NCBI RefSeq assembly: GCF_001652725.1
Contig: NZ_LWHJ01000011.1
Span: forward strand, 62,001-126,000
Source of the DNA: Pedobacter psychrophilus
GTDB lineage: Bacteria > Bacteroidota > Bacteroidia > Sphingobacteriales > Sphingobacteriaceae
Length of the DNA stretch: 64,000 nt
Direction: 5' to 3'
The position numbers and the translations under genes were made by a program. Below the pieces are notes generated by a model that worked only from the letters and a program-made list of their open reading frames with translations, searched no databases and had not been told where the DNA came from. Positions 1 to 64,000 of the stretch are shown piece after piece (the first letter of the stretch is position 1; each line of letters begins with the position of its first letter).

Positions 1-2
1 TA

Positions 3-92
3 GATAAAAAGTATAAAGAAGTTGATGACCAGACTATATCTACCATTAAGTTTGGAACCAACTTTAATGTTTCTTTTAGTTATAAGTTTTAA
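3..92 (+). CDS. C-terminal end of a TonB-dependent outer membrane receptor (partial)
   Basis: An open frame enters from the left edge and stops at 90-92. The last 29 residues alternate polar and hydrophobic residues and finish in Asn-Phe-Asn-Val-Ser-Phe-Ser-Tyr-Lys-Phe. This is the pattern of a final outer-membrane beta-strand with the terminal aromatic residue recognised by the BAM machinery. The gene just downstream is a surface-type lipoprotein, as is common beside TonB-dependent receptors in Bacteroidota. The barrel reading is an inference from a very short piece; any outer membrane beta-barrel would fit. Confidence 0.55.
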   Translation, partial: DKKYKEVDDQTISTIKFGTNFNVSFSYKF

Positions 93-177
93 TATGTATT
101 AATAATAATTTAACACAATCTTAAAGTTAAGGAGACACTAATCACTTACTTTCGCATTAAAATAATTGAAGAAAAAA

Positions 178-1536
178 ATGAAAAATCTAAAAAACTTATT
201 CTTTGCCTTTATTGGTATTGCAGTTTTAATTACATCTTGTAAAGATGATCCGGCTCCTACTCCAGAGCCAATAGCACCTGAAACAATAACTGGTAACTTA
301 ACAGCTAATAAAACATTAACAGCTGATAGAGTATGGGTTTTAAATGGCTATGTAAGGGTAATGAGTGGCGCTACTTTAACCGTAGAGCCTGGCACTGTAG
401 TTAGAGGAGATAAAGCTTCAAAAGCAGCTCTGATAGTTGAACGTGGAGGAAAACTTATAGCTAACGGAACAGCAGCTAAACCAATAGTTTTCACATCTAA
501 CCAGCCAGTTGGACAGAGAGCAATTGGAGATTGGTCAGGTGTGATTCTTTGCGGAAATGCTCCAATAAATCAAGCAGGTGGTACTGCTCAATATGAAGGT
601 GGAATACTAGGTGCAGATGTTGCCTTATATGGCGGTGGTACAACCCCTAATCCAGCTGATAACTCAGGAATACTTACTTATGTAAGAATAGAATATGCAG
701 GATTAGCTATACAACAAGATAGAGAAATAAACAGTTTAACCATGGCCGGTGTAGGTTCTGGTACTGTTATAGAAAACGTTCAAGTTTCATTTGGTGGTGA
801 TGATGGTTTTGAATGGTTCGGTGGAACTGTAAATTGTAAAAATTTAATTGCATACAGATGTACTGATGATGATTTTGATTTTGAATTTGGTTACGTAGGT
901 CGTATTCAATATGCAATATCTATAAAAGATCCTAACGTATTTGATGCTTCTGCTAGTGGTGCTTCTAACGGAATAGAGTGTGACAACGGCGGAACAGTAA
1001 ATGATAACCCAGCAAACAAACCAGTTCTATCTAACTTTACATTTATTGGACCTGGCGCATCAGCTAATGCAAAACACAACTCAGGTGTAATTTTTAGAAA
1101 AGGAACAAGATTTATTTTAAGAAATTCAATTATTGTAGACCATCTTAAAGCAGGTTTTGAATTAGCAACAGTTGAAGCTGGTGATAGATTAAATTTGGGT
1201 GAATCTGAATTTAAAAATAACTTAGTTTTTAACGCGGTAACTGCATTTAAGGTTAGCACTGCTGGAACTTCGTTTACTTCCGATGCAGCATTAGAAACAT
1301 TTGCTTTATTAGCTGCAAATAACAATACTAAGTTAGCGAGTTTAGCTGCTGCTGGTATAACAAGCGCTACAATGATAAATCCTAATTTAACTCTAACTTC
1401 TAATTCACCAGCTAAAACTGGAGCAAGTTTCACAGGTTTAACTGGATTTGAAACAGTAACTTATAGAGGTGCAATGGATACAAACAATTGGACATCAGTT
1501 TGGGCTAATTTTGACCCACAAAATGCGATTTACTAG
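178..1536 (+). CDS. beta-helix-like surface lipoprotein
   Basis: The product is a lipoprotein of about 452 residues. It has a short basic N-terminus, a hydrophobic core and a lipobox ending Ile-Thr-Ser-Cys, followed by Lys-Asp-Asp. The mature part is rich in Gly, Asn and Val. It contains a 'TLTVEPGTVVRGD' type cap followed by 'KLIANGTAAKPIVFTS', and short repeats that suggest a right-handed parallel beta-helix. An in-frame TTG lies 12 nt upstream at 166, but the ATG at 178 gives a normal signal peptide and was chosen. It follows a TonB-dependent receptor tail and may act with it in binding or processing a substrate at the outer membrane. The substrate cannot be told. A second lipoprotein with the same cap motif lies at 52836. 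Confidence 0.75.
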   Translation: MKNLKNLFFAFIGIAVLITSCKDDPAPTPEPIAPETITGNLTANKTLTADRVWVLNGYVRVMSGATLTVEPGTVVRGDKASKAALIVERGGKLIANGTAAKPIVFTSNQPVGQRAIGDWSGVILCGNAPINQAGGTAQYEGGILGADVALYGGGTTPNPADNSGILTYVRIEYAGLAIQQDREINSLTMAGVGSGTVIENVQVSFGGDDGFEWFGGTVNCKNLIAYRCTDDDFDFEFGYVGRIQYAISIKDPNVFDASASGASNGIECDNGGTVNDNPANKPVLSNFTFIGPGASANAKHNSGVIFRKGTRFILRNSIIVDHLKAGFELATVEAGDRLNLGESEFKNNLVFNAVTAFKVSTAGTSFTSDAALETFALLAANNNTKLASLAAAGITSATMINPNLTLTSNSPAKTGASFTGLTGFETVTYRGAMDTNNWTSVWANFDPQNAIY

Positions 1537-1559
1537 TTTTAATATAAGTATTTAATTGA

Positions 1560-1589
1560 AAGCCTTACCAATTTGGTGAGGCTTTTTTT
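1560..1589 (+). terminator. Rho-independent terminator after the beta-helix lipoprotein
   Basis: A 10-bp stem (AAGCCTTACC paired with GGTGAGGCTT, one G-T pair) around a short AT loop is followed by a run of T. It sits about 25 bp behind the stop codon of the lipoprotein gene. Confidence 0.85.
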
Positions 1590-1721
1590 ATGCTCAATAA
1601 TTATTTAATTTTTAATAAAACCACATAACTAAAAATGTTCTTACATCAGCAATAAAATAATATGGTGTTAATAATAACTTAAATTCACATTGCTACTATT
1701 GTTTAAATAAAATAAAGAACT

Positions 1722-2012
1722 ATGAATTTAAAAAGCAAAAAAATCCAATTTATCACACTAATGTGTGGCGTAATTCTAATAACTTTCGGTTGTAAAAAGG
1801 ATACAGAAAATCTTTTAAAAACATCTTCAAATACCGAGGTCGTTAAAAATAGTGTAGAAATAGATAAGCTATTATCCTATTTATCTTCTATTACACTTAT
1901 TGATAAGAAAGAACTTTCTTATAATCCAAATGATGAGCAATTTTATTACAAAGAAATAGCTCAAATAAATTTATATTATCTACGACTTTCTTACAATCAA
2001 CAAATTAAATAA
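1722..2012 (+). CDS. small lipoprotein of unknown function
   Basis: This is a 96-residue protein with a signal peptide and a lipobox reading Ile-Thr-Phe-Gly-Cys followed by Lys-Lys-Asp. The mature chain is about 70 residues, is rich in Asn, Ser and Tyr, and shows no recognisable domain. The next gene starts 6 nt after its stop, so the two are probably one transcript. It is likely anchored in the outer or inner membrane through lipid. The family was not recognised and the function is unknown. Confidence 0.6.
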   Translation: MNLKSKKIQFITLMCGVILITFGCKKDTENLLKTSSNTEVVKNSVEIDKLLSYLSSITLIDKKELSYNPNDEQFYYKEIAQINLYYLRLSYNQQIK

Positions 2013-2018
2013 TAAGCT

Positions 2019-2891
2019 ATGAAAAACATAATAATAATTTTTTTAATTTTTAATTTTTATGCAATAAGTCAATCGAAAGCTCAAGTAAACGCTTATGCTT
2101 GGCAGGTTAAAAGTGAATATCTTCAAAATGGTAAAATTCTTATCAATAATTCTACACCATCTACAACTATAAAATATGATCTTTCTTTTGCCAAAAATAA
2201 TGGGTCTGGTACCGTCAAGACTCGGTTAGTTACATTTAATCAAAGTGGTGTAAAAATTGATCTAACTAATCAAACAACCGTAAGTGCAAGTGATTTTCCT
2301 CCTAATGTTACAATTATTACTAAAACTTACGAAGTAGATTTGCAAAAAAATTTATTAGATGGAAATCCAATTTATCTTGGGGTACAGTTAGGTTCTAACA
2401 CTGAAGGATTATATACTAATGGTAGTACAAAATATAATTATATAATTCCACCAGCGCCACCATTAATTCCGCCTATAACAATAAATGCTGTAAATAAAGT
2501 GGAAACTATACTATTTGGAACTGATTGTGGATTAGCTCACGCATACGGTGTTTCATATAATCCAAGAGGGCATATGGAAAATGGTGTTTGGAAGTTTGCT
2601 TATGAAGTGAGCTTCACAAAAAACAATTCTAACATTTCTGATGATGATGTTTTTTGGGAATGGGTTGTTTCTGATTTTTCTAATTATCCTGTAACTGAAA
2701 AGCAATTCTTAGTTTATCCATATGGTACTGATAAAACAGTTGTTATGAATGGAGAAAAAAAAGTTACAGTCGAAGCAAATGATTATTTAGATGAGTATGA
2801 TTCAGTAGTTAAAGTTAGAGCTAAGTCCAGATCTACTGGTTCAATTCTTTCAAGTGATTTTACATTTTACTTTACTGCTGTAAACCACTAA
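2019..2891 (+). CDS. secreted protein of unknown function
   Basis: This is a 290-residue protein with an N-terminal signal peptide (about 21 residues, cleavage likely after Ser-Lys-Ala). The rest is beta-rich with many Asn, Thr and Tyr. A proline-rich linker (PPAPPLIPP, about residues 145-155) separates two halves. The second half has a single Cys and a cluster of acidic and aromatic residues (DDDVFWEWVV). No catalytic motif was recognised. It lies 6 nt behind a small lipoprotein gene and is followed by a terminator, so the pair forms a two-gene unit. An exported or surface role is inferred from the signal peptide only. Confidence 0.6.
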   Translation: MKNIIIIFLIFNFYAISQSKAQVNAYAWQVKSEYLQNGKILINNSTPSTTIKYDLSFAKNNGSGTVKTRLVTFNQSGVKIDLTNQTTVSASDFPPNVTIITKTYEVDLQKNLLDGNPIYLGVQLGSNTEGLYTNGSTKYNYIIPPAPPLIPPITINAVNKVETILFGTDCGLAHAYGVSYNPRGHMENGVWKFAYEVSFTKNNSNISDDDVFWEWVVSDFSNYPVTEKQFLVYPYGTDKTVVMNGEKKVTVEANDYLDEYDSVVKVRAKSRSTGSILSSDFTFYFTAVNH

Positions 2892-2950
2892 ATATCATTT
2901 ATAATTTTTTTACATCAACTTTTCAAATAACCTAAATTAACAACTTTTTA

Positions 2951-2984
2951 AAGGGATAATCTTAAATGATTGTCCCCTTTTTTA
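2951..2984 (+). terminator. Rho-independent terminator after the two-gene exported-protein unit
   Basis: The left arm AAGGGATAATC pairs, with one bulge or mismatch, with GATTGTCCCCTT, and is followed by T6. It lies about 60 bp after the stop codon at 2891. Confidence 0.75.
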
Positions 2985-3116
2985 TTGAATAGAAATTCAG
3001 AATTTCTAATAAAATATTATGAGTTAAAAGCATTAGGAAACAAAAATCTTTATAATAAACAATTAGATGGTTGATGTTTGTGTAATAATAATATATGTTA
3101 AAAATATTTTTTAATC

Positions 3117-3190
3117 GCATTAGCGGTTGAAGCGGCACCCCACAACAACGCTTTTTTTTCTAGGCGAGTAGAAAACCGGACGATACGCCC
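3117..3190. repeat. diverged copy of a dispersed imperfect palindrome (REP-like element)
   Basis: It begins GCATTAGCGGTTGAAGCGGC and ends GATACGCCC, with a T8 tract and a complementary A-rich piece in the middle. The frame (GCGTTA..GAT..GAAACGGCATCC at one end, GCCC at the other) matches copies at 25355, 60358 and 63932, but this is the most diverged copy. It lies in the 371-bp gap between the converging units ending at 2891 and 3263. Apart from the terminator at 2951, the rest of that gap shows nothing clear. Confidence 0.55.
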
Positions 3191-3262
3191 AAACATTTTT
3201 TTTGTGTAATGACCTAATTAATCATTTAAAATTTAGGATAAACAATAGTTAAAAAAATGGTA

Positions 3263-3883
3263 TCAAACATTTCCTTTTTCTACTTGTGTAAGTTCGGCTA
3301 TTAATACATTTATTTGCGTAATTACCTTTCCAAAAGAACATTTAAACATCCATTTGGCTAAATAATAACTAGCTGGAGTGAGAACCACAATACAAACTAT
3401 TAGTGCATAAATAATTATTGGTTTGGTTAATAACTCTTCAACAGTTTTACCAGAACCTATCACTCCTCCCAAAAAGTAGCCTCCAGTAGCACTAAAGGGA
3501 TAAATAAATAACGCAACCTTACATTGGATGTTCATCCATTTATTTAGCGTATTTACAACCCTTTTTAATTCGCTTAATAAATTATTGGCACTAACATTTG
3601 AATCTATACTTTTATAAAGTATAAAAGCGGTGTAGCCGGCCCAAATATTAAAAATAAGGGTTATGCCAATAAATAATTGAATTTGCCAAAAACGGTAATA
3701 GTAAATAATAGGAATATAGATAAGCCCAATAATAATTGTCCAGATGAGGTTTGTAAGTATTGTTTTTTTTGCTCTCTTTAAAGGGTTTTTAAGCCCATTA
3801 CTTTTTATTTGAGCAATATGATTAATCTCGGGTAATTTTTCTGTAGAAGCTTCAGAATCGTTCCAAATTTTTTGTAAATCCAT
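3263..3883 (-). CDS. membrane protein, possible partner of the adjacent ECF sigma factor
   Basis: This is a 206-residue protein with a soluble N-terminal segment of about 40 residues (starting MDLQKIWND) and four predicted membrane helices, two near residues 43-90 and two near 122-180. Its ATG overlaps the stop of the upstream ECF sigma factor gene by one base (TAATG), so translation is probably coupled. A soluble N-terminus joined to a membrane domain and encoded after a sigma factor is the layout of a membrane anti-sigma factor. No zinc-binding anti-sigma motif is present, so that role is inferred from position only. Confidence 0.6.
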   Translation of the reverse strand: MDLQKIWNDSEASTEKLPEINHIAQIKSNGLKNPLKRAKKTILTNLIWTIIIGLIYIPIIYYYRFWQIQLFIGITLIFNIWAGYTAFILYKSIDSNVSANNLLSELKRVVNTLNKWMNIQCKVALFIYPFSATGGYFLGGVIGSGKTVEELLTKPIIIYALIVCIVVLTPASYYLAKWMFKCSFGKVITQINVLIAELTQVEKGNV

Positions 3884-4365
3884 TAAAGCTGAGTTAAAAA
3901 TGTTTGTAACTGATTTTTAATCCGAAAAAGTTTAACACCTACATAATTAGCACTAATTCCAAGAATGTCAGATATTTCAGGATTTTCATATCCTTCTAAA
4001 TGAAGTGTAACGATTACTCTATCTGTCTCATCTAATTTTCTTATGGCTTGGTGTAAACGCTGCACATCTTCCCTAGTTTCTGATTGCGGTGCTACAGGTA
4101 TAATCAAGTCTTCCATTGCGCTGTGGTAGGAAATTGGTTTTTTATAGTTTCTATTATAGGTTAAAATGGTGTTTAAAGCAACTTTATAAAGCCATGTGCT
4201 AAATTTAGAATTCCCTTTAAAACTATTAATGCCTTTCCATGCATTCAAAAGTATTTCCTGATAAAGATCATTCCTGTCATTAATTGAATAGGCATATAGG
4301 CCAATCAATTTTAAGATTAAACCTTTACAATCATTAATTTGCTTTATAAAAATGCTTTCTTCCAA
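3883..4365 (-). CDS. RNA polymerase sigma factor, ECF subfamily
   Basis: This is a 160-residue sigma factor. Region 2 (about residues 15-70) contains the core-binding and -10 helix segment 'NDRNDLYQEILLNAWKGI' and the aromatic 'FSTWLYKVALN' part. Region 4 (about 100-155) contains the helix-turn-helix 'GYENPEISDILGISANYVGV'. It would direct core RNA polymerase to a specific regulon. The start is a TTG placed directly after the stop of the upstream gene (TAA-TTG), with no usable ATG nearby, so coupled translation is likely. It is flanked by two small membrane protein genes in the same unit. Confidence 0.85.
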   Translation of the reverse strand: MEESIFIKQINDCKGLILKLIGLYAYSINDRNDLYQEILLNAWKGINSFKGNSKFSTWLYKVALNTILTYNRNYKKPISYHSAMEDLIIPVAPQSETREDVQRLHQAIRKLDETDRVIVTLHLEGYENPEISDILGISANYVGVKLFRIKNQLQTFLTQL

Positions 4366-4638
4366 TTATTTAGCGATAATGGAATAAGTTAATAAACTTA
4401 GGCCAATTAAAAGGTGTAATATTAACCAAGCTCTTTGCCAAAGGGGTCTTTTTGTCCATTTAATACTGACATCGAAAGGATCAAATACCAATGCTAATGA
4501 GATCATTACTGATGCCATTGACCATTCTTTAAAAATAAGATATATCACACCAAAAGAAATCATAATTGCATAAGCGGGCTTATTAATGTTTAAACCTTTT
4601 GCATTTTCCTTTTCCGAAGAATGAGTGTTTGTTTTCAT
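4366..4638 (-). CDS. small membrane protein in the sigma factor operon
   Basis: This 90-residue protein has two or three hydrophobic helices and a polar N-terminus of about 20 residues. It is the first gene of the sigma unit, and its stop codon abuts the TTG start of the sigma factor. Similar short proteins often precede ECF sigma genes in Sphingobacteriaceae, but the family was not identified. The function is unknown; position suggests a part in signal sensing or simply co-expression. Confidence 0.55.
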   Translation of the reverse strand: MKTNTHSSEKENAKGLNINKPAYAIMISFGVIYLIFKEWSMASVMISLALVFDPFDVSIKWTKRPLWQRAWLILHLLIGLSLLTYSIIAK

Positions 4639-4696
4639 TTAAAATAGTTTTGATAATAAGTAACTAAATATTAAAATTTATTACAAAATCTTTAAA

Positions 4697-5215
4697 CTAT
4701 TTTTTCTCGATATTAAATTCAGTTATAATATGCTTAATAATATCCTCTTTAGATTTAGAAGCGTCAATGATTAAAATATCTTTTTCTTTAGTTAATGGGA
4801 TTTCTAATGCTTCTATCTGACTGTGCAATAAAGAACTAGGCATAAAATGCCCATCTCTATTTTTTAGTCTTCCAGCAATTTCATTTTCATCAGCTTTTAA
4901 AAAAAGAAATCTAACTTCTCCTGCTGTTCTTAAAATATCACGGTAGGAAGCCTTCAGGGCAGAACAGCTTATTATAAAACCCTGTTGCTCGTTAATTTTG
5001 TCTGAGATTTTTCTTTTGAGAATATTTAACCAAGGCAAACGGTCAGCATCATTAAGGGCGATGCCGTTTTGCATTTTATTAATATTTGCTTGCGAATGAA
5101 ATTCATCACCTTCTATAAAATCTATACCCAGTTTCTCTGCCAATATTTTACCAATAGAAGTTTTCCCGCTTCCAGCAACACCACATACAATCAAATAATA
5201 ATGATCTTTTATCAT
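4697..5215 (-). CDS. gntK: gluconokinase
   Basis: This 172-residue protein is of the gluconate kinase (GntK) family, which phosphorylates gluconate to 6-phosphogluconate with ATP for entry to the pentose phosphate or Entner-Doudoroff route. The Walker A loop GVAGSGKTS lies at about residues 12-20. The family motifs EGDEFH (about 35), DADRLPWL (about 57) and SALKASYRD (about 85), and the lid segment with RDGHFMP (about 120), are all present. The length is normal. It is separated by 55 bp of repetitive spacer from the acyltransferase gene upstream; no functional link is obvious. Confidence 0.9.
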   Translation of the reverse strand: MIKDHYYLIVCGVAGSGKTSIGKILAEKLGIDFIEGDEFHSQANINKMQNGIALNDADRLPWLNILKRKISDKINEQQGFIISCSALKASYRDILRTAGEVRFLFLKADENEIAGRLKNRDGHFMPSSLLHSQIEALEIPLTKEKDILIIDASKSKEDIIKHIITEFNIEKK

Positions 5216-5229
5216 CTATAAATATTCAG

Positions 5230-5270
5230 AAAAACCAACCACCTAACAAACTAACCACCTAACTATCCAA
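5230..5270. repeat. imperfect short-period repeat between olsF-like gene and gntK
   Basis: The short spacer contains AACCACCTAAC twice (at 5237 and 5253), embedded in further CCAA/CTAA words. The spacing is 16 nt, i.e. two 7-nt units with a 2-nt slip. It resembles the 7-nt arrays seen at 14512, 20729, 59740 and 58044, but is less regular. Confidence 0.4.
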
Positions 5271-7025
5271 TTAAAGATTTTTCCCCAATTTCTCTAACAT
5301 ATCTGCAGGTACACTTTCTAAGTCTAAGACTAAAAATCCATCTAAACAATCAGAAAATTTTGGATCTATATTAAAGCAGATAATTTTTGCATTTAATGCG
5401 ATATACTGCCTTAATAAAACAGGAACTTTAATATGCGATGTTTCAATCTCGCCGATAAGGCTATCTAAATTTTTTAAAGAACTGCTGCCTGCAGTCAATA
5501 TATCGGCATCTATTTTAGAAAAATCTACTTTAAACTGTTTACGCGGTTTTACCATTTGAGCCATTTCAGCATCAAAATGATTACGATAGATAAAATTTAC
5601 GATTAAAGACTTAGAAAATTTACTAAAAACATTGCTAATTGAAACCGGGCCAATTAAATATTTATATTTTGGATTATCAATCAGGTATTTTAAAATCCCT
5701 TTCCACAATAAAAATAACGGTAACGGACGCTGTTGGTATTCTTTTCTAATCCATGATCTGCCTAACTCCAGGCTTTGTCTTAAAACAGGAAAAAATTGAT
5801 GTTTTATTTTAAAAAGCTCATAAATATAAAAACCCTTTTTGCCATAGCTGTAAAATATCTCGTCCCCTTTACCAATACGGTAAGCGCCAACAATCATTTT
5901 TGCCTCTAAATCCCAAATAAAAAGGTGATGGTAATAAATATCATAGGCATCTAAATCTGATGATTTATTGGTGCCTTCACCAACTTCTCTAAAGGTTATT
6001 TCCCTTAACCTTCCTATTTCTTTAATGATATTTGTAATATGGATGGTTGGGGTTATAAAAACTTCGTAATTTTTTTCGGTCCATACCAAATAATTTTCTC
6101 TCAGGCTTTTTACCTCGTTTTCAATTAAATCTTGTGAGATAGGTTTAATTAAATCTTCTGGTTGCTTATTTATTTTAAATATATTTCTGGGATTAAAAAT
6201 TTTTCTCTCATTTTCCAAACCAGCGCCTAAAGCATAAGTTTTTGCTCTTAAATAGGCCAGCATATTTGTGTTGTTAGTATTGTCTGGAATATCAGTAAAA
6301 GCGATTGCCTTTCCAATTCTTACATGTATGGTATGCCCTTTTTTATTGAATAATTCTGACGGTAATTTAGCGGTTCTTAAAGTTGGATGTATAAGTGCTA
6401 ATAAGTTGAATAACAGTCCGTTATTTCCATGAAAATAAATGGGTAATACCGGTACTTTTGCTTTTCCAATTAACTTACCAACTACCGGATGCCATAATTT
6501 ATCGGTAATTTGTTGCTGACCTAATTTATATGTAGAAACTTCGCCAGCTGGGAAAATACCTATAGGTGTTCCGGTTTTTAATAAACTTAACGTGGTTTTT
6601 ATGCCACTAATGCTGGATGAGTGTTCAATGTTTTCAAATGGATTTACAGCTACAAAAAAGTCGCTAAGATTGGGAATTTTCTTTAGAATAAAGTTGGCCA
6701 TTACTTTTGCATCAGGCCTAACGGTGCATAAAACCTTAATTAAAATCAAGCCTTCGATACCTCCATAAGGATGATTTGCAATGGCGGTAAAAGCACCATC
6801 TAATGGGATATTCTTCAAATCGCTTTCGCTGATTTCTACCTTAACACCAACTAACCTTAATATTTCATCAACAAAATCAATACCTTCAAAATTCTCAGCA
6901 GCTTCAAAAGTATCGTTGATGTCATTTATTTTCATAATTTCCATCAACAAAGACGCAAGTCCAGGCATCCTTAATTTATTTAGCTTGGTAGCTTTAGCAA
7001 ACTCTTCTGATGTTATAATCTTCAT
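5271..7025 (-). CDS. olsF: bifunctional acyltransferase for amino-acid lipid synthesis (OlsF/GlsF type)
   Basis: This 584-residue protein fuses two acyltransferase domains. The N-terminal half is PlsC-like, with AIANHPYGGIEG at about residues 81-92 and the second block GIFPAGEVST at about 155-165. The C-terminal half is a GNAT/hemolysin-type N-acyltransferase, with FREVGEGTN and YYHHLFIWD at about 345-372 and VGAYRIG just after. Separate OlsB (N-acyl) and OlsA (O-acyl) proteins make ornithine lipids. Fused OlsF enzymes are described from Serratia and Flavobacterium, and Bacteroides has the related GlsB/GlsA for glycine lipids. This enzyme therefore probably makes ornithine or glycine lipids at the inner membrane. 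Which amino acid it uses cannot be read from the sequence. Confidence 0.75.
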   Translation of the reverse strand: MKIITSEEFAKATKLNKLRMPGLASLLMEIMKINDINDTFEAAENFEGIDFVDEILRLVGVKVEISESDLKNIPLDGAFTAIANHPYGGIEGLILIKVLCTVRPDAKVMANFILKKIPNLSDFFVAVNPFENIEHSSSISGIKTTLSLLKTGTPIGIFPAGEVSTYKLGQQQITDKLWHPVVGKLIGKAKVPVLPIYFHGNNGLLFNLLALIHPTLRTAKLPSELFNKKGHTIHVRIGKAIAFTDIPDNTNNTNMLAYLRAKTYALGAGLENERKIFNPRNIFKINKQPEDLIKPISQDLIENEVKSLRENYLVWTEKNYEVFITPTIHITNIIKEIGRLREITFREVGEGTNKSSDLDAYDIYYHHLFIWDLEAKMIVGAYRIGKGDEIFYSYGKKGFYIYELFKIKHQFFPVLRQSLELGRSWIRKEYQQRPLPLFLLWKGILKYLIDNPKYKYLIGPVSISNVFSKFSKSLIVNFIYRNHFDAEMAQMVKPRKQFKVDFSKIDADILTAGSSSLKNLDSLIGEIETSHIKVPVLLRQYIALNAKIICFNIDPKFSDCLDGFLVLDLESVPADMLEKLGKNL

Positions 7026-7166
7026 TTAAAATATTTAAGATTAAATTGGTTTAATATAGTTGTAAAAATAGCAGATGATTATCAAATTATGTTAAATAAT
7101 ATTTCTTAACCTATAACTAGTTAATTTATAGTATTGTTAATACATTAGAAAAAAATATAGCTATCT

Positions 7167-8072
7167 GTGAATAAAAAAATTAAAGGTCTTTTTGAGTTCA
7201 CTCCTGGTGAGATGCGGGGTTTGATAATATTTATTATTATCCTGGCAATTATAATGATTTCTCCTTATGTATGGCAAAAATTTAATTATCAGCCTTTAAA
7301 AATTACTGTTCAAAATTTGGAACCTCAAATTAAAGAAATAGATGGTTTTAAAGATAAAAATCATTTTTATGATGATGAGGAAAATTCTGATATATCAAAA
7401 CCTGAAACTCAACTTTTTGATTTTAACCCTAATAATTTATCTGTTCAAAACTGGATGAAACTTGGTTTGTCAGAAAAACAAGCAAGTAGTATAAAAAGTT
7501 ATGAGGCAAAAGGCGGGAAATTTAGAAGCAAAATTGATGTTAAAAAGATGTTTGTTATTTCTGCTCAAAAGTTTAAGGAATTAGAACCTTACATTCAGAT
7601 TCCTGCAGCCGAAGTTCAAAATAAATTAGATTTTACATCTACAAATCCTACTTACCCAAAAAAAGCTAGAGAAAATATTACAGTAGAAATTAATTCTGCC
7701 GATTCAGCAACTTTAACAACAATCAGTGGGATAGGACCATCTTTTGCATCTCGCATTATAAAGTACAAAAATAGGTTGGGAGGCTTTAATCATATCAATC
7801 AATTAAAAGAAGTTTATGGAATTGATTCTTTAAAATTTGAACAAATAAAAAATCAGATAAAAGTTGATAACACAAAAATAGTCTTCATAAGTATAAATGA
7901 TTGTACTTTTGAACAATTGAAAACTTTTCCGTACTTAGGTTACAAACAGTCTAATGCAATTATTGCTTATAGAAAGCAACATGGAAATTATAAAAATCCA
8001 ACTGATTTAAGTAAAATAGCAATCTTAAATTCCGAAACAATTCAAAAACTATTGCCATATCTAAAATTTTAA
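7167..8072 (+). CDS. ComEA-like helix-hairpin-helix protein
   Basis: This is a 301-residue protein starting at GTG. It has a single membrane helix near the N-terminus (about residues 19-38) and three helix-hairpin-helix regions at about 90-150, 165-220 and 235-300. The middle one reads 'INSADSATLTTISGIGPSFASRIIKYKNRLGGF', typical of ComEA-type DNA-binding repeats. The membrane anchor with the domains on one side suggests a periplasmic or membrane-bound DNA-binding protein. ComEA proteins bind incoming DNA in competence, but a role here is only inferred. Its stop overlaps the ATG of apt (TAATG), so the two are co-translated. Confidence 0.75.
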   Translation: MNKKIKGLFEFTPGEMRGLIIFIIILAIIMISPYVWQKFNYQPLKITVQNLEPQIKEIDGFKDKNHFYDDEENSDISKPETQLFDFNPNNLSVQNWMKLGLSEKQASSIKSYEAKGGKFRSKIDVKKMFVISAQKFKELEPYIQIPAAEVQNKLDFTSTNPTYPKKARENITVEINSADSATLTTISGIGPSFASRIIKYKNRLGGFNHINQLKEVYGIDSLKFEQIKNQIKVDNTKIVFISINDCTFEQLKTFPYLGYKQSNAIIAYRKQHGNYKNPTDLSKIAILNSETIQKLLPYLKF

Positions 8073-8602
8073 TGTTAGAGAACCAAATTAAAAATGTAAT
8101 TAGAGATATAAAAGATTTTCCAAAGCCAGGAATTATCTTTAAGGATATTACTCCCATATTAAAAGATCAAAAACTTTGTAGCGACATTGTTGATGAATTT
8201 GTTTTACAAATAAAAGATTTAGAATTTGATGCGATTGCAGGTATAGAAAGCAGAGGTTTTTTGTTTGGATTAATGCTAGCTAATAAATTAAATAAGCCTT
8301 TTATTCCGATAAGGAAATCAGGGAAATTACCTTTTAAAACTATTCAACAAAGCTATGATTTAGAATATGGGTCGGCAATTATAGAAATTCATGAAGATGC
8401 TTTTGAGCCAAACTCTAAAATTTTAATTCATGATGATTTACTAGCGACAGGAGGAACAGTTGAAGCTACATCCTTACTTATTCAAAAAATGAAAGGTGAG
8501 ATTGCTGGATATTCTTTTCTAATAAGCCTCGATTTTTTAAACGGGAAAGAAAAATTGAGAAAATTTTCTGAAAATAATTTCTCACTTGCTAACTATCAAT
8601 AA
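8072..8602 (+). CDS. apt: adenine phosphoribosyltransferase
   Basis: This 176-residue protein converts adenine and PRPP to AMP in purine salvage in the cytoplasm. The N-terminal signature 'IRDIKDFPKPGIIFKDITPIL' begins near residue 8. The loop AGIESRGFLFG lies at about 55-65, and the PRPP-binding motif ILIHDDLLATGGT at about 118-130. The length is normal. The start codon overlaps the stop of the helix-hairpin-helix gene by one base. Confidence 0.93.
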   Translation: MLENQIKNVIRDIKDFPKPGIIFKDITPILKDQKLCSDIVDEFVLQIKDLEFDAIAGIESRGFLFGLMLANKLNKPFIPIRKSGKLPFKTIQQSYDLEYGSAIIEIHEDAFEPNSKILIHDDLLATGGTVEATSLLIQKMKGEIAGYSFLISLDFLNGKEKLRKFSENNFSLANYQ

Positions 8603-8727
8603 TTTGTGTTTAAATAGTGCTTGCTAAATATTTAGACTAAAAACCGTTTTGGCTTTAATTCGTATATAAAATTGATACAAACTATTTGTTTAAATAATAA
8701 GTATTTTGAGGGTTAACCAATTATTAT

Positions 8728-9894
8728 ATGAACGATAATCAAGCTGAATTAGGCTATAATTTTACACAATCAGAAAGTCAAACCATGATTGCACAAATGG
8801 TAAAAGACTTTGCTCAAAAACATATCAAACCCCATGTAATGGAGTGGGATGAGGCACAAATTTTTCCCGTAGAGCTTTTTAAAAAATTAGGAGAATTAGG
8901 CTTAATGGGCGTTTTGGTGCCAGAAGAATATGGAGGCTCTGGTTTTGGATATTTTGAATACGTTAAGGTAATTGAAGAAATTGCTAAAGTTTGCGGTTCA
9001 ATAGGTTTATCAGTTGCAGCACACAATTCTTTATGTACTGGCCATATCATGACTTTTGGAAACGAAGAACAAAAAAGAAAATGGTTGCCAAAATTAGCTA
9101 CAGCACAATGGATTGGCGCTTGGGGATTAACAGAGGCAAATACTGGCTCGGATGCTTTAGGAATGAATACAACCGCAGTTTTAGAAGGTGATCATTACAT
9201 TGTTAACGGCTCTAAAAACTGGATTACTCATGGTAAATCTGGTGATATAGCAGTAATTATGGTTCGTACTGGAGAAAAAGGTGATTCTAAAGGAATATCA
9301 GCAATAGTAATTGAAAAAGGAACGCCTGGCTTTTCTGCCGGAAAGAAAGAGAATAAGTTGGGAATGAGAGCATCAGAAACAACAGAACTTATTTTTGATC
9401 ATGTAAAAGTGCCTAAAGAAAATCTTTTAGGGAATGTAGGTGATGGCTTTAAACAAGCAATGAAAATATTAGATGGAGGTCGTATTTCTATTGCAGCCTT
9501 ATCTTTAGGAATTGCGAAAGGAGCTTACGAAGCAGCTTTGGCTTACTCAAAAGAGCGTCATCAATTTGGACAACCCATATCTAGTTTTCAAGCTATTGCT
9601 TTTAAACTAGCAGATTTAGCTACCGAAATTGAGGCGTCAGAATTATTAATTTACCAAGCTGCCGATATGAAAAATAGAGGTGTAAAAATGACTAAGCAAT
9701 CTGCAATGGCTAAATATTTTGCATCTGAGGTTTGCGTAAAGGCAGCTACTGAAGCTATTCAAATTTTTGGTGGTTATGGTTATACCAAAGATTTCCCTGT
9801 AGAAAAATTTTACAGAGATAGTAAGCTATGTACAATTGGCGAAGGGACCAGCGAGATTCAGAAAGTTGTAATTGCCAGGGAAATTTTAAAATAA
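8728..9894 (+). CDS. acyl-CoA dehydrogenase
   Basis: This is a 388-residue FAD-dependent enzyme of the short/medium-chain acyl-CoA dehydrogenase family, forming the trans-2-enoyl-CoA in fatty acid or branched-chain amino acid breakdown. It shows GAWGLTEANTGSD (about residues 130-142), the FAD and substrate region with NWITHG (about 163), and the C-terminal catalytic segment IGEGTSEIQKVVIAREIL, where the first Glu is the expected base. The length matches butyryl-CoA dehydrogenases. Substrate chain length cannot be fixed from sequence. It stands alone, with about 125 bp of AT-rich spacer before it. Confidence 0.9.
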   Translation: MNDNQAELGYNFTQSESQTMIAQMVKDFAQKHIKPHVMEWDEAQIFPVELFKKLGELGLMGVLVPEEYGGSGFGYFEYVKVIEEIAKVCGSIGLSVAAHNSLCTGHIMTFGNEEQKRKWLPKLATAQWIGAWGLTEANTGSDALGMNTTAVLEGDHYIVNGSKNWITHGKSGDIAVIMVRTGEKGDSKGISAIVIEKGTPGFSAGKKENKLGMRASETTELIFDHVKVPKENLLGNVGDGFKQAMKILDGGRISIAALSLGIAKGAYEAALAYSKERHQFGQPISSFQAIAFKLADLATEIEASELLIYQAADMKNRGVKMTKQSAMAKYFASEVCVKAATEAIQIFGGYGYTKDFPVEKFYRDSKLCTIGEGTSEIQKVVIAREILK

Positions 9895-10010
9895 TTATTT
9901 TGAAATTTATGATAAACATTAATAATTATTGGAGTAATTTTCTTTAAAGATTATGTTTACTGAAAACGAGTTAAGCTATAAAAATCAATAAATACTTTAT
10001 ATTTATTCAC

Positions 10011-10035
10011 TTGTTACATTATTTATTTATCTTTG
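10011..10035 (+). promoter_or_regulatory. candidate rpsU promoter
   Basis: TATCTTTG at 10028-10035 fits the Bacteroidota -7 element TAnnTTTG about 48 bp before the rpsU start. A TTG lies 14 nt upstream at 10011, which is shorter than the usual 17-20 nt spacing, so the -33 part is uncertain. Confidence 0.4.
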
Positions 10036-10082
10036 CAGCCCCAACAGAATTTTAAAAGGGATAGAAAGGTGGTATTTAACAA

Positions 10083-10271
10083 ATGATCATTATCAATGTA
10101 AAAGATGGCGAATCAATTGACAGAGCATTAAAACGCTTTAAAAAGAAATTCGAGAAAACTGGTGTATTAAGAGAACTTCGTAGTCGTCAAGCTTATGAGA
10201 AAAAATCTGTAGCTAGAAGAATGGAAGTAAAACATGCAGTTTACGTAGAAGGAATGAACAAAGAAGCATAA
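10083..10271 (+). CDS. rpsU: 30S ribosomal protein S21
   Basis: This 62-residue basic protein has the S21 pattern: MIIINVKDGESIDRALKRFK at the start and KKFEKTGVLRELRSRQAYEKKS in the middle. It is a small-subunit protein involved in translation initiation. In Bacteroidota this gene normally heads the cluster with a tyrosine recombinase and hpf, as here. A long hairpin in the 73-bp gap to the next gene may end or modulate its transcript. Confidence 0.93.
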   Translation: MIIINVKDGESIDRALKRFKKKFEKTGVLRELRSRQAYEKKSVARRMEVKHAVYVEGMNKEA

Positions 10272-10300
10272 TCTTTTTAGATTATTTTCTTTCAATATAT

Positions 10301-10343
10301 AAACTATTTGTATATTCACTTTTAGTGAATGTGCAGATAGTTT
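10301..10343 (+). promoter_or_regulatory. 19-bp RNA hairpin directly before the recombinase start codon
   Basis: 10301-10319 pairs along its full length with 10325-10343 around a 5-nt loop (TTTTA). There are 16 Watson-Crick and 3 G-U pairs. The ATG of the recombinase gene begins 2 nt later at 10345. It may act as the rpsU terminator (a T-rich stretch follows) or cover the ribosome landing site of the next gene. Confidence 0.65.
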
Positions 10344-10344
10344 T

Positions 10345-11223
10345 ATGTTTTTAGAGCATTTTTTTAATTACCTACAAAATGAAAAAAGGTATTCCAAGCA
10401 TACCTTAATTGCTTATCAAAATGATTTGCAACAATATTCTCAATTCTTAACTTCACTAGAAACTGATATTTTAAACTCAAATCATCATGCTATTAGAGCC
10501 TGGATGGTAAGTTTAATGGATAGCGAAATAGATCCACGTTCTATAAATAGAAAAATATCTACCATAAGGTCATTATATAAGTTTTTGCTCAAAGAAAATT
10601 TAATAGAAGAGAATCCAGTTTTAAAAATTAAAGCGCCAAAAGTTGCTAAAAAATTGCCAACATTTATACCGGAATTAAAATTAATCCAACTTTTGGACAC
10701 CAATTTTTTTGAAGATTCCTTTGCTGGTTTAAGAGATAAATTAGTAATAGAATTATTCTTTGGAACTGGTATAAGACTAAGTGAACTCCTAGGCCTTAAA
10801 ATAAATGATTATTATCCAAAAGAAAATACCATTAAGGTTTTAGGTAAAAGAAATAAAGAAAGAATTATTCCTATTCCTGTTGCTTTGGGAAATCTATTAG
10901 ATCAATATTTAATTTCTAGGGCATCAATAAATGTCTCAAATGAAATCAAATTACTAATTATTACGGATGGTGGTTCTGAAGCATATCCAAAATTTATCTA
11001 CAGATTAGTACAAAAATATCTATCTTACATTTCAACTCAAGATAAAAGAAGTCCTCATGTATTAAGGCATTCTTTTGCTACAGCGCTCCTTAATAAAGGA
11101 GCTGATATTAATGCAATAAAGGATTTACTCGGGCATTCAAATCTTGCAGCCACGCAGGTTTATACCCATAACTCAATAGAAAGATTAAAATCAATTTACA
11201 AACAAGCTCATCCAAAAGCTTAA
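10345..11223 (+). CDS. xerC: tyrosine recombinase, XerC/XerD type
   Basis: This is a 292-residue tyrosine recombinase. The N-terminal SAM-like core-binding domain occupies about residues 1-90 (QNEKRYSKHTLIAYQNDLQQ). The catalytic domain follows, with Arg in GTGIRLSELLGL (about 145), Lys in the following beta-hairpin, HVLRHSFAT (about 237), the LGHSNLAAT box (about 262) and the nucleophilic Tyr in QVYTH (about 275). Xer proteins resolve chromosome dimers at dif. The conserved place between rpsU and hpf argues for the housekeeping recombinase and not an element integrase. Choosing between xerC and xerD is not certain from sequence alone. Confidence 0.85.
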   Translation: MFLEHFFNYLQNEKRYSKHTLIAYQNDLQQYSQFLTSLETDILNSNHHAIRAWMVSLMDSEIDPRSINRKISTIRSLYKFLLKENLIEENPVLKIKAPKVAKKLPTFIPELKLIQLLDTNFFEDSFAGLRDKLVIELFFGTGIRLSELLGLKINDYYPKENTIKVLGKRNKERIIPIPVALGNLLDQYLISRASINVSNEIKLLIITDGGSEAYPKFIYRLVQKYLSYISTQDKRSPHVLRHSFATALLNKGADINAIKDLLGHSNLAATQVYTHNSIERLKSIYKQAHPKA

Positions 11224-11238
11224 AAAAAAGGAGGAAAA

Positions 11239-11580
11239 ATGAAAATTGGAATTCAAGCAATCCACTTTAGTGCCGATCAAAAATTATTGGCATTCATTCA
11301 AAAAAAAGTTAACAAGTTAGATCAATTTTATGATCAGATCATTTCTGGAGAAGTTTATCTTAAGTTAGATAACATTTCTGAGGAAACTAATAAAACCACT
11401 GAAATAAAATTGATGATTCCTGGTATTACTTTGTTTGCAAAAGAAGAATGCAAATCTTTTGAAGAGGCAACAGATTTATGCATTGAATGTTTAAGAAAGC
11501 AAATTACAAAGCACAAAGATAAAATTCGCTCCCATGAGAGTAAGCATAAAGAGTTACCAAAGCAACAAATTGCAGTTTAA
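11239..11580 (+). CDS. hpf: ribosome hibernation promoting factor, short form
   Basis: This 113-residue protein is of the HPF/RaiA family, which binds the decoding centre of 30S subunits and stores ribosomes in resting cells. The beta-alpha-beta-beta-beta-alpha order fits: MKIGIQAIHFSADQKLLAFIQKKVNKL at the start, then SGEVYLKLDNI and a final helix with DLCIECLRKQITKHKDKI. There is no C-terminal dimerisation domain, so it is the short type. The start lies 15 nt after the recombinase stop, with a good GGAGG site before it. Confidence 0.88.
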   Translation: MKIGIQAIHFSADQKLLAFIQKKVNKLDQFYDQIISGEVYLKLDNISEETNKTTEIKLMIPGITLFAKEECKSFEEATDLCIECLRKQITKHKDKIRSHESKHKELPKQQIAV

Positions 11581-11608
11581 ACCCATTTTGTTGATTACTA
11601 ATACAATT

Positions 11609-11643
11609 AAATCAATGACCTAAAAATTCATTGATTTTTTTTT
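11609..11643 (+). terminator. Rho-independent terminator after hpf
   Basis: AAATCAATGA pairs with TCATTGATTT and is followed by a long T run. It separates the rpsU-recombinase-hpf unit from the tRNA-tuf unit. Confidence 0.85.
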
Positions 11644-11653
11644 GAAATAAATT

Positions 11654-11682
11654 TTGTTCGAGTATTAATTTTCGTAGTTTTG
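11654..11682 (+). promoter_or_regulatory. promoter of the tRNA-tuf cluster (Bacteroidota type)
   Basis: TTG at 11654-11656 and TAGTTTTG at 11675-11682 are separated by 18 nt. This matches the -33 TTG and -7 TAnnTTTG elements used by the primary sigma factor of Bacteroidota. It lies just after the hpf terminator and about 60 bp before the first tRNA. Confidence 0.7.
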
Positions 11683-11744
11683 CAGTCCCTTAGGCAAAAG
11701 AGCTAAAAGGGAATAAAGAAATTGTTCTTTAATTTAATAAAAAA

Positions 11745-11817
<73 letters not shown>

Positions 11818-11908
11818 CTGTTTATTCATTGAATGAATAAATGAATGATAAAATGTTATTTTAATATTTAATAATTCATTCATTAAAATATTCAATATTT
11901 AAACTAAT

Positions 11909-11989
11909 GGGGGGATTCCAGAGCGGTCAAATGGGACGGACTGTAAATCCGTTACTTCGGTTTCGAAGGTTCGAATCCTTCTCCCCCCA
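11909..11989 (+). tRNA. tRNA-Tyr (anticodon GTA)
   Basis: The acceptor GGGGGGA pairs with TCCCCCC, and the anticodon stem CGGA/TCCG holds the loop CTGTAAA with anticodon GTA. There is a long variable arm (TTACTTCGGTTTC region), as expected of a class II tRNA, and a T arm with GGTTCGAATCC. The length is 81 nt without CCA. Confidence 0.97.
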
Positions 11990-12070
11990 CAAAAATAATG
12001 AGTGAAAACTTGATTTATTATGATTGAATTTATTCTGTCATTCTAATATTAAATTAATCAACATTAAATT

Positions 12071-12143
12071 GCGAAAGTAGCTCAGTTGGTAGAGCGATAG
12101 CCTTCCAAGCTATAGGTCGCGAGTTCGAACCTCGTCTTTCGCT
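12071..12143 (+). tRNA. tRNA-Gly (anticodon TCC)
   Basis: The acceptor GCGAAAG pairs with CTTTCGC. The anticodon stem ATAGC/GCTAT holds the loop CTTCCAA with anticodon TCC. The D arm AGCTCAGTTGGTAGAGC and the T arm with GTTCGAAC are intact. CCA is not encoded. Confidence 0.97.
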
Positions 12144-12251
12144 CATTTGAGCTCCTTAAAAGAGCAAATTTATAGTTTAAAATGTTCTTTATTATAGTTC
12201 TTAGTTTACTAATGAGCTATTTTACTATTGAATTTGATAAACTAAAAATAA

Positions 12252-12323
<72 letters not shown>

Positions 12324-12380
12324 CTGAAGGGCATTAATTGTAATATAAATAAAAATTAACCTAGTAATAAGTATAAAATC

Positions 12381-13568
12381 ATGGCAAAAGAAAAATTTGA
12401 CCGTAGTAAACCACACCTTAATATCGGTACAATCGGTCACGTTGACCACGGTAAAACTACATTAACTGCAGCTATCACTAAAGTTTTAGCTGACGCTGGT
12501 TTCTCAGAAGCTCGTTCATTTGCTTCTATTGACTCTGCTCCAGAAGAAAAAGAAAGAGGTATCACTATTAACACGGCTCACGTTGAGTATTCAACTGCTA
12601 ACCGTCACTATGCTCACGTTGACTGTCCAGGTCACGCGGATTATGTGAAGAACATGGTTACTGGTGCTGCTCAAATGGATGGTGCTATTATTGTTGTTGC
12701 TTCTACAGATGGACCAATGCCACAAACTCGTGAGCACATCTTATTGGCTCGTCAGGTAGGTGTTCCTTCATTAGTTGTATTCATGAACAAAGTGGATATG
12801 GTTGATGATCCAGAATTATTAGAATTAGTTGAAATGGAAATCCGTGAATTATTATCATTCTATGATTTTCCAGGTGACGATATTCCAGTTATCCAAGGTT
12901 CTGCATTAGGTGGATTGAATGGTGACGAAAAATGGGTTGGAAAAATTATGGAATTAATGGATGCTGTAGATAGCTATATTCCAATTCCTCCACGTTTAAC
13001 TGAACTTCCTTTCTTAATGCCAGTTGAAGATGTTTTCTCTATTACAGGTCGTGGTACAGTTGCTACAGGTCGTATTGAAAGAGGAATTATAAACTCTGGA
13101 GAAGGTGTTGACATCTTAGGTATGGGTGCTGAAAATTTAAAATCTGTAGTTACAGGTGTTGAGATGTTCCGTAAGATTTTGGATAGAGGTGAAGCTGGTG
13201 ATAACGTAGGTTTATTGTTACGTGGTATTGAGAAAACGGACATCCGTCGTGGTATGGTAATCTGTAAACCAGGTTCTGTAACTCCTCATACTGATTTCAA
13301 AGCTGAAGTTTACGTTTTATCTAAAGCTGAAGGTGGACGTCATACTCCATTCTTTAACAAATACCGTCCACAATTCTATTTCAGAACTACAGATGTAACT
13401 GGTGAAATCACTTTACAAGAAGGTGTTGAAATGGTTATGCCAGGTGATAATGTTACAATCAATGTTCAATTGATTAACGCAATTGCAATGGAAAAAGGTT
13501 TACGTTTCGCTATCCGTGAAGGTGGTAGAACTGTAGGTGCTGGTCAGGTAACTGAAATTGTAAAATAA
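12381..13568 (+). CDS. tuf: translation elongation factor Tu
   Basis: This 395-residue GTPase brings aminoacyl-tRNA to the ribosomal A site. The P loop GHVDHGKTT is at about residues 19-27, the effector region [12 protein letters not shown] at about 58-70, DCPGHADY at about 80-88, NKVD at about 135-138 and SAL at about 173-175. The length is standard. Codon choice is strongly biased (GGT, CGT, GCT), as expected for a highly expressed gene. It follows four tRNA genes, and a hairpin plus T run sits behind it. Confidence 0.98.
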
Positions 13569-13599
13569 ATACAAGAATCCTTCGGGTGTCTTGATAATG

Positions 13600-13635
13600 A
13601 AAAGTACTTAGGAAATACTTCCTAAGTACTTTTTA
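13600..13635 (+). terminator. terminator between tuf and tRNA-Trp
   Basis: AAAAGTACTTAGGAA pairs with TTCCTAAGTACTTTTT around a 4-nt loop: a 15-bp stem with a T run. A smaller hairpin with a TTCG loop (13572-13592) precedes it. The strong stem suggests that the tRNA-tuf transcript ends or is attenuated here, before tRNA-Trp and secE. Confidence 0.8.
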
Positions 13636-13671
13636 TCTAAATACAAGATTGAAATCTGAAAGGATTTATAA

Positions 13672-13742
13672 ACGGGAATAGTTCAACGGTAGAATAGAGG
13701 TCTCCAAAACCTTTGATCAGGGTTCGAATCCTTGTTCCCGTG
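13672..13742 (+). tRNA. tRNA-Trp (anticodon CCA)
   Basis: The acceptor ACGGGAA pairs with TTCCCGT, with G as discriminator base. The anticodon stem GAGGT/ACCTT holds the loop CTCCAAA with anticodon CCA. It lies 17 bp before secE, the conserved position in Bacteroidota. Confidence 0.97.
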
Positions 13743-13759
13743 CTAACGAAATAATAAGA

Positions 13760-13954
13760 ATGGCTGGTATTGCAGAATATATTAAAGAGTCTTATATAGA
13801 GTTAACCGAAAAGGTTACTTGGCCAACTTGGAGCGAGCTTCAGAATAGTGCAGTAATTACTTTAGTTGCTTCTTTGATCATTGCTTTGATCATTTTAGCA
13901 ATGGACGAATCTGCCGGAAACTTATTAAAGTTAATGTACAAATCATTTGCGTAA
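13760..13954 (+). CDS. secE: preprotein translocase subunit SecE
   Basis: This 64-residue, single-span SecE protein is part of the SecYEG channel in the inner membrane. The amphipathic helix with YIELTEKVTWPTWSELQNS (about residues 12-30) is the conserved SecE signature. It is followed by one hydrophobic segment (about 34-52). It is the short form found in most bacteria outside the Enterobacteria, and nusG follows after 10 nt. Confidence 0.93.
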   Translation: MAGIAEYIKESYIELTEKVTWPTWSELQNSAVITLVASLIIALIILAMDESAGNLLKLMYKSFA

Positions 13955-13964
13955 TATATAAACA

Positions 13965-14507
13965 ATGAGCGATCAGTTGAAATGGTATGTTGTAAGAGCA
14001 GTAAGTGGGAAAGAAAAAAAGGTTAAGCAATATATTGATGCAGAAATAAGTCGTTTAGGCCTAACCCATTTGGTTCCTCAGGTTTTAATACCTATGGAAA
14101 AATACTACCAAATGAAAGACGGAAAAAAGATTGCTAAAGAAAGAAATTTTTACCCGGGATATGTTTTAATTGAAACAGCCTTAAATGCAGAATTAGAACA
14201 GATTATAAAATCTATTAACAGTGTAATTGGTTTTTTAGGTGATAAAAGCGGTAACGCAGTTCCACTAAGACCAGCTGAGGTAAATAGAATTTTAGGTAAA
14301 GTTGATGAAATGGCCGAACAAGGAGAGATGATGAATGTCCCTTTCTATGTTGGTGAAAACATCAAAGTTATGGATGGTCCTTTCAATGGTTTCTCGGGAG
14401 TAATTGAGGAAGTTAACGAAGAGAAGAAAAAATTAAAAGTTATGGTTAAGATTTTTGGACGTAGAACTCCATTAGAGCTTAATTACATGCAAGTAGAAAA
14501 AGAATAA
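13965..14507 (+). CDS. nusG: transcription termination/antitermination factor NusG
   Basis: This 180-residue protein has the NGN domain at the N-terminus (WYVVRAVSGKEKKVKQYI at about residues 7-24; RNFYPGYVLIE at about 60-70). The C-terminal KOW domain (about 125-175) contains GPFNGFSGVIEEVNEEKKKLKVMV. It binds RNA polymerase and links transcription to translation or Rho. The length is normal. It is co-transcribed with secE and probably with rplK downstream. Confidence 0.95.
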   Translation: MSDQLKWYVVRAVSGKEKKVKQYIDAEISRLGLTHLVPQVLIPMEKYYQMKDGKKIAKERNFYPGYVLIETALNAELEQIIKSINSVIGFLGDKSGNAVPLRPAEVNRILGKVDEMAEQGEMMNVPFYVGENIKVMDGPFNGFSGVIEEVNEEKKKLKVMVKIFGRRTPLELNYMQVEKE

Positions 14508-14511
14508 ATAG

Positions 14512-14574
14512 AGTAGCAAGAATTTGGTAGCAAGTAGCAAGATTAATAGTCTTATTCTTGTGTCTTTAATCTTG
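14512..14574. repeat. heptameric degenerate repeat array between nusG and rplK
   Basis: There are nine contiguous 7-nt units. Units at 14512, 14526 and 14533 read AGTAGCA, GGTAGCA and AGTAGCA. From 14547 on, the units change to a CTT-rich complementary type (for example ATTCTTG at 14554 and AATCTTG at 14568). The two halves can pair (CAAGATTAA with TTAATCTTG), giving a hairpin inside the operon. Confidence 0.6.
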
Positions 14575-14645
14575 ATTATCATTAAAGATCTTAAATGTTA
14601 CAAATGCTTCCACATTATTAACGTTGAGAAATAAATAAATAAAAA

Positions 14646-15089
14646 ATGGCAAAAGAAGTCAGTGCGTTAATCAAATTACAAATCAAAGGGGGGGCGGCAA
14701 ATCCATCACCACCAGTTGGTCCTGCATTAGGAGCAAAAGGTGTGAACATCATGGAATTTTGTAAGCAGTTTAACGCTCGTACCCAGGAGAAAGCAGGCAA
14801 AGTACTTCCTGTTGTAATTACTGTTTACGCAGACAAATCTTTCGAATTTATCATCAAAAATCCACCGGTTGCAATCCAGTTAATGGAATCTGCAAACATC
14901 AAAAGTGGATCAGCAGAATCTAACCGAAAAAAAGTTGCCAAGATTTCTTGGGAACAGGTAGAAACTATCGCTAAGGATAAAATGTCGGATTTGAATGCAT
15001 TCACAGTAGAATCAGCAATGAAGATGGTTGCAGGCACAGCCCGCAGTATGGGAATAAACGTTACAGGTGACGCACCCTGGACAAATTAA
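14646..15089 (+). CDS. rplK: 50S ribosomal protein L11
   Basis: This 147-residue protein of the GTPase-associated centre has the N-terminal '[42 protein letters not shown]' signature. The C-terminal rRNA-binding domain contains SMGINV near residue 136. The length is normal. rplA follows after 23 bp, and the pair is conserved in almost all bacteria. Confidence 0.97.
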
Positions 15090-15112
15090 TTAACACATTA
15101 AGTAAAAGACAA

Positions 15113-15811
15113 GTGGCAAGATTAACAAAAAATCAAAAGACGGCACTTTCCAAACTTGAAGACGGTAAAGCTTATTCTTTAAAAGATGCAGCTGCCTTGG
15201 TAAAAGACATTACCACCACTAAATTTGATTCATCAGTAGATATTGATGTTCGTTTAGGAGTGGATCCACGTAAAGCCAATCAAATGGTTCGTGGTATTGC
15301 AACTTTGCCACATGGTACCGGTAAAACAGTTCGTGTTTTAGCTCTAGTAACTCCTGATAAGGAAGAAGAAGCAAAAGCAGCAGGAGCTGATTTCGTAGGT
15401 TTGGACGAGTATATAGCTAAGATTGAGGGTGGCTGGACAGATGTCGACATTATCGTTACTACACCTAGCTGTATGGCTAAAGTGGGTAAATTAGGTCGTA
15501 TCTTAGGTCCTCGTAATTTGATGCCTAATCCTAAATCAGGAACTGTAACCATGAATGTGGGACAAGCAGTAACTGACGTAAAGGGTGGTAAAATCGACTT
15601 TAAAGTTGATAAAACAGGTATCATTCATTGCTCAATAGGTAAAGTATCTTTCCCATCTGATAAGATTTATGAAAATGCTTTGGAGGTTCTTCAGACTATT
15701 TCTAGATTGAAACCATCAGCTGCAAAAGGAACATATTTTAAGAGTATCAATATCTCTTCTACTATGTCTCCAGGAATAAATATTGAAACTAAATCAGTAG
15801 CGGGAATTTAA
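15113..15811 (+). CDS. rplA: 50S ribosomal protein L1
   Basis: This is a 232-residue protein starting at GTG ([12 protein letters not shown]). It has the L1 features: [17 protein letters not shown] at about residues 44-60, [34 protein letters not shown] at about 113-146, and the lysine-rich core. It binds 23S rRNA at the L1 stalk and in many bacteria represses its own mRNA. rplJ starts 4 nt after its stop. Confidence 0.97.
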
Positions 15812-15815
15812 TATT

Positions 15816-16340
15816 ATGAGAAAAGAAGAAAAACAAGAAGTTGTTTCTGCTTTAACCGAGAAGATGAAAGAATATGGTAATTTTTATATTACCGATACTT
15901 CTAGCTTAACGGTTGCAAAAATCAATAATATTCGCCGTAAATGTTTTGAGAAAGAAATAGGGATGCAAGTTGTAAAAAACACGCTTATCAAAAAAGCTTT
16001 AGAGCAATTAGATGGCGATGTGTCTCCTTTATTTGAAATTCTTAAAGGTTCATCTTCAATTATGTTTTCAACTAATGCTAACGCTCCGGCTAAGCTGATT
16101 AAAGAGTTGAGAAAAGGAAAAGAAGAAAAACCAGTTTTAAAAGCAGCTTATGTAGATTCAGCTGTGTTTATAGGCGATAACCAATTAGAAGCGTTAGTAA
16201 ATCTTAAATCAAGAGAAGAACTTATTGGCGAAATCATTGGATTATTACAATCTCCAGCTAAAAATGTTATTTCAGCATTGCAGTCTGGCGGAAACAAATT
16301 GGCAGGTATTGTCAAAACTTTACAAGAAAGAGAAGGTTAA
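15816..16340 (+). CDS. rplJ: 50S ribosomal protein L10
   Basis: This 174-residue stalk-base protein starts MRKEEKQEVVSALTEKMKEYGNFYITDTSSLTVAKINNIRR, typical of L10. Its C-terminal helix (about residues 145-170) would carry the L7/L12 dimers. It sits 4 nt behind rplA and before rplL, the universal order. Confidence 0.96.
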   Translation: MRKEEKQEVVSALTEKMKEYGNFYITDTSSLTVAKINNIRRKCFEKEIGMQVVKNTLIKKALEQLDGDVSPLFEILKGSSSIMFSTNANAPAKLIKELRKGKEEKPVLKAAYVDSAVFIGDNQLEALVNLKSREELIGEIIGLLQSPAKNVISALQSGGNKLAGIVKTLQEREG

Positions 16341-16397
16341 TTCAAACACCTTAAGTTTGATAGTAAATTATTTGTAAAAAATTTAAAAATAAATATA

Positions 16398-16775
16398 ATG
16401 GCGGATTTAAAATCGTTTGCTGAACAATTAGTAAACTTAACTGTTAAAGAAGTTAATGAGTTAGCTCAAATCTTAAAAGATGAGTATGGTATCGAACCAG
16501 CTGCTGCTGCAGCTGCTGTTGCTGGTCCTGCTGCTGGTGGCGAAGTTGCTGCTCCAGAAGAAAAAACATCTTTTGACGTAATCTTAAAAGAAGCTGGTGG
16601 TTCTAAACTAGCAGTAGTAAAATTAGTAAAAGACCTAACTGGTCTTGGACTAAAAGAAGCTAAAGATTTAGTTGATGGTGCACCAAAAGAATTAAAAGCT
16701 GGTGTTACTAAAGACGAAGCAGAAGCTTTAAAGAAACAGCTTGAAGAAGCTGGAGCTGTTGTTGAGATTAAGTAA
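16398..16775 (+). CDS. rplL: 50S ribosomal protein L7/L12
   Basis: This 125-residue stalk protein has an N-terminal dimerisation domain (about residues 1-32), an Ala/Gly/Pro-rich hinge (about 35-55), and a C-terminal factor-binding domain with [38 protein letters not shown]. It recruits translation GTPases. A strong hairpin follows before rpoB. Confidence 0.97.
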
Positions 16776-16799
16776 TTTATTACCCTCAATAAAAAAATA

Positions 16800-16844
16800 G
16801 CCATAAACTCCTTCGCTAAAATGCGAAAGGAGTTTACGGCTTTT
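16800..16844 (+). terminator. attenuator hairpin between rplL and rpoB
   Basis: GCCATAAACTCCTTCGC pairs with GCGAAAGGAGTTTACGGC (one mismatch and one bulge) around a 6-nt loop, followed by T4. Such a partial terminator between rplL and rpoB is known from other bacteria, where it sets the ratio of ribosomal protein to polymerase. That role is inferred here. Confidence 0.75.
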
Positions 16845-16923
16845 GGTGTATATCACCAATGCAATACTGAATATAGATTCAGTTTTTTAATCGAATTTTC
16901 GGTTTAACTAAAATTTAAGACCC

Positions 16924-19900
16924 TTGGCAAACAAAAGCAATCAAAGGATTAACTTTGCTCAAAGTAAGCATGTGTTAGATTATCCTGATTTTCTGGATGT
17001 ACAAATCCAATCGTTCAAGGAATTCTTTCAGCTAGAAACAACTTCAGATAACCGTCATACAGAAGGTTTATTTCAGGTTTTTGCTGAAAACTTCCCGATT
17101 TCTGATTCAAGAAACATTTTTGTTCTCGAATTTCTGGATTACTTTATCGATCCACCTCGCTATGACATCCAAGAATGTATTGAGCGTGGTTTAACTTACA
17201 GTGTACCTTTAAAAGCAAAACTTCGCTTATCATGTAATGATGAGGAGCATGAGGATTTTGAAACTATCGTACAGGATGTTTATTTAGGAACTATTCCTTA
17301 TATGACTCCCAAAGGTACTTTCGTTATCAATGGTGCAGAGCGTGTTATTGTTTCTCAGTTACACAGATCACCAGGTGTATTCTTCGGCGTAAGTCGTCAT
17401 ACAAACGGTAGTAAGCTTTATTCTGCTCGTGTAATTCCTTTTAAAGGTTCATGGATAGAATTTGCAACTGACGTTAATAACGTGATGTACGCTTATATCG
17501 ATCGTAAGAAAAAGTTCCCAGTAACTACATTGTTAAGAGCAATTGGTTATGATTCTGATAAAGATATTCTTGAGTTATTTGACCTAGCTGATGAAGTTAA
17601 GGTTAGCAAATCAGGATTAAAAAAATATATTGGTCGTAAACTAGCCGCCAGAGTTTTAAAAACTTGGGTAGAAGATTTTGTTGATGAGGATACAGGAGAA
17701 GTTGTTTCTATCCCTCGTAATGAAATTATACTTGAGCGTGAAACCATTTTAGAAGATGATCATATTGATATGATTGTTGATGCGGGAGTAAAATCCTTAA
17801 TCCTTTCTAAAGAAGATGGCAACACTGGTGATTATACTATCATTTACAATACGTTGCAAAAAGATACTTCCAATTCTGCAAAAGAAGCGGTAGAACATAT
17901 ATATAGACAATTACGTAACGCCGAACCACCTGATGAGGAAACTGCTCGTGGTATCATAGATCGTTTATTCTTTTCAGATAAACGTTATGATTTAGGAGAT
18001 GTAGGTCGTTATAGAATCAATCGTAAATTAAAAATGGATACTCCTGTTGAAACTAAGGTTTTAACTAAGTTAGACATTATTGCGATTGTTAAATATTTGA
18101 TCAAGTTAATTAACTCAAAAGAAGATGTTGATGATATTGATCACTTGTCAAACAGAAGGGTAAGAACTGTAGGCGAGCAATTGTACGCTCAGTTTGGTGT
18201 TGGTTTAGCTCGTATGGCTAGAACGATCCGTGAACGTATGAATATTCGTGACAACGAGGTATTTACACCAACAGATTTAATTAATGCCCGTACTTTATCT
18301 TCTGTAATTAATTCTTTCTTCGGAACTAATCAGTTATCTCAATTCATGGATCAAACAAATCCATTAGCAGAGATTACACACAAACGTCGTTTGTCAGCTT
18401 TAGGTCCAGGTGGTTTATCAAGAGAAAGAGCTGGTTTTGAGGTTCGAGATGTTCACTATACTCACTACGGTAGGTTGTGTACTATTGAAACTCCAGAGGG
18501 ACCAAATATTGGTTTAATTTCTTCTCTTTGTGTTCATGCGAAGATTAATAACTTAGGTTTTATCGAAACTCCTTACCGTAAAGTAAATGATGGTGTGGTA
18601 GTAGTAGATCAGCCGGTTACTTATTTATCTGCTGAGGATGAAGACGGAATGACCATTGCACAAGCAAATGCTCAATATAGCGATAAGGGTGTTTTTGAAG
18701 ATGACAAAGTTAAAGCAAGATATGAAGGTGACTTCCCTGTAATCGATCCTGAAAAGTTAGATTATATTGATATTGCTCCAAACCAAATTACTTCAATTGC
18801 AGCTTCTTTAATTCCTTTCTTAGAACATGATGATGCGAATAGAGCCTTAATGGGTTCTAACATGCAACGTCAGGCTGTTCCTTTGTTACGTCCACAAGCT
18901 CCAATTGTTGGAACTGGATTAGAAGGAAGAGTTGCTCGAGATTCTAGAACATTAATCAATGCAGAAGGAAACGGTGTTGTTGAGTATGTTGATGCTAATA
19001 AAATTACTATCAAATACGAAAGAAATGATGATGACAGATTAGTTTCGTTTGATGGCGAGTCAAGGAGTTATAACTTAATTAAGTTTAAGAAAACTAACCA
19101 AAGTACTTGTATCAATTTAAAACCTATCGTTAAGAAAGGTCAAAAAGTTGAAAAAGGACAAGTTCTTTGTGAAGGTTATGCCACGCAAGATGGAGAATTA
19201 GCATTAGGTATCAACTTAAAAGTAGCATTCATGCCATGGCAAGGATACAACTTTGAGGATGCGATTGTAATCTCAGAAAGAGTAGTTTCTCAAGATATTT
19301 TCACTTCACTTCATATTGAAGAATTTGAATTAGAAGTTAGAGATACAAAAAGAGGAGAAGAAGAATTAACACCAGATATTCCTAACGTTTCTGAGGAAGC
19401 TACTAAAGATTTGGATGAGCATGGAATTATCCGTGTTGGTGCAGATGTTCAAGAAGGTGATATCTTAATTGGTAAGATTACTCCAAAAGGAGAATCAGAT
19501 CCATCTCCAGAAGAAAAATTACTAAGAGCAATTTTTGGTGATAAAGCGGGAGACGTTAAAGATGCTTCATTGAAAACTCCACCATCCATTAAAGGTGTTG
19601 TTATCGATACAAAACTATTCTCCAGAGCTAAGAAAACTTCTAAAGCAGAAGAGAAAGCGTTAATTGAAAAATTAGATGCTAAACATGAAAAAGCTGTAAG
19701 AGAGCTTAGAGAAAGTTTAGTTGATAAAATGTTTACGATTGTTAACGGTAAAACATCTCAAGGTGTTTATAATGTGTACAAAGAACTATTAATTGCTAAA
19801 GGTGTAAAATTCACCCAGAAGATATTAATGGAATTAGATTATAATCACATCAACCCAACAAAATGGACTACTGATGATGATAAAAATGATTTGATTAAAA

Positions 19901-20724
19901 TCTTGTTACACAATTTCGGTATCAAAACTAATGAAGAATTAGGAGCATACAGAAGAGATAAGTTTGCGATAAGTGTTGGTGATGAATTACCATCAGGTAT
20001 TGTTCAAATGGCTAAAGTTTATGTTGCTAAAAAACGTAAATTAAAAGTTGGTGATAAAATGGCTGGGCGTCATGGAAATAAAGGTATTGTTGCTCGTATC
20101 GTAAGAGACGAAGATATGCCTTTCTTATCAGATGGAACTCCAGTTGATATTGTTCTTAACCCATTAGGTGTGCCGTCTCGTATGAACTTAGGACAGATTT
20201 ACGAAACTGTTTTAGGTTGGGCCGGTAAAGAATTAGGGTTAAAATTTGCAACTCCGATTTTTGATGGTGCATCTCATGATGAGGTTGAAGCATATGTGAA
20301 ACAAGCTGGTGTACCAGAATCTGGAAGAACATATTTATACAACGGATTAACAGGTGAGCGTTTTGATCAACATACTACTGTAGGTATTATTTATATGCTG
20401 AAATTAGGTCACATGGTTGATGATAAAATGCATGCTCGTTCTATCGGACCGTACTCATTAATTACTCAACAGCCATTAGGTGGTAAAGCACAATTCGGTG
20501 GTCAGCGTTTTGGTGAGATGGAGGTTTGGGCATTAGAAGCATTTGGTGCATCAAACATCTTACAAGAAATCTTAACTGTTAAATCTGATGATGTTGTAGG
20601 TAGAGCTAAAACTTACGAAGCTATCGTAAAAGGCGAAAACTTACCAACTCCAGGTGTTCCGGAATCATTCAACGTATTGGTTCATGAACTAAGAGGATTA
20701 GGATTAGATATTACATTAGACTAG
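16924..20724 (+). CDS. rpoB: RNA polymerase beta subunit
   Basis: This is a 1266-residue protein starting at TTG ([15 protein letters not shown]). No nearer ATG preserves the conserved N-terminus. The rifampicin-pocket cluster reads [38 protein letters not shown] (about residues 470-510), with no obvious resistance change. GNKGIVARI and the C-terminal [31 protein letters not shown] clamp region are intact. The length is normal for Bacteroidota. It forms core polymerase with rpoC, which follows after an 82-bp repeat-filled gap. Confidence 0.98.
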
Positions 20725-20728
20725 TTTT

Positions 20729-20798
20729 AAGTTATAAGTTGTAGGTTATAGGTTTTACTTATCACTTACAACTTACAACTTTTAACTTTCAACTTAAA
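20729..20798. repeat. heptameric degenerate repeat array between rpoB and rpoC
   Basis: Exactly ten contiguous 7-nt units fill most of the 82-bp gap. Four units of the type AAGTTAT/AGGTTAT (20729-20756) are followed by six of the type ACTTACA (20757-20798; for example ACTTACA at 20764 and at 20771). The second type is complementary to the first in another phase, so about 21 nt of each half can pair. The last unit ends 8 nt before the rpoC ATG. Confidence 0.65.
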
Positions 20799-20806
20799 GA
20801 AAGAAT

Positions 20807-23800
20807 ATGTCTTACAAAAAGGATAGTAAAATAAAAAGTAATTTCACTTCTATTACCATCAGTTTATCTTCTCCAGAAGCAATTTTGGAAAGATCAAGTG
20901 GAGAAGTGTTGAAACCAGAAACCATCAATTACAGAACTTATAAGCCTGAACGTGATGGTTTATTCTGTGAAAGAATCTTTGGTCCGGTTAAAGATTACGA
21001 ATGTCATTGCGGTAAATACAAAAGAATTCGTTACAAAGGAATCGTTTGTGATCGTTGTGGTGTTGAGGTTACTGAGAAAAAAGTACGTCGTGAGCGTATG
21101 GGACACATTAACTTGGTAGTTCCGGTTGCGCACATTTGGTATTTTAGATCTTTGCCTAACAAAATTGGTTACCTTTTAGGATTACCAACAAAAAGATTAG
21201 ATTTAATTATCTATTACGAAAGATATGTAGTAATCCAGTCTGGTATGATGACCGACGAAGGAATTAGTTACATGGATTTCTTAACAGAGGAAGAATACTT
21301 AGATATTTTAGATAAGTTGCCTAAAGACAATCAATATCTTGATGATAAAGATCCTAATAAATTCATCGCCAAAATGGGCGCTGAAGCTTTAGAAGATTTA
21401 TTAAAAAGATTGAATTTAGATCAACAATCTTATGATTTACGTCACCAGGCAGCAAACGAAACTTCACAACAACGTAAAAACGAAGCTTTAAAACGCCTAC
21501 AAGTTGTTGAGGCTTTCCGTGATGCTAAAACTCGTATAGAGAATAACCCAGAGTGGATGATTGTAAAAATCGTCCCTGTAATTCCACCAGAATTACGTCC
21601 GTTAGTTCCTTTAGAAGGTGGTCGTTTTGCAACTTCAGATTTAAATGATCTTTACAGAAGAGTAATTATCCGTAACAATCGTTTAAAACGATTAATGGAA
21701 ATTAAAGCTCCAGAAGTAATCTTACGTAATGAAAAACGTATGTTACAGGAAGCTGTAGATTCATTATTTGACAACTCACGTAAAGTGAATGCTGTTAAAA
21801 CTGAAGGTAACAGAGCATTAAAATCTTTATCAGATATATTAAAAGGTAAGCAAGGTCGTTTCCGTCAAAACTTATTAGGTAAGCGTGTGGATTATTCCGG
21901 ACGTTCTGTAATTGTTGTTGGACCAACTTTGAAATTACACGAATGTGGTTTACCTAAAGATATGGCTGCTGAGCTATTTAAACCGTTTATCATTCGTAAA
22001 ATGATTGAGCGTGGAGTAGTTAAAACAGTTAAATCTGCTAAGAAAATTGTTGATAGAAAAGATCCATTAGTTTGGGATATTTTGGAGAATGTACTAAAAG
22101 GACATCCAATTCTTTTAAACAGAGCGCCAACATTGCACAGATTAGGTATCCAAGCTTTCCAACCAAAATTAATCGAAGGAAAAGCAATTCAATTGCACCC
22201 TTTAGTATGTACAGCATTTAACGCCGATTTTGATGGTGACCAGATGGCAGTTCACGTACCACTAGGTAACGCTGCAGTTTTGGAAGCTCAAATCTTGATG
22301 TTAGCTTCTCATAATATCTTAAATCCAGCTAACGGAACTCCAGTAACAGTACCATCTCAGGATATGGTTTTGGGTCTTTATTATATGACCAAAGGCCGTA
22401 AAACTGAAGAAGGACATATAATTAAAGGAGAAGGACAAACATTTTATTCTTCAGAAGAAGTAAATATAGCTTACAACGAAAAGAGAATTGATTTACATGC
22501 TTTTATTAAAGTAAAAGCTCACATCAAAGAAAATGGTGTTTTGGTAGAAAAAATTATCGATACAACTGTTGGAAGAGTATTATTTAATGAAGTAGTACCA
22601 AAAGAGGTAGGTTACATTAATGAACTTTTAACTAAAAAATCATTACGTGATATTATTGGTGAGGTTGTAAAAGTAACTGGTATGGCTGGTGCTGCAGATT
22701 TCTTGGATGAAATTAAAACATTAGGATTCCAATCAGCATTTAGAGGAGGTTTATCTTTCAATCTGAAAGATTTAAATATCCCTGATGAAAAACATACTTT
22801 ATTAGAGCAAGCCCGTAAAGAAGTTGATGATGTAATGAATAATTACAACTTGGGTTTCATTACTAATAATGAACGTTATAATCAGATTATTGATATTTGG
22901 ACACGTATTAACAATAGATTAACTTCTCATGTAATGACGCAGTTAACTAATGATAATCAAGGATTTAACTCAGTTTATATGATGTTGGATTCTGGAGCTC
23001 GTGGTTCTAAAGAACAAATTCGTCAGTTATGTGGTATGAGGGGATTGATGGCGAAACCTCAAAAATCTGGTTCAGGTGGAGAGATTATCGAAAATCCAAT
23101 TCTTTCTAACTTTAAAGAAGGATTATCTGTATTAGAGTATTTTATTTCTACTCACGGTGCTCGTAAAGGTTTAGCCGATACAGCATTAAAAACTGCCGAT
23201 GCGGGTTATTTAACACGTCGTTTACATGATGTAGCACAAGATATGGTTATTAAACACCATGATTGTGGTACTTTAAGAGGCATGTTTACTACCGCTTTAA
23301 AAGACCAAGAGGATATCGTTGAACCATTATATGACAGAATTTTAGGTCGTACTTCATTACATGATGTTTATGATCCTGTTAGTAATGAATTATATGTAAA
23401 AGCAGATCAGGATATTACTGAAGAGATTGCTAAAAGAATTGAAGAATCTCCATTAGAAGGTATAGAAATACGTTCTGTATTAACCTGTGAAGCTACCAGA
23501 GGAGTTTGTGCATTATGTTATGGACGTAACTTAGCATCTGGAAAGCCAGTTCAAATGGGAGAAGCGGTTGGTGTAATTGCTGCTCAATCTATTGGAGAAC
23601 CAGGTACACAGTTAACTTTACGTACATTCCACGTGGTGGTACTGCATCTAACATTGCTGCAGAATCTCAAATAAATGCCAAATTTGATGGTATCATTGAA
23701 TTTGAAAATTTAAGAACTGTTACCAAGACAACAGAAGACGGAGCTACAGAAGTAGTTCTAGGACGTTCTGGTGAATTTAAAATTACTGATGCCAATTCTG

Positions 23801-25098
23801 GTAGAGTAATCATGACAAATAATATTCCTTATGGTGCTTTCCTTTTTGTAAAAGAGGGAGATAAAGTAACTAAAGGAGATAAGATTTGTTCTTGGGATCC
23901 ATATAATGCTGTTATTATTTCAGAATTTACAGGTAAGATTGAATTTGAATCTGTAATTGAAGGTGTTACTTTCCGTGAGGAGTCTGATGAGCAAACTGGT
24001 CACAGAGAAAAAGTAATTATTGATACAAGAGATAAAACTAAAAACCCGGTTGTTAAAGTTGTTGACAAAAAAGGTGGTTCTATCAGAGAATATAACGTTC
24101 CTGTTGGTGCACACGTTTCAGTTGATGAAGGTGATGAGATTAAAATGGGAGAAATTTTAGTTAAGATTCCTCGTACAACTGGAAAAACAAGAGATATTAC
24201 CGGTGGTTTACCAAGGGTAACAGAATTATTTGAAGCAAGAAATCCTTCTAATCCTGCTGTTGTAACTGAAATTGATGGAGTGGTTACTTTAGGCGGTATC
24301 AAACGTGGTAACCGTGAAGCAACTATCGAATCAAGAGATGGACAAATAAAGAAATACTTGGTTCCGCTTTCTAAGCACATTTTGGTACAAGATAATGACT
24401 TTGTGAAAGCTGGTATGCCTTTATCTGATGGTGCTATTTCTCCTGGAGATATTCTATCAATTAAAGGTCCTGCTGCTGTACAAGAATACTTAGTTAATGG
24501 TATACAAGAAGTTTACCGTTTACAAGGTGTAAAAATCAACGATAAACACTTTGAAACCATCGTTCACCAAATGATGCAGAAAGTATTGATTGAAGATGCA
24601 GGCGATACAAGTTTCTTAGAAAAACAAGCTGTTGATAGATTTGATTTCGCAATTGAAAACGATGATATCTACGATAAAATGGTTGTTGAAGACGCAGGTG
24701 ATTCTACAGTTTTAAAAGAAGGTCAAATTTTATCTGTACGTAAATTACGTGATGAAAATTCTCAGTTAAAACGTAAGGATTTGAAATTAGTTAGTGCAAG
24801 AGAAGCAAGAGCAGCTACTGCAAGCCCAATGTTGCAAGGTATAACCAGAGCATCTTTAGGTACTAAATCATTCATTTCTGCCGCATCTTTCCAAGAGACT
24901 ACTAAAGTATTGAACGAAGCAGCAATTGCTGGTAAACGTGATAATTTATTAGGATTGAAAGAAAACGTTATCGTTGGACACTTAATTCCTTCTGGAACAG
25001 GCTTACGTGATTACGAAAGAATCATTGTTGGTTCTCAAGAAGAATACGATAAGTTAATGGCTTCTAAGAAAGAAGAAGAGGAAGAAGTTGAGGCTTAA
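20807..25098 (+). CDS. rpoC: RNA polymerase beta' subunit, interrupted by a one-base deletion
   Basis: The reading frame from 20807 runs to a stop at 23674 (955 residues). The remaining C-terminal part continues in another frame from about 23636 to 25098. Restoring one G in the run at 23635-23636 rejoins [16 protein letters not shown] and yields about 1430 residues, the usual Bacteroidota length. The N-terminal zinc site (CHCGKY..CDRCG, about residues 64-85), the catalytic [12 protein letters not shown] (about 470), the second zinc cluster ([13 protein letters not shown], about 895-907) and the C-terminal clamp are all intact. Because the gene is essential, a sequencing or assembly error in the GGG run is the likeliest cause. 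A real split would need both pieces to be made and to assemble. Confidence 0.93.
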
Positions 25099-25105
25099 TT
25101 TTTAG

Positions 25106-25123
25106 TCCCGATAGCTATCGGGA
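25106..25123. repeat. perfect 18-bp palindrome after rpoC
   Basis: TCCCGATAGCTATCGGGA is its own reverse complement and lies 8 bp behind the rpoC stop codon. It resembles in style the perfect palindrome inside the REP-like element at 60365-60388. Confidence 0.6.
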
Positions 25124-25148
25124 TGAGTATTGAGACTCTCAAAAATTT

Positions 25149-25177
25149 AAGACCTGCATTTTTGCAGGTCTTTTTTT
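25149..25177 (+). terminator. Rho-independent terminator of the rpoBC operon
   Basis: AAGACCTGCA pairs with TGCAGGTCTT around a TTTT loop and runs into T7. It lies 50 bp behind the rpoC stop. Confidence 0.92.
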
Positions 25178-25199
25178 GTTATAAAAGTTTTCTGGTATT

Positions 25200-25340
25200 A
25201 TGAATATGAAAAACAATTTGTTGGCTTCAAAAGAGGATTTAGCAAATACTAAATGACAAATTATTAAATGGATGCTTCTATTTTGGATTGGTCAGATAGG
25301 AGTAACCCTAGGTATTATCTATGCCTATATAATAAAGTAA
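25200..25340 (+). pseudogene. decayed small coiled-coil plus membrane-helix protein
   Basis: Starting at the ATG at 25200, the frame reads NNLLASKEDLANTK, meets TGA at 25254, and continues in the same frame as QIIKWMLLFWIGQIGV then TLGIIYAYIIK to TAA at 25338. The combination of an 'ATKEDLA..K' helical piece and 'IIKWM..FWIGQ' plus a hydrophobic tail is the C-terminus of a widespread family of small coiled-coil proteins with one terminal membrane helix (DUF1640-like). The in-frame stop and missing N-terminal coiled coil indicate a remnant. It lies in the 404-bp gap after rpoC, which otherwise holds a palindrome, a terminator and a REP-like element. Confidence 0.55.
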
Positions 25341-25354
25341 TTTCTTTGTTTATT

Positions 25355-25443
25355 GCGTTAGGGATAGAAACGGCATCCTTTTTTGCCTATCACCGATAAG
25401 CAATTAGCAAAAAAGATACAGTGAATAGCCCGTTAAAACGCCC
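25355..25443 (+). repeat. REP-like dispersed imperfect palindrome (clear copy)
   Basis: It begins GCGTTAGGGATAGAAACGGC, then ATCC and T6 followed by GC. After a short loop the right arm starts GCAAAAAAGATACAG and runs through GAATAGCCCG to end in AACGCCC. The two arms pair imperfectly over about 35 nt. It matches the reverse complement of the element at 60358-60451. Confidence 0.75.
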
Positions 25444-25502
25444 AAATTATTCTACTATTGAATTTAATAATTATCAATTAATATCTAGTATAATGATTTT
25501 AT

Positions 25503-26684
25503 TTAATCTTCATCACTAACGCCACGCCTTACCACAGGCATTCCTAAAATTTTATAAAGGTCATCTAGTTGATTGATGCTGCCATTTACCAGATTACTCA
25601 ATATAACAATGGTGATGTCACGTTTCATATCTCTCAAAAAAATATGACGGAAACCATGCCACCAACCTGTATGATAAATGATTTGTTCGTTTTTAGCTGA
25701 ATCTACAAACATTCTCCAACCTAAACCATAACCAAAATAATTGTTTTGTAATTTGCTATGCGGCGTGTAAGCAGAGTTTAAAGTTGTTTTAGTTAATAAA
25801 AGACCATCTCTCAAAGCTCTGTCAAACAGAAATAAATCTTCAACAGTAGAGTAAACACCTTTATCACCTGTTGTTCCATCTAAAAAATCTTGACGAACAG
25901 ATCTGCGCCATATCCTATCGTGACCAACAACATCAACTGGGATTTTCTCATATTTTGCAGTACTGTAAATGGCAGTATTTTTCATGCCGGCAGGTTTAAA
26001 AACATTTTCTTTCATGAAGATGTCAAAGTCTTGACCTGTTACCTTTTCTACAATTGCCGCTAATAACATAAAATTGGTGTTATTATAATGAAATTGCCTA
26101 TTAGGGGGGAAATAAGGTGCAGGTTTATACTCAGCATAAAGCTTAATGACATCCTTATTAGTCATGCCTTTATACTTTTGTTTCCAAATGCCATCCGTAA
26201 AATAAACGTAATTATTTAAACCAGATCTATGGCTCAATAACATTTCTATAGTGATGCCTTTATATGGAAATTCGGGATAGAATTGATCAACAGTTTGAGA
26301 TAACTTTAGCTTTCCTTGTTCCATTAACATCAATACGGCCGTTCCCGTCATTGTTTTTGAAATGGAAGCCAATTGAAAGACAGAACCCATTTTTAATGAA
26401 TCTCGATGAAGATAATCTGCCCAACCAAAATGACCTTCATAAATTATTTTTCCTTTTTTAGCTACTAATACATTTCCGTTAAAATTTCTTTTTTTGTGGA
26501 TATCTTCAAAATAATTTTCAATTTTTTTATCAGGTTTAGAAGAATTATAAATCAATAACAAGCTATCACGTTTTGGATCTGTTTTCTTCTCTTCTTCGGC
26601 TTTTTGTTTAGAACTACTTGATGAACAAGCGGATAAAAATATAGGTATTGAAAGTAAAAGTAACGGCAATTTTAATTTGATCAT
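25503..26684 (-). CDS. serine hydrolase of the class C beta-lactamase fold, lipoprotein
   Basis: This 393-residue lipoprotein has its lipobox Cys at residue 20. The catalytic domain has the SxxK motif at Ser107-Ile-Ser-Lys110, the YxN motif in HYNNTNF (about residue 200), and an HTG box (HTGWWHG, about 341) in place of KTG. This pattern is typical of the wide family of AmpC-like esterases and D-Ala peptidases in Bacteroidota, not of a proven beta-lactamase. The substrate is not known; cell wall peptides or esters are possible. It is transcribed away from fumC. Confidence 0.85.
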   Translation of the reverse strand: MIKLKLPLLLLSIPIFLSACSSSSSKQKAEEEKKTDPKRDSLLLIYNSSKPDKKIENYFEDIHKKRNFNGNVLVAKKGKIIYEGHFGWADYLHRDSLKMGSVFQLASISKTMTGTAVLMLMEQGKLKLSQTVDQFYPEFPYKGITIEMLLSHRSGLNNYVYFTDGIWKQKYKGMTNKDVIKLYAEYKPAPYFPPNRQFHYNNTNFMLLAAIVEKVTGQDFDIFMKENVFKPAGMKNTAIYSTAKYEKIPVDVVGHDRIWRRSVRQDFLDGTTGDKGVYSTVEDLFLFDRALRDGLLLTKTTLNSAYTPHSKLQNNYFGYGLGWRMFVDSAKNEQIIYHTGWWHGFRHIFLRDMKRDITIVILSNLVNGSINQLDDLYKILGMPVVRRGVSDED

Positions 26685-26829
26685 TTTTTGTTTTTGATTG
26701 TAACGAAGGCGAAAATTATAAATTATATCAAGATTTAATTAAAGGAGTTTTAAACATTATTATAACCTTTTGGTTACGTTACAAAACGGTAAAAAATCTT
26801 AATTTAGCAACATCAACAAAATCAAAAAA

Positions 26830-28227
26830 ATGGAATATAGAATAGAGCATGATACTATGGGAGAGGTTAAAGTTCCCGCTGATAAATTTTGGGGAGCGCA
26901 AACCGAAAGATCTAGAAATAATTTTAAAATTGGGCCTGAGGCATCTATGCCGAAGGAAATTATCCATGCTTTTGCTTATCTTAAAAAGGCTGCAGCGATG
27001 ACTAATACAGATTTAGGCGTTTTAACTGCCAATAAAAGAGATTTGATTGCTAAAGCATGTGATGAAATATTGACCGGTAACTTGGATGATCAATTTCCTT
27101 TGGTTATTTGGCAAACAGGTTCTGGAACTCAATCAAACATGAATGCTAACGAGGTAATTGCCAATAAAGCACATGTGATGAATGGTGGTGATTTAAGCGA
27201 TGATAAAAAGGTTTTGCATCCTAATGATGATGTTAATAAATCACAATCATCTAACGATACTTTCCCAACGGCAATGCACATTGCTACTTACAAACAAGTG
27301 GTAGAAATTACATTGCCAGGATTGACTTTATTAAGAGATACGCTGGCAAATAAAACTGAAGAATTTGCTGAAATCACAAAAACCGGACGTACCCATTTTA
27401 TGGATGCTACCCCTTTAACTTTAGGACAAGAATTTTCTGGTTATGCACAACAATTAACTAATTCTATCAGAACTATTAATAATGCTTTAGAGGCAGTTAA
27501 AGAATTAGCTTTAGGCGGAACAGCTGTAGGAACGGGATTGAATACGCCAAAAGGTTATGATGTCATGGTAGCCAAATACATTGCAGAGTTAACAGGTTTA
27601 CCTTTTATAACTGCACCCAATAAATTTGAAGCTTTGGCAGCACATGATGCGATGGTAGAAATGTCTGGAGCGTTAAAAAGAGCAGCGGTTTCTTTGATGA
27701 AAATTGCCAACGATATTCGTATGCTAAGCTCAGGCCCAAGATGTGGTATTGGAGAAATCATAATTCCTGATAACGAACCAGGTTCTTCAATTATGCCTGG
27801 AAAGGTAAACCCAACTCAACCAGAAGCTTTGACAATGGTTTGTGCGCAAGTGATGGGTAATGATGTTGCGGTTTCTATTGGCGGATCTACAGGGCATTTC
27901 GAGTTGAATGTTTTTAAACCAGTTATTGCAGCAAATGTATTGCAATCTGCCCGTTTAATTGGTGATGCTTGCGTTTCATTTAATGATAATTGTGCAAAAG
28001 GTATTTTACCTAATCTGCCAGAAATACAAAAGCACTTAGAAAATTCTTTGATGTTGGTAACAGCTTTAAATCCGCATATTGGTTATGAAAATGCAGCAAA
28101 AATCGCTAAAAAAGCACATAAAGAAAATAAGACTTTACGTGAAGCAGCAGTAGAATCGGGCTTGCTTACAACAGAACAATTTACAGAATGGGTGAAACCA
28201 GAGGAGATGGTTGGATCTTTAAAATAA
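26830..28227 (+). CDS. fumC: fumarate hydratase, class II
   Basis: This 465-residue enzyme interconverts fumarate and malate in the citric acid cycle. It has the family signature [15 protein letters not shown] (about residues 316-330), the substrate segments [13 protein letters not shown] (about 97-110) and [13 protein letters not shown] (about 137-150), and [18 protein letters not shown] (about 186-203). The length is standard for class II. It is separated from the divergent hydrolase by about 145 bp. Confidence 0.96.
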
Positions 28228-28244
28228 CTGAATTATTAAATTTA

Positions 28245-28280
28245 AACTTACGAAGTTTTTAAAACTTCGTAAGTTCTTCT
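28245..28280 (+). terminator. 15-bp perfect inverted repeat after fumC (terminator)
   Basis: AACTTACGAAGTTTT and its exact reverse complement are separated by one base (28245-28275), followed by CTTCT. It lies 17 bp behind fumC and 15 bp before the amidase start, so it can act as a terminator or attenuator. Confidence 0.7.
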
Positions 28281-28290
28281 ATATCATCAC

Positions 28291-29109
28291 ATGAAATTTC
28301 AACACCTATCTATTTTAGTAATAAGTATTTTATTTTCTTCTTGTTCTCCAAAACCTTTTCAGGAAGCGAAAAAAATACAAGACGAAAAAGTTCAAGAAGT
28401 TACTGAGAAATTAGATATTAATTTAGCTCCCGTTTTAATAGATTCATTAGGTAATCCATTAAAAACCAGCTATGTTCCTACCGTAAATTTTGGAACACGA
28501 AGACCAGATTTTGTTATCATACATCATACTGCACAAGACTCTTTAGCGCTTACTTTAACTACTTTCACTTTAGAACGTACCCAGGTGAGTGCACATTATG
28601 TTATTGGTAGAGATGGGCAAGTTGTGCAAATGTTAAATGACGAATTAAGGGCTTGGCATGCTGGTTTAAGTAAATGGGGTAATAATGTTGATATGAATTC
28701 TTGTTCTATAGGAATTGAGTTAGATAATAATGGACTTGAGCCATTTTCTGATATACAGATAAATAGTTTAATGATTTTACTAACGAAATTAAAGACAACT
28801 TATAATATCCCAGCTGCTAATTTTATTGGTCATTCTGATATTTCACCAAAAAGGAAGCAAGATCCAAGCATTTTATTTCCGTGGAAAAAGTTAGCTGAGA
28901 ATGGTTTTGGATTATGGTATAATATTCCAAATTTTCCCCCACCGGCAGATTTTGATGTGGAAGGCGCTTTGCGAAGAATTGGTTATGATACCAATGATTT
29001 ACCCGCAGCAATCATCGCTTTTAAAAGACATTTTGTTCAGCTAGACTTAAACCCTGTAATGACAGATTGGGACAAATGTGTCTTGTATAACCTTTACAGG
29101 AAATATTGA
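28291..29109 (+). CDS. N-acetylmuramoyl-L-alanine amidase, lipoprotein
   Basis: This 272-residue lipoprotein (lipobox Cys at residue 18) has an Amidase_2 domain, which cuts the bond between muramic acid and L-Ala in peptidoglycan. The zinc-binding His occurs in IIHHTAQ (about residue 75). AHYVIGRDGQVVQM, RAWHAG (second His region), SIGIELDN, and GHSDISPKRKQDP with the third ligand follow in family order. The length and AmpD-like C-terminus fit peptidoglycan recycling or remodelling in the periplasm. Confidence 0.87.
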   Translation: MKFQHLSILVISILFSSCSPKPFQEAKKIQDEKVQEVTEKLDINLAPVLIDSLGNPLKTSYVPTVNFGTRRPDFVIIHHTAQDSLALTLTTFTLERTQVSAHYVIGRDGQVVQMLNDELRAWHAGLSKWGNNVDMNSCSIGIELDNNGLEPFSDIQINSLMILLTKLKTTYNIPAANFIGHSDISPKRKQDPSILFPWKKLAENGFGLWYNIPNFPPPADFDVEGALRRIGYDTNDLPAAIIAFKRHFVQLDLNPVMTDWDKCVLYNLYRKY

Positions 29110-29288
29110 TGTAAATAAATTCCAAACTTATCCTAGGATTAATTTTTTGATAGGATTTATGTTGGGGATAGATTTTTCCTTAAATATTCATTTCACCAGG
29201 AAGAATTAATAATGTTCTGCTATTTTTCTGTTACCGTTAGCATCTGCAATTTTTAATTTTTAAATTGCTAATCCTCAATATCATTAAA

Positions 29289-31652
29289 ATGAAAAAACAA
29301 TTACTCACGCTATTTTTAATTGCTAATGTTGCTATATCACAAGCTCAAGAATTAGGTAAACTTACCGTTGATAAAATTATGAGAGATCCAGTTTGGATGG
29401 GAACTTCTCCAACAAACATACAATGGAGTGCAGATAGTAAGACTATATACTTTCAATGGAATCCAAAAGGTGAAAGCAAAAGTTCAACGTACTTTATCAC
29501 AACATCTGATACAGAACCCAAAGAATTGAGTCAAGATGCAGAGAAAGAATTGCCTTCATTTAGAGGCACTTTAAACAAATCAAAGACACAAAAACTTTAC
29601 GAAAAAAATGGAGATATTTTTTTGTTAGCTATTAAAACAGGAAAATCTAAACAACTTACTAATACTTTAGATAGAGAATCTGGAGTAAATTTTAATAAAG
29701 ACGAAACTGCAATTGTTTACCAAAGAGGCGATAATTTGTATCAACAATCATTATCTAATGGAGAATTAATACAAATAACCAATTTTGTAAGAAGCAAACC
29801 TAAAGGTGAAGCTAAATTAAATGCTCAAGAAAAATGGTTAAAGAACGAGCAACTCAATTTGTTTGACATCCTAAAAAAAGAAAAAAAGGAAGATTCAGAA
29901 AACAAATTAGAAGCAAAATTTAATGAAGTTAAACGTCCTAAAGAAATAAATATAGATGACGCTTCTTTAAACGGTTTACAAATTAGCCCAAATGGAGATT
30001 ACATCACTTATAGACTAATTAAAAGGGCAGAGGCAAAAAACACTATTGTGCCTAATTATGTAGATTCTTCTGGTTTTACAACACCCATTAATGGCCGTAC
30101 AAAAGTTGGGGCTTCACAATCAACATCGGTTTCTTTCATATACGATATTGATAGAGATACATTAATTAGTATCAAAACCTCATCGCTTGTTGGCATAAAA
30201 GATTTACCTGATTACGTAAAGGATTATCCGCAACAACTCGCCGAAAGGCAAAAGAAAAATGCCGACCGTGAAGTGAATATGGGATTGCCAGTTTGGAACG
30301 AGAGGGGTACAAAAGCGGTTGTTTCTATTTTTTCTCAAGACAATAAAGACCGTTGGATAATGGAGTTAAACCCGCAAAATGGAAATTTAACTTTATTGGA
30401 TAGGCAACGAGACGAAGCATGGATTGGAGGCCCAGGAATTGGTGGTTCTTTTGGCGGTGGAAGTCTTGATTGGATTGATAACGAAACTATTTATTTCCAA
30501 AGTGAAGCTTCTGGTTATTCACATATTTATACTTTAAATACCAATACAAAAGTTAAAAACCAAATTACCAATGGTAATTACGAGGTACAAACTTTAAATC
30601 TTTCTGCTGATAAAAAGTCGTTTTATTTTACGGCAAATATGGAGCACCCTGGGATTACTCATTTTTATAAAATACCTGTTATTGGTGGTGAAGCTGTGAA
30701 AATTACATCTATGAAAGGGGGAAATGAAATTTCGCTTTCGCCAGATGAAAAATATTTAGCCATTAGATATAGCTATTCTAACAAACCCTGGGAGCTATAT
30801 TTACAACCAAACAAAGCAGGAGCAAAAGCTAAACAAATTACTCAATCAACAACTAAAGAATTTGAATCTTACCAGTGGAGAGATCCAGAAATGGTCACTT
30901 TTAATAATCGTTACGGGACAAAAGTTTATGCTCGATTATACCAATCAAAAAATGCTGATGCGACAAAACCAGCGGTAATTTTTGTTCATGGAGCGGGTTA
31001 TTTGCAAAATGTGCACTATCAATGGAGCAGTTATTTTAGAGAATACATGTTCCATAATTTATTAGCAGATAATGGTTATACCGTTTTGGATATTGATTAT
31101 ACTGGAAGCTCAGGTTACGGCAGAGATTTTAGAACTGGAATTTATCGCCACATGGGCGGAAAAGATTTGACCGACCAAGTAGACGGAGCAAAATTATTGG
31201 TTGATTCATATGGCGTTAATCCAAAAAAAATTGGGATTTATGGCGGTTCTTATGGTGGCTTCATTACGCTGATGGCGATGTTCACTACTCCTGATGTATT
31301 TGCAGCAGGAGCAGGATTACGTTCTGTTACAGATTGGGCGCATTATAATCATGGTTACACTTCTAATATTTTAAACGAACCTTATAATGATGAAAAGTCT
31401 TATCAAATCAGTTCGCCAATTAATTTTGCCGATGGTTTAAAAGGACATTTATTAATGTGCCATGGGATGTTAGATTTGAACGTCAATTTTCAGGATATTG
31501 TAAGGTTAAGTCAGCGTTTAATAGAGTTGAAAAAAGACAATTGGGAGTTAGCTGCATTTCCAATTGAAGACCATGGGTTTGAAGAACCAACTAGCTGGAG
31601 AGACGAATATTCTAGGATTTACAAGCTTTTTGAAGAGAACTTGAATAATTAA
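29289..31652 (+). CDS. prolyl oligopeptidase family (S9) peptidase, DPP IV-like
   Basis: This is a 787-residue exported protein starting at ATG 29289 (MKKQLLTLFLIANVAISQAQ, a clean signal peptide). The frame is open 24 nt further upstream, but the only initiator there is a TTG. The N-terminal two thirds form a beta-propeller (WSADSKTIYF, SPNGDYITY and SPDEKYLAI type blades). The C-terminal alpha/beta hydrolase has Ser654 in GGSYGG, Asp in GMLDLNV and His in EDHGFEEP. Such periplasmic enzymes remove dipeptides from protein ends. An NTF2-like gene follows 5 nt later. Confidence 0.9.
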   Translation: MKKQLLTLFLIANVAISQAQELGKLTVDKIMRDPVWMGTSPTNIQWSADSKTIYFQWNPKGESKSSTYFITTSDTEPKELSQDAEKELPSFRGTLNKSKTQKLYEKNGDIFLLAIKTGKSKQLTNTLDRESGVNFNKDETAIVYQRGDNLYQQSLSNGELIQITNFVRSKPKGEAKLNAQEKWLKNEQLNLFDILKKEKKEDSENKLEAKFNEVKRPKEINIDDASLNGLQISPNGDYITYRLIKRAEAKNTIVPNYVDSSGFTTPINGRTKVGASQSTSVSFIYDIDRDTLISIKTSSLVGIKDLPDYVKDYPQQLAERQKKNADREVNMGLPVWNERGTKAVVSIFSQDNKDRWIMELNPQNGNLTLLDRQRDEAWIGGPGIGGSFGGGSLDWIDNETIYFQSEASGYSHIYTLNTNTKVKNQITNGNYEVQTLNLSADKKSFYFTANMEHPGITHFYKIPVIGGEAVKITSMKGGNEISLSPDEKYLAIRYSYSNKPWELYLQPNKAGAKAKQITQSTTKEFESYQWRDPEMVTFNNRYGTKVYARLYQSKNADATKPAVIFVHGAGYLQNVHYQWSSYFREYMFHNLLADNGYTVLDIDYTGSSGYGRDFRTGIYRHMGGKDLTDQVDGAKLLVDSYGVNPKKIGIYGGSYGGFITLMAMFTTPDVFAAGAGLRSVTDWAHYNHGYTSNILNEPYNDEKSYQISSPINFADGLKGHLLMCHGMLDLNVNFQDIVRLSQRLIELKKDNWELAAFPIEDHGFEEPTSWRDEYSRIYKLFEENLNN

Positions 31653-31657
31653 TAAGT

Positions 31658-32014
31658 ATGATGATTACTCATTTTGAAAGCTTAATTAAAAAAGCTTACA
31701 CTGCTTTTAATTCAAGAGATATTGACAAAGCACTTTCTACATTTCATTCTGATATACAATGGCCTAAGGCATTTGAAGGCGGTTATGTGATTGGACATAA
31801 TGATATAAGAGAATATTGGACAAGACAATGGACAGAAATAAATCCGACTGTAAAACCAGTTGGATTTATTGAGAGACCTAACGGAACATTTGAAGTAACT
31901 GTTCACCAAATAGTTATGGATTTAAAAGGAAACCAAGTATTTGATGGAATAGTTAAACACATCTATACATTAGAAGACAACTTATTGAGAAGAATGGATA
32001 TTGAACTTGAATAG
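31658..32014 (+). CDS. NTF2-like (SnoaL-type) protein
   Basis: This 118-residue protein has the cone-shaped NTF2/SnoaL pattern: a starting helix with AYTAFNSRDIDKALSTFHSDIQWP, then WTRQWTEINP and four beta-strands ending in VKHIYTLEDNLLRRMDIELE. Members are small enzymes or binding proteins; the ligand is not predictable. It begins 5 nt after the peptidase stop and is probably on the same transcript. Confidence 0.75.
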   Translation: MMITHFESLIKKAYTAFNSRDIDKALSTFHSDIQWPKAFEGGYVIGHNDIREYWTRQWTEINPTVKPVGFIERPNGTFEVTVHQIVMDLKGNQVFDGIVKHIYTLEDNLLRRMDIELE

Positions 32015-32043
32015 ATAGAATAAATTAATATTAACGTAAAACC

Positions 32044-32499
32044 TCAAGGTTTCATTAATCTTCCTTGCTCTTTAAGTACATTCCTGATTTTAATTCTTGT
32101 ACTAATAAACCTCCCTAAAATTACACCAGCGGCAAAACTGAAAGAAAAAGCCGATAGCATGTCGCCATGTATCCAATGTCCAAAAATCCATCTTCGCGAA
32201 AGCGAGAAACTTAAATAAATAACCAAAATGATAATGCCAATGCGGTCCATTTTTGCAATTACTACGCTATCCTCTTCATGCCATTTTATTTTACTGATGC
32301 TGCCTACCAAATAACCCAATAAGTTTCCAGAGCCAAAAGCCAAAAATGCTAGCCAAAAATTGATTTTACCAGTTAGTAAATCATATATCATAATGCCCGA
32401 CATAATCATAAACATTATGATAAAGATGATAAGCCTTCTCTTCAATTTATGGTGAATAAATTTTCTTCTAGCCCATCTTTTCTTTGACCTAAAGCTCAT
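32044..32499 (-). CDS. membrane protein of unknown function
   Basis: This is a 151-residue protein with a very basic N-terminus (about 20 residues, rich in Lys/Arg) and four hydrophobic helices (about residues 24-42, 46-68, 87-102 and 112-130). A basic C-terminal tail follows, so both ends are likely cytoplasmic. It starts 7 nt behind murF on the same strand and is probably co-transcribed. The family was not recognised. Confidence 0.6.
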   Translation of the reverse strand: MSFRSKKRWARRKFIHHKLKRRLIIFIIMFMIMSGIMIYDLLTGKINFWLAFLAFGSGNLLGYLVGSISKIKWHEEDSVVIAKMDRIGIIILVIYLSFSLSRRWIFGHWIHGDMLSAFSFSFAAGVILGRFISTRIKIRNVLKEQGRLMKP

Positions 32500-32506
32500 A
32501 ATTGAA

Positions 32507-33811
32507 TTACAAAAACTCCATCAAACTTTCCAGTTTCATTCCTCTAGATCCTTTTACCAAAACCAAAGCATCGCTTAAATTCTTCTCTTTTAAATAATCG
32601 GTAGCTTTTCTGGTAGATTCAAAAAAAACCACGTTTTTTAAATCTTGTTTTTGTTTATAGAAATAATCGCCAATAAAGATAATCTCATTAAAAGGATAGG
32701 AAAATGCTTTGGTAATTATGTTTAGATGTTCTAATTCTGTTTCATCACCAAGTTCATACATATCGCCTAAAATCAATATTTTTTTATCCGCTTTTAGCTG
32801 ATTTATATTTTCTATGGCGACCAACATGCTACTTGGATTGGCATTATAAAAATCACAAACCACAGTATTTTTAATGGTTTTGGTAATTTGTGATCGGTTA
32901 TTTTGAGGCTGATAATTTTTTATTCCTTTATTAATCTCATCGGGCGAAAGCCCAAAATTTAAGGCAATAGCAATTGCAGCCAAAATATTCTCAAAATTAT
33001 AAGTACCAGTTAATTGACTTAAAACTTGGTGATTTTCTTTATCTTTATGCTTCCATTTTATTTCTAAATAAGGTTGGTTTGATATCAATTCGCCAGAAAC
33101 ATCATTATCATGACTTTTACCATAATAAATTTTAGATGCTAAATTTCTCTGTTGCACCATTTTAGTTAAAACGTCGCTATCTTTATTGATGAAAGCTGTT
33201 CCACTATGTTTCTCCAAAAAATCAAATAGTTCTCCTTTGCCTTTTTTTATGCCTTCTACTCCACCAAAACCTTCTAAATGTGCTTTTCCAATATTGGTAA
33301 TCAAGCCATAATTTGGTTGGCAAATTTCACAAAGCATCTCAATTTCTTTTTGATGGTTGGCACCCATTTCTATAATCGCTATTTCGTGAGATGCATCGAT
33401 TTCTAATAAAGTTAATGGAACTCCAATATGATTATTTAGATTACCTGTAGTTGCTAAAGTTTTGAATTTTTGAGAAAGTACACTATTAATCAGCTCTTTG
33501 GTGGTAGTTTTTCCGTTAGAACCAGTTAAACCAATTACAGGAATTTTTAATTGCTCTCTATGGTATTTTGCTAATTCTTGTAAAGCAATTAAGGTATCAT
33601 TTACTAATATATATCTTTCATCTTTTTTATAGATAAGATTATCAATCACCGCGAAAGCTGCCCCTTTTTCTAATGCAGTTTCAGCAAATGAATTAGCATC
33701 AAAATTTTCGCCACGTAGTGCAAAAAACAAATTGCCCTCTTTTATTTTACGGGTATCTGTAATTATTTGAGAATGGGCTAAATATATTTGATATAAATCT
33801 GAAATATTCAT
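32507..33811 (-). CDS. murF: UDP-N-acetylmuramoyl-tripeptide--D-alanyl-D-alanine ligase
   Basis: This 434-residue Mur ligase adds D-Ala-D-Ala to the peptidoglycan precursor in the cytoplasm with ATP. The ATP loop GSNGKTTT is at residues 97-104. EMGANHQKEI (about 147) and NIGKAHLEGF (about 172) form the central domain, and NNRSQITK and DFYNANPSSM (about 310-330) mark the third domain. The C-terminus has LVKGSRGMKLE, typical of MurF. The length is normal. It stands outside the main division-cell-wall cluster, as is common in Bacteroidota. Confidence 0.92.
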   Translation of the reverse strand: MNISDLYQIYLAHSQIITDTRKIKEGNLFFALRGENFDANSFAETALEKGAAFAVIDNLIYKKDERYILVNDTLIALQELAKYHREQLKIPVIGLTGSNGKTTTKELINSVLSQKFKTLATTGNLNNHIGVPLTLLEIDASHEIAIIEMGANHQKEIEMLCEICQPNYGLITNIGKAHLEGFGGVEGIKKGKGELFDFLEKHSGTAFINKDSDVLTKMVQQRNLASKIYYGKSHDNDVSGELISNQPYLEIKWKHKDKENHQVLSQLTGTYNFENILAAIAIALNFGLSPDEINKGIKNYQPQNNRSQITKTIKNTVVCDFYNANPSSMLVAIENINQLKADKKILILGDMYELGDETELEHLNIITKAFSYPFNEIIFIGDYFYKQKQDLKNVVFFESTRKATDYLKEKNLSDALVLVKGSRGMKLESLMEFL

Positions 33812-33995
33812 ATAAAGTTGATTCGAGGATAGCTAAATTAGTTAATGTTTTTTATTTGATGATAATACGACTTTTATTGGGTGTTAAGTTTCTCAAATCT
33901 TTCAAAAATTGTAATTAATATACAAATTTTACTGTTTTTTAGATATAAGTCGGCCTAAATTAAGTAACTCATAATTTTTTATTTAGTTTAGTTAT

Positions 33996-36518
33996 ATGAA
34001 AAAACCATTACTATTCTTTAGCCTTTTATTCTTTAGTCTAAACTTTTGTTTTTCACAACAAAAGCTAAAAACCCCTTCTCAATTTTTAGGATACGAGTTA
34101 GGAACTCATTTTACATTACATTATAAAGTTGTTCAATATTACGAGTATTTAGCAGCTAATTCTAAAAATGTAAAGTTAGAATACTATGGCAAAACTAATG
34201 AAGGCCGTGAGTTAATGGTAGCTTTTGTAGCAAATGATGAAAATATAAATAGGTTGGATGATATTAGAAAAAGTAATTTATCCAATGCAGGTATTTTGCA
34301 AAACAATTCAATTTCAAATCAGCCTGCTATAGTTTGGTTAAGTTATAATGTACATGGAAATGAGTCTGTTTCTACAGAAGCTTCTATGAAAACCATATAT
34401 GATTTGTTAGATCCCACGAATCAAAAAACAAAAGAATGGCTAACTAATACCGTTGTAGTAATTGATCCATGTATTAATCCTGATGGAAGAGATCGGTATG
34501 TGAATTTTTATAATCCTGTTGCTAATTTAATTCCTAATGTAACATCGTATTCTCGAGAGCATAGAGAGCCTTGGCCAGGTGGACGAGTTAACCATTACTA
34601 TTTTGATTTGAACCGAGATTGGGCCTGGCAAACGCAAATTGAAACCAAGCAAAGGTTAAAGCTTTATAACAGTTGGTTGCCAGAAGTACACGTAGATTTT
34701 CATGAACAAGGAGTAAATGATCCTTATTATTTTGCTCCTGCGGCAGCTCCATTTCACAAAGTAATCACGCCTTGGCAAGTAGAGTTTCAAACCATCATAG
34801 GAAAAAACAATGCTAAATATTTTGATGAAAAAGGATGGATGTACTTTACCAAAGAACGTTTTGATCTTCTTTACCCTTCTTACGGCGATACTTATCCAAT
34901 TTATAGCGGTTCAATTGGGATGACGTTTGAGCAAGGCGGAGGTGGTGTAGCAGGTTTGGCAATATTAAATGAAGAAGGCGATACACTAACTTTAAAAGAT
35001 AGAATAAACCATCATTATACTACCGGACTTTCTACTATCGAAGCAACCTCTAAGAATGCCCAAAAAGTAGTCTCAGAATTTAAAAAGTTTTATAACGACG
35101 GTAAAAATAATCCTACCAGTGAGTATAAAACTTACATTATTAAATCTACAAACAATGCCAACGCTCAAAAACTTGCAGATTTGTTAAAAGCAAACGGTAT
35201 TGAAGTTGGTTATGGTGTTTCTAAACAATCATCTGGCTATAATTATGTAAATGGTAAAACGGAAAATTTCAGTATAGAAAAAACAGACATAGTGGTGAGT
35301 GCTTATCAGCCAAAATCTGTTTTGGCTAATGTACTTTTAGAACCTAAAACTTTTGTAGCAGATTCTAATACGTACGATATTACAGCTTGGGCTTTACCTT
35401 ATGCTTATGGTTTGCAAGCTTATGCATTAAAGGATGCAATTAAACCTATTAATAATTTGCCTCCTCCGCCTCGACCAGTAGAACCTGAACCAATTGGGAA
35501 TACTTATGCCTGGATTAGCGAATGGAAATCTGTTGATGATGCAAAATTTCTATCTTCTCTACTCAAAAATAATATAAAAGTGAGGTACACCGAATCTCCT
35601 TTTGAAGTAAATGGAAAAAAATATGATGCAGGTTCTTTAATTATTGCAAAAACAAGTAACGAGGGAATGGGCGAAAAGCTAGCGCAAAAATTAATGGAAC
35701 TGGCAAAAGAAAGCAATCATAATTTAAATAAGATAACCAGTGGTTTTGTAGATAAAGGAGCAGATTTTGGATCTGATAAAATCAGATTTATAAACAAACC
35801 TACAGTAGCCGTTTTAGCTGGTGAAGATGTTAGCCCTATCGGCTTTGGTGAAATATGGCATTTCTTTGAACAGGAAATTGCATATCCAATAACAGTAATT
35901 AAAACAGATGATTTAGGAAGAGTAAAATGGAATGATATAAATGTATTAATAGTACCAGATGGTTATTATACTGGTTTAGTTAATGATAAAATTATAAATT
36001 GGATAAAAGCAGGCGGAAAAATAATCGCTGTTGATGGTGCTTTAAAGTCTTTTGCAGATAAAAAAGATTTTAGCTTAAAGAGCAAAGAAGATAAACCAAT
36101 AAAAGATGGTAAGGAGGATATTAAAAAGGATCTTTATGCTAATCTAAAAGTTTATGGAAATAGAGAGAGTGAAGATTTGACAAATAATATACCAGGTGCT
36201 ATCTATAAATTAGAATTAGACAATACAAATCCATTGGCCTTTGGTTATCCAAAATACTATTTTAGCTTAAAGCTTGATACTAATATTTATAATTTTTTAG
36301 AAAAAGGGTGGAATGTTGGTTATGTTAAAAAATCTAGTTATGTAAGTGGCTTTACGGGAGCAAAAATAAAACAAAAATTACAAGATGGAACCTTATTTGG
36401 AGTAGAAGAATTAGGTAGAGGTTCCGTTGTATACTTAGCCGATGATCCACTATTCCGTAGTTTTTGGGAAAATGGTAAATTACTTTTTAGTAATGCTGTT
36501 TTTTTAGTTGGGCAATAG
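33996..36518 (+). CDS. M14 family zinc carboxypeptidase
   Basis: This 840-residue exported protein has a signal peptide of about 20 residues. The M14 domain shows the zinc motif His120-Gly-Asn-Glu123, the Arg/Asn region DLNRDW and the third ligand in VDFHEQG (about residue 235). EQGGGG (about 311) may provide the catalytic Glu part. The C-terminal half (about 380-840) has no known catalytic motif and may form glutamine-amidotransferase-like and beta-sandwich domains. It probably trims peptides outside the inner membrane. It is followed by an inverted repeat terminator. Confidence 0.85.
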   Translation: MKKPLLFFSLLFFSLNFCFSQQKLKTPSQFLGYELGTHFTLHYKVVQYYEYLAANSKNVKLEYYGKTNEGRELMVAFVANDENINRLDDIRKSNLSNAGILQNNSISNQPAIVWLSYNVHGNESVSTEASMKTIYDLLDPTNQKTKEWLTNTVVVIDPCINPDGRDRYVNFYNPVANLIPNVTSYSREHREPWPGGRVNHYYFDLNRDWAWQTQIETKQRLKLYNSWLPEVHVDFHEQGVNDPYYFAPAAAPFHKVITPWQVEFQTIIGKNNAKYFDEKGWMYFTKERFDLLYPSYGDTYPIYSGSIGMTFEQGGGGVAGLAILNEEGDTLTLKDRINHHYTTGLSTIEATSKNAQKVVSEFKKFYNDGKNNPTSEYKTYIIKSTNNANAQKLADLLKANGIEVGYGVSKQSSGYNYVNGKTENFSIEKTDIVVSAYQPKSVLANVLLEPKTFVADSNTYDITAWALPYAYGLQAYALKDAIKPINNLPPPPRPVEPEPIGNTYAWISEWKSVDDAKFLSSLLKNNIKVRYTESPFEVNGKKYDAGSLIIAKTSNEGMGEKLAQKLMELAKESNHNLNKITSGFVDKGADFGSDKIRFINKPTVAVLAGEDVSPIGFGEIWHFFEQEIAYPITVIKTDDLGRVKWNDINVLIVPDGYYTGLVNDKIINWIKAGGKIIAVDGALKSFADKKDFSLKSKEDKPIKDGKEDIKKDLYANLKVYGNRESEDLTNNIPGAIYKLELDNTNPLAFGYPKYYFSLKLDTNIYNFLEKGWNVGYVKKSSYVSGFTGAKIKQKLQDGTLFGVEELGRGSVVYLADDPLFRSFWENGKLLFSNAVFLVGQ

Positions 36519-36540
36519 ATTTATTAACTTATAAATTTTA

Positions 36541-36584
36541 AAATGGCTAGTGTTAGTTAAAACTAATACTAGCCATTTAGTTTT
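36541..36584 (+). terminator. terminator after the M14 peptidase
   Basis: AAATGGCTAGTGTTAGTT pairs with AACTAATACTAGCCATTT (one G-T pair) around a short loop, followed by AGTTTT. It is an 18-bp stem 22 bp after the stop codon. Confidence 0.8.
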
Positions 36585-36658
36585 AACACGTTTTATAAAA
36601 TTATTTTGGTTAAGTTATTGCTATTTTATTTAAAATTTTAGATACATAATTTTAATAT

Positions 36659-37585
36659 ATGGATTTTAACAACGCTTACAACCTGTTAATAGATAAATTA
36701 CAAAGATGGTTTGCAGAAACCATTAAGTTACTTCCAAATATTGTTTTAGCGGTAGTCGTATTAATTATAGGGATTTTAATAGCCAAACTTGTTAGGAAAT
36801 ATTCCTATAAAATCATTCAAAAACTATCCTCTATACAAACTATCAATAAGTTATTTTCATCGTTTACTTACATAGTTGTTATCATAATTGCGATGTTTAC
36901 TGCCCTTAATATTATTGGATTAGATAAAGCAGTAACTACTGTTTTGGCAGGAGCTGGTATATTAGGATTAGCGTTGGCTTTTGCTTTTCAAGATGTTGCA
37001 GCTAATTTCATGTCGGGTATTTTCATGTCTTTTAGGCGTCCATTTGATGTTGGAGATTTAGTCACAGTAAATGATAAAATGGGTAGGATAGAGGCGGTGA
37101 ATCTACGTGATACAACACTCATAACTTTACAAGGGCAAAGATTGATAATACCTAACAAAGATGTTTTTCAAAACGCAATCGAAAATTTTTCTTCAACAGG
37201 TAAAAGGCGTTTAGATTTTACTGTTGGTATTTCTTATGGGGATGATTTAGAAAAGGTAAGAAGTTTAGTTAAAGATTGTTTGACCGACTTACTCCAAAGG
37301 GATTTAGATAAAGAAGTTGAGGTTTTTTACGATGAATTTGGAGATAGCTCCATCAACTTTAAATTAAGGATTTGGCTTAATTCTGTGCATCAGGCAGATT
37401 ATTTGAGTGCAAAAAGTGAAGCGATCATATTAATCAAAAAAGCATTTGATAATAATGATATCATGATCCCGTTCCCAATCAGAACATTAGATTTTGGAAT
37501 TAAAGGAGGAGAGAAACTTTCTGAAATGAAACTGAATTTATTAGATGCTGCAGTTAAAGAGGGTGAAGAGTTAAAAGCAGGATAA
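36659..37585 (+). CDS. small-conductance mechanosensitive channel (MscS family)
   Basis: This 308-residue membrane protein has three helices (about residues 20-40, 58-80 and 88-110). The pore helix region reads TVLAGAGILGLALAFAFQDVAANFMSGIFM, the hallmark of MscS. A beta domain follows, with FDVGDLVTV and LRDTTLITLQGQRLIIPNKDVFQNAIENFS, and then an alpha/beta C-terminal domain. It would open on membrane tension to release solutes during osmotic downshift. The length matches compact MscS proteins. Confidence 0.92.
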   Translation: MDFNNAYNLLIDKLQRWFAETIKLLPNIVLAVVVLIIGILIAKLVRKYSYKIIQKLSSIQTINKLFSSFTYIVVIIIAMFTALNIIGLDKAVTTVLAGAGILGLALAFAFQDVAANFMSGIFMSFRRPFDVGDLVTVNDKMGRIEAVNLRDTTLITLQGQRLIIPNKDVFQNAIENFSSTGKRRLDFTVGISYGDDLEKVRSLVKDCLTDLLQRDLDKEVEVFYDEFGDSSINFKLRIWLNSVHQADYLSAKSEAIILIKKAFDNNDIMIPFPIRTLDFGIKGGEKLSEMKLNLLDAAVKEGEELKAG

Positions 37586-37637
37586 ATATTTTTTTACTTG
37601 CTTTCTGTAATGAATAATTTTTATTTTCAGTAATAAT

Positions 37638-37665
37638 AGTTCGCCTCTAAAATAAGTGGCGAACT
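37638..37665. terminator. hairpin between the MscS gene and the converging NmrA-like gene
   Basis: AGTTCGCC and GGCGAACT form an 8-bp stem around a 12-nt loop, between two genes whose ends face each other. The T tract is weak, so its role as terminator is only likely. Confidence 0.45.
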
Positions 37666-37713
37666 TTGTAAACGCATACATTTCACTATGACAAGTTTTC
37701 TTTTGTAATAACT

Positions 37714-38706
37714 TTACACATTTATTTTCTCTATTTCTTTATTATTTGGCACTTTGGTAAAAGGCATTTTGTTAAACTTAATAAAGGTAGTAAACCAACT
37801 TCCAAAAGTCCGCCTTATGTACTTAGAATTTGCGAAGTATTTTTTTGTTATTGTCTCAAAGTCTTCAGGCTCTTTCCCTGTCAATTCCTTAACAATGTTT
37901 GTAGGTTCAATATTAAAACGGTTCATTCGCATTTGCTTATGATAAAATATAGATTGTATAATAGCGAATTTGTCAAAGCCAAATTCCATACCGCTCATAA
38001 TACCTGCCTTTAAAAAAAGCCAATCAGGGATGTTAACTTTTAGAATCCTTTTGCCACTAACTTGAGAGAATATTTCTTTCATTTCTTTTGGAGAAATTGA
38101 TTTGCTACCTGTTATAAAGAGTTTCTGCCCAAAATATGATTCTGGTTTTTTCAATAATTCAACAAGGCATCTGCTCATGTCATCAATGGAAATCCAAGGA
38201 TTTTTTCCGTTTCCGAAAGGACTTGGCATTAAGCCCAACTGAAGCACATATTCTGCGATTACAAAAGCATTGTCGGCAAAATATACAGGATTAAAATACA
38301 CTACGTTTAATGCTGACTTTTCTAATAAGTCGTAGCACTTTCTTATGTCAGTTGTCAATGCACTTCCTGTATCATTAAATTCTGCAATAAATTGTCCCAT
38401 AAAGACAACTGCATTAATTTCTGCTTTGGTAGCTTCTTCAATAAATAGTGTGATATCATTAGCCATTCCTGGTTTATATGGGTAACAATAGTAAACATTT
38501 TGAATGTCGGTTAATGCTATGCGAAGCTGTTCCCGATTGTTAAAGTTTCCAATAACTGTTTCTGCTCCAAGTTTTTCTAATTGAGTGGTTTTTTCATTTT
38601 TGGAACGAACAAATATTCTAATCTGATAACCTTCTTCCAATAATTGTTTGGCAGTTGCAAATCCTGTTTTTCCGTTTGCTAGAGTGATTAATATTTTACT
38701 TTTCAT
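37714..38706 (-). CDS. NAD(P)-binding protein of the NmrA/atypical SDR type
   Basis: This 330-residue protein has a Rossmann start (ITLANGKTGFATAKQLLEEGYQIRIFVRSKN), a variant of the GxxGxxG loop. The NmrA-like middle follows, with GAETVIGNFNNREQLRIAL and NVYYCYPYKPGM. Such proteins reduce quinones or sense redox cofactors. The C-terminal 40 residues are basic and may bind nucleic acid or membrane. Its ATG overlaps the stop of the upstream membrane protein (ATGA), and a Crp/Fnr gene heads the group, suggesting a small regulated unit. Confidence 0.75.
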   Translation of the reverse strand: MKSKILITLANGKTGFATAKQLLEEGYQIRIFVRSKNEKTTQLEKLGAETVIGNFNNREQLRIALTDIQNVYYCYPYKPGMANDITLFIEEATKAEINAVVFMGQFIAEFNDTGSALTTDIRKCYDLLEKSALNVVYFNPVYFADNAFVIAEYVLQLGLMPSPFGNGKNPWISIDDMSRCLVELLKKPESYFGQKLFITGSKSISPKEMKEIFSQVSGKRILKVNIPDWLFLKAGIMSGMEFGFDKFAIIQSIFYHKQMRMNRFNIEPTNIVKELTGKEPEDFETITKKYFANSKYIRRTFGSWFTTFIKFNKMPFTKVPNNKEIEKINV

Positions 38707-39395
38707 TTTTTATTTGTTTGATTATTATTTAAAATAAGTTGCCTGATACTTGCTAAATGTGAAAATAGAACAATAGGTACAATGCAAGCTGGTAGAAATA
38801 TAAATGGGAAATGGAGCACAGCAATATTTGGTTGTTCAAAGCCAAATTGTTGAATTTGTGTTGGCGCTGATAGCATTCCGTTTATCATGATATTGAGCAG
38901 AAGTCCAATACATAGCACATTCCAGCCGATTAGTATTGACTTGGTCAACTTGGGTTCTACAAATCCGAAATAGTAAACAAAAGGTGCGGTGATGCCTGAA
39001 ATTATATCAAAATTTCTACCTTCAAAAGTCATAAGTTGAGGCACCGCTTTGGCAATAAAAAGCCAATACAAAATCAGTTCAACAGGAATTCTTATTACGT
39101 GAATAATTGTAAGGGATTTCAAATCTAAACTATCAATAAACAGCACACCTCTTTTAGTGGTAAATTGAACAATGGTAAATACCAATGGTGGTAATAAGAG
39201 AAATGGAAATCTTGGCGGTATAGAATTGGTTAAAGTATAGAAACCCAAAATTCCAATTACAGATTGAACGGTAATCCAAATAGAGAGAAGCACAATAAAT
39301 CCTTTAGATTTTTTAGTGGCTCTATAAAACAAATAGAGTGTTGCAAAAATTGTTAAGCTGAAAGCAGCATAAACATAAAAAGGGATATTTTCCAT
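38703..39395 (-). CDS. multi-pass membrane protein of unknown function
   Basis: This is a protein of about 230 residues with around seven hydrophobic helices, starting at ATG 39395 (MENIPFYVYAAFSL). The frame is open 11 codons further upstream, but that part is polar and the internal Met gives a normal membrane N-terminus. It overlaps the following NmrA-like gene by 4 bp. No family was recognised. It lies between a Crp/Fnr regulator and a redox-type protein on the same strand, so regulation by that regulator is plausible. Confidence 0.6.
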   Translation of the reverse strand: MENIPFYVYAAFSLTIFATLYLFYRATKKSKGFIVLLSIWITVQSVIGILGFYTLTNSIPPRFPFLLLPPLVFTIVQFTTKRGVLFIDSLDLKSLTIIHVIRIPVELILYWLFIAKAVPQLMTFEGRNFDIISGITAPFVYYFGFVEPKLTKSILIGWNVLCIGLLLNIMINGMLSAPTQIQQFGFEQPNIAVLHFPFIFLPACIVPIVLFSHLASIRQLILNNNQTNKK

Positions 39396-39476
39396 CTGCA
39401 AATAAAATTTATTACTGCAAAGGAACACCGAGCAGATTTTATTCTGTACGACAAATGGCGTAAAATAAAATGAGGA

Positions 39477-40064
39477 TTATTTTTTTGTAGAGTTTAACCT
39501 TATTCGATTGAGCGTTCGCTCACTAACCCCAAGATAAGAAGCAATATGTTTAAGCTGAGCATACTGAAATATATCCCGATTAGCTTTCATAAGTTGTAAA
39601 TATCTTTCTTCTGCACTTAGATTTATCATTGCCAATGTTCTTTGTTTATAGGCTACAAACTCAGTAACTATCATTTGTCGTCCAAACTCTCTGAACTCTG
39701 GAACAGTGTGAAATAGAGTATTTAATTTTTCAAAAGTTGTGAAGTAACCTATACATTTTGTTAAAGCTTGTATGTTTTCAGTTGATGGATTATGGAGAAA
39801 AAAAGAAGATGCATCAAAAACAATTCTTCCTTGTGGATAAAAGTATGTAGTTACTTCGTTTCCATCCGTATCATATGTATATACTCTTAAAAAACCTTCT
39901 GAAAGAAAAAAGTAATCACTAATTTTTCCGCTTTTGAGCAAATGATCATTCTTCTCAAAGCTTCTTTCCTCAAATTGGTCAGCAATTTTTAACAATGCTT
40001 CTCTATCCACCGAAATATTTGGAATATTCTTTTTGAGAAAATTTAATAAAGACTCTTTCTCCAC
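39477..40064 (-). CDS. Crp/Fnr family transcriptional regulator
   Basis: This 195-residue protein has a cyclic-nucleotide-binding-like beta-roll at the N-terminus (about residues 20-115; EKNDHLLKSGKISDYFFLSEGFLRVY, TYFYPQGRIVFDASSFF). A helix-turn-helix lies at the end (LKHIASYLGVSERTLNRIR, about 170-190). No Fnr-type cysteine cluster is present, so oxygen sensing by an iron-sulfur centre is unlikely. The effector is unknown. It is the first gene of a three-gene run with a membrane protein and an NmrA-like protein, its probable targets. Confidence 0.82.
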   Translation of the reverse strand: MEKESLLNFLKKNIPNISVDREALLKIADQFEERSFEKNDHLLKSGKISDYFFLSEGFLRVYTYDTDGNEVTTYFYPQGRIVFDASSFFLHNPSTENIQALTKCIGYFTTFEKLNTLFHTVPEFREFGRQMIVTEFVAYKQRTLAMINLSAEERYLQLMKANRDIFQYAQLKHIASYLGVSERTLNRIRLNSTKK

Positions 40065-40095
40065 TTTAAAGACTTTTTTTACGAGAATAATTAAA

Positions 40096-41505
40096 TCAAA
40101 TCTTAATCTTCAAAATAGCACCAATTGTTAATATACTAGATTTTAAACCGTTTAATTCTTTGATACTTTGTACAGTAACATTTTCAAATCTTTCTGCAAT
40201 AGAAATAAGTGTATCTCCTGCTTTAACCTTATAAGCCAATAAATCCGATTTTTTTTCAATTGGCTTTTTGACTTCTTCAATAGGTTTATTTACCACCAGC
40301 TTTTGTCCGATAGAAATGGTATAGTTTGGTAAATTGTTCCATACCTTAATATCCTGTACTTCTACTCTATAATTATCAGCTATTCTATTAAGGTTTTCAC
40401 CTTGTTTTACGGTATGAGTTATAGTTTTAAAAGGTTTTGTGGGCTGCTGAATTACATTCACAATTTTAATGCTTTCATCTTCATCAGCATTTAATGCATC
40501 AAAAAAGTTTGTATAATCTGTATAAGTTAATTTTGGGATAATTAATCTTTTTGGATTTTCTTTAGTGCCATTAATCAACAGTTTTTTATAAGATGGATTT
40601 AGATTTTGGATATCATTAGCTTCCAAATTTAAAGCTGAAGCAATTTTATCAAACGATATAAATTTGTTTACATAAACAGAATCTGTTTTTAAAATATTTT
40701 CATTAATGAGTTTAATTTGGGAATGCTTACCATAATAATTCATGATGTAATTTGCAGCTATAAAAGCTGGTACATAGTTTCTAGTTTCGTTTGGCAAATA
40801 CCCCTGAATTTCCCAAAAACTTCTGGCACCACCAGCTTTCGATATAGCTCTAGTTACATTTCCTTTACCACAATTATAAGATGCCAAAGCCAATAACCAA
40901 TCGCCAAGTTCGTTATAAGAATCCCTTAAATAAGCTGCCGCGGCATAACTAGCAGCAATTGGATCTTTTCGGTCATCAACATAATTATCAATATTTAAAC
41001 CATATACCCTACCTGTAGTGTACATAAACTGCCACATACCCGTTGCTCCAACTCGTGAAACCGCCATTGGATTCATGGAAGATTCTATGATTGGTAAATA
41101 TTTAAATTCCTGAGGAACATGATAGGCCGCTAAGGCTTTCTCGAAAATTGGGAAATAGTATTTACCCAAATTTATCATGTGTCCAACTTCTTCGTTTCTC
41201 TTTGTTAAAAAAACATCAATATAGGTTTGTACATAAGAATTATAGTCCATTGGCACTGTTGCGTTCAATGAATCTAAACGGTATTTATAGATTAAATTTG
41301 GATTGTATTTAAAAAGCTCTAATTGCAGGTTTAAATTAGCAGGATCAAAAATGGTATCTGTTTTAATTAAATTTTTAATGAGCTTTGCTTCTTTAGCGCT
41401 CAGCTTAATCTTTTTTGTGGTATCTAATTTGAATTTTTCTTTTGCCGAGATTGATAAGCTTATTAACAAAATTATACTCGTAATTAAGGCAATTGTTTTT
41501 TTCAT
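40096..41505 (-). CDS. mltD: membrane-bound lytic murein transglycosylase D
   Basis: This 469-residue exported protein has a signal peptide of about 21 residues. The lysozyme-like SLT domain has Glu141 in PIIESSMNP, then GATGMWQFMYTTGRVYGL and ASYNCGKGNVTRAI. Two LysM domains lie at the C-terminus (HTVKQGENLNRIADNY at about 365 and YKVKAGDTLISIAERF at about 425). It cleaves glycan strands to 1,6-anhydro ends in the periplasm. The domain order is that of MltD, with two LysM repeats. Confidence 0.9.
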   Translation of the reverse strand: MKKTIALITSIILLISLSISAKEKFKLDTTKKIKLSAKEAKLIKNLIKTDTIFDPANLNLQLELFKYNPNLIYKYRLDSLNATVPMDYNSYVQTYIDVFLTKRNEEVGHMINLGKYYFPIFEKALAAYHVPQEFKYLPIIESSMNPMAVSRVGATGMWQFMYTTGRVYGLNIDNYVDDRKDPIAASYAAAAYLRDSYNELGDWLLALASYNCGKGNVTRAISKAGGARSFWEIQGYLPNETRNYVPAFIAANYIMNYYGKHSQIKLINENILKTDSVYVNKFISFDKIASALNLEANDIQNLNPSYKKLLINGTKENPKRLIIPKLTYTDYTNFFDALNADEDESIKIVNVIQQPTKPFKTITHTVKQGENLNRIADNYRVEVQDIKVWNNLPNYTISIGQKLVVNKPIEEVKKPIEKKSDLLAYKVKAGDTLISIAERFENVTVQSIKELNGLKSSILTIGAILKIKI

Positions 41506-41543
41506 AATTTCAAATTTTAATCCAAGCTAAAACCAAGAATAAA

Positions 41544-42977
41544 TTAACGATAAAGGTTTTTAGCAAAAGCTAACAAGTTTTCTTCCTTAAATCTTTTTCC
41601 TATAACCTGCATTCCTATAGGTAATCCAGCTTTATTTTTTCCTGACGGTATTGATATTGCAGGTAAGCCAGCTAACGAAGCTCCAACGGTAAAAATGTCT
41701 GCTAAGTACATTACCACCGGATCAGTTATTTCTTCGCCGATATTAAAAGCGGGAGTAGGAGTGGTAGGAGTGATAATGAAATCATAATTTTCTAAAATAT
41801 GATCCATTTTTTCTTTAATTAAACGTCTGGCTTTTTGTGCTTTAGAATAATAGGCGTCATAATATCCTGCGCTCAATACAAAAGTGCCTAACATAATTCT
41901 TCTTTTAACTTCTTCTCCAAATCCTTCTGATCTAGATTTTTTGTAGGTGCTCATCAAATCTGTAGCATCAGGACTACGATAACCATAATGAACGCCATCA
42001 TATCTTGCTAAATTAGAGGAAGCTTCCGCCGTAGTTAAAATATAATAGGTAGCAACAACGTAGTCTAAAAACTCAAAAGAAACAGGTTCTACAGTATGAC
42101 CTTCATCTTTTAATTTCTGTATTTGTGATAATATATTGTCTTTTATTTCAGGGTCTAAACCGTCAGAATGCAAAGTTTCTTCTATATAAGCAATTTTCTT
42201 TTTGCTCTTATCATCCAATAGTTTAGAATATTCTGGGACTTTTAAATTCGAAGAAGCAGAATCATGAACATCGTTTCCAGCAATTACTTCCAAAATTAAA
42301 GCTGCATCTTCTACAGATTTTGTAATAGGGCCTACCTGATCAAATGAAGAAGCATAAGCAACAACACCATATCGGGAGACTCTTGAATAGGTTGGTTTAA
42401 GTCCAACAACGCCGCAAAATGCTGCCGGCTGTCTAATAGAGCCGCCAGTATCAGATGCCAGAGAAGCAAAACATAAATCGGCTTGTACAGCAACGGCAGA
42501 ACCGCCAGAAGATCCACCAGAAACTTTGGTTTCGTCTGCAAAATTTTTAACAGGACCAAAAAAGCTAGTTTCATTAGATGCTCCCATTGCAAATTCATCA
42601 CAATTTAGGCGTCCAATGATAATGGCATCTTCTTGCAAAATTCGCTTGGTAACAGTTGCGGAGTATACAGCGTGATAACCTTTTAAGATTTTTGAAGAGG
42701 CAGTCATCTCATGGCCTTTAAAAGAAATATTGTCTTTTAAACCAATAATCATCCCAGCTAATTTCCCCGCTGTACCAATATCAATTTTTTTTTGTATTTC
42801 TTCTGCTCTTAATAATGCTTCTACTTTAAAAACTTCTAAAAAAGCATTTAGGTGTGCAAATTTTTCTATCCTTTCACAATAATATTCAATAAGGTCAACC
42901 ACTTTTAACTGACCAGTTTTTAATGCTGATTGTAAATCGGAAAATTTAGTATAGGATTGGATTTTTTCTGTAATCAT
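41544..42977 (-). CDS. gatA: aspartyl/glutamyl-tRNA amidotransferase subunit A
   Basis: This 477-residue amidase subunit frees ammonia from glutamine for Gln-tRNA or Asn-tRNA formation. The catalytic triad is visible as Lys81 (GLKDNIS), Ser156 (in GGSSGGS) and Ser180 (SDTGGSIRQPA). The length is normal. glnS is also in this window (62136), so tRNA-Gln can be charged directly, and GatA may serve mainly Asn-tRNA or be redundant. gatB and gatC are not next to it. Confidence 0.93.
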   Translation of the reverse strand: MITEKIQSYTKFSDLQSALKTGQLKVVDLIEYYCERIEKFAHLNAFLEVFKVEALLRAEEIQKKIDIGTAGKLAGMIIGLKDNISFKGHEMTASSKILKGYHAVYSATVTKRILQEDAIIIGRLNCDEFAMGASNETSFFGPVKNFADETKVSGGSSGGSAVAVQADLCFASLASDTGGSIRQPAAFCGVVGLKPTYSRVSRYGVVAYASSFDQVGPITKSVEDAALILEVIAGNDVHDSASSNLKVPEYSKLLDDKSKKKIAYIEETLHSDGLDPEIKDNILSQIQKLKDEGHTVEPVSFEFLDYVVATYYILTTAEASSNLARYDGVHYGYRSPDATDLMSTYKKSRSEGFGEEVKRRIMLGTFVLSAGYYDAYYSKAQKARRLIKEKMDHILENYDFIITPTTPTPAFNIGEEITDPVVMYLADIFTVGASLAGLPAISIPSGKNKAGLPIGMQVIGKRFKEENLLAFAKNLYR

Positions 42978-42989
42978 TATATAAAAGAA

Positions 42990-43032
42990 AACCTTGAATC
43001 CCCGAAATTAAGAATTTCAGCGGTTCAAGGTT
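42990..43032 (-). terminator. terminator between tatA and gatA (minus strand)
   Basis: On the minus strand AACCTTGAA pairs with TTCAAGGTT, with an inner GAAATT/AATTTC stem, followed by TTCTTTT. A smaller hairpin (AATCCTA/TAGGATT, 43038-43057) stands between it and the tatA stop. Confidence 0.75.
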
Positions 43033-43060
43033 AAAAGAATCCTAAATAAATAGGATTTAA

Positions 43061-43255
43061 TTACATATTTCTTGTTTTTTCGTCAGTTTTATCTAATGGC
43101 TTTTCGTATTCAGGTTTATCAACGCCACTTTGAGCATCTTTAAATTCCTTAACACCTTTTCCCATTCCTCTCATTAATTCTGGAATCTTTTTTCCGCCAA
43201 ATAGTAGCAATAAAGCTAATACGATTAAGATAATTTCTGGAGCACCTAAACCCAT
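43061..43255 (-). CDS. tatA: Sec-independent translocase protein TatA
   Basis: This 64-residue protein has one N-terminal membrane helix (APEIILIVLALLLLFG). The TatA hinge and amphipathic helix KKIPELMRGMGKGVKEFKDAQ follow, then a short polar tail. TatA oligomers form the passage for folded proteins in the Tat pathway. A second TatA-like gene lies 26 bp upstream; no tatC is in the window. Confidence 0.9.
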   Translation of the reverse strand: MGLGAPEIILIVLALLLLFGGKKIPELMRGMGKGVKEFKDAQSGVDKPEYEKPLDKTDEKTRNM

Positions 43256-43281
43256 CTTTTTATTTATTTAAATTGTGTGTA

Positions 43282-43614
43282 TTAATCTTGTTTTTCTTTG
43301 CTAGAAGAAACCTCAGTAACTGCTGGTATTGTAATTTCTTCATCTATAATAGAAGAAGTTTCAGTTTCTGAGGGTAATTCCTTTTGAACTATCTCTTCTC
43401 TTTTAAGTTCTTCATCAGCAGTAAGCTGATTGATGTTTCTATGAATTTCTCTTTTAACACCATCAGAAGCATCTTTAAATTCTCTAATTCCTTTACCTAA
43501 GCCTCTTGCTAATTCTGGTAGCTTTTCTCCACCAAAAAGCAATAATGCAGCAAACATTATTAAAACAACTTCTTGAGTGCCAAGATTTAAAAAAAGTAAA
43601 GTATGTAGAAACAT
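43282..43614 (-). CDS. TatA/TatB family translocase protein
   Basis: This 110-residue protein has an N-terminal helix (TQEVVLIMFAALLLFGG) with EKLPELARGLGKGIREFKDASDGVKREI, clearly related to the next gene. It has a longer acidic, Ser/Thr-rich tail of about 45 residues. The longer tail suggests a TatB-like role, but the conserved F-G hinge without the TatB Pro-Glu pattern leaves TatA or TatB open. It lies upstream of tatA on the same strand. Confidence 0.83.
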   Translation of the reverse strand: MFLHTLLFLNLGTQEVVLIMFAALLLFGGEKLPELARGLGKGIREFKDASDGVKREIHRNINQLTADEELKREEIVQKELPSETETSSIIDEEITIPAVTEVSSSKEKQD

Positions 43615-43704
43615 TTTTTGTATATGCTAAGCTGATTCAAATATAATTCTTTTATTTACTAAAATGATTAACGAGTTTATAATGATATTAGTTTTAAAAT
43701 TTTT

Positions 43705-44946
43705 TTAATTAGGTGCCAACCAATATTTTGGATCTTGTTCTTCCCTTGATTTGTAGATATGAAATTCTATTTCTGCTTGTCCATCAGCTGTTCCCAATGA
43801 TTGTTTTGTACTTACTTTTTGTCCTTTAGAAACATTTACCGAAGCTAAATTTTTATAAGCAGTAAAAAACTCACCATGTTTTACAATCACTACAGTTGAT
43901 CCCACGATATCAATTACTGTTGTAACCTGACCTTCAAAAACAGAACGAACCGAAGAACCTGGGTTTGTTTTAATGATCCAACCAGTATTATCAACTACAA
44001 CGTTCACGCCAATTTTTTGTCGACCTGCAAATTGTGTTACCACACCGTTTGCAACAGGCCATGGTAGTCTACCACGATTGCTTACAAAATCTGCAGATAA
44101 TTTTGCGGCTTCTGGAGTAGTATTTAAAACAGAACCGGTTTTAGCTGCTGGTGCTTCTTTACCTGCGGCTTTAGCTTTTGCTGCAGCAATTCTCGCTTCT
44201 TCTTCTGCCTTTATCCTTGCAATTTCTATTTCTTTTGCAATTGCTTGCCTAATGGCTCTATCCAATTGCTGTGCATCCCTTTGCTTTTTTGCTAAGTCTT
44301 GTTTTAATTTTTTTTCTTGGGATGTCAAGCTATTTACAGCCTTTGCTTGTTTATCTTGGGCAGAGCCTAAAGTTGTTTTTTCCTTTTCCTGATCGTTTAA
44401 AAGGTGATCTTTATCTAATTTATTTCTATTTAACTGAGATATTTTACCTTTTATAGAGCTTTGGGTATCTTCAATATATCTCGCTTGCTTCTGTCTGTAT
44501 TCGCCAAATTGTTGCAAATATTTCATCCGCTTGTAGGCTTGATTAAAATCTTTGGCTGCAAAGATGTACATCAATTTACTGTAAGAACCTTGATTTTTTT
44601 GTGCAAACCTGATCATGGCCGCATAATCTGATTTTAATTGAGCAAGCTGAGACTGTAAAGACCTTACCTGATTAACATTTTCGTTTATTTGGCCATCAAG
44701 TAAACGAATTTCAGAATTGATGGTGTTTATTTTTTCTTCTTTTAAGCGGATTTGGGCTCTCAAAAGATTCAATTGTTTTAAAGTAACCTTTTTATCTTTT
44801 GCAGTTTTATTTAAGATATTATTGGTCATTTCAATATCTTTATTTAATTGAGCTTTTCTCTTTTCCAGTTCAGATCTTGATTGCGAAAAAGCATGAACTC
44901 CAAAAAATACCAGTAAGAGAATTAAAATAGATTTGAAATACTTCAT
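43705..44946 (-). CDS. EnvC-like murein hydrolase activator (coiled coil plus M23 domain)
   Basis: This protein of about 413 residues starts at ATG 44946 (MKYFKSILILLLVFFGVHAFSQ, a signal peptide). Residues about 20-250 form a long charged coiled coil (RSELEKRKAQLNKDIEM onward). The C-terminus is a LytM/M23 domain (NRGRLPWPVANGVVTQFAGRQ to IEFHIYKSREEQDPKYWLAPN). The usual HxxxD metal ligands of active M23 enzymes appear degenerate (NVVVDNTG), as in EnvC, which activates amidases at division and does not cut by itself. It sits in an envelope-gene run on the minus strand. Confidence 0.83.
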   Translation of the reverse strand: MKYFKSILILLLVFFGVHAFSQSRSELEKRKAQLNKDIEMTNNILNKTAKDKKVTLKQLNLLRAQIRLKEEKINTINSEIRLLDGQINENVNQVRSLQSQLAQLKSDYAAMIRFAQKNQGSYSKLMYIFAAKDFNQAYKRMKYLQQFGEYRQKQARYIEDTQSSIKGKISQLNRNKLDKDHLLNDQEKEKTTLGSAQDKQAKAVNSLTSQEKKLKQDLAKKQRDAQQLDRAIRQAIAKEIEIARIKAEEEARIAAAKAKAAGKEAPAAKTGSVLNTTPEAAKLSADFVSNRGRLPWPVANGVVTQFAGRQKIGVNVVVDNTGWIIKTNPGSSVRSVFEGQVTTVIDIVGSTVVIVKHGEFFTAYKNLASVNVSKGQKVSTKQSLGTADGQAEIEFHIYKSREEQDPKYWLAPN

Positions 44947-44965
44947 TTTGGCAAAGGTATTTATT

Positions 44966-45739
44966 TTACTCAATCAGTGAAAATCTTTTAGGCACATTAA
45001 AGGGAAATTCTACAGGTTGGTCAATAAATGTTTTATCATAATCCATTATCAACTTCACATTTTTATCCTTTGCAATAGAAGTTAAAGAAATTGTTTTAGC
45101 AAATATTTGATTTAAGATTTCTTGAAAAGCGGTAATATTTACCTCTAATTTTTGTTGATTAATCTCTGAAATTAAAACAGTTGATTGAGGCTTTAATAAT
45201 TGATTTAAACCTATTTGGTAAACCATCTGATTGGTTTGTCCGGTTATAGTGGTAATATTTTCTTTTTGGTTTATAGCAATATTATCATTTAATACAAAAG
45301 GTAAACAATTGCCTACTAATACAGCTTCTAAGGCATTATAATCAATCTCGTTATTGCTGAATTTATGAATATAGTCAAACTGCTTTTTAATGTATTCGTT
45401 ATTTATACGATCCATAATTTTTAAACTGTCTGGGGTAATCATTGCTCTTGCTACTTCTACACCTGCGATATAGGTGATAGATGCCCAGATTGCTTCTCCT
45501 TTTTTAATTCTGATGTTAAGCGTAACATCAAAATTTTTATCGTTTATGGTAAGGTTTGTAGCTGCTTTTGTTGAAAATGTATTAAATGTTGCTTGTTTAG
45601 CCTCAATTTTAGAAAAGTTAGCTTTTACAATTTTATTATTAGTAGGTGGGACTGCAATAATGTTTTTTTTCGATTTACAGGAGAAAAGAAAAGCGACACA
45701 AAAAAGGAAGATTATTTTACTCAATATATTTTTTTTCAT
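44966..45739 (-). CDS. DUF4292-type outer membrane lipoprotein
   Basis: This is a lipoprotein of about 257 residues, starting at ATG 45739 (MKKNILSKIIFLFCVAFLFSC, lipobox Cys near residue 21). The mature part is beta-rich, with alternating strands that resemble LolA/LolB-like half barrels (NVTLNIRIKKGEAIWASITYIAGVEVARAMITPDSLKIMDRIN). This fits the Bacteroidota family DUF4292. Its start overlaps the end of the upstream TPR gene by 23 bp. A role in lipoprotein or lipid handling is only a structural guess. Confidence 0.72.
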   Translation of the reverse strand: MKKNILSKIIFLFCVAFLFSCKSKKNIIAVPPTNNKIVKANFSKIEAKQATFNTFSTKAATNLTINDKNFDVTLNIRIKKGEAIWASITYIAGVEVARAMITPDSLKIMDRINNEYIKKQFDYIHKFSNNEIDYNALEAVLVGNCLPFVLNDNIAINQKENITTITGQTNQMVYQIGLNQLLKPQSTVLISEINQQKLEVNITAFQEILNQIFAKTISLTSIAKDKNVKLIMDYDKTFIDQPVEFPFNVPKRFSLIE

Positions 45740-47453
45740 TAATTTTTTTCTGAAGGAGATCATTGTTACTGTTTATTTGCAAACTTTTTTTCCAGTTGAT
45801 TAAAGCATTATTTACATCGCCTTGCTTAAATAAAATATCTCCTAAATGTTCAAACTGAGTTGCACTATTTGGATTGTTCTTAATTGCTTTCTGCATCCAA
45901 TCTTTTGCAGCATCATACTTTTTTAATTTGAAAAGTATCCAGGCGTAAGTGTCTTCAAAAGCTGCATTATTGGGTTCTAACTGATTTGATAAATCCGACA
46001 TTTTCTCGGCTTTAGCCAAATCTTCATTCCTTAACGATAAATAGTAAGCATAATTATTTAAGGTATAAGTGTTTTTTGGCTCAATGATTAATGCCTCATT
46101 GTAAGCGATAACAGATTCTTTATATTTTTTTTCTGCTTGATAAGCATCTCCAAGCCCGCTAAATATTTGGGCTTTTATCCCTAAATTATCAATATCAAAA
46201 TTAAGTGCATTGTTAAAATAGCTAATGGCTTTTTTTGCATTTCCCTCTTGTAAATAGCCAAAACCCGTATAAAAATATAAGGCATATTGATTTGGGAAAT
46301 AAGATAATGCTTCCTCGCCTTTGGCAATTAATAATTTGCCATCATTTAAAAATAGCTGAATTCTTAATAGCTGATCCCATATAGCGTAGATGTTTTTATT
46401 TAATTCTAACGCCTTTTCGTATTGGGTTTGCGCAGGTTTATAATCTTGTTTTTGGTAAAGAACATCACCATATAAAGAAAATGATTTTGGGTCTATGGAA
46501 TGAACTTGGGTAAGGATTAATGAAAGTTCTTCCGCTCTATTTAAAGCAGTTGGGTTAGGAAAAGCATCAAAATATTTAATGATTATTTTAACCTTTTGGT
46601 CGATGTTTAAACTTTCTTGCTTGAATGCTGCTTTAATCTCTTCATAAGCTTGTTCTGGTTTTTTCTGTGATTCTAATATTTGCGCAATCGCAATTCTTGT
46701 GAAAGGATTGTTTTCATCAAGCTCTTTTGCTTTTTGGTAAACAGTCAGAGCTTCATCTGTCATTTGATTTGAAAAGTATAAATCGCCTAAAAAAAGATAA
46801 TATCTAACATCTGATGGATTATTCTTTATAAGCTGTTCCAAATCGGCGGAAGCCTTGGTAATATTTCCCTTTTTTAAATAAATGCGTTGCCTGCCTTGTA
46901 AAACTTGATCTGTTAAACCTACTTTTTGCTCTAATTTATTATAAAGCGTTAAAGATTCATCAGGTTTACCCATCATAAAAAGCGCATTTGCCTTATCAAA
47001 TTGGTATTCTATTTTATCTGGAGCTAGTTTTACTAATTCATTTAATGCATAATCTAATAATAGAAAATCTTGCTGTTGCTGATAAATATTAGCGTTTAAT
47101 AGCCAATACCATTCGTTATCGGTTTTTATGGTAACCGCTTTTTGAGCAAAATTTTTAGCTTGTGTTAAATCTCCTTTTTTAAAATAAATAAGCGCTAGTT
47201 CATAAAAAGCATTATGGTTAGCGGGATCTATTTGTAATATTTGATTAAAATAGTCTACAGCTAAGGTTTGATTTTGAACTACTTTTTCTCTTAAACCCGA
47301 GTAAAAAAGTTGGGTTACTTTATTGCTATCTTCGGTACTAAGTTGTTTACCGCTAACAATAACGATTTCTTGTTTAGGAGTTTTGTTTTTTTGTGCTAAA
47401 ACAGAAAATCCGGATAGGAAAAATAAATAAAATAGGATTTTCTGTTTGCTCAT
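45717..47453 (-). CDS. tetratricopeptide repeat protein, exported
   Basis: This protein of about 578 residues starts at ATG 47453 (MSKQKILFYLFFLSGFSVLAQ, a signal peptide). At least ten TPR units cover residues about 45-560 (examples: ANHNAFYELALIYFKKGDLTQAKNFAQKAV, and NPNSATQFEHLGDILFKQGDVNNALINWKKSL near the end). TPR arrays mediate protein contacts. It lies between dut and the DUF4292 lipoprotein, overlapping the latter, in a conserved Bacteroidota envelope cluster. The exact role is unknown. Confidence 0.8.
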   Translation of the reverse strand: MSKQKILFYLFFLSGFSVLAQKNKTPKQEIVIVSGKQLSTEDSNKVTQLFYSGLREKVVQNQTLAVDYFNQILQIDPANHNAFYELALIYFKKGDLTQAKNFAQKAVTIKTDNEWYWLLNANIYQQQQDFLLLDYALNELVKLAPDKIEYQFDKANALFMMGKPDESLTLYNKLEQKVGLTDQVLQGRQRIYLKKGNITKASADLEQLIKNNPSDVRYYLFLGDLYFSNQMTDEALTVYQKAKELDENNPFTRIAIAQILESQKKPEQAYEEIKAAFKQESLNIDQKVKIIIKYFDAFPNPTALNRAEELSLILTQVHSIDPKSFSLYGDVLYQKQDYKPAQTQYEKALELNKNIYAIWDQLLRIQLFLNDGKLLIAKGEEALSYFPNQYALYFYTGFGYLQEGNAKKAISYFNNALNFDIDNLGIKAQIFSGLGDAYQAEKKYKESVIAYNEALIIEPKNTYTLNNYAYYLSLRNEDLAKAEKMSDLSNQLEPNNAAFEDTYAWILFKLKKYDAAKDWMQKAIKNNPNSATQFEHLGDILFKQGDVNNALINWKKSLQINSNNDLLQKKINEKKYIE

Positions 47454-47457
47454 ATTA

Positions 47458-47892
47458 TTATTTAATGCCAGTATGTCCGTAACCACCAGCACCACGCACT
47501 GTTTCAGATAAAGATTCTACTGCTATAAATTCTACAGTTTCATGCTTTGCAATTATCATTTGTGCAATGCGTTCCCCATCTTTTATGGTAAAGTCTTCAT
47601 TAGATAAATTAACCAGCAGTATTCCTATTTCACCACGATAATCTGCATCAATAGTTCCTGGTGAGTTTACAATACTGATTCCATGTTTATAAGCTAAACC
47701 GCTTCGTGGTCTAATTTGCGCTTCGTAGCCTAATGGTAACTCAATGGATAAACCAGTAGGAATTAACTTCCTCTCTAAGGGTTTTAAAACCACTTCCTCG
47801 TTTAAGTTTGCCCTTAAATCCATGCCGGCAGATGCTTCTGTGCTGTAACTTGGTAGTGGGTGTTTTGATTTATTGATGATATTAATCTTCAT
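47458..47892 (-). CDS. dut: dUTP diphosphatase
   Basis: This 144-residue trimeric dUTPase hydrolyses dUTP to dUMP, keeping uracil out of DNA. Its motifs are in order: AGMDLRA (about residue 23), [11 protein letters not shown] (about 62-72), [14 protein letters not shown] (about 77-90), ERIAQMII (about 105), and the C-terminal arm [10 protein letters not shown] (about 132-141). The start overlaps the flippase stop by 4 bp (ATGA), so translation is coupled. Confidence 0.95.
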
Positions 47893-49376
47893 AAATTGGC
47901 TATTATTTTTTTGATTTGATGGCGTTCTGTATATAAAATTATTAATCCAAAAAGGATAAACAAAATGTTTCCGATAATTAAATCTCTTTTAAAATAAACA
48001 TAAGAAAACCAGACAACAATAACAGAACTTAAAAGGTAAATTACATTTCTTTTTAAATGATAAGGAATGGCGTAATTCTTTTGTCCGAGGATGTACGATA
48101 AAATCATCATGCTGGTGTAAGCAGTTAAAGAAACCCAAGCAGAAGCCATATATCCATAAAATGGGATAAAAATAAGGTTTAACACAATGGTGATAATTGC
48201 TCCAACGCCAGAAATATATAAACCATATCTTGTTTGATCGGATAATTTATACCAAATAGAGAGATTCATGTAAATGCCTAAACTTACATAACCAAATAAT
48301 AAAATGGGCACCACATCTAAACCAACCCAGTAAGACTCATTACGGATAAAATGTTTTAGAATTTCTATGTTGGCCACAATCCCAACAAATATTAAGGTAA
48401 TGATCATCACAAAATAATTCATGATGGTGGCATAAGTTTGTTTGGCGTTCTCATTTTTGGCATGAGAAAAGAAAAAAGGCTCGGCACCTAGCCTAAACGC
48501 ATTGATAAAAATGCTGAGGAAAATAGCAATCTTACCGCAAGCACCATAAATACCAACTTGTGATTGACTAATAGAATTAGGCAACAAACGACCTAAAAAT
48601 ATTTTATCTAAGTTTTCATTTACGATGAAGGATAAATTAGCCACAAATATTGGCAGGCTATACAACATCATTTCTGCCAGTAATTTCTTATCAAGCTTTA
48701 ACTGAACTTTTAACAGCTCTGGTAATAATAGTATCAAGGTTAAAAAACTTGCAATAAGGTTTGATATAAAAACGTAACCAATCCATTTTTCTTGATACCA
48801 GCTTCTAAAAAAATCTGCAAGAGGAAAATGATTTTTTATTACGAAGGGAATTACGAAAATGAAAAATAGATTTAAAGATATAAAAGTTAAGATGTTAATG
48901 ATTTTCAAAACCGAATATCTGCCCGGTTTTCCATCTGCTCTTAATCTTGCAAAAGGGACGACACTTAAGGCATCAATCACTAACATAAAGCTAAAAAACT
49001 TAACGTATAAAACGTAATCTACTAGTGGTGTGTTTGTTGCGTCTTTTAACCAAACTGCTATTGGGTTTACAAAAGCCAAAATTGTAAATAGAAAAACAGC
49101 ACTTATAAAAGCAATCATCATAAAAGTATTGCTATAAATCGTTTCTTTTTGACCTTCTTTCTTATTTAGATACCTAAAAAAAGTAGTCTCCATACCAAAA
49201 GACAATAAAGGATTTAAAATAGAGGCATAGCTATACATCTCTGTGAAAATGCCATAAACCTTAAGTGGATAAACTTTGGTATAAATGGGTGTTAAAAAGA
49301 AATTTAAGATACGAGAAGCTATGGTACTTATGCCATAAATAGCTGTTTGGCCCGCAAACTTTTTTATTGTCGACAA
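47889..49376 (-). CDS. polysaccharide/lipid flippase (Wzx-like, MOP superfamily)
   Basis: This 495-residue membrane protein has about 14 hydrophobic helices. It starts at TTG directly behind the acylphosphatase stop. The N-terminal [49 protein letters not shown] is the pattern of O-antigen and lipid-linked oligosaccharide flippases. It would carry lipid-linked sugars across the inner membrane. Glycosyltransferase genes are not adjacent, so its cargo cannot be inferred. Confidence 0.83.
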
Positions 49377-49378
49377 TA

Positions 49379-49651
49379 TTATTTCTTTAGGATATTAAAA
49401 TTTTGATGATTTTTCACTTCAATTTCTTCAACAATGGTTTGATCAACTTTGGCATCATCAGGGCCATATTTACACCAATCTAAAAAATCGTTCATAAAAA
49501 AATCTTCGCCCTCTGCTTCTATCAAAACAGAACCGTCTTTTAAATTTTTTACAAAACCCTTTATTCCTATTTGATCTGCAACAGCCTTTGTACTTGCCCT
49601 ATAGAAAACACCTTGAACCCTGCCAAATACTTGAATTTTTAATGCTTTCAT
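49379..49651 (-). CDS. acylphosphatase
   Basis: This is a protein of about 90 residues. ATG 49651 (MKALKIQVFGRVQGVFYRAS) was chosen over an upstream basic extension because it gives the standard length. The phosphate-binding loop VFGRVQGVFYR with its Arg, and the catalytic Asn in GFVKNLKDGSVLIEAEGE, are intact. It hydrolyses acyl phosphates. It lies directly before the flippase gene on the same strand. Confidence 0.88.
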   Translation of the reverse strand: MKALKIQVFGRVQGVFYRASTKAVADQIGIKGFVKNLKDGSVLIEAEGEDFFMNDFLDWCKYGPDDAKVDQTIVEEIEVKNHQNFNILKK

Positions 49652-49730
49652 TTTCTTTAAAGCTTTTTTGAGCGATAATTTAGATTTCAAAAATAGGTTT
49701 TTTAAAAGATAGGATATACTAACTGATAAA

Positions 49731-50894
49731 TTAAATCAACTTTTTCAGTGTTGTTTTATCTGTGATTTCACCATTTTTTAAATTTTGCAGTAAATTTAAT
49801 CCAGGAGTTTTTCCTACTTCAATACTTCCAAAATCGGTTTCTAATCCAAGAAATTGAGCACCGTTTATAGTTGCCCATTTTAAAATATCTGCGGTGGTAA
49901 AAGATTTTGTGTTTTTTACTAAAACCTTTATCTCGCTTAAAATATCTAAAACATCATTAGAAGCTAGACTATCAGTACCAATTGTAATTGGATAGTTGGT
50001 GTGTTTAAAAAAATCGATTTTCGGCAAAGTGTTCTCAATATATAGATTGGCATTTGGGCAAAAACACCAGAATAAATCTAATTCAAAGCGTTTTGTGAGA
50101 TAAATATCTTTTAAACAAGTAAAGGTATTGTGTACAAATAAAATCTTTTGGTTTTTTGGCAAAAATGGAAGAATAGCTTGAATGGAGTTTTTAGATTGCG
50201 CTTTAAAAGTTTCTGCATTGATATTTAAATCTTTAAAAAAATCTAAAAATGCGCCTTTTTTACCCTTATAAAGTTCGGCTTCAGCTTCACATTCTTGTAA
50301 ATGAATGGCTATTTTATTCTCGTTATTCTTACAATATCTTTTTAATTCTTTTAACAATTCTTTAGAGATAGAATAAGGAGCGTGAACAGTTATGGATGTT
50401 GGAGTCTTAAATTGAGCTTTTAAATCAATTGCATTTTTTATAATTTCTTGTGCTTTGTAAGCATCAAGTCCAATCATTTCTATAAATGTGTGGTATTTAA
50501 TTTTACTTTTTTGCTTAATTTCTGCCGATATAGATTGGTTAGAAATATCCCCAACAGCAACAATACCATTTTGCCACATTTGTTCATCGGCTTTTTTCAT
50601 AGCTTCATGAATTACATCTTCATGAAAGTTTCTGGTATAAATTACATCTTTAATAAAAGAAATTAAACCTTGTTGTTTCTTTATTTTTTGATGAAGATGA
50701 GAAAGTTCTAAATGGCAATGAGTATTTATAAATCCGGGAGTAATGATCCCATCATATCTTTCAATATGTGGGTCTAAAGAAATTTTTTCATCGGTTATGG
50801 CTAAAATTTTTCCATCATCGTTGGTTACAACAATCCCATTTGGTATGATATTGCCAGTAATTGTATAAATAAAATCTGCACTAAAGCGTCGCAT
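49731..50894 (-). CDS. amidohydrolase family protein (cytosine/guanine deaminase-like)
   Basis: This protein of about 387 residues starts at ATG 50894, with a TTG just before it. The metal site NTHCHLELSH lies at about residues 56-65. A His in TVHAPYS (about 173), a His in HLQECEAE, and Asp in TIGTDSLASN (about 313-322) follow in amidohydrolase order. This is the layout of zinc deaminases such as those of the aminofutalosine or chlorohydrolase type. The substrate is unknown. It is divergent from rlmN. Confidence 0.8.
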   Translation of the reverse strand: MRRFSADFIYTITGNIIPNGIVVTNDDGKILAITDEKISLDPHIERYDGIITPGFINTHCHLELSHLHQKIKKQQGLISFIKDVIYTRNFHEDVIHEAMKKADEQMWQNGIVAVGDISNQSISAEIKQKSKIKYHTFIEMIGLDAYKAQEIIKNAIDLKAQFKTPTSITVHAPYSISKELLKELKRYCKNNENKIAIHLQECEAEAELYKGKKGAFLDFFKDLNINAETFKAQSKNSIQAILPFLPKNQKILFVHNTFTCLKDIYLTKRFELDLFWCFCPNANLYIENTLPKIDFFKHTNYPITIGTDSLASNDVLDILSEIKVLVKNTKSFTTADILKWATINGAQFLGLETDFGSIEVGKTPGLNLLQNLKNGEITDKTTLKKLI

Positions 50895-51056
50895 CAATTA
50901 AAAAAGCATTTAAAATTTAATGATTTACCCTTAACATTGTTTCAAAGCTATCCAATTTTTAAACTTACCATTTTTAACAAAAAACTGTCAATTTATTCAT
51001 CATAAATTTTAAAAATTTTACGTCCAATTTAATAATGCTAATTTTACAACCGCTTT

Positions 51057-52106
51057 ATGGAAGACATTGTTAAAAAGGATATTAGGAGTTTAGATCTTAA
51101 ACAGCTGAAAGAAGTTTTTACCCAGATGGGCGAAAAGTCTTTCAGAGCTACTCAAGTTTATGAATGGTTATGGAAAAAATCTGCTTTAAATTTTGACGAG
51201 ATGAGCAATCTTTCTAAAGATTTGAGAGAGAATTTAAAAAATCATTTTGTTATAAACGCAGTAAAAATCAACAGTTCTCAATTTAGCGCTGATAAAACAA
51301 TAAAAAATACTTTTAAACTTTATGATACCCATTTAATTGAAGGCGTTTTAATCCCGACAACCGAAAGAATGACCGCATGCGTATCATCACAGGTGGGTTG
51401 TAGCTTAACTTGTAAGTTTTGCGCCACAGGTTATATGGAGCGAAAAAGGAATTTGAATGCCGATGAAATTTATGACCAAGTGGTTTTGATTAATAATCAA
51501 GCTATCGAAAATTATGGAATCCCACTTTCAAATATTGTTTATATGGGGATGGGAGAGCCGCTTTTAAATTATACAAATGTTTTAAAATCTATTGACAGAA
51601 TTACCGCTGAAGATGGATTAAATATGGCATCGAAACGAATTACTGTTTCTACTGCCGGTATTGCTAAAATGATTAAAAAATTAGGTGATGATGAGGTAAA
51701 ATTCAATTTAGCTTTATCTCTTCACGCTGCTAATGATGCTAAACGAAATGAGATAATGCCAATAAATGAGCAAAATTCTTTATCCGCTTTAGCCGAAGCT
51801 TTAAAGTACTATTTCGCCAAAACTAAAAATCCTGTTACTTATGAATATATTATTTTTGATGGTGTTAATGATAGTTTAACCGATGCAATGGACTTGGCAA
51901 AGTTTTGTAAACACGTTCCTTGTAAAGTAAATATCATAGAATATAACCCAATTTCTTTTGCAGATTTCACCAATGCCGATGTTGATAAAACAGAGATTTT
52001 TGCCAATTATTTAAAGAAACAAGGCATCAACACACATATAAGAAGGAGTAGAGGGAAAGATATTGATGCAGCTTGTGGGCAATTAGCCGTTAAAGAAAGT
52101 AATTAG
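51057..52106 (+). CDS. rlmN: dual-specificity 23S rRNA/tRNA methyltransferase RlmN
   Basis: This 349-residue radical SAM enzyme methylates C2 of adenosine (A2503 in 23S rRNA and A37 in tRNA, by E. coli numbering). The iron-sulfur cysteines are Cys115, Cys119 and Cys122 (CSLTCKFCATG). The second conserved cysteine near the C-terminus is in DAACGQLA (about residue 340). GMGEPLLNY (about 164-172) and SLHAANDAKR are also conserved. The length fits. Confidence 0.94.
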   Translation: MEDIVKKDIRSLDLKQLKEVFTQMGEKSFRATQVYEWLWKKSALNFDEMSNLSKDLRENLKNHFVINAVKINSSQFSADKTIKNTFKLYDTHLIEGVLIPTTERMTACVSSQVGCSLTCKFCATGYMERKRNLNADEIYDQVVLINNQAIENYGIPLSNIVYMGMGEPLLNYTNVLKSIDRITAEDGLNMASKRITVSTAGIAKMIKKLGDDEVKFNLALSLHAANDAKRNEIMPINEQNSLSALAEALKYYFAKTKNPVTYEYIIFDGVNDSLTDAMDLAKFCKHVPCKVNIIEYNPISFADFTNADVDKTEIFANYLKKQGINTHIRRSRGKDIDAACGQLAVKESN

Positions 52107-52112
52107 TAAAAG

Positions 52113-52811
52113 ATGGCCGCATCAATTAAACAGTTTTTTAAAGATTTTGATGCGCTATTTTTTCCAAATATCTGTCAGGCTTGCGGCGGTTCATTAGTGC
52201 AACATGAAAACAGCTTTTGCACCATTTGTTTGCACCAATTACCTTATACCAATTATCACTTAATCCCAGATAATAAATTGGCAAAGCAGTTCTGGGGAAG
52301 GATAAAAATCCAATCTGCGGCAGCTTTTTTATATTTTAACAAGGCTGGTAAAGTACAAAATATCATGCATCAGCTTAAATATAATAACCAGCCAAAAGTA
52401 GGGGTAGAGCTTGGGAAATTGTATGGAAAGGAGTTGGTCAAAGAAATTCATTATACCCAAATTGATGGAATTATTCCTGTTCCCCTGCATCCTAAAAAAT
52501 TTAAGAAAAGAGGTTATAACCAAAGTGAACAATTTGCAAATGGTTTATCAGAAACTTTAAAAATTCCCGTTTTCAGTGATATTTTAATTAGGGATTTAGA
52601 AAAGGAAAGTCAGACTGGTAAATCACGAAGTTTACGTTTTGATAATATGGAGGCAGTTTTTAAAGTACAATCAAATCATCCAAAATTAAATAATGTGCTT
52701 TTGGTTGATGATACTATTACAACAGGAGCAACTTTAGAAACTTGTGCTGCGGTTTTGCAAAACAGCGGAATAGAAAATATAAATATTTTAGGCCTTGCTT
52801 TCACAGAATAG
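52113..52811 (+). CDS. ComF-like phosphoribosyltransferase
   Basis: This 232-residue protein has an N-terminal zinc-finger-like cluster (CQACGGSLVQHENSFCTICL, about residues 18-37). Its phosphoribosyltransferase domain ends in the PRPP motif VLLVDDTITTGATLETCA (about 198-215). ComF proteins support DNA uptake in competent bacteria, but in other lineages their role is unclear. It begins 6 nt after the rlmN stop and is co-transcribed. Confidence 0.87.
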   Translation: MAASIKQFFKDFDALFFPNICQACGGSLVQHENSFCTICLHQLPYTNYHLIPDNKLAKQFWGRIKIQSAAAFLYFNKAGKVQNIMHQLKYNNQPKVGVELGKLYGKELVKEIHYTQIDGIIPVPLHPKKFKKRGYNQSEQFANGLSETLKIPVFSDILIRDLEKESQTGKSRSLRFDNMEAVFKVQSNHPKLNNVLLVDDTITTGATLETCAAVLQNSGIENINILGLAFTE

Positions 52812-52835
52812 TTAAATTAATCCATATTTGTGTCG

Positions 52836-54215
52836 ATGAAAAATTCAGTTTTAGCAGTTTTAATTTTAAGTTTTATGATTTTTTCTTGTAGAAAGGATGA
52901 TAAAATTGACACTAGTCCTGATTTGAAACTTCAATTTTCTACAGATTCTTTGTTATTTGATACAGTTTTTACAAGCAGCGGAACCACTAACAGGGTTCTT
53001 AAAATTTTCAATTATAATAAAAATAGCGTTTTAGTTACTAGTTTAAAATTAGCAGGTGGTACTGCATCATCGTTTAAAATAAATATTAATGGCGTTGCCG
53101 CCGATGCCTTAGAAAACATCAAGATAAGAGGAAATGATTCTATTTATGTTTTTGTGAAAGCATTCATCAATCCAAATAGTGTTAATTCTCCCTTTTTGGT
53201 AGAGGATGAATTGCAGATAAATATAAATGGTAATCAGCAAAAAATACCAATTGCCGCATATGGCCAAAATGCTGTTTATTTAAATAAAGCAGAAATAAAT
53301 AACAATACCACATTTTTAAAAGGAAAGCCATATATAATTTATGATTATGCAATAGTAAACCCGAATGTTGTTTTAACGGTTAATCCTGGAGCTAGAATTT
53401 ATTTTCATAAAGATGCCAAGCTTTTTATCTCAGGGACATTAAATGCCACGGGAACTTTAACAGATAGCATCACTTTTACAAGCGATAGAACAGAAAGAAT
53501 TTATGATGATGAACCTGGACAATGGGAAGGTTTACATTTTTTAAGACCAAGCATCAACAATAAAATTAATTTTGCGGTTGTAAAAAATGCTTTGGCAGGC
53601 ATCAGGGTAGATTCTTTGAGTAATAATACTAATCCCAAATTATTAATCACCAACTCTATCATTAAAAATCATGAGGTAGCTGGAGTTTTAGGATATACAG
53701 CCAGTATCACCGCAATTAATAATTTAATTTATAATTGTGGTCAATATTTAATGATAGGTTTATATGGTGGTGATTATAATTTTTACCAAAATACTTTGGC
53801 AAATTTCAATTTCAACTTTCCACGTAAAACACCTTCCGTTTATTTTAGCGATAATTTAAATGGCGATGCAAATAAAATTTATGCTTTAAAAGCTCAATTT
53901 TTTAACAACATCATTTATGGAAGCTTACAAAAAGAACTGGATTTTGATAAAAAAGGAAATCTGGCTTTTGTAACTGATTTCCAAAACAATGATATTAAAA
54001 CTGATAAGCCAGATTTAGGTCCAATTAATATTTATAATGAAGATCCTTTGTTCTTAAATAGCAGGAGAGAAAATTATCAAATCCCATCAAATAGTGGAAT
54101 TCATGGAAAGGGAAAAGATTTAAGTACAAATATTTATTTTAATGATTATTTAAATAAAGATTTAACGGGCAAAACAAGGGTTTTTCCCTCATCATTAGGT
54201 TGTTACGAAAAATAA
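52836..54215 (+). CDS. beta-helix-like lipoprotein
   Basis: This is a lipoprotein of about 459 residues (lipobox Phe-Ser-Cys followed by Arg-Lys-Asp-Asp). The ATG at 52836 is taken because it opens a normal signal peptide; a GTG lies 6 nt upstream. The first third is beta-sandwich-like (STDSLLFDTVFTSSGTTNRVLKIFNYN). The rest has right-handed beta-helix repeats, with the cap-like VLTVNPGARIYFHKDAKLFISGTLNATG. This cap resembles that of the lipoprotein at 178. It is placed close behind rlmN and comF-like, but no functional link is visible. Confidence 0.75.
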   Translation: MKNSVLAVLILSFMIFSCRKDDKIDTSPDLKLQFSTDSLLFDTVFTSSGTTNRVLKIFNYNKNSVLVTSLKLAGGTASSFKININGVAADALENIKIRGNDSIYVFVKAFINPNSVNSPFLVEDELQININGNQQKIPIAAYGQNAVYLNKAEINNNTTFLKGKPYIIYDYAIVNPNVVLTVNPGARIYFHKDAKLFISGTLNATGTLTDSITFTSDRTERIYDDEPGQWEGLHFLRPSINNKINFAVVKNALAGIRVDSLSNNTNPKLLITNSIIKNHEVAGVLGYTASITAINNLIYNCGQYLMIGLYGGDYNFYQNTLANFNFNFPRKTPSVYFSDNLNGDANKIYALKAQFFNNIIYGSLQKELDFDKKGNLAFVTDFQNNDIKTDKPDLGPINIYNEDPLFLNSRRENYQIPSNSGIHGKGKDLSTNIYFNDYLNKDLTGKTRVFPSSLGCYEK

Positions 54216-54292
54216 AAATATTTTCATTTTTTATGTAACCTTAGTAGATAAGCTTACGTAAAAATATTCGAGAGCGTTAATTTAGATTAGAG

Positions 54293-54332
54293 AAGGCGGA
54301 GTTCATAAGAACTTCGCCTTTTCCTTTTTTTA
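54293..54332 (+). terminator. terminator after the beta-helix lipoprotein
   Basis: AAGGCGGAGTTC pairs with GAACTTCGCCTT (one G-T pair) around a 4-nt loop and is followed by TTCCTTTTTTT. Confidence 0.85.
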
Positions 54333-54423
54333 AAGTTTTTGTGCCATAATATGGTGATGATAAATCGTGATCCTTATAGTTTTTCTTTTTGAAAAACTTG
54401 GTGCACTCTCTAGCTTATAAACA

Positions 54424-54460
54424 AAAAAAGCAGATTAAATTTTCATCAACCTGCTTTTTT
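54424..54460 (-). terminator. terminator after the M28 peptidase (minus strand)
   Basis: AAAAAAGCAG and CTGCTTTTTT frame a 17-nt loop. On the minus strand the stem is followed by T residues, 18 bp behind the peptidase stop. Confidence 0.75.
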
Positions 54461-54478
54461 AAATAGTTAAATTATGCT

Positions 54479-56065
54479 TTATCTATTACTTGGCATATCA
54501 TTTTCACGGTCTACTTTTGGTCTTTCAGCTCGGTTAGCTAAATCCCAAGCGGTATAAAATACCAATTGTGCTCTTTTTGTAAGCAACGGAAAATTGATTT
54601 TTTTAACCTCATCCGTTTTTTTGTGATAATCTTCATGAACTCCGTTAAAATAAAATATTATTGGAATTCCATGTTTAGCGAAGTTATAATGATCAGAACG
54701 ATAGTAGAATCTGTTAGGATCTGTTGGCTCATCATATTTATAATCTAAAACCATGTTAGTGTAAGTCTTATTGGTTTTTTCGCTAATTTCTTTTAGCGTA
54801 GAGCTCAATTTCTCAGACCCAATTACATAGACATAATTTGCCGAATCTTGCTTTCCTTTATAAAGTTCGCCAACTCTTCCAATCATATCAATATTCAAAT
54901 CGGCAATGGTATTTTCTAAAGGAAAAACCGGATTTTCAGAGTACCATTCAGAACCTAAAAGACCTTTTTCTTCTCCAACAACCGTCATAAATAATATGCT
55001 TCTTTTTGGCCCTTTACCAGCTTTTTTCGCTTTAGAAAAAGCCTCAGCAATTTCTAAAACTCCCGTAGTTCCAGATCCATCATCATCAGCACCATTGAAA
55101 ACATCTCCATCTTCTCCAACTCCAACATGATCATAATGAGCAGTTACCACTAAGATTTCACTTTTTAATTTAGCATCAGAACCTTCCATAAATCCTAAAA
55201 CGTTTTTAGCTTCTAGTGCGGTCATTTTGCTTTTTATATCAACGCTTAAATCAGAAAAGAAACCGAAAGTAGCAGGTTTCGAGGTTTCTTTAATGCTGTT
55301 AATTAAACCATCAATATTTTTGTCTGATTTTGACATGAGGTTATTAATTGCCTCTTTGCTAAAATATAAATTCAGCAAATTTTGATTAGCAGTTTCTTTT
55401 CCTAAGACTAAAGAAGGTCTTTCAAAAAAAGCTTTAGCGTTTTGCATTCTAGCCATATCATTACTTAAAGTGATAATTGCAATTGGATTTTTTGCCTTTA
55501 AAGCAGCTAACTTTTTATTTCTACTGGTACTCCATTCAGACATTTTTGTGGTTCCGGTAATTAATGATTTCCCATCAACCATAGGTTCGCCGGTTAAAAT
55601 GATGGCTACTTTACCAGTTAAATCGGCATTGGTTAAATCGTCGTATTTTTCGGAGGCAATTCCATAACCTACAAAAACAAATTCTTTATAATTCGATTTT
55701 GTGTCATTAAATGTGCCGGGTAAAATGTAATAATCTTTTAAAAATTCTAAAGTTTTACCACTTGCTACAATCTCTCTTTTATCTAAAGACTTCTCTTTTA
55801 AATCTAACATTTGGAAATAAGAAGAGCTATTAACCGGACCTTTTAATCCAAAACTTTGAAACTGACTTTTAATATATTCTGCAGCTCTTAAAGCTCCAGC
55901 TTTACCAGTTTCACGACCTTCCATGCCATCTGCTGCTAAAATATTTAATCTTGTAGACGCATCCTCTTTCGTGATAGTTGCTGCATATTTCATTGCAGTT
56001 TTATCTTGAGCGTTTGCCAAAAAAGCCAAGGCTAAAAATGGAATTATAAATAATTGTTTTTTCAT
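54479..56065 (-). CDS. M28 family zinc aminopeptidase, exported
   Basis: This 528-residue protein has a signal peptide of about 19 residues. Its two-zinc site is complete: His/Asp in TAHYDHVG (about residue 309), GADDDGSG (about 328), the Glu pair in GEEKGLLGS (about 363), Asp in DMIGR, and His in RSDHYNFAKHGIP (about 465). A protease-associated (PA) insert occupies residues about 130-290. It likely removes N-terminal residues from peptides in the periplasm or outside. It stands alone on the minus strand. Confidence 0.9.
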   Translation of the reverse strand: MKKQLFIIPFLALAFLANAQDKTAMKYAATITKEDASTRLNILAADGMEGRETGKAGALRAAEYIKSQFQSFGLKGPVNSSSYFQMLDLKEKSLDKREIVASGKTLEFLKDYYILPGTFNDTKSNYKEFVFVGYGIASEKYDDLTNADLTGKVAIILTGEPMVDGKSLITGTTKMSEWSTSRNKKLAALKAKNPIAIITLSNDMARMQNAKAFFERPSLVLGKETANQNLLNLYFSKEAINNLMSKSDKNIDGLINSIKETSKPATFGFFSDLSVDIKSKMTALEAKNVLGFMEGSDAKLKSEILVVTAHYDHVGVGEDGDVFNGADDDGSGTTGVLEIAEAFSKAKKAGKGPKRSILFMTVVGEEKGLLGSEWYSENPVFPLENTIADLNIDMIGRVGELYKGKQDSANYVYVIGSEKLSSTLKEISEKTNKTYTNMVLDYKYDEPTDPNRFYYRSDHYNFAKHGIPIIFYFNGVHEDYHKKTDEVKKINFPLLTKRAQLVFYTAWDLANRAERPKVDRENDMPSNR

Positions 56066-56200
56066 TCGTTTAAAAATATTAATGAATTAAGATTTATTGC
56101 AATTTCAAATGTATGATATTTTGTGAAATGGTTTTGTAAAGATTTGATGGGTATATGTTTAATGATAATATTTTTTAGTAATTAAAATCGATAGCGAAAA

Positions 56201-56899
56201 TCAAAATAACTTTGTCTGCTTATTATCCAAATCCTTAACTCTCGCTTCATTTACTATTAAATGAGCCAATCTTGTAGGCTCTGGAATGCGGTGATTTAGT
56301 GTACAATTTTTCATAATTTCCAGGCTTTGCGTTAAACTTATTTTATGACCCGGAGAAATATAAACTGTTTCACAATTAACTTTTGTTTTTAAAGCATAGC
56401 CAATCTGTTCTTCACGCCTATTTAATGGCGAGTTTGCAAAGCGTTGATTTTCTGGTTCCTGATAATTTCCTGTCAGCTTACTTTTAGCACATCCGATGGA
56501 AGGAACATCCGTTAATAAACCAAAATGGGTTGCAATTCCCATCCCTCTTTCATTAGCAATTCCTTGCCCATCTAAAATCATGACATCTGGTTTTTGTGGT
56601 AATAATTCCCAAACTTTTAATAAAGCAGGCACTTCTCTAAAAGCCAAAAAACCAGAAATGTAAGGAAATTTTGAAATAGCTTTAACAGTTGTTTTTGAAA
56701 CTATTTTCATGGAAGGATATTCTAAAACTATGATACCGGCATAAACATAATCTTCATTTTTATTGAAGGAGATATCAGCACCACCAATTAATTTTATTTC
56801 TTTATTTAGCGGTGTAAGGTTAATGTTTTTTCTCATTTCCCACTGAATGGCAATAGCTTCTGAGGTACTTAAATGATCATAATTATCTGGGAAAGACAT
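56201..56899 (-). CDS. nfi: endonuclease V
   Basis: This 232-residue repair enzyme nicks DNA next to deaminated bases such as hypoxanthine. IGGADISF (with the metal Asp) is at about residues 38-45, and FLAFREVPALLKVW at about 90-103. The motif DGQGIANERGMGIATHFGLLTDVPSIGCAKSKL lies at about 115-147. The last 80 residues carry the expected ISPGH and acidic pattern. The length is typical. Confidence 0.9.
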   Translation of the reverse strand: MSFPDNYDHLSTSEAIAIQWEMRKNINLTPLNKEIKLIGGADISFNKNEDYVYAGIIVLEYPSMKIVSKTTVKAISKFPYISGFLAFREVPALLKVWELLPQKPDVMILDGQGIANERGMGIATHFGLLTDVPSIGCAKSKLTGNYQEPENQRFANSPLNRREEQIGYALKTKVNCETVYISPGHKISLTQSLEIMKNCTLNHRIPEPTRLAHLIVNEARVKDLDNKQTKLF

Positions 56900-57046
56900 A
56901 GTTATTTCTAAGCAATGAATGCTCCAAAAATTAATAAGCTTTGGAGTTCTTTATTTCTCTTTTGTAGTGATGATTTGTTTAGTATTAAGCAAGAGGTGAG
57001 GTTTAAATCTATGATGTTAATTTCTTATTTATAATTATATTTGATA

Positions 57047-57241
57047 ATGGACTACCGTGAGCATATTCAAATTAATTCTGAAATCCGTTTTGGAAAACCT
57101 TGTATAAAAGGAACTCGAATTGCTATTTACGATATTTTGAGTTGGTTATCGGAGGGGATGTCTATTCGAGAAATAATTTCTGATTTCCCTCAATTGAGAG
57201 AAGGTGATATTTTAGCTACTCTTGCTTATTCTGAGTATTAA
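57047..57241 (+). CDS. DUF433 domain protein (antitoxin-like)
   Basis: This 64-residue protein starts at ATG 57047, with a TTG 6 nt before it. The sequence GKPCIKGTRIAIYDILSWLSEGMSIREIISDFPQLREGDILATLAY is the complete DUF433 core, a small DNA-binding fold. DUF433 proteins are usually antitoxins paired with a PIN-like DUF5615 toxin encoded just after them. No such gene follows here. Instead the end of this gene overlaps the end of a Doc toxin gene on the other strand by 26 bp. It may therefore be a leftover antitoxin or act on another locus. Confidence 0.8.
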   Translation: MDYREHIQINSEIRFGKPCIKGTRIAIYDILSWLSEGMSIREIISDFPQLREGDILATLAYSEY

Positions 57242-57644
57242 AATTTAATACTTCAATATGTAGTTTCAACCAACCTTGAACAGATTCTAATGTTTCATGA
57301 CCTGAAGCGACTGACAAAATGAAATCTGTTAAAATTTCATTTGTTATTTTATCTTGAAGTTGATAGCCGTTAAAATTTAAGAATAGCAAACAACTATCCA
57401 AGCCTGCTCTTTTGTTCCCATCTGTAAATACATGATTACAAATAATATTAAATAAATAAACGGCTGCTATATCATAAATTTCTGGATAGAGTTTTTGACC
57501 AAAATATTCAGAATTTACTATTTCTACTAAATAATCTAGTGGATTTTCATTTAATAAATTACTTGGAGGCACAAAATTTCCACCGAATCTCTGAACATTA
57601 TTTTTATTTAAAAAAATAATTTCTGCTTTGGTTAAAAATCGCAT
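57216..57644 (-). CDS. doc: Doc-family (Fic-fold) toxin
   Basis: This 142-residue protein is of the death-on-curing type. The catalytic Fic-like motif His71-Val-Phe-Thr-Asp75-Gly-Asn-Lys-Arg79 is intact. In Phd-Doc systems Doc phosphorylates EF-Tu at a Thr. Helices flanking the motif (YDIAAVYLFNIICNH and AGLDSCLLFLNFNGYQL) fit Doc. The start lies 3 nt behind the stop of a small upstream gene, its likely antitoxin. The 3' end overlaps the DUF433 gene. Confidence 0.87.
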   Translation of the reverse strand: MRFLTKAEIIFLNKNNVQRFGGNFVPPSNLLNENPLDYLVEIVNSEYFGQKLYPEIYDIAAVYLFNIICNHVFTDGNKRAGLDSCLLFLNFNGYQLQDKITNEILTDFILSVASGHETLESVQGWLKLHIEVLNFNTQNKQE

Positions 57645-57647
57645 TTT

Positions 57648-57830
57648 CTACGATAAAGCCTTGTAAGTTGATTCATACTTTTTATGAATAGGATTTATCT
57701 TGTTAAGAATCTCTTCTTTGTTTAATAAAGATTTTTGTATTTCTTCTTTTATTAATTTTCTGTCATCATCATTAAGCTTCAATGCAATCTCTAATACTTC
57801 TTCAACTGTGTATTGATGTTGTGTGTCCAT
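57648..57830 (-). CDS. probable antitoxin of the Doc toxin
   Basis: This 60-residue acidic and helical protein (VEEVLEIALKLNDDDRKLIKEEIQKSLL) sits directly before the Doc gene, with a 3-nt gap, as antitoxins do. It does not look like Phd. The N-terminal half resembles short helical addiction-module antitoxins, and the C-terminal 15 residues (IHKKYESTYKALS region) may wrap the toxin. The name rests on position and size, not on a recognised family. Confidence 0.62.
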   Translation of the reverse strand: MDTQHQYTVEEVLEIALKLNDDDRKLIKEEIQKSLLNKEEILNKINPIHKKYESTYKALS

Positions 57831-57990
57831 ATCTGATTTTTTATTTAAAGTTACGAAGAAAATTTTTATATGTATCTATTCTTCAGATTTGATTAAAAGT
57901 GTATATGTCAACTGAAATTTTTTTTTGATTATGAAAATAAATCCTAACTATCCTAAATTTATTACCACAAACCTTACTTTTCCAAAACAA

Positions 57991-58028
57991 AAAAAATCCT
58001 TGCCCAAATTAATGAACAAGGATTTTTT
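57991..58028 (-). terminator. terminator behind groEL (minus strand)
   Basis: AAAAAATCCTTG and CAAGGATTTTTT frame a 14-nt loop. It is a 12-bp stem with T tracts on both strands, located about 57 bp past the groEL stop on the minus strand. Confidence 0.85.
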
Positions 58029-58043
58029 ATATATTAAGCAATT

Positions 58044-58078
58044 CAGCTTTAAGCCTTTAGCTTTTTGCTTTAAGCCTT
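58044..58078. repeat. heptameric degenerate repeat array behind groEL
   Basis: Five contiguous 7-nt units follow the consensus nnGCyTT (CAGCTTT at 58044, TAGCTTT at 58058, and AAGCCTT at 58051 and 58072). The array lies between the groEL stop codon and its terminator. Confidence 0.55.
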
Positions 58079-58084
58079 TAAAAA

Positions 58085-59737
<1,653 letters not shown>

Positions 59738-59739
59738 TT

Positions 59740-59774
59740 AGATATGAGATTTGAGTTTTGAGTAATGAGACTTA
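59740..59774. repeat. heptameric array (groEL-proximal half) in the groES-groEL gap
   Basis: Five contiguous 7-nt units of the type AGATTTG or AGTTTTG (AGATATG at 59740, AGTAATG at 59761) start 9 bp from the groEL start codon. The complementary half is at 59844-59878. Confidence 0.55.
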
Positions 59775-59843
59775 TAAATCGCAATAAACAAAACCAAACA
59801 AATTTTAAATTAATTTATTTTTTTAGTTAGAGACAGAGTTGAA

Positions 59844-59878
59844 CTCTCAATACTCAAATCTCTATACTCAATACTGAT
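59844..59878. repeat. heptameric array (groES-proximal half) in the groES-groEL gap
   Basis: Five contiguous 7-nt units follow the consensus TACTCAA (TACTCAA at 59851 and 59865). Their reverse complement, TTGAGTA, matches the units at 59740-59774. The two halves lie about 70 bp apart and could pair in the groES-groEL mRNA. Confidence 0.55.
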
Positions 59879-60171
59879 TAAAGAACTGCGTAAATGTCTG
59901 ACTCACGCATGATTAAGTATTCTTTACCTTCGTAGGTAATTTCTGTACCACCATATTTGCTGTATAAAACTTTATCACCAACTTTTACATCCATCGGAAT
60001 TTGCGCACCTGTAGAATCTGCAAATTTTCCACTTCCTACTGCTACAATTATTCCTTGCGAAGGTTTTTCCTTAGCTGTATCTGGAATATAGATTCCCGAA
60101 GCTGTTTTTTCTTCTGCAGCAGCAGCTTCTACCACTACTCTGTCTGCGATAGGTTTAATGTTCAATGCCAT
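59878..60171 (-). CDS. groS: 10 kDa co-chaperonin GroES
   Basis: This 97-residue lid protein of the chaperonin has the typical start [11 protein letters not shown]. The mobile loop [21 protein letters not shown] lies at about residues 19-39, and the end is [13 protein letters not shown]. The length is normal. No CIRCE-type inverted repeat was found upstream. Confidence 0.97.
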
Positions 60172-60357
60172 AATCTATTTTGTTTTTTTTAAATTTTATA
60201 TTGTATCCTTGTTTGTACACAGAATATGCCAAAGAAAGAAAATGTCAAATTTTCGCAGTATAAGTCAGACAGGATTATTCTATCGTAAAATGAGAGTGTC
60301 AGCTTGTCAGTTTGGTTTTAAAATTGTTAAGTTTTGACTATAAAAATTAATGATTTG

Positions 60358-60451
60358 GGCGTTTCCCATCCGCTAGCTAGCGGATGGGTCGGGCTATCCA
60401 TTACAATCTTTTTGTGAAAACAAAAAGGATTTTCATTACTATCCCTTACGC
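60358..60451 (-). repeat. REP-like dispersed imperfect palindrome with an inner perfect palindrome
   Basis: Read on the minus strand it begins GCGTAAGGGATAGTAATG, passes ATCCTTTTTG, then turns into CAAAAAGATTG and GGATAGCCCG, and ends GAAACGCCC. It lines up with the element at 25355-25443. It carries a 24-bp perfect palindrome (CCCATCCGCTAG and its complement, 60365-60388) inside one arm. It occupies the 346-bp gap between groES and the cupin gene; nothing else clear is in that gap. Confidence 0.75.
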
Positions 60452-60517
60452 AAAAAACAACCTCAATCTTAAATTTTAATTATCAATCCATTTCATTTAT
60501 TTTATAATTTTAAACTC

Positions 60518-61003
60518 ATGAAAACAGCAAAATATTTCATAGAAAAACTTGGTTTACAAACGCATCCCGAAGGTGGTTTTTATAAAGAAACTTACCGAGC
60601 TAAAGAAGAGGTAGAAAATGAGCATGGAAATAAAAGAAACTTAACCACCGCTATTTATTTCTTGTTAGAAAATGATAATAAATCTCATTTCCATAAAATT
60701 AAATCAGATGAATTATGGTTTCATCAATTCGGTGCTACTTTAGAAATTCTTTATATTGAAAAAGATGAATTGAAAACCATTTATTTAGGAAATGATGTGG
60801 AAAATGGAGAAGTTTTGCAGGCAACAATTCCTGCAAATACATGGTTCGCCTCAAGAATGAAAAATTATGAAAGCTTTGGTTTAGTAAGCTGTACAGTTTC
60901 TCCAGGCTTTGATTTTGCAGATTTTGAAATGGCTAAAAAACAAGAATTAATTAAAACTCATCCTCAGTTAAGCGCAGTTTTAGAAGAAATGTGCCTGGAT
61001 TAA
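60518..61003 (+). CDS. cupin-fold protein of the DUF985 family
   Basis: This 161-residue protein has the family start LGLQTHPEGGFYKETYRA (about residues 11-28) and the cupin core TAIYFLLENDNKSHFHKIKSDELWFHQFGATLEILYI (about 44-80). The end has LVSCTVSPGFDFADFEMA. Two His and a Glu in the core can bind metal. The function of DUF985 proteins is not established; a sugar-modifying role is one proposal. It converges with the pirin gene, whose stop is 2 nt away. Confidence 0.85.
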   Translation: MKTAKYFIEKLGLQTHPEGGFYKETYRAKEEVENEHGNKRNLTTAIYFLLENDNKSHFHKIKSDELWFHQFGATLEILYIEKDELKTIYLGNDVENGEVLQATIPANTWFASRMKNYESFGLVSCTVSPGFDFADFEMAKKQELIKTHPQLSAVLEEMCLD

Positions 61004-61004
61004 T

Positions 61005-61859
61005 TTACTTCCAAGTTCCCATTTTCCCTGATCTAAAATCAGCGTAAGAATCCATAATTTCTTGTTGAGTATTCATTACAAATGAACCTTGCGCAACCAT
61101 TGGCTCGTTGAAAGGTTCTCCATATCCTAATATTAAATAAGAATCTTTATTTGCTTTTATAGAGATTTTAGTATCATCATTTTCAAACTGAACCAACTGA
61201 TGTTTTTGAATTTCAGTTCCGTTCACAACCAATTCGCCATTAGCTAAATAAAACAAAATTTCATCTTTTTTATTAATTTCTAAATCAAGTATTCCATCGG
61301 CTTTAAGCCTGATGCTTGTCATGGTGAGGTTACTTAAAGAATCTCTTGGCCCTTTATTTTCTCCCCAATTTCCAGAGATCAAATCAACATTAACTTTTCC
61401 ATTGTCTAAATCGAAATGGCAAATATCGCCGAAAGGCAAACCCACATAATTAGGCTTTACCATTTTGTGTTTTGCAGCTAAGTTTAACCATAATTGGATA
61501 ACTTCTACTTCGCCACCATTATCCTTAAATTCTTGAGAAGAAACTTCAGAATGAATTAAACCGCTTCCGGCCGTCATCCATTGAATGCCACCTTCTTTAA
61601 TTACGCTTTCTCCGCCGCCAGAATCCTGATGAGTAATGTCTCCTTTTATAACGTAGGTTAAGGTTTCAAAACCTCGGTGAGGATGCGGACCAAAAGGTAA
61701 TCCGTTATTATTTTTTCTGTAAAATTGTGGTCCATGATGGTTTAAAAAAAGAAAAGGATCCAGGTAATCAATACTTTGAGTAGGTATTGCCCTAAAAGTT
61801 TCTAAATCATCAATTGGGGAATAAACGGCTTTGTGAATTGCTTTAATCTTTCTCATCAT
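61005..61859 (-). CDS. pirin family protein (quercetin dioxygenase-like cupin)
   Basis: This 284-residue double-cupin protein has the metal-binding motif GPHPHRGFETLTYVIKG (about residues 56-72) with the third and fourth ligands in GLIHSEV (about 100-106), as in pirins. The C-terminal cupin (about 170-280) lacks a clear metal site. Pirins act as quercetinases or transcription cofactors; the role here is open. Two ATGs stand in tandem at the start and the outer one was taken. Confidence 0.87.
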   Translation of the reverse strand: MMRKIKAIHKAVYSPIDDLETFRAIPTQSIDYLDPFLFLNHHGPQFYRKNNNGLPFGPHPHRGFETLTYVIKGDITHQDSGGGESVIKEGGIQWMTAGSGLIHSEVSSQEFKDNGGEVEVIQLWLNLAAKHKMVKPNYVGLPFGDICHFDLDNGKVNVDLISGNWGENKGPRDSLSNLTMTSIRLKADGILDLEINKKDEILFYLANGELVVNGTEIQKHQLVQFENDDTKISIKANKDSYLILGYGEPFNEPMVAQGSFVMNTQQEIMDSYADFRSGKMGTWK

Positions 61860-62093
61860 CTTATCTGTTAATTAATAAAACAGTAGGTACCATTTTTGTT
61901 TCAAAAGAACCAAAAATTAGTCCAATTGACAGTTGCACTTTTTTAATTTACATTAAATTGATGAGATTAAAATTTTCTGAATATTGATTTTATTTGTCTA
62001 AATATTGATTTACAGGATTATAGGTTTTTTTTGATGTTTATTAAACTTTCTACCTTACCAATTTTTCAAAATCCTTTGTATGCTGAAAATCGA

Positions 62094-62135
62094 GATTCAG
62101 ACTAAAGATTCAAACAAAAAAATTCAAACAAAAAA
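62094..62135. repeat. heptameric repeat array behind glnS
   Basis: Six 7-nt units end right at the glnS stop codon. ATTCAAA (62108 and 62122) alternates with CAAAAAA (62115 and 62129), after GATTCAG and ACTAAAG. The true period may be 14 nt (two exact copies). The A-rich content makes this the weakest of the arrays. Confidence 0.4.
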
Positions 62136-63818
62136 CTATTTCCCAATCTCTTTAGCCCAGGTATCTTTTAGAGTAACGGTTCTGTTAAAAATCAAATGAT
62201 CTGCGGTAGAATCCGCATCTAAACAAAAATAACCTTTACGGATAAATTGGTAACGCCTATCTGGATTTTCTTCTAATTGTTGTTGAGCGTTTGCTAAATC
62301 TGGTTCTATATAAGCGTTTTTTAAAACAGTTAAGCTTTCTGGATTTAAATATTCTTTAAAATCACCTTCTTCTCTATCAGGTTCTTCTGATGTGAAAAGA
62401 CGATCATATAATCTTACTTCGGCAGTTTTTGCATGTTTAACACTCACCCAATGCATGGTTCCCTTAACTTTTAAACCCGATGTATCTTCTCCGGATTTAG
62501 ATTCTGGAAAATAAGTACAATGGATTTCAGTAACATTTCCTGCTGCATCTTTTACAAAATCATCGCATCTAACAATATAGGCGTTCTTTAAACGACTCAT
62601 TAATCCAGGGCCTAAACGAAAGAATTTTTTTGGAGGTTCTTCCATAAAATCATCACGTTCTATCCAAAGTTCGTTGCTAAAAGGAATTTGCCTTTCGCCA
62701 TCATGCCCTTCAACTTCTGGATTGTTTTCACCATGCAACATTTCTTCCTGGCCTTCTGGATAATTGGTGATGACCATTTTTATTGGATCTAAAACCGCCA
62801 TTCTTCTCCAAGAAGTTTTGTTTAAATCCTCACGGATAAAAAATTCTAATAAACTGTATTCAATTAAATTATCTCTTTTAGCAATGCCGATGCGTTCACA
62901 AAAATTACGAATAGAAGAAGGGGTAAAACCTCTTCTACGCAACCCGCTGATGGTTGGCATTCTTGGATCATCCCAGCCGTTTACAAAATTCTCATTTACC
63001 AATTGCAGTAATTTTCTTTTACTAGTTACGGTATAGTTTAAATTTCTGCGGGCAAATTCATATTGGTGAGATGGATATATTCCTAATTTCTCAATTAACC
63101 AATTGTATAAATCTCTATGCGGAATAAATTCTAAAGTACAAACAGAGTGGGTAACATGTTCAATTGCATCACTTTGTCCGTGGGCAAAATCATACATTGG
63201 GTAAATACACCATTTATCACCCGTACGGTGATGTTTTGCGTGTTTAATTCGATATAAAATAGGATCACGCATTAACATATTTACATGAGCCATATCTACT
63301 TTTGCTCTTAAAGTTTTGCTGCCATCAGGGAAATCACCATTTTTCATTTGAGCAAAAAGTGCTAAATTTTCTGCTACAGAACGATTTCTAAAAGGGCTAT
63401 CTTTTCCAATTTCTGTTGGTGTTCCTTTTAAGTTTGCCATTTCCTCTGCACTTAAATCATCTACGTAGGCAAAACCTTTTTCTATCAGCTTTACAGCAAA
63501 TTCATATAGCGTATCAAAATAATCTGAAGCGTAAAGTTCGTTTTCCCATTTAAAACCTAACCATGCGATGTCTTTTTTGATGGCATCTACATAAATGGTA
63601 TCTTCTGTAACGGGATTGGTATCATCAAAACGAAGATTGGTGTAGCCATTAAATTTTTGGGTTAATCCAAAATTTAGGCAAATAGAACTAGCATGCCCTA
63701 TATGTAAAAAGCCATTTGGCTCTGGTGGGAAGCGGGTAATAATTTTATCGTATTTGCCAGAACTTAAATCGTTCTCTACAATCTCTTCAACAAAATTTAA
63801 TGATTTTTCTTCTGACAT
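62136..63818 (-). CDS. glnS: glutaminyl-tRNA synthetase
   Basis: This 560-residue class I synthetase charges tRNA-Gln. The HIGH motif is in PPEPNGFLHIGHASS (about residues 31-45). The discriminating segment RFDDTNP (about 63-69) and the KMSKS-like VTSKRKLLQL (about 263-272) are intact. Two anticodon-binding beta-barrels follow (about 340-550). It lacks the extra YqeY or N-terminal extensions of some lineages. It starts near the right end, with a REP-like element about 115 bp upstream. Confidence 0.95.
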   Translation of the reverse strand: MSEEKSLNFVEEIVENDLSSGKYDKIITRFPPEPNGFLHIGHASSICLNFGLTQKFNGYTNLRFDDTNPVTEDTIYVDAIKKDIAWLGFKWENELYASDYFDTLYEFAVKLIEKGFAYVDDLSAEEMANLKGTPTEIGKDSPFRNRSVAENLALFAQMKNGDFPDGSKTLRAKVDMAHVNMLMRDPILYRIKHAKHHRTGDKWCIYPMYDFAHGQSDAIEHVTHSVCTLEFIPHRDLYNWLIEKLGIYPSHQYEFARRNLNYTVTSKRKLLQLVNENFVNGWDDPRMPTISGLRRRGFTPSSIRNFCERIGIAKRDNLIEYSLLEFFIREDLNKTSWRRMAVLDPIKMVITNYPEGQEEMLHGENNPEVEGHDGERQIPFSNELWIERDDFMEEPPKKFFRLGPGLMSRLKNAYIVRCDDFVKDAAGNVTEIHCTYFPESKSGEDTSGLKVKGTMHWVSVKHAKTAEVRLYDRLFTSEEPDREEGDFKEYLNPESLTVLKNAYIEPDLANAQQQLEENPDRRYQFIRKGYFCLDADSTADHLIFNRTVTLKDTWAKEIGK

Positions 63819-63931
63819 GCTCTAAAATTACAAGTCGCAAAAGTAAGAATTTTTAAATATTTTTATCCATTGGATAAATTTGTATTAAATGTTGCGATAA
63901 ATTATTTAAAGCAAAAAGGCTGTAAAATGCG

Positions 63932-64000
63932 AGCGTTAACGATTGGAACGGCATCCCACGCCAGTAGTCGGGCAAGCTTTTTTCTTTTCAGAAAAAGATA
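63932..64000 (+). repeat. REP-like dispersed element, cut by the window end
   Basis: It starts GAGCGTTAACGATTGGAACG, continues GGCATCC, and reaches the stem of CTTTTTTC, a short loop and GAAAAAGATA, where the window stops. These pieces match the left arm and the turn of the elements at 25355 and 60358. The right arm should follow outside the window. Confidence 0.65.

Follow-up and report, generated by a model that had tools for sequence, protein, structure and literature searches.

In Sphingobacteriaceae, a predicted mRNA stem in the gap between rpoB and rpoC largely keeps its position, length and G-first polarity without keeping its sequence. Its shape seems more important than its sequence because many relatives keep the stem and the repeat length with other words. 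We consider it probable that the stem is selected as an intercistronic element of the mRNA, and that its arms are made by slippage in steps of 7 or 8 nt.

The window, which is the whole 64,000-nucleotide stretch of Pedobacter psychrophilus DNA analysed, comes from a genome of 4.0 Mb in 33 contigs. Pfam identifies the genes flanking the array. The rpoB open frame occupies positions 16924–20724 of the forward strand (putative start codon, six RNA_pol_Rpb2 domains, TAG stop at 20722–20724) and the first part of rpoC occupies 20807–23674 of the same strand. The rpoB stop and the rpoC ATG at 20807 are separated by 82 nt, and 70 nt of this gap (20729–20798) are filled by heptamers in a single phase. 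As the earlier note had it, four AAGTTAT-like units precede six ACTTACA-like units. The first four (20729–20756, forward strand; AAGTTAT, AAGTTGT, AGGTTAT and AGGTTTT) are of a G-type, A[AG]GTTNN, and contain no C. The six that follow (20757–20798, forward strand; ACTTATC, ACTTACA, ACTTACA, ACTTTTA, ACTTTCA and ACTTAAA) are of a C-type, ACTTNNN, and contain no G. The note had also called the ten heptamers exact. Its coordinates, its ten units and the 70 nt in one phase are right; 'exact' is not, since there are nine distinct words and the identity at lag 7 is 48/63 (17/21 in the first arm and 28/35 in the second). It is the period and the core that are strict. An A-rich leader (20799–20806, forward strand), similar among array-bearing congeners, precedes the rpoC ATG.

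The lag-7 score of the array compares with a maximum of 36/63 in 20 dinucleotide-shuffled copies of the whole window. When lags 4–15 were scored across the native window, the best value at any lag other than 7 was 41, for lag 14 at the array itself. Tandem 7-nt intergenic units, as in bacterial heptamer simple sequence repeats, are above chance both at this locus and genome-wide. Reading of the sequence at 20729–20798 found no GGG tract of the kind used by quadruplexes. Rfam gave 7 matches across the window at the gathering score, none of them at the rpoB–rpoC gap; two are Flavo-1 RNAs, at 25350–25439 (forward strand, shortly after rpoC) and 60383–60456 (reverse strand). The first 300 residues of RpoC are 99% identical to those of P. 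segetis, a close relative. The rpoC frame breaks near 23640, where a one-base frameshift within 23600–23700 leaves a 955-aa ORF followed by a 428-aa ORF at 23812–25098; in all 16 matched congeners rpoC is an open frame of 1430–1441 aa. Both rpoB and rpoC are essential genes. Because the gene is essential, the frame break most likely arose in sequencing or assembly.

Folded with its flanks, the gap is predicted to form a 27-bp stem that begins within the rpoB stop codon. The 5′ strand is at 20723–20753, the 3-nt terminal loop at 20754–20756 and the 3′ strand at 20757–20787, all on the forward strand. The predicted energy is −25.7 kcal/mol, the shuffled mean is −12.4 kcal/mol (z −5.1), and none of 200 shuffles folded equally low. 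Without flanks, a 23-bp stem is predicted. The cores of the G-type and C-type sets are complementary and pair with each other in the prediction, which agrees with the earlier claim that the second set complements the first and that the mRNA can fold into a stem. Permuting the 5′ units in the window weakens the fold by a mere 0.2 kcal/mol, because the repeat consensus alone supplies most of the pairing. Unit-by-unit matching of the two arms is only partial across the 50 stems in which 5′-arm units were permuted: the native order was better in 36 and worse in 14, with a mean gain of 2 kcal/mol.

We read the same gap in relatives. The genus set comprised 18 searched genomes, 17 of which matched, including the window's own. 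The named loci read were the best 80 of 583 confirmed matches. Searches of the order and the phylum gave matches in 60/61 and 61/61 genomes; the best 30 loci were taken from each and 58 loci were read, the own locus being present in both best-30 lists. With the window, this made 155 gaps, and removal of 12 duplicates left 143 distinct ones, mostly from Sphingobacteriaceae. Period was called as the strongest significant lag between 5 and 12 with z of at least 3.5, and gap classes rest on predicted folds. The 143 distinct gaps are related by descent and cannot be counted as independent trials. In 116 of them the predicted stem reaches at least 15 bp and in 9 it is shorter; the other 18 gaps are shorter than 50 nt. 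The 116 stems divide into 58 with period 7, 15 with period 8 and 43 that are plain; no other period from 5 to 12 occurs. The 78 distinct named loci (from the best 80 of 583) comprise 32 with period 7, 12 with period 8, 23 plain, 6 weak and 5 short; a gap of less than 50 nt, too small for such a stem, was seen in 6 of these best 80. Outside the family, 28 gaps were read and 27 were distinct: three have period 7 (L197, L200 and L202), nine are plain, three weak and 12 short. At L214 an additional heptad stretch lies within a longer gap. The predicted heptad- or octad-armed stem is frequent within Sphingobacteriaceae and sporadic beyond the family. It is dispensable in some lineages, because 18 of the 143 gaps are below 50 nt and 9 of the 143 have stems below 15 bp.

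The geometry of the stem is narrow. Between the 10th and 90th percentiles, periodic stems measure 22–31 bp with 3.4–5.3 units per arm. The median distance from the rpoB stop to the stem is 2 nt for period 7 and 0 nt for period 8, and that from the stem to the rpoC start is 18 and 26 nt, respectively. The medians for plain stems are close to these but looser (4 nt from the stop, 17 nt to the start and 21 bp). In the 5′ arm, G exceeds C in 71 of the 73 periodic stems and the other two are tied; in plain stems the counts are 35 with more G and 6 with more C, and folded shuffles too have a weak G-first bias (259 versus 186). A period of 7 alone describes the window locus and not the class, as 15 of the 73 periodic stems have period 8.

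The words are not narrow at all. Across the 73 periodic stems we counted 47 distinct consensus words, for example AAGTTAT, AAGGTAT, AAGGCCG, ACGGGTT, AGTTGTG, AATGTTGT, AATGCGG and ACGTGAG. Turnover is visible within the genus. There, period 7 is present in 13 of 17 genomes, the own genome included, and the other four have a plain stem; the check for conservation of the period proposed in the earlier note thus came out in its favour. The 13 period-7 congeners use roughly three word types, with cores AAGTT, AAGGT and AAGGCC/AAGCT, and their flanking rpoB and rpoC sequences, 300 nt each, are 87–95% identical to the window. By eye, a change of word between congeners affects most units in both arms. 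Within the AAGTT-core set (the window and eight congeners), 2 of 22 pairs have changed on both sides and several others on one side. Both two-sided changes are AU to UA and are shared by the window with its nearest relative.

Arrays of this type are not confined to rpoB–rpoC. In 79 kb of own intergenic DNA drawn from 0.8 Mb, lag 7 was the most excessive of lags 2–30 (z ~7.8), as the autocorrelation check suggested in the note would have it; lags 8, 6, 15 and 3 were likewise in excess, at z 4–5. Genome-wide scans used genes from a simple longest-ORF script, such that some intergenic stretches may contain small genes, and they excluded gaps below 30 nt and, in one scan, gaps above 500 nt. The own genome was scanned over 1.18 Mb (contigs with pattern matches); native arrays and shuffles there gave 25 and 2.0 at period 7, 7 and 2.8 at period 8, and 18 and 0.6 at period 14. 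In a pooled sample of 2.38 Mb from nine genomes the corresponding figures were 69 and 3.2, 26 and 3.2, and 33 and 1.2. These pooled totals lean upwards because the choice of genomes was not random: G053, G058, G061 and G077 were picked for an rpoB–rpoC gap that is at least partly periodic, and the G008 and G009 samples were enlarged after arrays had been found there. The pooled sample has small excesses at periods 4 (13 versus 4.0), 11 (8 versus 1.8), 12 (8 versus 3.2) and 15 (13 versus 2.4), and none over shuffles at periods 5, 6, 9, 10 or 13. Period 8 accounts for 26 of the 95 sampled arrays. Density varies: for periods 7 and 8, there were 17 and 14 arrays in 300 kb of G008, 15 and 4 in 100 kb of G053, and none in 100 kb of G006 or in 100 kb of G077. 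Within one genome the unit words are many and differ by locus. Perfect or near-perfect arrays occur in gaps of Mucilaginibacter dorajii (L156–L160, G008:C4:100001-200000), with ~13 copies of an 8-mer of the TTCAATAA type and ~13 copies of the 7-mer TCATTAG; these long arrays are apparently recent expansions.

Array arms follow a G/C rule close to gene ends. Within 60 nt of a stop, G exceeds C in 28 of 33 arms (C exceeds G in 3 and 2 are tied); within 60 nt of a start, C exceeds G in 42 of 48 (5 the reverse, 1 tied). Only the window array, out of 95, was split at its skew turn before arms were counted, and without it the counts are 27 G, 3 C and 2 ties at stops and 41 C, 5 G and 1 tie at starts. 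For unsplit arrays within 60 nt in same-strand gaps, they are 23 G, 1 C and 2 ties at stops and 32 C and 3 G at starts. Divergent starts within 60 nt gave 9 C, 2 G and 1 tie, and convergent stops within 60 nt gave 4 G and 2 C; over all distances convergent gaps split 4 versus 4, with no rule. The rule also fails more than 60 nt from a gene end (2 G versus 5 C at stops; 2 C versus 4 G with 2 ties at starts). Array-free gap windows have no rule after stops (401 G, 408 C) and a weak one before starts (352 G, 584 C). Gaps with two arms have G before C on the forward strand in 14 cases and the reverse in none, or 13 to 0 without the window array. We rejected 'G first' as evidence for the transcribed strand. 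Since either strand of a palindrome is G-first, polarity by itself is no proof of action at the level of RNA.

Arrays were carried by 61 of 857 same-strand gaps, 7 of 196 convergent gaps and 10 of 265 divergent gaps. In same-strand gaps of at least 150 nt, their median distance from a gene end is 10 nt, versus 51 nt for uniform placement (n = 39). The medians are 4 nt versus 36 nt for random placement in convergent gaps (n = 5) and 33 nt versus 63 nt in divergent gaps (n = 15).

Further loci illustrate the same architecture. All on the reverse strand, the groES–groEL gap (59732–59877) has a C-type array before groEL (59735–59769, C11:121735-121769; array scan, TRF and sequence) and a G-type array directly after the groES stop (59846–59875; TRF, below the array score threshold), and a period-7 array directly follows the groEL stop (58045–58081; TRF and sequence). 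Here groES is the ORF at 59878–60171 with a Cpn10 domain, and groEL was also identified by Pfam. These arrays use words other than those of the rpoB–rpoC array, and the groES–groEL gap folds less strikingly than rpoB–rpoC (z −2.97). Arrays are also present in the own genome in the gaps of grpE–dnaJ, hisG–hisD, two tldD-type pairs and moxR; the names grpE, dnaJ, hisG, hisD, tldD, moxR and atpG were recognised from sequence alone. Two neighbouring, similar tldD-like pairs (C27:36542-36626 and C27:47721-47818) have differently arranged heptad stems in their gaps. Across 18 genus genomes, the best lag in the grpE–dnaJ gap is 8 in 13 (z from 2.3 to 5.4, some values being below the 3.5 threshold used at rpoB–rpoC); four gaps are non-periodic and one is 12 nt long. 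Period 7 at rpoB–rpoC is combined with period 8 at grpE–dnaJ in 12 congeners. Judged on these gaps, period is a property of the locus. The hisG–hisD gap was considered as a third conserved locus and rejected: 33 of 41 genomes matched, and of the 30 loci read just 4, counting the own genome's, reached a z of at least 3.5 at lag 7 or 8. At many hisG–hisD loci the alignment does not start at the true ATG, which puts the gap length wrong by a few codons.

Four congeners, G021–G024, bear on the separation of array and stem. Their genomes measure 2.2–2.8 Mb (drafts in 90–220 contigs), may form one clade, and are non-periodic at both rpoB–rpoC and grpE–dnaJ; one of the four array-poor loci, L187, is weakly periodic under a looser criterion. 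Array loss was gauged by the ACTT-type word only: whole-genome counts of ACTTNNNACTTNNNACTT are 1, 2, 0 and 3, with 4, 3, 1 and 0 for a reversed-pattern control, and the other 14 genus genomes have 11–178, with 0–7 for the control. Their predicted rpoB–rpoC stems are plain and short, at 15, 15, 15 and 22 bp. The arrays are all but gone in these genomes while the stem stays, and hence the material is separable from the trait.

A Y-family polymerase is a weak candidate for the slippage process. Its domain, PF00817, is present in 14 of 14 array-rich genus genomes and was not found in three of the four array-poor ones. The link is weak because the fourth array-poor genome has two copies and 38 of 41 family genomes have such a polymerase; as a marker of arrays it is suggestive within the genus and not diagnostic in the family. 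A reverse transcriptase was rejected as the repeat maker: RVT_1 had no match in the own genome and was found in just 7 of 18 genus genomes.

We propose the following scheme. The stem-loop would begin at the rpoB stop codon and end ~20 nt short of the rpoC start. Tandem duplication in steps of 7 or 8 nt, by polymerase slippage, would make and renew the arms, and fold-back copying or selection would keep the opposite arm complementary. A new word could thereby spread through both arms with the stem persisting. Selection would keep the untranslated gap folded; so folded, it may be shielded from ribonucleases and Rho, with the rpoC start left single-stranded. The stem would be the selected trait and the heptad its building material. 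The earlier note had suggested replication slippage with selection on structure, and this fits the concentration of periods at 7 and 8, the expanded arrays and the retention of the stem despite word turnover. Against the note's alternative, an RNA control element, stand the 6 of 80 named loci whose gap leaves too little space for such a stem. More tentatively, and at less than even confidence, we extend the scheme to Sphingobacteriaceae and scattered other Bacteroidota. Their intercistronic stems would be free of sequence and defined by geometry alone (stop-anchored, G-first, ~25 bp, with arms of 7- or 8-mers), and a slippage process that can be lost as a unit would rewrite the words under selection for the stem.

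The arrays could instead be a neutral by-product of mutation, in which slippage favours steps of 7 or 8 nt, fold-back copying yields palindromes and gaps tolerate them. Under this reading one would expect arrays in the gaps of numerous unrelated operons and also between convergent or divergent genes, together with perfect expanded arrays, unit words under no constraint and relatives with no stem, all of which are found. Conversely, the stem varies little in length, number of units and stop-anchored placement despite the turnover of words. Plain stems lie at about the same place, arrays lie close to gene ends, and the array-less congeners retain a plain rpoB–rpoC stem, though a short one. We regard a neutral origin as possible but unlikely.

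The stem may also act as a translational insulator, a role that is compatible with the selected, slippage-built stem that we favour. A unit bearing a stop codon would stop all three frames after rpoB because neither 7 nor 8 is divisible by 3, and false starts before rpoC would be few because the 3′ arm contains no G. At rpoB–rpoC the counts fit. The 5′ arms of periodic stems contain 224 stop codons versus 187 by composition (z 4.1), and the median distances to a stop in the three frames are 9, 13 and 20 nt versus 24, 28 and 29 nt in shuffles. The 3′ arms contain 40 start codons in sense versus 153 in antisense and 52.7 by composition. However, the 5′ arm lacks a stop in four of the 58 stems with period 7, and periods 4, 5, 10 and 11 would be equally suitable yet are rare. 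Genome-wide, arrays near stops have no excess of stop codons (92 versus 88.0 by composition), and those near starts exceed composition in NTG codons (32 versus 15.7). We rejected the three-frame-stop insulator as a general explanation, and think it improbable even as a contributor.

Binding of a protein such as S1, a cold-shock protein or a CsrA-like factor to direct repeats is a more doubtful reading still, modelled on a proposal for the TAACTGA repeats of Beggiatoaceae in the accessible part of MacGregor (2015; PMC4679880). Regular 7-nt spacing next to start codons is in keeping with it. The 47 consensus words at one locus, and different words across loci of one genome, leave no common site for a protein. 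A terminator or attenuator within the rpoBC operon is about as improbable, or slightly more so. A stable predicted stem does follow the stop codon, and the same accessible text (PMC4679880) considers a Thioploca ingrica stem, located between the beta and beta-prime genes, a possible terminator. Yet reading of the sequence after the window stem found no U-run of the sort that follows the GC-rich stem of an intrinsic terminator, and the location is between two essential genes. In one Mucilaginibacter gap the heptad stem is followed by another hairpin, which carries a T-run. Least probable is a mobile palindrome, REP- or MITE-like, inserting into gaps: many gaps per genome hold a palindrome, but the own genome contains no near-identical second full copy of the window element (best match 31 nt at 90%, longest 65 nt at 72%), and words vary by locus while the period stays with the locus.

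Several features of the element have precedents. Cyanobacterial STRR are intergenic tandem units of 7 nt that use a few fixed words per genome; unlike the Pedobacter element, they are not known to form a two-armed stem fixed at orthologous gaps. REP elements share sequence and recur as copies, and REP and RNase III sites are stems in the gaps of polycistronic mRNA. The Pedobacter element resembles these intercistronic stems in placement, with the difference that only its geometry recurs. In Xanthomonas and Nostoc, the accessible text of PMC4692102 describes intergenic heptamers, GGGAATC and GGGGA(C/T)T, most often in four units, with 70 inverted convergent pairs in Xcc and 75 in Xac. At a given gene pair, related species differ in the length and sequence of these repeats, which consist of one G-rich, G-quadruplex-capable word genome-wide (PMC4692102). 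Intergenic heptamers, inverted pairs and G-strand polarity are shared with Pedobacter. G-first polarity is not new, because that text already gives convergent pairs and a G-strand rule (PMC4692102). What differs here is that each locus has its own word, with many per genome, that no GGG is needed, that periods 7 and 8 both occur, and that a paired stem recurs at orthologous gaps of core operons throughout a family.

TAACTGA direct repeats, according to the available portion of MacGregor (2015; PMC4679880), occur in Beggiatoaceae, Cyanobacteria and five Bacteroidetes. The arrays are intergenic, often next to start codons, and also precede essential genes. Two close Cyanothece strains differ mostly by indels in 7-nt steps, and the forward units contain a stop codon. 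One inverted case was recorded among 170 sets in the main genome, and the author predicts no RNA structure from the repeats themselves. A predicted stem in the Beggiatoaceae rpoB–rpoC gap is discussed in that portion and is apparently not built from heptamers (PMC4679880). From what the same text gives, the TAACTGA system is one fixed word in direct repeat, without a two-armed heptad stem; the unit words of the window do not include TAACTGA. Heptamer-derived satellites are reported for other bacteria in the accessible part of PMC6749651. The earlier note's view that such heptamers are undescribed in Bacteroidota is therefore too broad, given the five Bacteroidetes with TAACTGA (PMC4679880, as available), and holds for a hairpin with locus-specific words. 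A search that lacked most subscription journals found no description of a stem with locus-specific words, two periods, family-wide recurrence at orthologous gaps and near-total loss in one lineage. Heptamers, inverted pairs and polarity were already known; the family of hairpins with locus-specific words is, as far as we found, new.

Searches for conserved RNA structure usually rely on compensatory changes within alignable sequence. When a stem is kept and its arms are rewritten wholesale, as would be the case here, methods based on alignment have difficulty in finding it. With the four array-poor congeners, two long-standing questions could be tested: what makes bacterial tandem repeats favour units of 7 nt, and whether the stems between operon genes are selected.
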